Positions 1-33,215 are shown, counted from the first letter of the stretch. The stretch: 33,215 bases of DNA from Armatimonadota bacterium (GCA_035527535.1 DATLAK010000168.1:1-33215), one strand, 5' to 3'. Notes: generated by a model not told the origin, from the sequence alone. A program made the numbers and translations.

Positions 1-86
1 GAACGAGGGGCTGTGACATGGGCTATGACCTCGTCGGCTGGGATGTTCGAATAAACAACCCTTGGCCGCGCGAGGGCATAGACCTC

Positions 87-113
87 TCACGTTCTGCCCC
101 TTCACTTTCTGCC
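87..113. repeat. Short imperfect direct repeat at the ileS breakpoint
   Basis: Two 12-base units, TCACGTTCTGCC at 87-98 and TCACTTTCTGCC at 102-113, lie 15 bases apart and differ at one position. They directly adjoin the point where the truncated ileS reading frame loses homology and stops. Nothing else is recognisable in bases 1-112. Repeats at a gene break are compatible with a rearrangement, but an assembly junction would look the same. Confidence 0.5.
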
Positions 114-1501
114 TACAAAAATGGCTGAACTATAGAATAGCGCTTCTTGGAGATCATCCAGTCCCGCATGTTCCGCAGCCAATCGAGCTCGACGTCGCGC
201 CCGTACTCAGGAACCCACCTCACCTCCTCGGCCAGTCGCATGATCTCCTCGCGCCAGGGGTCCATGGCGATGAACCATTCGTCCACAAGGCGAAATAGAA
301 CTTCGGTGCCACATCGCCAACAGTGGGGGTAGCGGTGCTGATAGTCATCGACTCGATAAAGAAGCCCGCGCTGCCGTAATGCCTCCAGCACCGCCTCGGC
401 GGCCTCCGAGGCCTGCATGCCGGTAAAGGGACCAGCCCCTGCCTGGAACCGCCCATGCTCGTCGATCGGGGCCACCGTCGGCAGACCGTGTTCGCGGCCC
501 AGGTCATAGTCCTCTTTGCCGCAGCCGGGCGCGACGTGGACAATTCCGGTCCCTTCAGCCTCAGAAACCTCGCGCCAGGGCAGCACCCGATGCGCAGGAA
601 CCGCCGCCCGCGCCTGGGGGAGATTATCGAATGGACCGAGGTAGCACAGTCCGACCAGGGCTTCGCCCGTCAGCTCGCGCTCGATCACCCACGATTGCTC
701 TGCCTGCATGACCGCAGGAGCGCGACTCGCGGCGAGGTAGTAAACGTCCTCGCCTTGGCGCACCTTTGCGTACTTCAGGTCGGCATTGACGGCGCATGCG
801 ACGTTGGCAGTCAAGGTCCAAGGGGTCGTCGTCCACACCAGCAGGGATTCATTTGGGTGTCTTGCCAAAGGCAATCTGACCACCACGCCGGGATGCACGA
901 CCTCTCGATAGCCCTCCTGGAGTTCCTGCTGAGAGAGTCCAGTGCCACAGCGGGGACACCAGGGCATGACATCGGTTCCCGGATAGACCAGGCCGCGCTG
1001 GTGGCATTTCTTCAGGAAATGCCAGATGGCGTAGTTGTTCGCTTCAGAGTCGGTGCGATACGAGTTCTTCCAGTCCATCCAGCAGCCAAGGCGAAGCGAC
1101 TCCTCGGTTATCGCATCGCAGAAGCGATCCACTCGCTCCTTGCACCGAGCGACGAACTCGGCGACTCCGTAGGCCTCAATGTCGCGCTTGTTGGTGAATC
1201 CAAGCTCCCGCTCAACCTCCACCTCGACCCACAGGCCCTGGCAGTCAAAGCCATTCTGATAGCGTTGATCTCGGCCCCGCATCGCCCAGAAACGTTGGAG
1301 TAGGTCCTTGAGCGTGCGCCCCCAGGCGTGATGCACTCCCATGGGATTGTTCGCCGTGATTGGGCCATCCAGGAAGGAGAAGCGGGCGCCTCCACGGTTG
1401 CGTGCTCGGAGCTTGGCGAAGATGCCGCGCTCCCGCCAGAATCCCAGCACCGCGCTTTCGAGTTGTCCTTGATCCGGCAAGCCTCCCTGTTCCTCGAACA
1501 T
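113..1501 (-). pseudogene. ileS: Truncated isoleucyl-tRNA synthetase (N-terminal part)
   Basis: This is a class Ia aminoacyl-tRNA synthetase of isoleucine type, 462 residues here against roughly 1000 or more for a full enzyme. It carries the variant HIGH region NNPMGVHHAWG near residues 51-61, a CPRCG zinc-type motif, the editing-domain stretch WTTTPWTLTANVA, a second CWRCG motif and the DWMISKKRY block. Homology ends at KKRY, where WG normally follows. Seven unrelated residues and a TAG follow, so the KMSKS loop and the whole anticodon-binding half are missing. No other frame in bases 1-112 restores them. I chose ATG 1501 because GAGGAGG lies six bases upstream; the in-frame TTG at 1516 overlaps that ribosome binding site. 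The gene follows an intact-looking Ile attenuator. It could be a pseudogene, a rearranged copy, or the product of a chimeric assembly. Confidence 0.85.
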
Positions 1502-1530
1502 GATCTTCCTCCTCAATGCGGCCGAAACGC

Positions 1531-1561
1531 AAAAAGCCCACCGCCTCTCTTGGCGGTGGGC
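1531..1561 (-). terminator. Intrinsic terminator (attenuator) in the ileS leader
   Basis: Read on the minus strand, a perfect 10-bp stem (GCCCACCGCC / GGCGGTGGGC) with a six-base loop is followed by TTTTT. It lies between the leader peptide and ileS, about 30 bases before the start codon, so it can only control read-through into ileS. Its 5' arm can instead pair with the leader segment GGCGGTGAGC at 1621-1630, nine of ten positions. That gives a mutually exclusive antiterminator. The same leader segment can also be held in an inner hairpin, CCCCGGC/GCCGGGG. Confidence 0.85.
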
Positions 1562-1590
1562 TGGGGTTTGCTGGCGTTAGGTGCTTGGCG

Positions 1591-1680
1591 CTACTTCCTG
1601 GCCGACCAGCATCGCCCCCGGCTCACCGCCGGGGTGATAATAATGATGATGCTGGTGATCGGGAAGACGCTCTGGCTCAT
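1591..1680 (-). CDS. Ile-rich leader peptide upstream of ileS
   Basis: This 29-codon ORF begins at ATG 1680 and ends at TAG 1593-1591. Codons 11-15 are ATC ATC ATT ATT ATC and codon 8 is also Ile, so six of 29 residues are isoleucine. It lies between a sigma70-like promoter and an intrinsic terminator just ahead of an isoleucyl-tRNA synthetase gene. This is the layout of ribosome-mediated attenuation, in which low charged tRNA-Ile stalls the ribosome and changes leader folding. The segment ACCAGCATC at codons 9-11 is exactly complementary to GATGCTGGT near codons 23-26, so ribosome position should affect this stem. The ribosome binding site is weak: GGAG lies 16 bases upstream, within a small TTGGA/TCCAA hairpin. 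Function is inferred from position and codon content. Confidence 0.75.
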   Translation of the reverse strand: MSQSVFPITSIIIIITPAVSRGRCWSARK

Positions 1681-1706
1681 TTGAGTCTTGGATTGGCTCC
1701 AAGCAG

Positions 1707-1736
1707 CTTATACCATAGTCGAGGCCGGCGCGTCAA
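1707..1736 (-). promoter_or_regulatory. Sigma70-type promoter for ileS leader
   Basis: Read on the minus strand, TTGACG (1736-1731) and TATAAG (1712-1707) are separated by 18 bases. Transcription would begin near 1700, about 20 bases before the Ile leader ORF. Confidence 0.65.
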
Positions 1737-1749
1737 TTGGGGGAAGCCT

Positions 1750-1781
1750 GGCAACCGGGGACTGTTACCTGTTCCCCTGCC
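1750..1781. repeat. REP-like palindrome (GGGGACTGTTACCTGTTCCCC type)
   Basis: An imperfect inverted repeat around GGGGAC-TGTTACCTG-TTCCCC, flanked by GGCA/TGCC. Related strings occur at 3086-3130 and 17866-17931. Such GGGACAG/CTGTCCC repeats are widespread between genes in bacterial genomes and are sometimes mobilised by REP-associated tyrosine transposases. No transposase is present in this window. Confidence 0.4.
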
Positions 1782-1950
1782 GACCTTCCAGCCCGCAGGG
1801 GCGTGAGCCGCCAACAGCCACGCGCTGAGCGGGATGGCCGTTGCTCATTGATCCCACAGCTCCGCGACCTGCCGGGCGTACATGCAGGCCCCGGCGATAG
1901 GTTGCGGCGCCGCGGAAGCGCATGGTATAGTCTGCGCAGCGGCGGCGGCG

Positions 1951-1966
1951 CCCCGACTGGTCGGGG
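1951..1966. repeat. Perfect mini-palindrome CCCCGAC-TG-GTCGGGG
   Basis: A 7-bp perfect stem with a 2-base spacer, ending two bases before the GGAGGTG ribosome binding site of the GNAT gene. A longer version with the same core (CCCCCCGAC-GG-GTCGGGGGG) is at 18469-18488. It may be a dispersed repeat, or a hairpin affecting translation of the GNAT gene. Confidence 0.5.
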
Positions 1967-1982
1967 CCGGAGGTGCTGGCCG

Positions 1983-2852
1983 GTGGGCGAACGGGTGACG
2001 CGGCGGCGCGAAGAGACAACCGAACTGTGCTTCAAACGACGCCCGGCGGCGTGGAAGGAATTCGATCCGCTGGACCTTGCGTGCGCGGCGGCGCTGGGGA
2101 TCGAGCCGTCGCAGGTGCGCCCGGACCTGCTGCTGGTGGAGGGCACGCGCGGCAGCGCGGTCACCGGCGGCGCGCCGTGTCCGTTGGTGGTGATCGAGAC
2201 TTTCCGCGGGGTGGCGGTGCGAGTTCACGAGCCGCTGCGGGCCGCGATCGAGGACCTGGTGCGGGAGGGCATGGAGCAGGGCGCGGCCTTGTCGTGCGCC
2301 AATCGAGAGCGGCTGGTGCAGGCGGTGATGGCGCGCCTAACGGTGGTTGAGGTGTGGCATGATCTGCTCCACTACACCGACCGCGCCCACTTCGTGCCCT
2401 GGCGCGGCCACAGAGTGCGCCGCCTGCCGCCCCCGGCGCTTCCGGAGCGCCGCCCCGTGGAGACGGTGGGGGCGATGCCGGTGGCTGGGGGATACGGAGC
2501 ATATGTGAAGGGCGAGCTTGCCGCCTACGCCGACATCGCGCTGCGCGGCGACTACGCCTGCGCCATCGGCGTGTTCACCGAGCAGGAGTTCCGCGGCCGG
2601 GGCCTGGGGCGGTCGGTGGTCAGCGCGGCGACGCGGGCGATCCTGGGGGCGGGGCGCATTCCGCTGTACTCCACGGATGAGGCCGGCCTCGCCTCGCTGG
2701 CGGTGTGCCGGTCGCTGGGGTATCTCCGGTTCGGGCAGGACCTCTACTGCTTCCTGGCGCCGGAGCAGGAACGCGCGCGCCGCGAGCAGGCCAAGCGCGA
2801 AGCCGAGCGCCGCGCCCGCGACATTGCCCTGCAGCGATGGATAATAGACTGA
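1983..2852 (+). CDS. GNAT-family N-acetyltransferase (FR47-like)
   Basis: This is a 289-residue protein whose C-terminal part is a GCN5-related acetyltransferase domain of the FR47-like type. Motif A is IGVFTEQEFRGRGLGRSVV (about residues 195-213), with the acetyl-CoA loop RGRGLG at 204-209. It is followed by LYSTDEAGLASLAVCRSLGY, the usual N-x-x-S-x-x-x-x-x-x-x-G-(F/Y) region. The N-terminal 150 residues have no family I recognise; acceptors for this class are often small metabolites. The tail (about 260-289) is rich in Arg, Glu and Ala and probably helical. The frame is open further upstream, but GTG 1983 is chosen because GGAGGTG sits at 1969-1975, seven bases before it. Substrate cannot be read from sequence. 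Confidence 0.75.
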   Translation: MGERVTRRREETTELCFKRRPAAWKEFDPLDLACAAALGIEPSQVRPDLLLVEGTRGSAVTGGAPCPLVVIETFRGVAVRVHEPLRAAIEDLVREGMEQGAALSCANRERLVQAVMARLTVVEVWHDLLHYTDRAHFVPWRGHRVRRLPPPALPERRPVETVGAMPVAGGYGAYVKGELAAYADIALRGDYACAIGVFTEQEFRGRGLGRSVVSAATRAILGAGRIPLYSTDEAGLASLAVCRSLGYLRFGQDLYCFLAPEQERARREQAKREAERRARDIALQRWIID

Positions 2853-2882
2853 CGCGGGCGCTGGGGCCGCGGCGAGCGCCGG

Positions 2883-3083
2883 TCAGGCGACGTCTTTCGT
2901 CCGCCGCAGCGCTTGCGTGACATCACGCAGCGCCTGACCGGCGGCCTGCGCGTGCTCCGCGCCGACCGGCAGGCGGCTGAAGCGGGCACGCAGGTACGCG
3001 GTTGTGATCGCGTCCACCGCGCGCATGGCAACCACCAGATAGGTACGCTGGCCCAGCCGCCGCGCGTACTCGTAGGGCGTTTC
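2883..3083 (-). pseudogene. Remnant of a transglutaminase C-terminal domain (partial duplication)
   Basis: The minus strand encodes 66 residues from ETPYEYARRLG to RRTKDVA and a stop. They align without gaps to the last 66 residues of the transglutaminase at 4935-7043, with 37 identities by my count. Upstream of the ETPYEYARRLG segment the homology stops abruptly inside a REP-like repeat, so the transmembrane and catalytic domains are absent. The open frame continues further but into unrelated sequence. This is best read as the surviving 3' end of a diverged paralogue, separated from the intact gene by the sigma-sialidase gene. Confidence 0.7.
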
Positions 3084-3085
3084 CC

Positions 3086-3130
3086 GGGAATAGGTAGCTG
3101 TCCCTGTTTTCCCCTGTTTTCCCGTGTTTC
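3086..3130. repeat. REP-like repeat with tandem CCTGTTTTCC units
   Basis: The segment reads GGGAATAGGTAGCTGTCCC followed by two CTGTTTTCCC-like units. It resembles the widespread GGGAATAGG...CTGTCCC intergenic repeats. It marks the 5' break of the transglutaminase remnant and lies just after the 3' end of the sigma-sialidase gene. Confidence 0.5.
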
Positions 3131-3145
3131 TTCGCCGGAGCGACC

Positions 3146-4702
3146 TCACCGCCGGTTGATTCTGCTGTGCACCACCCACGGGCGCGATTCATCGCCGGTG
3201 CGCGAGCTTCCCGCCATCACCAGCGACCCGTCCGGCCCGAACGCGATCGCCGGATCGAGAAGCGAGCCAGCGGCGTATACGGCCTTCCCCGGCCAGGTCT
3301 CGCCGCCGTCCTGGCTGAATGCCAGCCAGACCTCGCCCGCATTGTCTCCCACGTCGCAGACTTCCTGGACGATGACCAACGTATCGCCAGTCGACGTCAG
3401 CTCCAAGCTGAAGCTGGCGCGCTTGCCGCTGGTCAGGGGTTGCACCGTCTTCGGATCAGACCAGGACTTACCGCCATCGTGGCTCGAGCTTAGACACAGG
3501 CGTCCGATCCTTGCCCCCTGGGGACCTTCGAACTCACGCCAAGCGACGTAGATGCGGTCCCGGGCCGCCATTCCGGCGGCGTCGGTGATCCCTGCTTTCG
3601 GCCAGGATGGCGACTTGAGCCATCCCCAGGCATTCCCCCCATCAGAGCTCTGTAGTACATCCACCCGATCGCCATGGAAGTCTTCGACCGAGACCCACGA
3701 TGGACTCGCGATGAGCAAATCACCGTTGCGGCTGAAGATTCCTGCGCGCCCGGCATTCCCGAGCCTGACCCGCGGATGGGCGGTCCAGGTCATCAGATCC
3801 TCGGAGGAGTAGAGGTCAATGCCGTTGTGATGCATGTAGGTGTGCACGTAGAGGCGATCCCGATGGACGCAGATCTGGTGTAGGTGGAGGTTGGCCGAGT
3901 CAGTGTATTGCGTGGCCCCGAACTCCAGCAGTCGCGGCTGGGACCACGTTCTCGCGTCGGGGCTCTCGGACAGCCAGCACTCGAAGCGGTCGCACTGCCA
4001 GCGCTCCTTGCCCCACATCACGCCATCCTGCCAGACCAGGACCCACCGGCCTGCAAACCAAGCCAGCGAAGCGCCGTTGCTGAGGAGACGGCTGGGCTTG
4101 TCGATCACCACTCGAAAGTCCTCCGGCAGGGCATAGTCCGCCAGATGCTGTGTAACCATGTCCGTCATCTCCTTCTTGAGTCGCCGTCGCGCGTCGTGGA
4201 GCCGGCGTTTCACGGTTCCCGTTGGCACTCCCAGCAGGGTCGCGCACTCGGCAATCGAGTAGCCCTCCATGTAGAAGAGCGTTACGGTGTCCGCCTGGAC
4301 TTCGGTGAGCACCGACAACGCTTCCCGGATGCGCTCGATGCCGTGGGCGGGCTGCGCTACGTCGGCGGCGAGGCCGGTCTCCGGCAGCGGAAGCTCGCGC
4401 GACTGAAGCCGCCCACGGTCGCGGCGGAACTGCTTCGCCTGGTTGCGCGCGATGCCACAGACCCAGGGGCCGAACTTGCTCGGATTCACCAGCGCATGCA
4501 ACTGACGATAGGCCGCGATGAAGCTTTCTTGGAGGACGTCCAGCACCGCTTCTTGATCGGAAAGCACCGCGAATGCCGCGGCGTGAACGGCTCGCTGAAA
4601 GCGCCTCACCAGCACATCGAACGCGGCTGGCTCGCCCGCCCTGGCCATCTCGACCAACCGGGCATCGCTCATCTCTGGCCTATGGTTCGTCATCGGACGC
4701 AT
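3146..4702 (-). CDS. ECF sigma factor fused to a BNR/sialidase-like propeller
   Basis: One uninterrupted 518-residue frame contains two unrelated modules. Residues about 15-180 are an ECF-type sigma70 factor. Region 2 spans about 25-95, including DVLQESFIAAYRQL and FGPWVCGIARNQAKQFRRD. Region 4 spans about 124-178, with the helix-turn-helix segment YSIAECATLLGVPTGTVKRRL. Residues about 195-518 form a sialidase-like beta-propeller with Asp-boxes at 352-359 (SSDGGNAW), 407-414 (SHDGGKSW) and 463-470 (SQDGGETW), plus weaker ones near 247 and 299. No signal peptide or membrane segment separates the modules, so the propeller should be cytoplasmic. It may be a ligand sensor or an anti-sigma-like regulatory domain. 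No separate anti-sigma gene is adjacent. Alternative in-frame ATG starts are at 4693 and 4672. The 232 bases upstream (4703-4934) contain nothing I can identify. Confidence 0.85.
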   Translation of the reverse strand: MRPMTNHRPEMSDARLVEMARAGEPAAFDVLVRRFQRAVHAAAFAVLSDQEAVLDVLQESFIAAYRQLHALVNPSKFGPWVCGIARNQAKQFRRDRGRLQSRELPLPETGLAADVAQPAHGIERIREALSVLTEVQADTVTLFYMEGYSIAECATLLGVPTGTVKRRLHDARRRLKKEMTDMVTQHLADYALPEDFRVVIDKPSRLLSNGASLAWFAGRWVLVWQDGVMWGKERWQCDRFECWLSESPDARTWSQPRLLEFGATQYTDSANLHLHQICVHRDRLYVHTYMHHNGIDLYSSEDLMTWTAHPRVRLGNAGRAGIFSRNGDLLIASPSWVSVEDFHGDRVDVLQSSDGGNAWGWLKSPSWPKAGITDAAGMAARDRIYVAWREFEGPQGARIGRLCLSSSHDGGKSWSDPKTVQPLTSGKRASFSLELTSTGDTLVIVQEVCDVGDNAGEVWLAFSQDGGETWPGKAVYAAGSLLDPAIAFGPDGSLVMAGSSRTGDESRPWVVHSRINRR

Positions 4703-4934
4703 ACTCTATCGACTGACCGCCGCGCGACAGCGCTCGGCATCTGTGAATATGTTGCCCGCGCAGCCGAGAAGGTTCGGGGGCGGGGGGAAGCAAGCCCCGC
4801 GTACCTTCAGGCGATCTCATGACACAGGAGCTGGCGGCAGAGTCCTCATGGCCGACGTCGGAGGTGGCTGCGGCGGCGTTCGTGGAGGTAATGGGCACGT
4901 TGGCGTGTGCAGAAACGACCGCCGGTGCGGCCCT

Positions 4935-7043
4935 TTATCGCACTTCCTTAATTCGCCGCAGGCCCTGGCGGAGGTCCTCCAGCGCCTGGCGTGTCCGCGC
5001 CGCGTGTTCGCCGGCGATGGGGCGATCGCTGTAGCGCGCCAGCACGTAATCGCCGGTGATCGCCCTCACCGCCGGCATGACCGATACCAGGTAGGCGCTG
5101 CGTCCCAGTCGGCGGGCGTATTCGTTGGGCGTCTCCGCCCCGCTGCGCCCGATGCCCCGTCTGGCGCAAACCCGCACCAGCTTCTCGTAGCTCAGGACCA
5201 CCCGGGCCCGGTAATCATCAGGGCGCAGGCCGCGCTCGCGGCGCCGCAGCGCCAGGTAATCGTCGAGCCACCGCGCCTTCGCCGCCATTGCCGCCCACGC
5301 CAGCACCGCCAGCGCCGCCGCGGTCGCCAGCGGGTGACCGCGCATGAGCAGCGTCAGGCGCCCAAACCACGCACGCCGGCGCGCCGGGGCTGCGCCCTCG
5401 GTGTCATCCCCAGCGGGCGCCGCGTCCACGGCGATCCACCCCCGCTCCGGCAGGTAAGCCTCCACCCATGCGTGGGCATCGCTCCCGCGCACGACATAGA
5501 CGCCCGCAGCGGAGTCGTAGGTGCCCGGCGCGTAGCCGGTAGCGACGCGCGCCGGAATCCCCACCGCTCGACACATCAGGGCCGCGGCGCTGGCGAACAG
5601 GTCGCAGTAGCCGACGTGGCTGCGGGTCAGGAAATAGATCACCGCGTCTTCGCGCGGCGGGGTTGCCGGAGCGTCCAGGCTGTAGGCGGCGTGCGCGTGC
5701 AGATAGGAGATGATGGCCTCCACCTGGGCCTGCGGCGCGCGGATGTCGCCCACTGCCTGCCGGGCGAACTCGTGCACTCGATCACGCACCAGGGGTAGTA
5801 TATGCAGCAGCTCCGGGGCGCTGGCATCGAGCACGCTCCACTTGCCGGGCGACACCAGGTGGTCCACCTGGGATTGCACCTCGTAGGAAGCGTTGGGGCG
5901 CAGGCTGCCTCCGGAGATGAACAGCGATCCCGCCCGGTCGGTGGTCGGCACCCCCCAGCGCACGTCGTCCGCGATGCGCCCCATCTGCAGCGGCTGCATG
6001 GCCGCGAATGCGAAGGTGGTGGGCAGGTTGACGAGCTCGAATTCCTGCTTCACTACGCGCCCCGGCGGCGCGCCGATCAGCGGGCGCAGGTCGAGGCCCC
6101 CGCCCGCCGCGGGGGGGACCGTGGAGATGCCGCCCCGCGGCGCATCCCAACTGCTGCCGGTGTAGTGGTACAAGGATTCCCCCCGCCACAACAAAGGTTG
6201 TTCGCTCTTCACGCGCATGACGACCTGCTGGCTGAGGCGCAGGGGGCCGGCGCCGACGGTGAGCTGCCCGGGCGATATCCACGACGAGCTCCCGGTCGCT
6301 CCGCGGCCCCGACTCGCGTCGGCGCTGGCGGCGCCGATGCCGCCAGCGCGCGCCGGCAGCACCAGCGGCAGCCTATACTGGGGCAGCAGCGCCGCCGCCG
6401 CCCGGGCCACCGGCAGCGCCACCCCCGCGCAAGCTGCAACCAGCACCGCCAGCACCACCAGGCGCTCGCGCGCCACCCGCCACGCGTCCTGCCCCGGCGC
6501 GACCGGGCGGCGCTCGCGCTCCGCCATGAGGTGCGCCTGCCCCGCGAGGTAAGCCGCCGCCAACACAAACACCAGAAACGCGAGGGTGAATTGCGGGTCG
6601 AATGTGTAGCTGCCGATGACGCCGAAAATCGCCAGGCTCGGCACCGTGCAGAACAGCAGGCCGTCCGCGCTCACCAGCCCGAAACTGCGCGCGATCACCA
6701 GCCCCGCCAGCAGCAGCCCCACGCCAACCTGCCCCCCCGGGCCGGCTACTTCCGCCACCGGCTGGCCCATGAACTCGCCGGTCGTGAAATACCACCATAG
6801 CCCCGCTATCGCCAGCGCGGCGCTCCACAGCAGCGCGTAGGGGCGCACCCGCGGGTACGGGCGCACCAGCCAGCTCACCGCGAAACCCGCCACCAGGGCC
6901 AGCCCGAAGGCGCGCGTCATCGGCGCGTCCTGCACCGTCATCGCCACCGCCCACAGCCCACTGGCGCTAACGGCAAAGGCGCACAGGTATAGCACCGCCT
7001 GGTCGAACGGTTGGTCTGTGGTCTGGTCGCGGTTATGCTGCAT
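4935..7043 (-). CDS. Transmembrane transglutaminase-like protein (TgpA type, DUF3488/DUF4129)
   Basis: This 702-residue membrane protein has the three-part TgpA layout. The N-terminal ~200 residues contain several hydrophobic helices (DUF3488-like). An extracytoplasmic region follows, with a transglutaminase core in which Cys480 (VGYCDLF), His524 (DAHAWVEAY) and Asp540 (WIAVDAAP) form the expected catalytic triad. One further membrane helix lies near 570-590, followed by a cytoplasmic DUF4129-like tail (NEYARRLG region). Related proteins act as transglutaminases or peptidases at the cell surface and usually occur with an ATPase of MoxR type and a DUF58 protein; here only the DUF58 partner is adjacent. 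The start ATG 7043 overlaps the end of the DUF58 gene by 11 bases, which indicates translational coupling. A decayed copy of its last 66 residues lies at 2883-3083. Confidence 0.88.
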   Translation of the reverse strand: MQHNRDQTTDQPFDQAVLYLCAFAVSASGLWAVAMTVQDAPMTRAFGLALVAGFAVSWLVRPYPRVRPYALLWSAALAIAGLWWYFTTGEFMGQPVAEVAGPGGQVGVGLLLAGLVIARSFGLVSADGLLFCTVPSLAIFGVIGSYTFDPQFTLAFLVFVLAAAYLAGQAHLMAERERRPVAPGQDAWRVARERLVVLAVLVAACAGVALPVARAAAALLPQYRLPLVLPARAGGIGAASADASRGRGATGSSSWISPGQLTVGAGPLRLSQQVVMRVKSEQPLLWRGESLYHYTGSSWDAPRGGISTVPPAAGGGLDLRPLIGAPPGRVVKQEFELVNLPTTFAFAAMQPLQMGRIADDVRWGVPTTDRAGSLFISGGSLRPNASYEVQSQVDHLVSPGKWSVLDASAPELLHILPLVRDRVHEFARQAVGDIRAPQAQVEAIISYLHAHAAYSLDAPATPPREDAVIYFLTRSHVGYCDLFASAAALMCRAVGIPARVATGYAPGTYDSAAGVYVVRGSDAHAWVEAYLPERGWIAVDAAPAGDDTEGAAPARRRAWFGRLTLLMRGHPLATAAALAVLAWAAMAAKARWLDDYLALRRRERGLRPDDYRARVVLSYEKLVRVCARRGIGRSGAETPNEYARRLGRSAYLVSVMPAVRAITGDYVLARYSDRPIAGEHAARTRQALEDLRQGLRRIKEVR

Positions 7044-8253
7044 CTGCCATCGCTCGCCCGAGCACGCGCTCCAACTGATCGCCGCGGCGCACGATCTCGA
7101 CGCGCGCCCCGGCTACGCGCAGGCGTTTCTCCCACGCGTAAACGTCGGGGGCGGGCTGGGCGCCGTAGCTGCCGGCATCGAACAGCATCACCACCACCTG
7201 CGCCCGACGCCGCACCCATGCCCCGACCAGATCCAACAGACCCGCCTCCGGCGCCGCCGTCAGCAGCACCGCCGCCGCGCCGGCCGCCGGGCCCTCGACC
7301 TCCGCCATCACCTGCGCCAGCGACCACTCCCCCTGCGCCTCCATGCGCGCCAACGCCTCGAGCAGCAGCGGCAGTTCGCCCGGTTGCCCCGCCGCCACCC
7401 GATAGCTGCGCCCGCCGTCCCGCCCCACCACCATCGCTCGCGCCCCGTTGTCAACGGCGTGTGCCGCCAGCGAGGCCGCGGCCTTGATCGCGACCTCCAG
7501 GGTGCTGTCCTTGCCTGCTCCCGCGTGCGCGCCGCGGCGCAGATCTACCGCGATCACCAGATCGGCGCCCAGGGTCTCCTCGAACTCGACCACGTGGAAG
7601 TGCCCCAGCCGCGCGGTCGAGGGCCAGTGGATGCGCCGCAGCGCATCGCCCGGCCGATAGTCGCGGATGCCGTAGAGCTCCATCCCCGCGCCCGCCAGCG
7701 TCGCCTGCGCCGTCTCCCAGCCGCCGAAGGTGAGCGCGCCCGCCAGCGCCTCCGCGGAGAAGCGCTCCGGCGTGGGATAGACGATCAGCTCCTGCGGCGC
7801 CTCGATGCGACGCTCGGCGTGAAAGGCCCCCAGCAGGTCGGTGGCTGAGACCACGACCGGTCCCAGCTTGAACACCCCGCGCTTGGTCGCGCGCACGCGA
7901 TAGGTCAGCCGCGCCGAACGGCGCGGCAGCAGCGTGGGCAGCGCGACCTCCGCCGGGCTCACGGGTTCCAGCCATGCCGGCAGCTCGTCGCGGAGGCTGA
8001 TGAACGCCTTGGGCAGCAGCGAGCGGTTGGTGACGGTGATGCTCAGGTCGCACCAACCGCCCTCGGAGAGCTTGTGCGCCGGGCCGCGCTGCAGCTCGAG
8101 CCCGCGCGTCGAGAAGCGCGCGATCAGGTACGCGCCGAGGGTGAGGAAAGCCAGCAGCCCCGCCATGAAGTACATCTGCTCCAGCCGCGCGGCAAAGCCC
8201 GTGACGGCGAGGAACACGATCGCGGTGAGCAAGACCGTCTGCCTGTAGAACAC
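7033..8253 (-). CDS. DUF58 domain-containing membrane-anchored protein
   Basis: A 406-residue protein with two N-terminal hydrophobic segments (about residues 7-20 and 27-45). A beta-rich region with VTNRSLLP follows, then the DUF58 signature RDYRPGDALRRIHWPSTARLG and a vWA-like C-terminal domain beginning VIAVDLRR. DUF58 proteins commonly pair with TgpA-like transglutaminases, as here, and are thought to belong to a membrane-associated assembly whose role is unclear. The start is GTG 8253, two bases after the stop of the upstream CCA-family gene; its own 3' end overlaps the transglutaminase start. The three genes are therefore very likely one operon. The MIDAS residues of the vWA domain cannot be confirmed by eye. 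Confidence 0.87.
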   Translation of the reverse strand: MFYRQTVLLTAIVFLAVTGFAARLEQMYFMAGLLAFLTLGAYLIARFSTRGLELQRGPAHKLSEGGWCDLSITVTNRSLLPKAFISLRDELPAWLEPVSPAEVALPTLLPRRSARLTYRVRATKRGVFKLGPVVVSATDLLGAFHAERRIEAPQELIVYPTPERFSAEALAGALTFGGWETAQATLAGAGMELYGIRDYRPGDALRRIHWPSTARLGHFHVVEFEETLGADLVIAVDLRRGAHAGAGKDSTLEVAIKAAASLAAHAVDNGARAMVVGRDGGRSYRVAAGQPGELPLLLEALARMEAQGEWSLAQVMAEVEGPAAGAAAVLLTAAPEAGLLDLVGAWVRRRAQVVVMLFDAGSYGAQPAPDVYAWEKRLRVAGARVEIVRRGDQLERVLGRAMADAA

Positions 8254-8255
8254 GA

Positions 8256-9620
8256 TCAGCCGCCCTGCCCCCGGTCGTCCGCGCGCCGGGAGCTCCGCAC
8301 CCCATGCGCCCGCAGCACCGCCGCGGCGATGCGCAGCTCCTCGTTCTTCGACCGCGCGCGGCGGTCCCGCCGGGCATCGCGCGCCGCCGCCAGCGCCCGG
8401 CCCCAGGCGGGATGGGGGGCGAACCCCTGCGCCAGCAGGTCCTCGCCGCGAAGCAGAGCCTTCATCTCGCGCAGGTGTGTCAGGAACAGCTCACACCGCC
8501 GCCGCGCCCGCGGCGACGAGGTGGCGGCAAGCGCCACCACCGCCTCCAGCGGCAGACCCTCCAGCGCCCGCGCCAGGGCGCTGTTGCGCAGGCGGGCCGC
8601 GGCCAGCGCCCGCCGCGCACGCCCCTGCCGCTCCAGATACGCGCTCAACGCCTGCCGGTGGCGCGCCGTCAGCCGCAGGCGCTCGCTCAACGCGCAACCC
8701 TCCGCGGGTGACAGGGACCGGGCCAGCACCAGCAGGCGCGCCAGGGCGCAGTCAGGATTTGCCCCCGGGCGGCATCGCGAAAACCTCTCGCATATTTCAC
8801 CGGACCGACACAGCGCCGCCGGCGTGTCGGCCTCCACCGCCAGCCCCGGATGCAGGGCTTGCGACACGCCCAGCTTCCCGCACAGGCGCCAGCCCGCGGA
8901 CGCCCGCGGCTCCTCCAGCAACAGCAGCAGCTCCCGCCGCAGGCGCTCCCCGCTGACGCGGTCCATGACTCCGGCCGCCACCGCTTCCCGTGCGAGCCGC
9001 AGCGTCCGGCGCTCAAGGTGAAAGCCAAGTCGCGCGGCATAGCGCGCCGCCCGCAGCAGCCGCGTCGGGTCGTCCACGAAGCTGCGGGCGTGCAGCATGC
9101 GGAGTTGTCGGCGGGAGAGGTCGCGGCCGCCGCCCAAGGGATCGAGCAGCTCCCGCCGGCGCCGGTCGAGGCGGAGGGCCATGGCGTTGATGGTGAAATC
9201 GCGCCGCGCGAGGTCGCCGTCAATATCGCCGGGCGACACCCGGGGCAGTGCGCCCGGACGGGGGTAGGTCTCGCGGCGCGCGGTGGCGACATCTATCGTC
9301 CCCGCCGAGGACGCGATCTTGGAGGTCAGAAAACGCGTCTCCACGGCGCGCGGGGCGCCCAGCTCCCGCGCGAGGGCGCGCGCGAAGGCAATGCCATCGC
9401 CGACCACGCACAGGTCAAGGTCGGGGCTGGGACGGCCCAGCAGCAGGTCGCGGACGCTGCCGCCGATGAGGTAAACCGGCATGCGCAGCCGCCGCGCGAC
9501 GCGGCCGGCGAGACGAAGTTGTCCCTGCCGGTGGCGCGGCAACGACCCGAGCAGAGATGCGAACTCAGGGGCCACACACCCCGATTGCGCGTCAGCCACG
9601 GACACTTCCTTGTTCCCCAC
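8256..9620 (-). CDS. CCA-adding enzyme / poly(A) polymerase family protein
   Basis: A 454-residue class II tRNA nucleotidyltransferase family protein. The catalytic head has GGSVRDLLLG (53-62), the metal-binding pair D67/D69 in PDLDLCV, and RRDFTINAMAL (about 139-149), followed by DPLGG and FVDDPTRLLRAARYAARLGF. The C-terminal ~230 residues form the expected helical body and tail, rich in Arg, Ala and Leu. Members either repair the tRNA 3' CCA end or add only C or only A; this cannot be distinguished by eye. The first codon is GTG at 9620. GTG 9602, with AAGGA just upstream, is an equally plausible start and would drop six poorly conserved residues. It is the first gene of the operon with DUF58 and the transglutaminase. 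Confidence 0.88.
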   Translation of the reverse strand: MGNKEVSVADAQSGCVAPEFASLLGSLPRHRQGQLRLAGRVARRLRMPVYLIGGSVRDLLLGRPSPDLDLCVVGDGIAFARALARELGAPRAVETRFLTSKIASSAGTIDVATARRETYPRPGALPRVSPGDIDGDLARRDFTINAMALRLDRRRRELLDPLGGGRDLSRRQLRMLHARSFVDDPTRLLRAARYAARLGFHLERRTLRLAREAVAAGVMDRVSGERLRRELLLLLEEPRASAGWRLCGKLGVSQALHPGLAVEADTPAALCRSGEICERFSRCRPGANPDCALARLLVLARSLSPAEGCALSERLRLTARHRQALSAYLERQGRARRALAAARLRNSALARALEGLPLEAVVALAATSSPRARRRCELFLTHLREMKALLRGEDLLAQGFAPHPAWGRALAAARDARRDRRARSKNEELRIAAAVLRAHGVRSSRRADDRGQGG

Positions 9621-9689
9621 ACCGCCACTGTGCGTTAGTGATCGAGCTGCGCGACTCCGAGGTTAGTCGTCGCCCCCTGGTTCACGCAC

Positions 9690-10715
9690 TCACTCAAGCC
9701 GCATCATCGGCGGCGACGGGTCGAGCCATTGCTGCGAAGCCTCGGCACCACGCTCGGCATACGCGCGTCCAAACCACTTCCACTCCAGATCGCGCAGAGC
9801 ATAGAGTCGGCGACCGGTCGGGTCACCGTACTGCTCCGCCACCTGCGCCAACGACGGCCCACTTGCCCGCCGCTGGTCATCGCGTTCCCGCCAGGTGCGC
9901 AGGATTTCCTCGCACGCCTCGTTCTCCAGGTAGTCGGCGTTGTTGTCACGCACGCCGATGACGTAGATGAGCTTGCTCTTGGGCGGCAGTTCGTCTGCGA
10001 GAATGGCCTGCATCCATGACGCCTCGGTGCGATAGTGGTCGCGACCAATCCCGTCGCGCAGCGCCGCCGGCAGGGCCTGGAGATCCTGCTCTTCCAGGCG
10101 CTCTTCTTCGCGGTTCGCGGCTCGTCCGAGGTAGTCGCATAGGCTTGGTACTCGCTGCTCGCGCCCCGGGATCGCATCCAGTATCTCCAGGAGTCGCGGC
10201 AATTCCGACAAGGCGGATTTCCGGACGAGTATAAACTCCGAGCGCGCCAAGCCGAGCTCCGCCATGACCTGCGCCATGAGCAGCAGGTATTCGAAGTCCC
10301 CCCGGCGCCGCGCAAAGGAGTCATGGGATTCCCTGGTTCCGTAGAACGAGAGATTGGCCATGCGCAGCCCGACAGACTGCAATGAAGCGAGAAGATGTGC
10401 CAGCTCCTCGCGCGTTCTCAGGCCCAGGCCATTCAGGGGCAGATAATCCCACCCACCCATATCATTGTCGCGCCGGAACGAAATGTAGTCTATGAGCTTT
10501 GGCAGCTCTATGTCATACGAAAAACCTATACCGAACTCAACCCGGAGCTCGCAGCCGGGAACGCCCTGTGCCCACGCGATGAACCGTTCGGCGATGTGCC
10601 TAGCGCGCTCGTAGCTGACAGATACGGGGGCCCTCGGGCCCGCGCTCATGCAACAGTGAAGACAACGGTTGGCGCAAGGAACGCCGTCCCATTCGACAGC
10701 AACGAATTGCCTCAT
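9690..10715 (-). CDS. Uncharacterised radical SAM-like protein
   Basis: This 341-residue protein carries a CxxxCxxC cluster close to its N-terminus (Cys14, Cys18, Cys21 in CANRCLHC). That is the spacing that binds the [4Fe-4S] cluster in radical SAM enzymes. Residues 50-130 (FGIGFSYDIELPKL, WDYLPLNGLGLRT, LRMANLSFYGTRESHD) are consistent with the start of a TIM-barrel. The C-terminal half is charged, has no extra cysteine cluster, and resembles nothing I know. The start ATG 10715 has AAAGGTG about eight bases upstream. It is not tightly coupled to either neighbour. The reaction and substrate are unknown. Confidence 0.7.
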   Translation of the reverse strand: MRQFVAVEWDGVPCANRCLHCCMSAGPRAPVSVSYERARHIAERFIAWAQGVPGCELRVEFGIGFSYDIELPKLIDYISFRRDNDMGGWDYLPLNGLGLRTREELAHLLASLQSVGLRMANLSFYGTRESHDSFARRRGDFEYLLLMAQVMAELGLARSEFILVRKSALSELPRLLEILDAIPGREQRVPSLCDYLGRAANREEERLEEQDLQALPAALRDGIGRDHYRTEASWMQAILADELPPKSKLIYVIGVRDNNADYLENEACEEILRTWRERDDQRRASGPSLAQVAEQYGDPTGRRLYALRDLEWKWFGRAYAERGAEASQQWLDPSPPMMRLE

Positions 10716-10776
10716 CGAGTCACACCTTTCTGGCCGAAGGCAGCCTTACGACCCCCAAATAATGCCCCAGCATCAT

Positions 10777-10850
10777 GTCACCCTGAGCGTCAGCGAAGGG
10801 TCTTGGTAGGATTGTCCGAACCAAGATTCCTCGCTTCGCTCGGAATGAGA
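10777..10850. repeat. Dispersed intergenic repeat (CACCCTGAG...CTCGGAATGA type)
   Basis: The region between lysA and the radical SAM gene holds GTCACCCTGAGCG...GAAGGGTCTTGG and its counterpart CCAAGATTCCTCGC...CTCGGAATGAG, forming an imperfect inverted repeat with CTTGG/CCAAG at its centre. This is a repeat type seen between genes in many bacterial genomes. A degenerate half (TGTCATTCCGAGGGAGCG) appears near 24760. I see nothing else in 10716-10956. Confidence 0.55.
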
Positions 10851-10956
10851 CCCATGCGACCAGGGGTCTCGTCAGACGGTCGAAGTCGAAGGTTTGCCTG
10901 CGGTTGGCCAATCTGCGCAATGCGCCATACAGGCGCACAAGTCTGCGGATGATCCC

Positions 10957-12282
10957 TCAAGACCCCGATCTTCCCTCCAGGCGCGGCGGCATGCGATCTT
11001 GGCGCAGCAGGTCGTCGAGGGTCTCGCGCTCGACAATCACCTCCGCCTCGCCGTCGTGCACCAACACCACCGCCGGCCGCGGCAGCCGGTTGTAGTTGCT
11101 GGCCATGCTGTAGTTGTAGGCGCCCGTGGTCTGCACCGCGATGAGGTCCCCCACCGCCGGCTCCGGCACCTCGATATCCTCGATCAGGGTGTCAGTCTCG
11201 CAGTGCTTGCCGGCGACGGTGACGGTGTGAGTGCGAGGGTGCTGCGCCTTGTTGGCGACGATCGCCTCATACTTGGCGCCGTAGAGCGCCGGCCGCGGGT
11301 TGTCGGATAGGCCGCCATCCACCGAGACGTAGGTGCGAACGCCGGCGATCTCCTTGACCACGCCAACGGTATAGAGAGTAGTGCCGGCCTCTCCCACCAG
11401 CTTTCGTCCCGGCTCCTGGATCAGGCGCGGGAGCGGGAAGCTGCGGAGCCGGCACCGCTCCTTTACCGCGCCGGTAACTGCCGCGGCGTATTCGTCGAGC
11501 GCGGGCGGCTGGTCGCTCTCGCGGTAGCGGACGCCGAGGCCGCCGCCCAGGTCGAGGTCCTCCAGCACCATCCCGTGAGCGTCCCTCACTTCCACGGCGA
11601 AATCCACCATCATCTCCGCCGCCTGGCGGAAAGGCTCAAGCTCCAGGATCTGGGACCCGATGTGGCAATTGATCCCCCGCAGCCTCAGGTTCGGCGCCCT
11701 CCGCGCCGCGGCGACCGCCTCCATGGCCGCGCCCCCCGCCAACGCCAGGCCGAACTTGGTGTCCACTTTCCCGGTCTGGATGTGGGAGTGAGTGTCCGCC
11801 GTCACCCCCGGCGAGACCCGCATCAGCACCTCCAGGGAGGCGCCGCGCTCTTGCGCCACCTCCTGCAGGGCGGCGATCTCCTGCAGGTTGTCAATGCCGA
11901 CCCGCCCCACCCCGTGCGTCACCGCCATCTCCATCTCCTCGCGGGACTTGTTGCTGCCGTGCATGAAGATCTTCTCCGGCGGCACCCCGGCCTTGAGCGC
12001 GGTGTACAGCTCCCCTCCTGAGGACACATCAACTCCCAGGCCCTCCTGATAGACGATACGGCAGACGGCGGCGGTCATGAAGGCCTTGCCGGAAAAGGAA
12101 ACGTGGACTTTCGGGTAGCGAGACTCGAAGGCCCGGCGGTAATCGCGGCAGGTCCGCCGGAGACAGTCTTCGTCCAGCATGTAGAGCGGGGTGCCGAAGC
12201 GCCGCGCCAGCTCCACGGTGTCGCAGCCACCCACCTCCAGGTGGCCGCGATCATTGATCCTCTGCGTCCCCAGCAGCATCAC
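10957..12282 (-). CDS. lysA: Diaminopimelate decarboxylase
   Basis: A PLP-dependent fold-III decarboxylase that converts meso-diaminopimelate to lysine, the last step of lysine synthesis. The 441-residue length is normal. The PLP lysine is Lys66 in VSFSGKAF, a variant of the usual YALKAN. Further family landmarks are GVDVSSGGEL, HGSNKS, VDTKFGL, CHIGSQI, LDLGGGLG, EPGRKLVGEAG and, near the C-terminus, CETDTL with its substrate-binding Cys. The frame begins with GTG ATG (12282, 12279); GAGGTG lies 7 or 10 bases upstream respectively, so either is possible. A strong promoter lies some 240 bases upstream, leaving a long leader. Confidence 0.93.
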   Translation of the reverse strand: MMLLGTQRINDRGHLEVGGCDTVELARRFGTPLYMLDEDCLRRTCRDYRRAFESRYPKVHVSFSGKAFMTAAVCRIVYQEGLGVDVSSGGELYTALKAGVPPEKIFMHGSNKSREEMEMAVTHGVGRVGIDNLQEIAALQEVAQERGASLEVLMRVSPGVTADTHSHIQTGKVDTKFGLALAGGAAMEAVAAARRAPNLRLRGINCHIGSQILELEPFRQAAEMMVDFAVEVRDAHGMVLEDLDLGGGLGVRYRESDQPPALDEYAAAVTGAVKERCRLRSFPLPRLIQEPGRKLVGEAGTTLYTVGVVKEIAGVRTYVSVDGGLSDNPRPALYGAKYEAIVANKAQHPRTHTVTVAGKHCETDTLIEDIEVPEPAVGDLIAVQTTGAYNYSMASNYNRLPRPAVVLVHDGEAEVIVERETLDDLLRQDRMPPRLEGRSGS

Positions 12283-12366
12283 GTTCTCTCACCTCGCTCC
12301 ATCATTTGCCAAGCGCGACCGACCCCGCGCCCGCCGCGCCGTACACGGCCCCCATATAATCCGCGG

Positions 12367-12398
12367 CGCCAGACCGGTCTTCTGCGATCTGGCGCCTC
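12367..12398. repeat. Perfect inverted repeat in the lysA leader
   Basis: GGCGCCAGA and TCTGGCGCC (9 bp, perfect) are separated by 14 bases and lie about 90 bases before lysA, inside its predicted 5' leader. There is no U-tract on either side, so it is not an ordinary intrinsic terminator. It may be a regulatory hairpin or a dispersed palindrome. Confidence 0.5.
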
Positions 12399-12439
12399 AT
12401 CTCTGTGCTATTCCCGGCCCGGCGAGACCAGACGCCGCA

Positions 12440-12505
12440 TCATGCGCGCTTGCGCATGCGCTTAGTCATCTCGCGGCCGGCAGTGCTCAACCCGGGAGTG
12501 GTCAT
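12440..12505 (-). CDS. Possible 21-aa leader ORF upstream of lysA
   Basis: A short ORF begins at ATG 12505, about 12 bases after the transcription start expected from the promoter at 12524-12552, and ends in TKRMRKRA. Two of its last ten codons are Lys and three are Arg. Position and basic tail hint at a lysine-responsive leader peptide ahead of lysA, but the Lys count is low and no terminator/antiterminator pair is visible. It could equally be chance. Confidence 0.25.
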   Translation of the reverse strand: MTTPGLSTAGREMTKRMRKRA

Positions 12506-12523
12506 GGTGCCGCTGGCTCCGGC

Positions 12524-12552
12524 ATTATAGCCTAATCCGTGCCCCTTGGCAA
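12524..12552 (-). promoter_or_regulatory. Strong sigma70-type promoter upstream of lysA
   Basis: On the minus strand, TTGCCA (12552-12547) and a consensus TATAAT (12529-12524) are spaced by exactly 17 bases. It faces lysA, giving a leader of about 235 bases (12283-12517) that contains the short ORF and the inverted repeat. Confidence 0.75.
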
Positions 12553-12654
12553 CGGCTACGCCCACGTCCGGTGGGACTCGGTGATGGGGCGCTCGAATAT
12601 GACTGCGGAGAGTGGAGGGTCGCCCCTCTCGTCCTGTTGTCCCGGTCCCGCCCG

Positions 12655-14493
12655 TCATGCCGGGGGCGGAAACGGCATCTCTATCTCGCGACCCTCTGGG
12701 GCCACAAGCGCGCACCCTTCGGGCGACGCCGTCACTTGCCAGGCCCTGAGCCAGGCGGCGTACTCCTCGGGAGTGCCTTTCCACGGGCCGATCGCGAGCA
12801 CGGCCAACGCCTGCAGCCCCTGGATCGGCTCGGCGCTCTGACTGAGGCCCAACACGCACCAGTCACCACTGAAATTGCTGAGGCGGTGGGAACGGCCCGT
12901 CGTGTCGAGTGCGACGATGCCGAATCCGAAGAGGCGTTCCCCATCGCAGGGATAGAGGATCCAGTCGCAGTTGCTCTGCTCCTCCAGCACCTGACCTCGC
13001 CCGATCTCCTCCCCGCGCCCGAAGATCACCTCCCCCTCCTTGTCCGCTACCAGTAGCAGGCCAGCCCAGGACACGATCCCGGGCACCAACTCTTGAGAGC
13101 AGTCGATCTTGGTGAGACTGAGGAGGTGCTCGCCGTACTTCGCGGCACCATGGACAATTCGGTCCGATGTCGCGTCCTCCGCCTTCTTTGTGAGCGAAGC
13201 CGGGTGCGGTGCCTGAGGAACGGCAAACCCATCACCGTCCTCTGAGAACGTGGTAGGGCGGAACCCGCACAGGTTGAACCAGAAGAACCGATCATCGCTC
13301 CAGAGTTCGATGCCCTGGAGCCCGACGGTGGGTGTCATGTAGCTCAGAGGCTGGATGATGTTGGCGACGGCCGCCATGTCTTTGCCCTTCCGGCACCGCC
13401 GCAGGTAGAGCTTGGAGGAGCGGTACTCGTCCGGGAGCGTCGGCTTGCGGGCGGCCACCTCCGGGCCCAGCCATCGCTTCAGCGCGCAGAGCATGGCGCC
13501 GGTGTGGAGGGCCATCTCTGCGATCTGCTCGGGCGAATCGGCGGCCCCATAGCCCATGTCATAGCGCTCAACTCCAATGTAACGTGGGGCGCGGGGGGAG
13601 TAGACGGCACTGTCCGGCTTCGCATCTCGCACCCACTTGTGGAACAGCGTGCGCGAGAGCCATTCACTGCCCTCGTCTGAAAGCAGCACGGCCGCGCCGC
13701 GGAGGCCGAGCACCAGCTTATCGACACTCTTCCGGCACGGCAGCTTCCACTGGTCCCGGCAGTCCGGCCCCATCAGTTCGAGTGTCGGCTCGTAGATCAG
13801 CATGGGGATCAGGCGGCACATGCCAGCGATGAGGCGCAGCAGGTCCGGCCGGGGCTCGACTTCACACGCTGGCAGTGCCCAAGCGACCGTGTGCGCGTAG
13901 TACGTCATCGACAGTTCGCTAGGGACGTCATGCTCGTCGCACCGGGCGAAGATCGCCTCCGCCTGCGCGCGCGACTCAGCACGCATGCGTTCATCACCCA
14001 GGAGGTAGCCGCATACTCCGAGGTTAGCCGCCCGGAGTAAAGCCGGGTTGACGCGATCATCGGCGGAGAAGTCCCACGAGCCCTCCGCCAACAGACACTC
14101 GCCCAGCGGGCGGAACAGCTCGCGGAGTTGGGCGAGTTGCGACTCCGGCAGGACGCCCTCGGCGGCCCGGTAGCAGTCGAAGAACTCCGAAAGCTCAAAC
14201 AAAGTGCCGTAGGCCGGCCACTGAGGCTGGGGCTTCCCGAGTTCGTGCTCGATCTCCCGCCAGGCTCGGGTTAGGAGTTCTGTCTTGCCGTGGTGCTGCG
14301 AGTGCCGGTCCGCGTATTGGCTGAGGAGCACCGTCAGCGCCATGAAGTGAGCATAGTAAGTCTGGGACGCGAGGGGATGCTCGTCCAGGTACCGCAGCAC
14401 GACAGGCATCAGCCGGTCCACCACGACGGCGACTTCTTCGGGACCTATGGCCGGCGGCGCTGGCGTTGGCGTAATCGCGGTCATGGCTAGCAC
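12655..14493 (-). CDS. Large uncharacterised protein, possibly alpha/alpha-toroid type
   Basis: A 612-residue protein I cannot assign to a named family. The first ~380 residues are helical, with regularly spaced aromatic-rich segments (YYAHFMALTVLLSQY, LFELSEFFDCYRAAEG, MTYYAHTVAWALP, DMGYGAADSPEQIAEMALHTGAM), as in alpha/alpha-barrel polysaccharide lyases and glycoside hydrolases. The remainder looks beta-rich (GIELWSDDRFFWFNLCGFRP, IVSWAGLLLVADKEGEVIFG, RLFGFGIVALDTTGRSHRLSNFSG), as in the C-terminal sandwich of heparinase II/III-like lyases. I see no signal peptide. Start codons GTG 14493 and ATG 14484 are both possible; neither has a convincing ribosome binding site. Function in carbohydrate processing is only a structural guess. 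The 245 bases upstream, to the Nif3-like gene on the other strand, show nothing recognisable. Confidence 0.6.
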   Translation of the reverse strand: MLAMTAITPTPAPPAIGPEEVAVVVDRLMPVVLRYLDEHPLASQTYYAHFMALTVLLSQYADRHSQHHGKTELLTRAWREIEHELGKPQPQWPAYGTLFELSEFFDCYRAAEGVLPESQLAQLRELFRPLGECLLAEGSWDFSADDRVNPALLRAANLGVCGYLLGDERMRAESRAQAEAIFARCDEHDVPSELSMTYYAHTVAWALPACEVEPRPDLLRLIAGMCRLIPMLIYEPTLELMGPDCRDQWKLPCRKSVDKLVLGLRGAAVLLSDEGSEWLSRTLFHKWVRDAKPDSAVYSPRAPRYIGVERYDMGYGAADSPEQIAEMALHTGAMLCALKRWLGPEVAARKPTLPDEYRSSKLYLRRCRKGKDMAAVANIIQPLSYMTPTVGLQGIELWSDDRFFWFNLCGFRPTTFSEDGDGFAVPQAPHPASLTKKAEDATSDRIVHGAAKYGEHLLSLTKIDCSQELVPGIVSWAGLLLVADKEGEVIFGRGEEIGRGQVLEEQSNCDWILYPCDGERLFGFGIVALDTTGRSHRLSNFSGDWCVLGLSQSAEPIQGLQALAVLAIGPWKGTPEEYAAWLRAWQVTASPEGCALVAPEGREIEMPFPPPA

Positions 14494-14738
14494 CGATTCA
14501 GATGGGCACTCCGCAGGGACTATGAAACCCGGTCCTGCCTCTCCCTGTCAAGTGCGGCCTGGGGGCCGGTTCGCGGGTGGCTGGTCATTGAGCCGGCCGT
14601 TCCCTGCAAGGAGCACGGCACGGACGAGGCCGCCCCGCCAATCGAAGTCAGAGGAAGAGAGTCGGACGAGTCCTCGGGGGTTGCACCTCCCGCGGCGTGC
14701 AGGTAAGCGGGGTTCGCCGGTCGTAATGAGGCGCTGAC

Positions 14739-15866
14739 ATGCCCGTCACTTCAGGCGAGATCGTGGAGGCGCTTTTCGCTCACGCTCCGCGCGAGCTGGC
14801 GGAGCCGTGGGATAACATCGGGCTCGTCGTCGGCGATCCGCGCGTGCGGGTGCGCCGCGCGCTGCTGTGCGTGGACGCCACCGAGGAGATCATCGCCGAG
14901 GCGAAGCGCGCACGCGCGCGCCTGGTGGTCGCCCACCACCCGCCGTTCGTCGAGCCCCTCAAACGCGCGCGCGCGGACGAGGGGGAATCCGCCGTCGCCT
15001 GCGCCGCGGCCCGCGCCGGCATCGGCATCTGCGCAATGCACACCAACCTCGACTACGCGCCCGCCGGCCTGTGCGTCGAGCTCGCGCGCGTGGTCGGACT
15101 GGCGGACCTTCGCCCCTTGGCGGCGGCGGGGGCGTCGAGTCTGATCAAGCTGGCGGTGTTCGTGCCGCAGGATCACCTGACGGCGGTGCGCCAGGCGATG
15201 GCGACGGCCGGCGCCGGGCGCATCGGCGGCTACGACGAGTGCAGCTTCGGGGTCGAGGGCGTCGGCACCTATCGTCCGCTGGCCGGCGCCCGGCCGTACG
15301 TGGGCGCCGTCGGCCGGCTGGAGCAGGCGGCGGAGGTGCGCCTGGAGATGGTCGTCCCCCGCACGGCGCTGTCGCGAGTCTTGGCGGCGATGGAGCAGGC
15401 CCATCCCTACGAGGAAGTGGCCTGCGACCTCTACGCGCTGGCCAACCCGTGGCCCAACTCGGCGCGCGGGGCGTTGGGGCGGCTGCCGCGCGCGACCACG
15501 CTGAGCGCCTTCGGGCGGCGGGTGCGGCAAGCCTTGGATGCGACTACGGTGCGCATCGGCGGGGACGCGCGCCGGCGCATTCGCACTGTCGCCGTCGCCA
15601 GCGGCAGCGGCGGCAGCCTGATAGGGGAGGCGGCGGCGGCCGGCGCCGACGCGCTGCTGCTCGGGGAGCTGCGCCACCACGATGCGCTGCGGGCGCGCGC
15701 GCTGGGCCTGGGCCTGATCGAGGCCGGGCACTACGCCACCGAGCGCCCGGCGGTGGAGCTCATGCGCCGCTGGCTGGAAGAGGCATTCGGCGCGCGCATC
15801 GAGATCATCGTCAGCCGCCTTTGCGGCGACCCTTTCGCCTTCGCTCTGAGTCGGCCCCCCGCTTGA
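14739..15866 (+). CDS. Nif3-like dinuclear metal-centre protein (DUF34)
   Basis: A 375-residue member of the Nif3/YbgI family, in the three-domain form with a PII-like insert (about residues 135-230). Expected metal ligands are visible: His66/His67 in VVAHHPPF, His101 and Asp105 in MHTNLDYAPAG, and His331/Glu335 in GHYATE. The family binds two metal ions and forms toroidal hexamers. Its biochemical role is unsettled; some members are annotated as GTP cyclohydrolase I type 2. The insert carries the characteristic HPYEEVACDLY motif. The zinc-ribbon protein downstream is a frequent genomic neighbour of this family. Confidence 0.9.
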   Translation: MPVTSGEIVEALFAHAPRELAEPWDNIGLVVGDPRVRVRRALLCVDATEEIIAEAKRARARLVVAHHPPFVEPLKRARADEGESAVACAAARAGIGICAMHTNLDYAPAGLCVELARVVGLADLRPLAAAGASSLIKLAVFVPQDHLTAVRQAMATAGAGRIGGYDECSFGVEGVGTYRPLAGARPYVGAVGRLEQAAEVRLEMVVPRTALSRVLAAMEQAHPYEEVACDLYALANPWPNSARGALGRLPRATTLSAFGRRVRQALDATTVRIGGDARRRIRTVAVASGSGGSLIGEAAAAGADALLLGELRHHDALRARALGLGLIEAGHYATERPAVELMRRWLEEAFGARIEIIVSRLCGDPFAFALSRPPA

Positions 15867-15992
15867 GCCGGAGGTGATCGCCTGGCTGCCGGCGTGGAAG
15901 GCGTACGCCCCGCGTCGGCGAAGTGGATGGTCGTGCGCGTGGGCGCCACCGCCCCGCGGGCGCGGCGATATCGGGCGAGCGAGGTGCTTCAC

Positions 15993-16766
15993 TTGGCAGA
16001 CGATCTGGAAACCCTCTACGAGGTGCAGCAGTTGGACACGCGCATCCAGGAGCAGGAACGCGAGCGGGAGGCGCTGGAGTCGGGGGCCGAACTGCGCGCG
16101 CACGTCGAGGTCTTGCGCATGGAAACCCAGGCCGCGCGCGACCAGTTGCGTGCCGTCGAGAACGAACTACGTGACACCGAGTTGCAGATCAAGACCCATG
16201 AGGCCAAGCAGCGTGACTTCGAGGGCAAGATGTACAGCGGGCGGGTGCGCAACCCCAAGGAGCTCGACGACATGCAGCGCGAGGTCGAGATGCTGGGCGG
16301 CCTGGTGGACAAGCTCGAGGACCAGGGCCTGAACCTGATGGAGGAAGTCGAGCGGCGCCGCGCCGCCCTCATGCAGCAGGAGGCCGACCTCGAGCAGCGG
16401 ACAGCCGAGCTTGCCACCGTCGAGAAGACGTTCGCGGCCGCCAGCGCGCGCATCGCCGCCGAGATCGAGCGGCTCGCAGCGCAGCGAGCGCAGTTGACGC
16501 CGCGCCTGCCCGCCGCCCTGCTGCGGCGCTACGACGACCTGCGCGCCAAGCGCTCCAACCTCGCTATCGTCAAGCTGAACTCCGACGTCTGCTCCGGCTG
16601 CCGCATCTCCATCCCCCTCGACATCATGCGCCAGGTCAAGCGCGGCGACCGCGCCGTTGCCTGCGAATCCTGCGGGCGCATCCTGTACTGGGACAACGCC
16701 GGCCAGACGCAGCCCCGGCCCCATAGCGCCGCACCTATTTCCGGAGACCACGATGACCTCACGTGA
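15993..16766 (+). CDS. C4-type zinc-ribbon coiled-coil protein (DUF164 family)
   Basis: A 257-residue protein beginning in the family-typical LETLYEVQQLDTRI. A long antiparallel coiled coil follows (about residues 15-165), with the conserved YSGRVRNPKEL turn that lies between the helices. The protein ends in a C4 zinc ribbon with Cys200/Cys203 (CSGC) and Cys224/Cys227 (CESC). The open frame extends further upstream, but TTG 15993 is chosen because GAGGTG at 15981-15986 sits six bases before it and family members start at this point. Relatives are thought to act in RNA or protein metabolism and frequently adjoin Nif3-like genes. Its 3' end overlaps the next gene by 14 bases. Confidence 0.85.
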   Translation: MADDLETLYEVQQLDTRIQEQEREREALESGAELRAHVEVLRMETQAARDQLRAVENELRDTELQIKTHEAKQRDFEGKMYSGRVRNPKELDDMQREVEMLGGLVDKLEDQGLNLMEEVERRRAALMQQEADLEQRTAELATVEKTFAAASARIAAEIERLAAQRAQLTPRLPAALLRRYDDLRAKRSNLAIVKLNSDVCSGCRISIPLDIMRQVKRGDRAVACESCGRILYWDNAGQTQPRPHSAAPISGDHDDLT

Positions 16767-17811
16767 GCGCATCCTTACCACTTTGCAGGGAGGCGTTCCC
16801 GACCGCATCGGGCGCGCCGACTCCCCGTGGAGCGAGACCATCGCCCGCTGGCGCCGGGAAGGGCTGGGCGAGAACGAGGACGTCGGCGTCAGGTTCGGCT
16901 TTGACTTCGGCGGCCTGGAGTGGACCGACCTCTCCCTGCGCTTGCCGGTGGAGGTGATCGAGGACACCGACGAATACACCATCCAGCGCGATGCCAACGG
17001 CGTGCTGCGCAAGGACTTGAAGCGCGATTCGGGGCACACCCCGCAGTGGCTCGAACATACCATCCGCACTCGCGCCGACTGGGAGCGTCTCCGGCCGCGC
17101 CTGGTGTGGTCAGACGACCGCATCAACGCCAGCGTCAAGGAGACCTATGACCGCAACCGGGAGCGCGGCCTCTTCGTCCACTTCGCGGGAGTCGAGGCCT
17201 ACGAGGCAACCTGGCCGGTGTGGGGGCAGGTGGGCGTTTTCACGCAGATGATGGATGATCCGGACCTCATCGGCGACTGCTTCGCCACCTACACCGACCT
17301 CATCATCGCCAGCGCCGCCCGCATGCTGGAGATGGGAATTGACTTCGACGGGGCCTGGTTCTACGGCGACCTGGGCTATCGCAATTCCACGCTCTTCTCG
17401 CCGGCGCTCTACGACCGGCTGCTCTTCCCCCAGCACAAGCGCATGTGCGACTTCTTCAACGCGCGCGGCAAGCCGGTGCTGCTGCACTCCTGCGGGCGCA
17501 TCCAGGAGCTGATCCCGCGCTTCATCGAGGCCGGTTTTGCCGCCATCCAGCCGCTGGAGGCCAAGGCAGGCCAGGATGTGCGCGAGCTGAAGCGGATCTA
17601 CGGCAAGGCGATCACGTTCTTCGGCAACATTGACGTGCGCAAGATGTCGGGCACGCGCGAGGAGCTCCGGGAGGAGCTGCTGTCGAAGCTCGCGGTCGCG
17701 GCCAAGGACGGCGGCTACATCTACCACAGCGATCACTCGGTGCCGCCAACGGTGTCGTGGGACAACTACTGCTACCTGATGGAACTGCTGGACGAGCACG
17801 GGCGCTACTGA
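16753..17811 (+). CDS. Uroporphyrinogen decarboxylase-family protein (methyltransferase-like)
   Basis: A 352-residue TIM-barrel protein of the UroD/MtaA/CmuA superfamily. It opens with MTSRERILTTLQGGVPDRIG and contains DGAWFYGDLGYRNSTLFSP, LLHSCGRIQELIPRFIEAGFAAIQPLEAKAG and the C-terminal GGYIYHSDHSVPPTVSWDNY, all typical of this non-heme branch. The H-x-C-G motif (LLHSCG) is shared with cobalamin-dependent methyltransferases of this superfamily, where His and Cys bind zinc. True heme UroD is unlikely because its N-terminal substrate motif is missing. Start ATG 16753 lies inside the end of the zinc-ribbon gene with GGAG about seven bases upstream. No corrinoid-protein gene is adjacent. Confidence 0.85.
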   Translation: MTSRERILTTLQGGVPDRIGRADSPWSETIARWRREGLGENEDVGVRFGFDFGGLEWTDLSLRLPVEVIEDTDEYTIQRDANGVLRKDLKRDSGHTPQWLEHTIRTRADWERLRPRLVWSDDRINASVKETYDRNRERGLFVHFAGVEAYEATWPVWGQVGVFTQMMDDPDLIGDCFATYTDLIIASAARMLEMGIDFDGAWFYGDLGYRNSTLFSPALYDRLLFPQHKRMCDFFNARGKPVLLHSCGRIQELIPRFIEAGFAAIQPLEAKAGQDVRELKRIYGKAITFFGNIDVRKMSGTREELREELLSKLAVAAKDGGYIYHSDHSVPPTVSWDNYCYLMELLDEHGRY

Positions 17812-17865
17812 GCGCCAGGCATGACGTCACCGTCCAGGGCGATGGTATTCACCACGTTGGGCGCC

Positions 17866-17931
17866 AAGGGACAGTTCCCCGCCGCCCAGGGCAGCGGCCA
17901 GGCCCCGGGCTGGAAGGAACTGTCCCCTCTT
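17866..17931. repeat. Inverted repeat GGGACAGTTCC / GGAACTGTCCC
   Basis: An 11-bp perfect inverted repeat (17868-17878 and 17916-17926) encloses a GC-rich 37-base segment. It lies between the convergent 3' ends of the UroD-like gene and the Sm-like gene and could act as a transcription barrier for both. Its core resembles the REP-like strings at 1750 and 3086. Confidence 0.55.
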
Positions 17932-17991
17932 GATCGGGTCCGGTGGTTATCGAGATGCGGGGTGCGGGGGTCGCCGGTTGCCCGCTGCGCC

Positions 17992-18321
17992 CTACCGCGC
18001 GCGCCGGCGCGGCCGACCGCTGTCGGGGGAGGTGGGAATAGCGTCGCTGCTCCCCGGCACCGAGAGGACATGCGCCAGGTCGGTTACCCAGAACTCGTAC
18101 TGGCGACCGCGGCAAAAGATGGTAAGGGCGGTGGGCTCGTAGTAAACGAGGCTGCCAACGTAGGTCGCGCCGTTTTTGAGGTGAACAATCAGGCGCACGC
18201 CGCGCTCGGTCTGCGAGCGCTCGCGGAGGCGCCGCCACAGGTCGGCCCCCGAGTCGAGGTTATGATCGAACACCAGGCTGGGCGGTGCCGGCGGGCCTGG
18301 AGCAGACTGACGGGCCTCCAC
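17992..18321 (-). CDS. Small protein with possible Hfq/Sm-like domain
   Basis: A 109-residue protein not assigned to a named family. Residues about 40-70 (GVRLIVHLKNGATYVGSLVYYEPTALTIF, quoted in part) follow the Sm1 pattern of hydrophobic strand, L-x-N-G, G-x-L and a second hydrophobic strand. Residues about 74-88 (QYEFWVTDLAHVLSV) sit where the Sm2/YKHA strand of Hfq would be. The preceding RRLRERS helix also resembles Hfq. The conserved Sm1 Asp is replaced by Glu-Pro. If correct, it would be an RNA-binding ring protein. The start GTG 18321 is preferred over GTG 18330 because AAGGGG lies eight bases upstream of it. A good promoter precedes it. Confidence 0.5.
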   Translation of the reverse strand: MEARQSAPGPPAPPSLVFDHNLDSGADLWRRLRERSQTERGVRLIVHLKNGATYVGSLVYYEPTALTIFCRGRQYEFWVTDLAHVLSVPGSSDAIPTSPDSGRPRRRAR

Positions 18322-18356
18322 TGTATCCACCCCTTGCCTAGGACGCTCTCGGCACT

Positions 18357-18385
18357 ATGGTAGGCGCGGCGGTGGCGGTTGTCAA
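18357..18385 (-). promoter_or_regulatory. Sigma70-type promoter for the Sm-like gene
   Basis: On the minus strand a consensus TTGACA (18385-18380) is followed 17 bases later by TACCAT (18362-18357). The predicted start near 18350 is about 30 bases ahead of the GTG start. Confidence 0.65.
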
Positions 18386-18468
18386 GCGCGCGGGTCCGCC
18401 AAACAGGAGATCCGTTATTGCGAGAACGACGACTCTGACCGGGGCGGGCTGTTTGGCCAGGGAGGCAG

Positions 18469-18488
18469 CCCCCCGACGGGTCGGGGGG
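18469..18488. repeat. Perfect palindrome CCCCCCGAC-GG-GTCGGGGGG
   Basis: A 9-bp perfect stem in the ~320-base gap between the Sm-like gene's promoter and the second UroD-like gene. It shares its core with the palindrome at 1951-1966. No U-tract follows, so it is not an obvious terminator. Confidence 0.5.
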
Positions 18489-18549
18489 CCACATGGGATT
18501 GCGGACATCCGATACGCCCAACGCCCGTTCGCGGACGCAAGCACGGAGT

Positions 18550-18594
18550 GGCTAGGTCGCTCCGCGACCGCCACCCCGGCGGCTGCGCCGCCTA
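18550..18594. repeat. 45-bp palindromic repeat, copy 1 (GGCTAGG...GCCTAG)
   Basis: The segment starts GGCTAGG, contains nested GC hairpins around CCGCCAC, and ends GCCGCCTAG. It matches the layout and much of the sequence of the element at 24056-24100 (GGCTAGG..GCT.CGC..CCGCCAC..CGGC..GCCTAG). It is probably a miniature dispersed palindromic repeat. Confidence 0.5.
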
Positions 18595-18708
18595 GGGGCT
18601 CCTGGTCCGGCAGAGCGTGACCGCGAAACGTTGGCGGAAGCGCCGACCGCCATGCCCAAGCGGCAATCGCCTGCGGCCTGGAGGTGACCGGGGGGCGCGC
18701 CGCGAATC

Positions 18709-19809
18709 ATGTGCGCAGCGAGACGTACCGACTTGAATCTGGGCTACCACGACGACTGGGAGAGCGCGCGCCGCCATCTGGAGGCATGGTGGGCTAACGA
18801 CGCGCTCGACCGCGCCGCCCTCCAGGTGGACGCCCCCCGGCAGCATCCCTTACCGGGACCCGACGCGCCCTCCGCGCCGCAGGATCTCACCCGGCGCTGG
18901 CTCGACGCGGACTATCGGGTGGCCGCGGCGGACTACGACATGCGCCAGACCTTCTTCGGCGGCGAGGCCTTGCCCAAGTTCTGGCCCAAGCTGGGCCCGG
19001 GCGTCGCCGCCGCCTACCTTGGCGTTGAGCCGGTGTTCGCGGAGGGCACCGTGTGGTTTGACCAGGACCCGCGCGGATGGAATGAGATCGCGCCCGCTTT
19101 CGACCCGGAAAACCGATGGTGGCGGGCGACGCTCGACCTGGTGCGCGCGGGAGTGCAGGCTTCGGACGGCAACTTTTTCGTCGGCGTGACCGACATCGGC
19201 GGCGTGGTGGATATCGAGGCCAGCCTGCGCGGCCCCACCGACCTGCTGACCGACCTAGTGGACGCGCCACATGAGGTCAAGCGCGTGCGCGATCAGATCG
19301 TGCCGCTGTGGCTCCGCTGGTACGAGGAACAGGAGCGCATCATCCACCAGCGCCTGGAGGGCAGCTCCTGCTGGCTCGGCGTGTGGTCGCCGGGGCGCAC
19401 CTACAATATCCAGTGCGACTTCTGCTGCATGATTTCGCCCGCGCACTTCGAGGAGTTCGTGGCGCCGGAACTGGAGGCGCTGTGCTCGTGGCTCGACCAC
19501 GTGACCTTCCACCTCGACGGGCCGGGGGCGCTGCGGCATCTTGATCGCCTGCTGGCCATCCCCGGCCTGCGGGGCATCCAGTGGTCGCCGGGTGCGGGCG
19601 CGCCCTCCGCCGTCGGCTGGCTGCCCATGTTGAGGAAGGTACAGGCGGCGGGCAAGCTCCTGCACCTGTACGACGATATCGCCAACGCCGAGGCGATCCT
19701 GCGCGAGCTCTCGCCCAAGGGGTTGATGATCAGCGTCGGCGGCTGCCGCACCGAGCAAGAGGCCCGCGACCTGCTGCGCCAGGCCCAGGGGTGGTACCGG
19801 AAGCCGTAA
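18709..19809 (+). CDS. UroD-like family protein (annotated in relatives as trimethylamine corrinoid protein 2-like)
   Basis: A 366-residue TIM-barrel protein that I place in the distant UroD/MtaA superfamily. It begins with a DDWESARRHLEAWWANDALDRAALQV segment and has GVTDIGGVVDIEASLRGPTDLLTDL, a CDFCCMISPAHFEEFVAPEL block, FHLDGPGALRHLDRLLAIPGLRGIQW and a C-terminal MISVGGCRTEQEARDLL. This arrangement is typical of uncharacterised UroD-like proteins in bacteria that degrade methylated compounds. The substrate is unknown. Start ATG 18709 is the first codon of the frame; no strong ribosome binding site is seen, and an in-frame TTG 24 bases on is an alternative. It shares the superfamily with the gene at 16753 but is only distantly similar by eye. 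Confidence 0.65.
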   Translation: MCAARRTDLNLGYHDDWESARRHLEAWWANDALDRAALQVDAPRQHPLPGPDAPSAPQDLTRRWLDADYRVAAADYDMRQTFFGGEALPKFWPKLGPGVAAAYLGVEPVFAEGTVWFDQDPRGWNEIAPAFDPENRWWRATLDLVRAGVQASDGNFFVGVTDIGGVVDIEASLRGPTDLLTDLVDAPHEVKRVRDQIVPLWLRWYEEQERIIHQRLEGSSCWLGVWSPGRTYNIQCDFCCMISPAHFEEFVAPELEALCSWLDHVTFHLDGPGALRHLDRLLAIPGLRGIQWSPGAGAPSAVGWLPMLRKVQAAGKLLHLYDDIANAEAILRELSPKGLMISVGGCRTEQEARDLLRQAQGWYRKP

Positions 19810-19958
19810 CCGCGGTCGCCATCGCGCGAGCAGCGGCACGCGGTATCTGCTGCGGTGTCTGCGGATCGGGAGTCGAAGGCGTCTGCCCGGGCTGTGTGCC
19901 AGGCGACGCCGAGGAAGCGAGGGCGAAGGAAGACCGCCGCAGTCCGGGAGGGAAGCTC

Positions 19959-21005
19959 ATGCAATCCACGGTCGTGGCTCACGAGCCGGGCAAGTTCTAT
20001 GGCTGGCCCGCGAACAGCGGACTCTGGACCTGGGAGAACGGCGAAGTTCTGGTGGGTTTCACCACGGGTGACTACGTCGAGAAGCCCGGTCATAACATCG
20101 CTGAACCCTATCGCGGTGGTCTCGCCCGAAGCAAGGATGACGGTCTGACGTGGACGGTGCAAAGTCCCACGGGCTATGTTTGCGAAGCCGGAGAGCCCAG
20201 AACCCTGGGCTCGAAAACCGACTTCACGCAGACCGGGTTTGCCATGAGGGTGTCGGGCGCAGGCTATCACTGTCAGGGCAAGCACCCCGGCACCTTTTGC
20301 ATCTCCACCGACCGCGGCGGCACCTGGGAGGGCCCGTACCTGTTGAACGGGCTGGCACAGGAACCGCAGTTGGCGGGGCTGGAGATCACTTCCCGCACGG
20401 AATACGTGGTTCTGGATACCCATACCTGCCTGCTCTTCATGTCGGCGAGGCACCCGCACCATTCCGACCGCGCGTTCTCGGCCGTCACTGATGACGGCGG
20501 CAAGAGCTTCCGTTTCCGGTCATGGATTGTCTCATTCGATGATCCCTGGCGCGCCGTAATGCCCTCGGTCGCACGCGGTCCCGACGGCACTTTGGCGGCC
20601 GCCGTTCGCCGGCGAGCGCTGCCGGCCGATGACTGCTGGATAGACGCGTACATCTCCCAGGATCTGGCGCAAACGTGGGAGTTCGCGGGCCGAATCGGCG
20701 ATACCGGGCCGGGGAACGGCAATCCCCCAGCGCTCGTCCGGCTCGACGATAGCCGTCTGTGCTGCGTTTTCGGGGACCGCGCCCGCAGGTGCATGGTGGC
20801 CAGGCTCAGCGCCGACCTGGGGGCCAGTTGGGGCACGGAGACCGTCATCCGCGACGACTTCCAGCCCGACAGATTCGGCGACCCCGATCTGGGCTACCCC
20901 CAGCTCTTCCAGCGCAGGGATGGTCAATTGGTGGCCATGTACTACTGGGCTACCAGGGAGCTGCCCCACCAGCACATCGCAGCAACCATCTGGAGCCCGG
21001 GATAG
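19959..21005 (+). CDS. Sialidase-fold (BNR repeat) protein
   Basis: A 348-residue six-bladed-propeller-type protein. Asp-boxes are visible at about 58-65 (SKDDGLTW) and 116-123 (STDRGGTW), with degenerate copies VTDDGGKSF and SADLGASW further on. Proteins of this fold include exo-sialidases and many other glycoside-binding or hydrolysing proteins; the catalytic Arg triad and the Tyr/Glu pair cannot be confirmed by eye. There is no signal peptide from the chosen start, so a cytoplasmic location is likely. ATG 19959 is used because GGGAGGG lies about six bases upstream; the longer open frame before it has no such support. The fold is shared with the C-terminal module of the sigma-factor fusion at 3146-4702. 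Confidence 0.72.
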   Translation: MQSTVVAHEPGKFYGWPANSGLWTWENGEVLVGFTTGDYVEKPGHNIAEPYRGGLARSKDDGLTWTVQSPTGYVCEAGEPRTLGSKTDFTQTGFAMRVSGAGYHCQGKHPGTFCISTDRGGTWEGPYLLNGLAQEPQLAGLEITSRTEYVVLDTHTCLLFMSARHPHHSDRAFSAVTDDGGKSFRFRSWIVSFDDPWRAVMPSVARGPDGTLAAAVRRRALPADDCWIDAYISQDLAQTWEFAGRIGDTGPGNGNPPALVRLDDSRLCCVFGDRARRCMVARLSADLGASWGTETVIRDDFQPDRFGDPDLGYPQLFQRRDGQLVAMYYWATRELPHQHIAATIWSPG

Positions 21006-21183
21006 CTCTGCGCAGTCAACGGGTGAAAGTAGGAAGGGGCTGGTTTTCGCCAGCCGGATCGGGACCGCGGGAGGAGCGCACTACAGGCGTGTCCGCAGGA
21101 GGCGGCGCCCCGGCGGCGCAGAGCGGTCGCCGGCTCCGGGTGTGGCCTATTTCGGTGGGTGTGGCGTAGTCGCGCACTTGGAT

Positions 21184-21232
21184 GCGGCCCAGCCGCAGGG
21201 AATGGGCGGCCACACAGGGCCGCCCCTACAGC
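21184..21232. repeat. GTAGGGGCGGCC...GGCCGCCC-type intergenic repeat
   Basis: The segment around AATGGGCGGCC-ACACA-GGGCCGCCCC-TAC is an inverted repeat of a type widely dispersed between genes in environmental bacterial genomes. Apart from this and the promoter at 21282, the 440-base gap 21006-21447 shows no gene. Confidence 0.5.
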
Positions 21233-21281
21233 ATGACGACCATTCCCAATCCTCGAGGTCACACCCCCGGCTCTTCGCGGC

Positions 21282-21311
21282 TCGACAGGGGCAGGACGGC
21301 TCAGGTATAAT
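21282..21311 (+). promoter_or_regulatory. Sigma70-type promoter for the sat cluster
   Basis: TCGACA (21282-21287) and consensus TATAAT (21306-21311) are separated by 18 bases. Transcription would start near 21318, giving a leader of about 130 bases before sat. The sat frame stays open through the leader (in-frame ATG at 21316), but sequence typical of Sat begins only at ATG 21448. Confidence 0.65.
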
Positions 21312-21447
21312 CAGCATGCGAGGAGAAGGTGCGCCTGCGTCCTGGCCCGAGCGCCAGTGGGCGGGTGACGCTTTCTTCCCGGCAACTCCGCGCATAAGCG
21401 GGAAACTCCTGACCTCACTCTCAGCGGAGGGGAAGGATTCCAGGCTC

Positions 21448-22608
21448 ATGATTGCGCCGCACGGCGGAAGATTGGTTGACCGCATCGTTGTCGGCAAGGA
21501 GCGCGAGGCGCTGGAGCGCCGCGCCCCCGACCTGCCGCGACTGACGCTCAACGCGCGCGAGCACAGCGATCTGGAGATGATCGCGACCGGCGCCATGAGC
21601 CCGCTGGAGGGCTTCATGGGACTGGCCGAATACACCAGCGTCCTGGATCACATGCGCCTGCCCAAGGGGCTGCCGTGGACCATCCCCATCACCCTGGCGG
21701 TGAAGGAGGGCAAGGGCGAGCAGTACGCGGAGGGCTCGGATGTCGCCCTGCATGGCGAGGACGGCGCGCTGCTGGGGGTGCTTCACCTGGAGGAGAAGTA
21801 CGAGGTGGACCGGGAGCACGAGGCCAAAATGGTGCTGCAGACCGCGGATGAAGCCCACCCCGGGGTGCAGTACCTGAATACCATCGGCAGCACCTATCTC
21901 GGCGGTACGGTGAGCGTGGTCAGCCGCCCGCAGCACGATGAGTTTCACAACCATCGTCTCGACCCCAAGGAGACGCGGGTGCTGTTCAAGGTGCGGGGGT
22001 GGGAGACGGTGGCGGCGTTCCAGACGCGCAACCCCATTCACCGCGCCCACGAGTACCTGCAGAAGTGCGCGCTGGAGATCGTGGACGGACTGCTCATCCA
22101 CCCGCTGATGGGCGAGACCAAGCGCGACGACATCCCCGCCGACGTGCGCATGCGCTGCTATTTGACGCTGATCGAGAACTACTATCCCGCGGAGCGGGTG
22201 GCGATCTCGGTATTCCCGGCGGCGATGCGCTACGCGGGGCCGCGCGAGGCGGTCTTCCACGCCCTGGTGCGCAAGAACTATGGGTGCACCCATTTCATCG
22301 TCGGCCGCGACCACGCCGGGGTCGGCGCCTACTACGGCACCTATGACGCGCACTACATCTTCCGCGAGTTCGACCCGGCGGAAATTGACATCACGCCGCT
22401 GTTCTTCGACCACGCGTTCTTCTGCCGCCGCTGCGGCAACATGGCCTCCACCAAGACCTGCCCCCACGGCAAGGAGCAACGGGTCTTCCTGAGCGGCACC
22501 CAGGTGCGAGAGATGCTGGCGCGGGGGGAGATGCCGTCGCCGGAGTTCACCCGCCCCGAGGTCGCCCGGGTGCTGATGGAGGCGGCCGGCTCGGAGCCGG
22601 CATCGTGA
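21448..22608 (+). CDS. sat: Sulfate adenylyltransferase (ATP sulfurylase)
   Basis: The monomeric-type ATP sulfurylase, which makes adenosine 5'-phosphosulfate from ATP and sulfate. At 386 residues it has normal length. It has the N-terminal IAPHGGRLVDR, the nucleotide-binding QTRNPIHRAHE (about 192-202), GRDHAGVG, and the C-terminal FLSGTQVREML. The metal-binding FFCRRCGNMASTKTCPH stretch is also present, as in thermophile-type enzymes. The start ATG 21448 matches family N-termini, with AAGGA about ten bases upstream. Its TGA overlaps the GTG of the next gene (GTGA), so the two are translationally coupled. Together with cysC it can produce PAPS. Confidence 0.95.
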   Translation: MIAPHGGRLVDRIVVGKEREALERRAPDLPRLTLNAREHSDLEMIATGAMSPLEGFMGLAEYTSVLDHMRLPKGLPWTIPITLAVKEGKGEQYAEGSDVALHGEDGALLGVLHLEEKYEVDREHEAKMVLQTADEAHPGVQYLNTIGSTYLGGTVSVVSRPQHDEFHNHRLDPKETRVLFKVRGWETVAAFQTRNPIHRAHEYLQKCALEIVDGLLIHPLMGETKRDDIPADVRMRCYLTLIENYYPAERVAISVFPAAMRYAGPREAVFHALVRKNYGCTHFIVGRDHAGVGAYYGTYDAHYIFREFDPAEIDITPLFFDHAFFCRRCGNMASTKTCPHGKEQRVFLSGTQVREMLARGEMPSPEFTRPEVARVLMEAAGSEPAS

Positions 22609-23999
22609 GTGCGGACGACCGCCGGCTATTGGTGTTCGGCCTCGACTGCGCCACCCCGCAGTTCGTCTTCGACCGCTGGCGCGACGAGCTGCCGACGCTG
22701 AGCGCCCTCATGCGGCAGGGAGTCTGGGGCAAGCTGCGCTCGACCGTGCCTCCCATCACCGTCCCCGCCTGGACCTGCATGATGACCTCGCAGGACCCGG
22801 GGATGCTCGGCCTCTACGGCTTCCGTAACCGCCGCAGCTACGGCTACGAGGACCTCTACATCGCCAACGCCAAGTACGTCAAGGCGAAGACGGTGTGGAA
22901 CCACCTGTCGCGCCGGCGCCTGCCGTCGCTGGTGTTCGGGGTGCCCCAGACCTATCCGCCGAAACCCCTCAACGGCATCCTGGTTGCGAGCTTCATGACC
23001 CCGGGCAAGGACGTGCAATACACTTATCCCGACGAGATCAAGGTCGAGCTAGACCAGGTCGCCGACGGCGATTACATCATTGACGTGGACGACTTCCGCA
23101 CCGATGACAAGCAGCAGCTTCTCGCCGCCATCTACCGCATGACGGAGCGGCGCTTCAAGGCCTTCCGCCACTTCCTGGGCAAGGACGACTTCCGCTTCGC
23201 GATGATGGTGGAGATGGGCGTTGACCGCATCCACCACGGCTTCTGGCGGTTCTGCGATCCCGCGCACCGCCTCTACCAGCCGGGCAATCCCTACGAGCAT
23301 GTTATCCGCGACTACTACCGGGCGGTGGATGCCGAGCTGGGCGCGACCATCGCCGCGGCGGGACCGGATTGGTCGGTGATGGTGGTCTCCGACCACGGCG
23401 CCAAGGCCATGCACGGCGCGATCTGCATCAATGAGTGGCTTCAGCGCCACGGCTACCTGGCGCTGCGCGAGCAGCCGCCGCGGCAGATGCCGTTGAAGCC
23501 GGAGATGATTGACTGGGGACATACGCGGGCGTGGGGCGAGGGCGGCTACTACTCGCGCGTGTTCCTCAACGTCCAGGGGCGCGAGCCGCAGGGGATCATC
23601 CCGCCGGGGGCCTACGAGTCCATCCGCAACGAGCTCAGGGCGGGGCTCGAGGCCCTGACCGACGAACAAGGGCGCAACATCGGCACCCGCTGCTTTAAGC
23701 CGGAGGACATCTATCAACAGGTCAACAACATCGCGCCCGACCTCATCGTCTATCTGGGTGACCTCGACTGGCGCTCGGCGGGATCAGTCGGCGTCGGCTC
23801 CATCTACCTCTACGAGAACGACACCGGGCCCGACGACGCCAACCACGCCGAGGACGGGATCTTCATCTGGCGCCTGCCGCCGGGGGTGGCGGCGCAGCGC
23901 CGCGAGACCTATTCCATCTATGACATCGCCCCCTCCATCCTGCGCTACCTCGGGATCGAGACGCCGCCGGAGATGATCGGGGAATCCGTCATAGCTTGA
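22605..23999 (+). CDS. Alkaline-phosphatase-superfamily phosphohydrolase/phosphodiesterase
   Basis: A 464-residue protein of the type I phosphodiesterase / nucleotide pyrophosphatase branch (COG3379-like). Metal-site residues are visible as Asp14 in VFGLDCATP, the probable nucleophile Thr52 in PPITVPAWT, the DRIHHGFWRF block and VSDHGAKAMHG. A further His lies in the C-terminal part (DANHAEDGIFIW). Start GTG 22605 overlaps the sat stop by four bases. The location between sat and cysC suggests a role connected with APS/PAPS, for example hydrolysis of an adenylylated or sulfated intermediate or product. That is inference; the superfamily includes many specificities. Confidence 0.85.
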   Translation: MSADDRRLLVFGLDCATPQFVFDRWRDELPTLSALMRQGVWGKLRSTVPPITVPAWTCMMTSQDPGMLGLYGFRNRRSYGYEDLYIANAKYVKAKTVWNHLSRRRLPSLVFGVPQTYPPKPLNGILVASFMTPGKDVQYTYPDEIKVELDQVADGDYIIDVDDFRTDDKQQLLAAIYRMTERRFKAFRHFLGKDDFRFAMMVEMGVDRIHHGFWRFCDPAHRLYQPGNPYEHVIRDYYRAVDAELGATIAAAGPDWSVMVVSDHGAKAMHGAICINEWLQRHGYLALREQPPRQMPLKPEMIDWGHTRAWGEGGYYSRVFLNVQGREPQGIIPPGAYESIRNELRAGLEALTDEQGRNIGTRCFKPEDIYQQVNNIAPDLIVYLGDLDWRSAGSVGVGSIYLYENDTGPDDANHAEDGIFIWRLPPGVAAQRRETYSIYDIAPSILRYLGIETPPEMIGESVIA

Positions 24000-24055
24000 T
24001 CCGCAGATGACGCAGATTACGCGGATGGAAAAACGCGGACGACAATCTGTGCAAT

Positions 24056-24100
24056 GGCTAGGCGGCTTCGCCGCCGCCACGGCGGCCTTCAGGCCTAGCC
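24056..24100. repeat. 45-bp palindromic repeat, copy 2, inside an AATCTGTGCAAT repeat
   Basis: GGCTAGGC (24056-24063) and GCCTAGCC (24093-24100) bound a GC-rich interior. The element interrupts a second intergenic repeat: AATCTGTGCAAT occurs just before it, and GTCTGTGCAATCTGTGGAT just after. This looks like insertion of one repeat into another. Copy 1 is at 18550-18594. The surrounding 24000-24130 region is otherwise made of short ACGCAGATTACGCGGAT-type repeats. Confidence 0.6.
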
Positions 24101-24140
24101 GTCTGTGCAATCTGTGGATTTCTGAAAAGAGGAGCCAGTG

Positions 24141-24746
24141 GTGAGCAAGGGATTCACGTTGTGGTTCACGGGGCTGTCGGGGTCGGGCAAGAGCACGCTC
24201 GCGCACGCGGTGGCGGAGGAGCTGCTGGAGCGCGGGATGAAGGTCGAGGTGCTCGACGGCGACGTCGTGCGCACCAACCTCAGCCAGGGCCTGGGCTTTT
24301 CCAAGGAGGACCGCGACACCAACATCCGGCGCATCGGCTTCGTCTGTCACCTGCTGACGCGCAACGACGTGGTGGCTATCGCCGCCGCCATCTCGCCCTA
24401 CCGGGAGATCCGCGACGAGAACCGCAAGCTCATCGGCCGCTTCGTCGAGGTTTACTGCCGCTGCCCCCTCGACACGCTGCGAGCGCGCGACGTCAAGGGT
24501 CTGTACGCCAAGGCGCGCGCCGGCGAGATCAAGGGCTTCACCGGCGTGGACGACCCCTACGAGGAGCCGCTCAACCCCGAGATCGTGGTCGAGACCGATC
24601 GCGAGTCGGCGGCGGAGAGCGCCGCCAAGATCATCCGCTCGCTGGAGCTGATGGGCCTCATCCCCGCCTCCCAGGCGGGGGACGACTACAGCGAAGGCGA
24701 AGAGGAGAAGATCAAGGAGCGGCTCAAGGCGCTGGGGTATATCTAG
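24141..24746 (+). CDS. cysC: Adenylylsulfate kinase (APS kinase)
   Basis: Phosphorylates APS to PAPS, the sulfuryl donor for sulfotransferases and for assimilatory reduction. The 201-residue protein has the Walker A loop GLSGSGKS (11-18), [27 protein letters not shown], the substrate-lid region [11 protein letters not shown], and [23 protein letters not shown], all standard for CysC. A short C-terminal extension rich in Glu and Lys ([17 protein letters not shown]) follows the usual end. Of two adjacent GTG codons (24138, 24141) the second has GGAG at the better distance of six bases. It belongs functionally with sat and the intervening hydrolase, though 140 bases of repeats separate it from them. 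Confidence 0.93.
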
Positions 24747-25059
24747 CGCTCGCGCAAGTGTCATTCCGAGGGAGCGTAGACGCAATCGGGTACGCGCAGC
24801 CGGTTAGCTTCGTAGCCCCGCTTGTGTTCTCGGCTTAGCCTGCCATTCTGACCCTAAAGACCTCGCACGATCCTATGCCTGAACATAGCATCGAGCCCTG
24901 AACATCACCGCTACGCGCCTCGACATCACCGGGGCCGTTCTGATGGTGTCCCGCCCGCCCACCCTAGCGGACTCCTCCAATCACGACCCAACGCCACTAC
25001 CTTCCCCTTCTCTTTGCCAACCCCTGATCTCACTGCGGGTGCTCAGGCACGCGACGTTC

Positions 25060-26397
25060 TCACGCACCACCAAGAGTCAAAGCATACTGGTGGCGAGGCG
25101 TCCCATTGCGGTCGTACTGGTACAGGTGCACTGGAGGATTCATCCTCGGGTTAACTTGTTGACCCACCACGACGGCGCCGCCTGTCGGGCCTGCATAGAA
25201 AAGGTGGATTCCTCGGCAATTGGGAAAAGCGTTCTCAAGCGCAGCGAGAACGCCTCGCAATTGCCGCCCGAGGTTCGTAAGCTGGTCGCGTCGACGAAGC
25301 CAGTGCACCGACGGTTCTCGACATGCCAAGTCAACCTCGCATTTCGCACCCGGAACGACTACCCTCGTATCCGCCGGTCGAACCCTCGCACTTAGAGATA
25401 CACGCACCACGACATCCACCTCGTCACCAACACCCCCTGCCGGAACTCCACTTAGCGTCAGTTCATCATCATCGCATGCACAGGCGTCCTCCGCCCAGGA
25501 CCAGGATTGTCGATCTCGGTCAAACTGAAAGCAGTCCACGGCTATCCGGTCCGATAGTATGAACCCCAGGTGAATTGCGAGCGGTATCGGTGCAAGGCTG
25601 AAGACGGCAAGCCGTGGAACAGCGTTCCGGAGTCGAGCAACCGCCTGCCTGAGCAAGCCTTCCTGCCACCTCGCCTCAGCGGCCCAAGGGAGCGCGCCCA
25701 ACTCTGTCCGGACAATCAGTGGCTCCCCAAAGGCATGGACTGCTCCCAGTGCCGCTCTGGCGGATTGCACGTCAATAGGGGACAGCACGTCATGGACTAG
25801 CATCCAGCACGAACCCTGCAACGCGCCCACATTCCCTCCCGTCGCCCCATCCCGCTGCCCTTCACCAGTCATCTCCACCGGGGGAACACCAAGAAGCTCG
25901 GCCCTCTCTTGGGCGGAGAGCCCACACGCCATCTGCCACAGAGCTTCATTGTCCAGATGCTCGATCTGAATGCTGGCATATTCCTTCCGCTTGCCAAGAA
26001 GTGCTCTCGGCACCTCGGGAGGCAGGCCACGCCTTGAGTTATAGACGAAGATCCACTTTTTGAGATGATTGCCCCAGTACTCAACGGCCCCGCCCAAGTC
26101 CTCGTCGATCTTTGCAACCAGCCTCGCCTGCGACAACTTGTCAGGAGAATAAACCTGGTATATGACACCATTTCCGAACAGAAGCCCATCGCATTTCCCG
26201 TCACCCATCCTCCCATAGCTTGTGACAGCCATGAACTCAGGCTCTGTCCCCTTCAGGATCCTCTCGAACAGGCGCTGAAACTCCGTGGCGGTGCACTCGT
26301 GGCACAACAGCCTGAAGCGCAACCACTGATGCGCCAGAACCGGGCCATAGTTGCCTTCGGCACTCACTTCCGGCGAAGCCTCTGCACCATCTGCCAT
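25060..26397 (-). CDS. CBASS effector: nuclease-like domain fused to SAVED domain
   Basis: A 445-residue two-part protein at the end of the CD-NTase operon. The C-terminal half (about 185-445) matches the SAVED cyclic-oligonucleotide sensor. It has IPLAIHLGFILSDRI, VDVVVRVSLSARV and the hallmark GIHLFYAGPTGGAVVVGQ followed by VHLYQYDRN and YALTLG. The N-terminal ~170 residues look like a restriction-endonuclease-type fold: FQRLFERIL (Glu45), GDGKCDGLLFG (Asp70) and IYQVYSP (Gln81), giving a D...Q-x-Y where PD-(D/E)xK enzymes have E-x-K. This organisation parallels Cap4 (nuclease-SAVED), in which signal binding triggers DNA cleavage. The nuclease is not of the DUF4297 or HNH type that I recognise. 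ATG 26397 is used; GTG 26406 is also possible. It starts 20 bases after the 117-aa gene. Confidence 0.82.
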   Translation of the reverse strand: MADGAEASPEVSAEGNYGPVLAHQWLRFRLLCHECTATEFQRLFERILKGTEPEFMAVTSYGRMGDGKCDGLLFGNGVIYQVYSPDKLSQARLVAKIDEDLGGAVEYWGNHLKKWIFVYNSRRGLPPEVPRALLGKRKEYASIQIEHLDNEALWQMACGLSAQERAELLGVPPVEMTGEGQRDGATGGNVGALQGSCWMLVHDVLSPIDVQSARAALGAVHAFGEPLIVRTELGALPWAAEARWQEGLLRQAVARLRNAVPRLAVFSLAPIPLAIHLGFILSDRIAVDCFQFDRDRQSWSWAEDACACDDDELTLSGVPAGGVGDEVDVVVRVSLSARVRPADTRVVVPGAKCEVDLACREPSVHWLRRRDQLTNLGRQLRGVLAALENAFPNCRGIHLFYAGPTGGAVVVGQQVNPRMNPPVHLYQYDRNGTPRHQYALTLGGA

Positions 26398-26417
26398 ATC
26401 TCGCACCGTCGCTGCTA

Positions 26418-26771
26418 CTACTCTCTGTACTCTCCCCGCGCGTCTCTCAATATGCTGCCCCTTCTCCCCGTTCTCTTCTTAGCAATGATGTACGTACCCC
26501 GCTCAGTTCGCCGAAACGTCAGATGGCCAGAGTACTCACCACTTGATCGCAGAGCCTGAACGAGCTGATCGTATTTCGCCAGGACGTGTGCAGAGGGGCG
26601 CCTGCTATCCCGATCCTCGCGAACGCACCGATCGATGTCGGCAACGTATGCCTCGATCTGTTCAACCCGCGTCCGAAGCTCATCTCGTTGCTGCAAATCA
26701 TGCACCGAACAGAGAGCTTGTGTGACCGACGACACCAGCTGCAACCCCGCCAAGATCGACTCTACGAGCAT
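26418..26771 (-). CDS. 117-aa operon protein with ILRD-x-RGEY C-terminal tail
   Basis: No family recognised. It has a hydrophobic helix at the N-terminus (about residues 3-22, possibly amphipathic rather than membrane-spanning), a helical charged middle (about 25-75) and a short beta-like segment (HLTFRRTERGTYIIAKK). It ends with a basic tail, RTGRRGSILRDARGEYRE. The tail repeats that of the 58-aa protein encoded earlier in the same operon (GRTPTILRDPKGEY plus AQIA), with ten identical positions across the matching 16. ATG 26771 overlaps the JAMM peptidase gene by 10 bases. In an operon with E1, E2 and a JAMM peptidase, such a tail could be a conjugation or processing signal, with cleavage after Gly113 imagined. 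It could instead be a docking motif. Confidence 0.75.
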   Translation of the reverse strand: MLVESILAGLQLVSSVTQALCSVHDLQQRDELRTRVEQIEAYVADIDRCVREDRDSRRPSAHVLAKYDQLVQALRSSGEYSGHLTFRRTERGTYIIAKKRTGRRGSILRDARGEYRE

Positions 26772-27802
26772 GTTGGACCATCTCCGCTCGCCTCAGACTT
26801 GTCCCTCGACTTCTTGTCCTCGCTGACATCTTCACAGCATCGCGCACTACTCTGCCTGGCATACTGTCGCGCTCTATCCACCAACTCTTCGACGAGGCTG
26901 AACCTAGCCGTATCCAACGGGATCACTTCACTAACAAGAAGCTGGTCCCCGAGGAAAAGCGTCAACCTCGCACACAACCGCTCATCTCCCTCGCCCGGAT
27001 GCTCGTACTGCAATCCCACCGTCTCAGCACCACCAGGCCGCCACCTCCACATGATTGCCCCCGTCTTCAGGTCGCGCGTCGTCGTGACGCCAGGGAACAT
27101 GCGTTGCAGCCACTTCTGATCCTCGCTACGCAGGTGCCTCAACGGATCCGGTGTCTCACCTACAGACCCGAACCCCGGTCCAATCTGGCGAATCACCCGC
27201 TTCCTTGACATCCCCCGGACGCCAGTTGATGCTTTCTCTAGCAACCGTAGAATGGGCTCCAATGCATATTCGTGCCTGGTATGCCTGACCCGCCCACGTT
27301 CCACTTGCAGGCACTGATGCGAACCACGCACAAACAGATAATACGCTGCGTCCAACTTCCTGCCATTGATATTCCTAATCAACAACGCAAGGAAAGCATC
27401 CCCGTCGTACCGGGGATCATTCACCGTCTCTACGTAGTTCCGTTCATCGCCGGAACTAAGTTCCGACAATCCATTGCAGTGGTGGCTGTGCCAAGAGCCA
27501 ATGTAACGAATGCCTGGGTCCAGCGTCTGGACCAGTTCCAGCAACGAATCCTGATATATCCCGTCAGGAACCAGGTGCCCCGCTGAACGGTCGCCCCCAG
27601 GCCCCGAGTCAATGAAGCTCTCAACCTTGATCACGGTTGAATTCCGATCTCGGGTGATCCGACCAAGCAGTTTCCCTCCCTCCTCCACGTCAGAGCCCAT
27701 CACTGTGTGTGCAATTCGCCTGATCACAACTGATGCGACCTCCACTGACACAGACAAAGGCCCATCCCCTTGTCGAAGCACACGTGGTACCCACTCAAAC
27801 AC
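26762..27802 (-). CDS. JAMM/JAB-family isopeptidase with long C-terminal extension
   Basis: A 346-residue protein. The N-terminal ~150 residues are a Mov34/JAB metalloprotease domain with Glu40/Glu41 in the upstream EEGGKLLG position. The zinc motif H105-x-H107...S116-x-x-D119 (WHSHHCNGLSELSSGD) has eight residues between His and Ser instead of seven. In type II CBASS the equivalent peptidase (Cap3) removes E1/E2-made conjugates, but it is about half this length. The remaining ~200 residues are unassigned; they include an EDQKWLQRMFPG stretch reminiscent of KLARFFPG in the E2 encoded upstream. GTG 27802 is chosen because GGGGAGA lies six bases upstream; it overlaps the end of the E1 gene by eight bases. 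Confidence 0.85.
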   Translation of the reverse strand: MFEWVPRVLRQGDGPLSVSVEVASVVIRRIAHTVMGSDVEEGGKLLGRITRDRNSTVIKVESFIDSGPGGDRSAGHLVPDGIYQDSLLELVQTLDPGIRYIGSWHSHHCNGLSELSSGDERNYVETVNDPRYDGDAFLALLIRNINGRKLDAAYYLFVRGSHQCLQVERGRVRHTRHEYALEPILRLLEKASTGVRGMSRKRVIRQIGPGFGSVGETPDPLRHLRSEDQKWLQRMFPGVTTTRDLKTGAIMWRWRPGGAETVGLQYEHPGEGDERLCARLTLFLGDQLLVSEVIPLDTARFSLVEELVDRARQYARQSSARCCEDVSEDKKSRDKSEASGDGPTCS

Positions 27803-28655
27803 TGCTCGTCTCCCCTGGCATCCCTTGTCCACCGCAGCAGCACTCTTTCTGCGGCTTGAGCCTCATCTGTTTAGCCTCGAAATGGCTTCTGAATATCTTC
27901 CTCGCGGGTCGGTTCGCAAAGATCACCCAGTTCGCCCTCAGCCTCGGCACCGCAGTCTTCAAGTTCCTGCATAGGACTGACAGCGCCATCCTTGCCTGAA
28001 TCATAGCGATCATCTGAATATCGATGGACAATCCAGATGCCCGGAACTCGCGCTCCCCAAGTCCGTAGATTCTCTCCCGCTCTTCCTCCGTTAGTCCTAG
28101 CGCATCGTCGCTCAGGTCGATGCCACTTTTCAGCGCGAACAGTTGAAGACAACGGTAGCATCCGGTTTCCCCCGGAATGTACGCATACACCTCGCCCCCG
28201 ATTCCCGTCCTAAATACCGAAGCAGTCACGAAGGGCACGCCGATCTCCACACACTTGTCACTAACATATTCCCGCACGCTCTTCCGGTCGGGACAGGACA
28301 GAACCAGATCGGATTCCTTCATCGACTCTACGAACTCTGGAACTTGCATCACATCAGAGGCATATGACCGAACCTCCGCCGACGGGTTCCTGTCCAGAAT
28401 CCACTCCTTCTGGACGTCCACCTTCTGCCGCCCTACATCCCTTCTGAGCCGAGGATGCTTCACGAGATTCACGCTCTCGAGCGTGTCTGGATCATACAGA
28501 TCCCATCGTCTAATCCCGTTCATCGTCAAGTGATCGCATACCGGCGCCCCACCACTGCCCAGCCCGACCATCGTAACCCTCACATTCTCGAATTGCTTCG
28601 GGTTCAGCAGGTACTCAGTCCTACTGAAGTCGAGCGCTGGCCCACCATCGTTCAT
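27795..28655 (-). CDS. E1/ThiF-like adenylyltransferase
   Basis: A 286-residue ThiF/MoeB/E1-type protein that would adenylate the C-terminus of a modifier protein. It shows the nucleotide loop GLGSGGAP (31-38), the Asp-containing strand WDLYDPDTLESVNLVKHPR, the GRQKVD stretch (about 75-80), LVLSCPDRKSVREYV, and Cys166/Cys169 plus Cys272-274, probably the zinc pairs. In type II CBASS Cap2 the E1 and E2 domains are usually fused; here the E1 stands alone, next to a separate E2. The start ATG 28655 forms an ATGA overlap with the E2 stop and has GGAAGGA nine bases upstream. A longer frame to 28703 would run inside the E2 gene. The catalytic cysteine used for transfer is not obvious. Confidence 0.87.
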   Translation of the reverse strand: MNDGGPALDFSRTEYLLNPKQFENVRVTMVGLGSGGAPVCDHLTMNGIRRWDLYDPDTLESVNLVKHPRLRRDVGRQKVDVQKEWILDRNPSAEVRSYASDVMQVPEFVESMKESDLVLSCPDRKSVREYVSDKCVEIGVPFVTASVFRTGIGGEVYAYIPGETGCYRCLQLFALKSGIDLSDDALGLTEEERERIYGLGEREFRASGLSIDIQMIAMIQARMALSVLCRNLKTAVPRLRANWVIFANRPARKIFRSHFEAKQMRLKPQKECCCGGQGMPGETSSV

Positions 28656-29083
28656 CGGTGTTGGTCCTTCCCCGGCCAGCGCGTCCTCCCGCTCAATATC
28701 CATTTATCGTACTTGTTGAGCCATATCGCCGTCTTGGCAACAAGGAAGGCCAGCGAAAGTGACGTTGACCACTGCTCGCTCTTCATGACGCAAATGTTCC
28801 CGTTCTGGTAAACATGGGGACACCCTGCGGCTACCGTCGTACGTGGAAGTCGGATGCGCGGCAGGTCGTACGGGTAGTTCTCGCCAATCTCGATGCTGAT
28901 GTAATATGAATTGCCGTAGCTGGTCGACAGATGGCCCTGTGCCGATGTAACCCGGCCGTTGCTCCCATACAGCTTGATACCAGGAAAGAAACGCGCCAGT
29001 TTCTCCTGCTCAACCGCCATTCTGCTTCCGAGCAGGTCTGTCCCAGCGAAAATGATCTCCCGATTTGCCTCAAATCCTGCCAT
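28652..29083 (-). CDS. Stand-alone E2-like conjugating enzyme
   Basis: A 143-residue bacterial E2-fold protein. The central strands and Pro-rich turn are seen in ISIEIGENYPYDLPRIRLP (about 62-80). The active-site stretch CPHVYQNGNICVMKSEQW supplies the probable catalytic Cys98 in place of the eukaryotic HPN...C. The C-terminal helix AFLVAKTAIWLNKYDKWILSGRTRWPG is typical of the E2 associated with CD-NTase systems. It would take an activated modifier or CD-NTase C-terminus from the E1 and transfer it to a target. ATG 29083 shares its first base with the stop of the 58-aa gene (TGATG), and the 3' end overlaps the E1 start, so all three are translationally coupled. Confidence 0.87.
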   Translation of the reverse strand: MAGFEANREIIFAGTDLLGSRMAVEQEKLARFFPGIKLYGSNGRVTSAQGHLSTSYGNSYYISIEIGENYPYDLPRIRLPRTTVAAGCPHVYQNGNICVMKSEQWSTSLSLAFLVAKTAIWLNKYDKWILSGRTRWPGKDQHR

Positions 29084-29259
29084 CACGCTATCTGCGCATA
29101 CTCCCCTTTGGGGTCTCGCAGAATGGTAGGTGTCCTGCCTGCCCTTCGAGGCGCCTCTCCGGGTTTGTGCACATTCCCATCCTCGTCGATCTCTACGAGT
29201 TCCTCGCAGTTCTCTTGGTCCTCGAATGCCTCGTCTGTCCTTCTTGCATCAGCGGTCAT
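29083..29259 (-). CDS. 58-aa acidic protein with ILRD-x-KGEY C-terminal tail
   Basis: A small, probably disordered protein. The first ~30 residues are strongly acidic (AFEDQENCEELVEIDEDG) and the end is basic (APRRAGRTPTILRDPKGEYAQIA, quoted in part). Size and composition recall Pup, though there is no sequence match and no terminal GGQ/GGE. The tail is shared with the 117-aa protein of the same operon. ATG 29259 is chosen because AGAGGAG lies nine bases upstream; the frame extends further but only from a TTG. Its stop overlaps the E2 start. It is a candidate modifier or dedicated substrate of the neighbouring E1-E2, with Gly52 a possible site exposed by the JAMM peptidase; this is inference. 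Confidence 0.72.
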   Translation of the reverse strand: MTADARRTDEAFEDQENCEELVEIDEDGNVHKPGEAPRRAGRTPTILRDPKGEYAQIA

Positions 29260-29350
29260 CTCGCACATCTCCTCTCGTCTTTGTCCATGCAATCGTCCGC
29301 GTCATTCACCTCGCTCCGACCCGACGCGCTCTCATGGCGATGACATCGCC

Positions 29351-30304
29351 CTACTGGCCTACCTCGCGAGGGAAGTAAGAATCACCCAGCAGGCACTTCC
29401 ACGCTTTGATGGCGCTCTCCTCATCGCCAGCCGCGTTGGCCTCCGCTGCCACCTCATGCCACTGCTTCCCGGCCTCATGAAACCGGCGATAGGCACTCCG
29501 GGTCCACTCGTTCCCGGAGAAAACCAGCTTCTCCCCGCACGGAGTCCGCAATCCGGAACTCCCCGCCTTCTCCGCATCGAACCCCGCAATCGCACGAAGC
29601 ACCTGCTCAATGCACTCGCCCGTGCTTCCCGCGTACACGGAGCCCCTCAGCGCATACAGCAGGCATTCGAGATGGAAGGACGCCGCGTTGCTCATACCAT
29701 CCTCCAGTCTCGTTGCGCGCAGATGCTTGAGGACCTTGACCATTGGAATGAACGACCCGTCCGTCTGATCGTTCTTCTCGGACAATAGCCGCTGATGTTC
29801 CCTGGCATACGTTTGCGTCCATTCGCCGCCATCCGCCCCAGCAGCCTCCGGGTCGAAAACCCAGAACGGTTCATGCTCAAAACGGGCGCCAGGTTTTCTC
29901 AGCGCTGGCAACACCTCCACCTTCACAGACGCCAACTCTACCTTAACACACATGCTCTGCTCATCATAACGGATCTTGTCCGTGTACCTACTGTCTGCCG
30001 CAATGCTATCCGCCACCATCACGAAGATTTGGTCGCGTGTCTCTCGGTTGGCCGTTGTCTTGTAGGAGACACTGCAAAGAGCCACAATGTCCACGTCGTT
30101 AATGGTATGTATCGCTGTGTGCCGTCGGTAGGAACCCTGGATGAAACATCTCACCCTGAGGTCACCCGCAGGGCCGTCCACATCCTCAATGAGTGATCGA
30201 ATCGTCGACTGTGCGCTCAACGCTCGGCGCACGTACGTAGGAGAGGGGTTGAGCCTTCTGAAGAAAGCGTCGAAGTTGTCTGTAAGCTTGTGAACAGCAG
30301 CCAT
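29351..30304 (-). CDS. CD-NTase (cGAS/DncV-like nucleotidyltransferase)
   Basis: A 317-residue SMODS-type nucleotidyltransferase, the signal-making enzyme of CBASS. The active site is visible: GSY (57-59) in FIQGSYRRHTAIH, the metal pair Asp70/Asp72 in NDVDIVAL, and a third acidic residue, Glu130, in VKVEVLPAL, where Asp is more usual. The helical C-terminal half ends ...LLGDSYFPREVGQ. In type II CBASS the CD-NTase C-terminus is attached to targets by the E1/E2 protein, and it generally ends in Gly or Ala; here Gln follows Gly. The frame extends to 30367, but that start lies inside the -35 box. ATG 30304 is preferred, ATG 30325 being possible if the message is nearly leaderless. It is the first gene of the seven-gene operon. 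Confidence 0.88.
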   Translation of the reverse strand: MAAVHKLTDNFDAFFRRLNPSPTYVRRALSAQSTIRSLIEDVDGPAGDLRVRCFIQGSYRRHTAIHTINDVDIVALCSVSYKTTANRETRDQIFVMVADSIAADSRYTDKIRYDEQSMCVKVELASVKVEVLPALRKPGARFEHEPFWVFDPEAAGADGGEWTQTYAREHQRLLSEKNDQTDGSFIPMVKVLKHLRATRLEDGMSNAASFHLECLLYALRGSVYAGSTGECIEQVLRAIAGFDAEKAGSSGLRTPCGEKLVFSGNEWTRSAYRRFHEAGKQWHEVAAEANAAGDEESAIKAWKCLLGDSYFPREVGQ

Positions 30305-30338
30305 AATCGCCCCCAAGGCGCCCATCACTTCACATGGT

Positions 30339-30367
30339 ATTCTACCTACCTGCACTCTCCTTGTCAA
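30339..30367 (-). promoter_or_regulatory. Sigma70-type promoter of the CBASS-like operon
   Basis: Minus strand: consensus TTGACA (30367-30362), 17-base spacer, TAGAAT (30344-30339). Transcription would begin near 30332, about 28 bases before the preferred CD-NTase start. This argues against the longer CD-NTase reading frame. No operator repeat is evident nearby. Confidence 0.75.
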
Positions 30368-30462
30368 CCAAGCTCAATGCTTGCTCGCCTCGTACCCGCT
30401 TGCCCCCTTGCATCTGTCAGCAGGGCCCTGCGCATGCCGTGACGAAGATCCCAATCCAGACC

Positions 30463-31422
30463 ATGCCACGCCAACCCGCTTCTCCTGACGACCTTTCCCC
30501 GCTTGAGCGCTTCCTCGTCGCCTACGGTGCTGCCTTGCCGTTTCTCCCGCAGCTACGCCCAATCGTGGCAGCCGTCAGGCAGGCTCACGAGATCGACCCA
30601 CCTTTTGACGGCGAGAGCCTCGACTACAACCTGAAGCACTTCCCACCCGAGACTCTGGAGCCAGAGGTTCTCGAAGCCCTGTTGCAGGTCGAGTGGCCTG
30701 AAGACGTCGGCTTCCTCAATTACCTCTGCCGACCTCAGCTCATCAAGGCCGCCCTTGACGACCTGCCCGAACCGGATCTTGAGTCGGAAGACCCTCCCTT
30801 CGACCCGCAGACCGCAGCCGACCTTGTCAAGCGCTTCGATTCCATCATCATGCCGGCCATCCTACACGCCACTGGCCTTGGCGCCGCCTTCCTACAGGTG
30901 TTCGCCCGGACACTTGCCCGGTACATCGTCGTCGGTCCCATGGAACTGCCCCAACCCATCCCCAACCCGCTAATGCAGCGAGTCATTATTGCACCCGTCC
31001 GCGGCGAGACGCTTGTGATCGCCATTGTCAACCGAGCCGGCGACCCGAAGAAGACCGCCAAGGAATTCGTCAAAGCCCATCACCGTCTCTTCAAACGCAC
31101 CGCGCGCACGCGCGTCGGCCCCGAGTTTGAGCGCGACGCCTGGGTTTGGGCCACCTACGAGGGCCTCAAAGCGGAAGAGGCGGAAAACCTACGCCGCGCC
31201 GAGATCATGGGCGAGCCACACACTGACATAGGCGTGTACGCCCGCATCGCCGACCTCTACTTCGAGCTCTACCCCAACAAGGCCCACGGTGCGCCCGATT
31301 CCCCCGAGCGCGACCGGCATATCGAAAACCTCATTCCTACGCTGCGCAAGGCCCGGCAGCGCTTCCAAGAACGGTTCTTCGAAGCGCCCGAGGAGCCGCA
31401 AGCGCCTCCCGACCCCGCGTGA
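30463..31422 (+). CDS. Uncharacterised protein of the mobile region
   Basis: A 319-residue soluble, acidic protein that I cannot assign to a family. It is helical at the start (SPLERFLVAYGAALPFLPQLRPIVAAVRQAHE). Its middle has a hydrophobic segment (IMPAILHATGLGAAFLQVFARTLARYIVVG), followed by a beta-like stretch and a long C-terminal helical region with a Pro/Glu-rich tail. It is divergent from the CBASS-like operon and precedes a phage-type replication gene and a serine recombinase, so it probably belongs to the same mobile element. ATG 30463 is chosen over the open frame upstream because that portion overlaps the divergent promoter and is compositionally different; GTG 30439 is an alternative. 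Confidence 0.6.
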   Translation: MPRQPASPDDLSPLERFLVAYGAALPFLPQLRPIVAAVRQAHEIDPPFDGESLDYNLKHFPPETLEPEVLEALLQVEWPEDVGFLNYLCRPQLIKAALDDLPEPDLESEDPPFDPQTAADLVKRFDSIIMPAILHATGLGAAFLQVFARTLARYIVVGPMELPQPIPNPLMQRVIIAPVRGETLVIAIVNRAGDPKKTAKEFVKAHHRLFKRTARTRVGPEFERDAWVWATYEGLKAEEAENLRRAEIMGEPHTDIGVYARIADLYFELYPNKAHGAPDSPERDRHIENLIPTLRKARQRFQERFFEAPEEPQAPPDPA

Positions 31423-31510
31423 CAGATAAGAATCCTTAACTGTCACGACCCCCGCTCGCCCCACCGGTATAGTGCTTCCAACGCTAATCGACAGCGTGCA
31501 CGAGTAGCCG

Positions 31511-31693
31511 GTGGCAATGGGCAAAGACTTCGAGCTGAACTACGAGCCAGTACCCGCGGACGACGCACAGGAGCGCCTGTCCCGCGCCCTGGACATCCTG
31601 CTTGCCGCCGGCCAACGTGCACGCCTCGCAAACAAGGGGGAGCAGGTTGATCGACACGGTTCAGCTGAAGTTCCGCAGGATTCCGACGACTGA
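31511..31693 (+). CDS. Small conserved-looking ORF ahead of the replication gene
   Basis: A 60-residue ORF (GTG 31511, or ATG 31517) that begins MGKDFELNYEPVPADDAQERLSRALDILLAAGQ (quoted in part) and then becomes low in structure. The first 40 residues look like a genuine small acidic-helical protein; the last 15 overlap the replication gene in another frame. Small proteins of this kind often precede replication or recombination genes in integrative elements. Function unknown. Confidence 0.5.
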   Translation: MAMGKDFELNYEPVPADDAQERLSRALDILLAAGQRARLANKGEQVDRHGSAEVPQDSDD

Positions 31694-32705
31694 ACAGCTT
31701 CACGACCACTGGGAGCAGATGGCCCACACCATCCCAGGCAGTCCCACCCCTCGCCTCAGGTACGTCTACAACACCCAGCCCTCAGACGGGATCGCACTCA
31801 AGGCTACCTACCTGCCCCAGGACTATCACGGCCAGGGCATGCTGCTGATAGAGCTGTCGCTGCCCAAGGCACTGTTCGGCGTCAACTGGCGCATGATCCC
31901 CGATATCCCATCCGCCATCAGCGCCTCAGACAGCGCCATCCGCCTTCTTCCCGGCCTCCCCGACCTCGGCAGCATCGGTCATGGCGAGATCGTACGGCTC
32001 GACGCCTGCTACAACTACCAGGTGGGTGACGACATGCAGCCCTACCTACAAGCCTTGTCCCGCCTGGAGTATCCGCGACGACAGACGGTTCCATTCCTGG
32101 GCACCGGCGTCGAATACCGTTCCCGCCGCTGCAAGACCAAGTTCTACGACAAGTACGCCGAGACAGACAAACGCCGCCTTCCACCAGAACTCTGGCCCCC
32201 CATTGGCACTCTCCGCCACGAGACCACTTATCGCCGCAGCCGGGAAGTCAAATCAGCTTGCCGCGTCGAACGCGAGGAGACGCTCACCCTTGCCGACCTC
32301 GACCCCGACGCCGTGCTTGAGATCCTGCGCCGCGACCTGGCCTTCCTCGGCATCTACGGCTGCTCCTTCGCCACCCGCGAACTCGCCCTGGAGCGCCTGT
32401 GCCACCGCTACGGCGAAAACCGCGGCCTGCGTCTCTTCGGGGCGCTGCACGCGCAGCAGGAAAACCATCGAAAGACCTTCGCCAACAAGGTTCGCATCGA
32501 GCGCCACAGCGTCTCCAGACTCCTGCGCGACCTCCACGCCTCGGGCATCGCTCCCGCCATCGTTGAAGGCAAACCTCTCCCTCCTCTCGAAATCACGTGG
32601 CCGCCCGAGAACAACCCTCTCCCTGCTCCTCGCAGGAGTCCACTCGCCTCCGAAGAATCCTCTCCTTCATCCGAAGAAGTTTCCAATGAAATCACCTCCA
32701 AATAG
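31647..32705 (+). CDS. Phage/plasmid replication protein (filamentous-phage gpII/CRI-like)
   Basis: A 352-residue protein resembling the replication initiators of filamentous-phage-like elements. It has an N-terminal MIDTVQLKF, LKATYLPQDYHGQGMLLIELSLPKALFGVNW, the core IVRLDACYNYQVGDD, TGVEYRSRRCKTKFYDKYAE and LRHETTYR. Such proteins nick a double-strand origin to begin rolling-circle replication, and tyrosines in the core are the likely nucleophiles. TTG 31647 is selected because GGGGGAG lies about five bases upstream and the family starts with MIDT-like sequence. The C-terminus is Ser/Glu/Pro-rich. Inverted repeats immediately downstream may be its origin. Confidence 0.75.
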   Translation: MIDTVQLKFRRIPTTEQLHDHWEQMAHTIPGSPTPRLRYVYNTQPSDGIALKATYLPQDYHGQGMLLIELSLPKALFGVNWRMIPDIPSAISASDSAIRLLPGLPDLGSIGHGEIVRLDACYNYQVGDDMQPYLQALSRLEYPRRQTVPFLGTGVEYRSRRCKTKFYDKYAETDKRRLPPELWPPIGTLRHETTYRRSREVKSACRVEREETLTLADLDPDAVLEILRRDLAFLGIYGCSFATRELALERLCHRYGENRGLRLFGALHAQQENHRKTFANKVRIERHSVSRLLRDLHASGIAPAIVEGKPLPPLEITWPPENNPLPAPRRSPLASEESSPSSEEVSNEITSK

Positions 32706-32728
32706 CCCCCTACCCCTCAAAACCTGTC

Positions 32729-32760
32729 CCCAAGTCCTAGTGATACTCTCTGGACTTGGG
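32729..32760. repeat. 9-bp inverted repeat with 14-base loop, candidate origin or terminator
   Basis: CCCAAGTCC and GGACTTGGG enclose TAGTGATACTCTCT, starting 24 bases after the stop of the replication gene. There is no U-tract on either strand, so a simple terminator is less likely. Rolling-circle initiators commonly act on a hairpin close to their own gene, so a double-strand origin is plausible. Confidence 0.5.
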
Positions 32761-32872
32761 CGGCGCGCGCCTGCCGGGGCCGGGGCGCGCCTTGCCGCCG
32801 TAGCCCTCTCCCCCTCGCTTTCCCGCCCGCCTGAACAGCCTGCGTCGAACTCGCCTCAGCCGGGTCAAGCCG

Positions 32873-32922
32873 CCGCGCAAAGAGTGCCCCTGCACTGCGT
32901 CCGGGTTCCCCACTTTGCGCGG
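32873..32922. repeat. 10-bp perfect inverted repeat between replication and recombinase genes
   Basis: CCGCGCAAAG (32873-32882) and CTTTGCGCGG (32913-32922) are separated by 30 bases that contain a further GC-rich segment. It lies in the otherwise gene-free 32706-33026. It could be a single-strand origin, a recombinase site or a regulatory hairpin. Confidence 0.45.
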
Positions 32923-33026
32923 CCCTGCGGCTGCGGGCTTGACCTGCGCCGAGTTCTCCTCTTCCCGGAACCGGCGGGCGGGAAAGGCTGCTCCCCCTCT
33001 CCCACGATACCGCCAGGAGACATGCC

Positions 33027-33215
33027 ATGAGCGCTTACATCTACGCCCGAGTGTCCTCCGAGACCCAGGAGAAGCACCAGACCATCGAGAGCCAGCTAGC
33101 CGAGCTTCGGCGATACGCCCAGGCCCACGACCTTGCCATCGCCGGAGAATTCGTTGACGACGGCTACAGCGGCACCCTGCTGGCGCGGCCCGGTCTCGAC
33201 GCGCTGCGCGACAAA
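33027..33215 (+). CDS. Serine recombinase (resolvase/invertase), 5' part
   Basis: The first 63 codons of a serine site-specific recombinase that runs off the window. It starts SAYIYARVSSETQEKHQ: Arg8 and the catalytic Ser10 are in place, followed by IESQLAELRRYAQ and the FVDDGYSG motif typical of the catalytic domain. ATG 33027 has AGGAGA six bases upstream. It may be a large serine integrase or a small resolvase; the missing C-terminus decides. It implies that the adjoining genes, possibly including the CBASS-like operon, belong to an integrative element. Confidence 0.9.
   Translation, partial: MSAYIYARVSSETQEKHQTIESQLAELRRYAQAHDLAIAGEFVDDGYSGTLLARPGLDALRDK

Follow-up and report, generated by a model that had tools for sequence, protein, structure and literature searches.

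Two small proteins of a CBASS-like operon share a C-terminal tail that resembles the tail of a small-protein family from defence operons and viral contigs

What is the role of a C-terminal tail carried by two small proteins that are encoded together with an E1, an E2 and a JAMM peptidase? The question was raised by a stretch of 33,215 nucleotides from an Armatimonadota bacterium, the whole of which is called the window below. On its minus strand, overlapping or closely spaced genes encode a CD-NTase, a 58-aa protein, an E2, an E1, a JAMM peptidase, a 117-aa protein and a SAVED effector, in this order (Table 1). This CBASS-like operon, in which E1 and E2 are split, is related as a variant both to type II CBASS and to the 6A-type E1/E2/JAB operons known from 2006 (PMC1779556).

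Table 1. Features of the window operon, and genes next to the related small gene in viral contigs
Feature	Position	Strand	Remarks
CD-NTase (SMODS nucleotidyltransferase)	29351..30367	minus	Pfam SMODS 3.6e-14; DncV-like 1.7e-05; PADLOC Cyclase 3.8e-32
58-aa small protein (S69/S58)	29083..29259	minus	ORF reading; stop overlaps E2 start (TGATG)
Tail of the 58-aa protein, GRTPTILRDPKGEYAQIA	29086..29139	minus	core ILRDPKGEY 29098-29124
Stand-alone E2, 144 aa	28652..29086	minus	Pfam UQ_con 7.3e-07, above cut-off
Stand-alone E1 (ThiF fold), 302 aa	27795..28703	minus	Pfam ThiF 1.1e-31
JAMM/JAB peptidase with C-terminal extension	26762..27832	minus	PADLOC JAB 7.7e-08; Pfam Prok-JAB 0.013, below cut-off
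117-aa small protein (S117)	26418..26771	minus	start overlaps JAMM stop
Tail of the 117-aa protein, GRRGSILRDARGEYRE	26421..26468	minus	core ILRDARGEY 26427-26453
SAVED-domain effector	25060..26406	minus	Pfam SAVED 2.2e-35
Viral contigs L065, L066			neighbour portal phrog_156
Viral contig L067			neighbours terminase and portal phrog_2662
Viral contig L064			neighbours major head phrog_264 and neck phrog_222
Viral contigs L068, L069			neighbour large terminase
Viral contigs L063, L071			neighbour small terminase
Viral contig L070			neighbours scaffold and head

Both small genes and both tails were found where the sequence-only reading had placed them, and the E1, E2 and JAMM genes indeed lie between them. 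The ATG of the 58-aa protein at position 29259 was preceded by AGGAG at a suitable spacing, and an alternative 69-aa reading was possible from a TTG at 29292. Comparison of the tail GRTPTILRDPKGEYAQ of the 58-aa protein with GRRGSILRDARGEYRE of the 117-aa protein gave nine identical positions out of 16 (G, R, I, L, R, D, G, E and Y), and not ten as had been counted earlier; the T/S and K/R differences were conservative. Different codons were used at seven of the nine identical residues, which rules out a recent DNA duplication of the tail and indicates a likeness at the protein level, with selection acting on the protein. The bodies of the two proteins were unrelated, the tail being common to both, and the local alignment of the whole proteins reached a score of 58, equalled by one of 20,000 shuffles. 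The pattern [ILMV].?R[DEN].{1,3}GE[YFW] occurred exactly twice in the six frames of the whole window, which bore out the claim that there was no other copy nearby, and the core R[DEN].{1,3}GE[YFW] was present near the C-terminus of none of 2,517 ORFs called mechanically at other loci.

The enzymes encoded with these proteins were examined by alignment. The active-site Cys of the E2 was present (NGNICVMKSEQW), as were the catalytic Glu and the HSH...S..D residues of the JAMM protein, aligned with four homologues. The E1 carried zinc-type cysteines (CxxC...CC), and no Cys was seen at the usual crossover-loop position. The PDB matches were UBE2W-like for the E2, and ThiF, MccB, SAE2 and Cap2 for the E1. 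The PADLOC effector/endonuclease models matched the SAVED half of the effector, whose uncharacterised N-terminal part is possibly a nuclease. All four functional parts of type II CBASS (CD-NTase, E1/E2, JAMM and, with SAVED, an oligonucleotide-sensing effector) were thus present in the window operon. It differs from type II CBASS in that the E1 and E2 are separate ORFs, whereas Cap2 is an E2-E1 fusion, in the long C-terminal extension of its JAMM protein and in the addition of the two small tail proteins. No ENLGGEY-type small protein, as described below, was found at the canonical type II CBASS loci examined.

The end of the CD-NTase is a further difference. In type II CBASS, the C-terminal end of the cyclase is the part conjugated by Cap2 (PMC10097602; PMC11153139), and Gly or Ala is required as the C-terminal residue (PMC10097602). 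The canonical cyclases of type II CBASS, taken from six plasmids, all had a flexible tail with G or A as the last residue (for example RPIKDAPQG, KPNKPGGFA and RPTEPKGFG; 6/6). In contrast, the window CD-NTase ends in ...AWKCLLGDSYFPREVGQ (...LLGDSYFPREVGQ, ...DSYFPREVGQ), with no disordered tail ending in Gly or Ala. The usual conjugated end is therefore missing, which makes a separate partner plausible.

The closest relatives of the window E1 were found in L006 (Armatimonadota, E1 37%), L030 (Acidobacteriota), L003 (a Mesorhizobium plasmid) and L052, the last two both from Alphaproteobacteria. In all four, a small protein with the tail KPLTMRENLGGEY was encoded directly before the E2. The 13 residues of the tail were all identical in these four loci from three phyla and most codons differed, so that conservation within the small protein is highest in the tail; this was the outcome of the homologue alignment that the sequence-only reading had proposed. 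Beyond KPLTMRENLGGEY, L006 continued with SQKEHR and L030 with AQVSRPT, and the L003 and L052 proteins stopped exactly at GGEY (the L052 copy was without a clear start codon). The Gly was internal in all tails: KG-EYAQIA in the 58-aa protein, RG-EYRE in the 117-aa protein and GG-EY in the homologues. The stop of the small gene overlapped the E2 start in the window, L030 and L006.

The four operons carried an E2, an E1, a JAMM protein, an MBL-fold protein and a Phd/YefM-E2 fusion, with a patatin or a predicted membrane protein replacing the CD-NTase and SAVED effector; no MBL family match was obtained among the window operon proteins. No beta-grasp Ubl and no CD-NTase were seen in the MBL-type operons, and no candidate substrate other than the small protein is evident there. 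In the PDB, no match below E 0.5 was obtained for a small-protein homologue. More distant E1 matches in Actinomycetota were without such a small protein. Searches with the E1 found no tail-bearing operon in 399 Pseudomonadota, in 266 genomes from the class of a Gammaproteobacteria MAG or in 277 Actinomycetota, and one among 289 Alphaproteobacteria: the defence system combining E1, E2 and JAMM with the small tail protein is rare. Matches in the plasmids L016 and L017 and a KPLTMRE end in L010 were attributed to chance.

Does the 58-aa protein belong to the same family? It aligned collinearly with its counterparts in L006, L030 and L003, showing EIxx[DN]Gx[VI] followed by R[DE]...GEY, with residues that fit the family in part (EIDEDGNV, RDPKGEY). 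Its score against the family profile was equalled by 48 and 97 of 5000 shuffles, and its match to the tail profile was equalled by 82 of 3,144 other ORF ends, which corresponds to a weak p of about 0.01-0.03 by sequence alone. Both window tails were without ENLGG and had a single Gly each. From its size, its slot, its coupling to the E2 and the collinear landmarks, the 58-aa protein is likely a divergent member of the family. The 117-aa protein did not match the family profile, and would be linked to the family only through its likeness to the 58-aa tail.

The family was also found outside of bacterial operons. Searching with a back-translated tail pattern, followed by a profile scan of viral contigs, revealed members in ten uncultured viral contigs, with 44-64% identity. 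Members were mostly 57-67 aa in size and were marked by ILPNGE[IV]R and by the C-terminal tail [KQ]-x-[LI]-T-x-x-E-N-L-G-G-E-Y. Most viral members adjoined portal, terminase, scaffold or major head genes identified with PHROGs (Table 1), L062 being not clearly a phage head module, and in L064, L065 and L066 the small gene overlapped its upstream neighbour. No E1, E2, Phd-E2, JAMM or MBL was detected by tblastn (1e-3) in the fetched DNA of the ten viral loci; the same queries matched strongly in L006 and L052. The conservation of the tail in these contigs implies that E1 and JAMM are not the general reason for it. The viral tails were more diverse (TFRENL, TLRENL, TFTENL and TMHENL), and a tree of 14 members gave no resolved branching and hence no direction of transfer. 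No family member was found at useful E-values in cultured phages, the 58-aa sequence itself had no relatives in viral contigs, and a single-protein E1 scan of viral contigs gave no match. A tail pattern like that of the window retrieved unrelated proteins from viral contigs (L055-L061). No relatives of the 117-aa protein were found in plasmids or viral contigs, its best PHROGs value being only 0.15.

We tentatively propose that the 58-aa protein is a dedicated small partner of the split E1/E2/JAMM module, a domesticated relative of phage head-module proteins acting as a bait or adaptor. It would most likely descend from the phage head-module proteins of about 60 residues, and its tail would be a docking element and not merely a processed end. 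Since the tail is the same in phage proteins encoded without E1, E2 or JAMM and in defence proteins, the simplest common partner would be a component of the phage head or packaging machinery. The defence copy may dock on, or compete at, phage head assembly, and bring, or report to, the E2, E1 and JAMM proteins encoded alongside, whose action would next be directed at the bound target or lead to release of the effector. In the 117-aa protein, a helical body would bear the tail a second time. The bait might also be conjugated itself, docking and a modifier role being combined. The viral copies are the more diverse, which would favour a capture from phage. A further reading, which we regard as somewhat unlikely, is that some E1/E2/JAMM defence operons carry a domesticated head-morphogenesis protein of phages, through whose invariant tail, identical letter for letter to that of phage head-module proteins, a ubiquitin-like system recognises assembling particles or is steered onto them, and that the window operon has spread this tail to two unrelated bodies. 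If the link to phages is true, the system meets the phage through a copied head-assembly protein, and the tail may have been borrowed by defence systems from the phages they fight. The tail is short enough for direct peptide testing.

The sequence-only reading had offered the tail as a modifier-type C-terminus or as a recruitment signal for the E1 or the peptidase. What stood of this is a tail that is best conserved and placed before the E2; the invariant E-Y, the proteins that stop at GGEY and the viral copies speak against the modifier reading with JAMM trimming, and a tail kept in viral loci devoid of E1, E2 and JAMM is not simply a modifier end trimmed by JAMM. As a detached modifier, the small protein would be cut by JAMM after the Gly (KG/EY, GG/EY), adenylated by the E1 and conjugated by the E2 in place of the CD-NTase C-terminus, the 117-aa protein being a second modifier. 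The ...FPREVGQ end of the window CD-NTase, as opposed to the Gly/Ala ends of canonical cyclases, would fit this proposal, as would the intact E2 Cys and JAMM residues and the lack of any other candidate substrate in MBL-type operons; Cap2 shows that a substrate without a beta-grasp fold is possible (PMC12355090). Yet E-Y follows the Gly in every copy, which is not usual for extensions that are trimmed, viral contigs devoid of these enzymes retain the same tail, and there is one Gly only in each window tail, so we regard such a modifier as somewhat unlikely. Judging from these sequences, docking would be preferred, with the modifier in second place, because docking explains the defence and phage contexts with one partner. 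An uncleaved linear tail could also recruit both small proteins to the operon's own E1, E2 or JAMM protein, for assembly or regulation: the invariant residues run past the Gly to the Tyr, the motif is common to two proteins of one operon with unrelated bodies, and the small gene is translationally coupled to the E2. This would not account for a tail that is also conserved in phage head modules and appears unlikely.

The near-identical tails in the two contexts could instead mean that the family originated in the defence operon, the phage copies being decoys that competitively inhibit the E1/E2/JAMM module. This seems quite improbable, as the viral members are more diverse, their genes lie in structural modules, often translationally coupled, and not in accessory regions, and the defence system is rare. 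We give equally little credit to a convergence restricted to the window, in which the 58-aa and 117-aa tails would be related to one another and not to ENLGGEY, the resemblance of the 58-aa protein being due to chance and gene position; the weak profile scores would agree with it, but the size, the slot, the overlapping start and EIxx(D/N)Gx(V/I) followed collinearly by R(D/E)...GEY would not. MccB, an enzyme acting on a short peptide, ranks among the better matches of the E1 in the PDB (2.4e-13), and one might consider that the E1 homologue adenylates a small ribosomal peptide at its C-terminus, as for microcin C, to give a toxic or signalling product. It is very improbable: ThiF and the SUMO E1 scored equally well or better, the E2 and JAMM proteins would have no role in a microcin C pathway, and no exporter or immunity gene was seen.

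The small proteins form a compact, apparently non-Ubl family tied to E1, E2 and JAMM genes in several phyla. The small tail protein was not described in the literature searched, the incomplete coverage of which makes this weak evidence of novelty, and a literature search for the motif gave nothing relevant. The 58-aa protein matched no family above cut-off in Pfam, NCBIfam or PADLOC; more broadly, no family was assigned by Pfam (window and L003 copies), NCBIfam and PHROGs (several members) or PADLOC (window copy), and the phage family had no PHROGs match.

Several known systems resemble parts of this arrangement. The uncharacterised phage head-module family shares ILPNGE[IV]R and the ENLGGEY tail with the defence homologues, whereas the window copies (ILRDPKGEY and ILRDARGEY) are divergent and belong to a defence operon. 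No E1, E2 or JAMM was detected at the viral loci. Pup and UBact are acidic, probably disordered proteins of about 60 aa with a GG-E tail. The small protein is similar in size, acidic and probably disordered, with a GG-E tail in the homologues, but there was no sequence match, and the window operon consists of SMODS, ThiF, UQ_con, JAB and SAVED proteins with no PafA/Dop-type ligase among them. The bacterial Ubl (6d) operons, of the Bil/Bub type, also place a small protein with a conserved C-terminal Gly beside E1, E2 and JAB, but the window protein, of 58 aa, had no beta-grasp match and E-Y is conserved after its Gly. The 6d group is listed in row 6d of PMC1779556. The 6A-MBL operons encode an E2-E1-JAB triple-module protein with a metallo-beta-lactamase (PMC1779556, row 6a; NCBIfam NF058523). 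The window operon differs from them by its CD-NTase and SAVED effector, the lack of an MBL and its split genes in place of the triple fusion. L006, L030, L003 and L052 carry the same E2, E1, JAMM and MBL-fold components as 6A-MBL, in split genes and with the Phd/YefM-E2 fusion and the small tail protein added.

The E1-related operons in which an ENLGGEY-tailed small protein precedes E2 also encode a second E2-like protein with an N-terminal antitoxin-like domain. In the alignment of the four copies, the E2 cysteine was present in those of Armatimonadota (L006) and Acidobacteriota (L030), and was replaced by serine in both alphaproteobacterial copies (L003 and L052). The E1 gene of L003, a Mesorhizobium plasmid, was frameshifted (5900-6400), with its nucleotide-binding start in a different frame. 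The CD-NTase reading of L004 ended in ...LFGSTFGA.

Coordinates of the additional genes
Feature	Locus	Position	Strand	Remark
Phd/YefM-E2 protein	L006	6989-7528
Phd/YefM-E2 protein	L030	6874-7401
Phd/YefM-E2 protein	L003	5519-6049
Phd/YefM-E2 protein	L052	7588-7061
CD-NTase of related split E2/E1 operon	L004	7158-7805		appears frameshifted or decayed
CD-NTase of related split E2/E1 operon	L031	5214-5946		appears frameshifted or decayed
Possible rolling-circle replication protein	Window	31602-32705	plus	match to Pfam Phage_CRI narrowly misses the cut-off (E 0.0011)

Proteins of approximately 60 aa with an invariant ENLGGEY tail were observed in uncultured phages, mostly in head/packaging modules (L053/L063, L054/L064, L062 and L065-L071; the module type of L062 is less clear), and this family had no match in PHROGs. 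In the viral locus L065 (5995-7065), the tail-family domain continued in frame into a protein of approximately 290 aa, which begins with a signal-peptide-like stretch.

The E1/JAMM-type operons of two Actinomycetota loci (L047 and L048) adjoined proteins of approximately 1,140 aa and small proteins; the latter were devoid of the ENLGGEY tail and shared the motif IRI.EDG.IISS.GE. The possible replication gene of the window was located near the defence operon.
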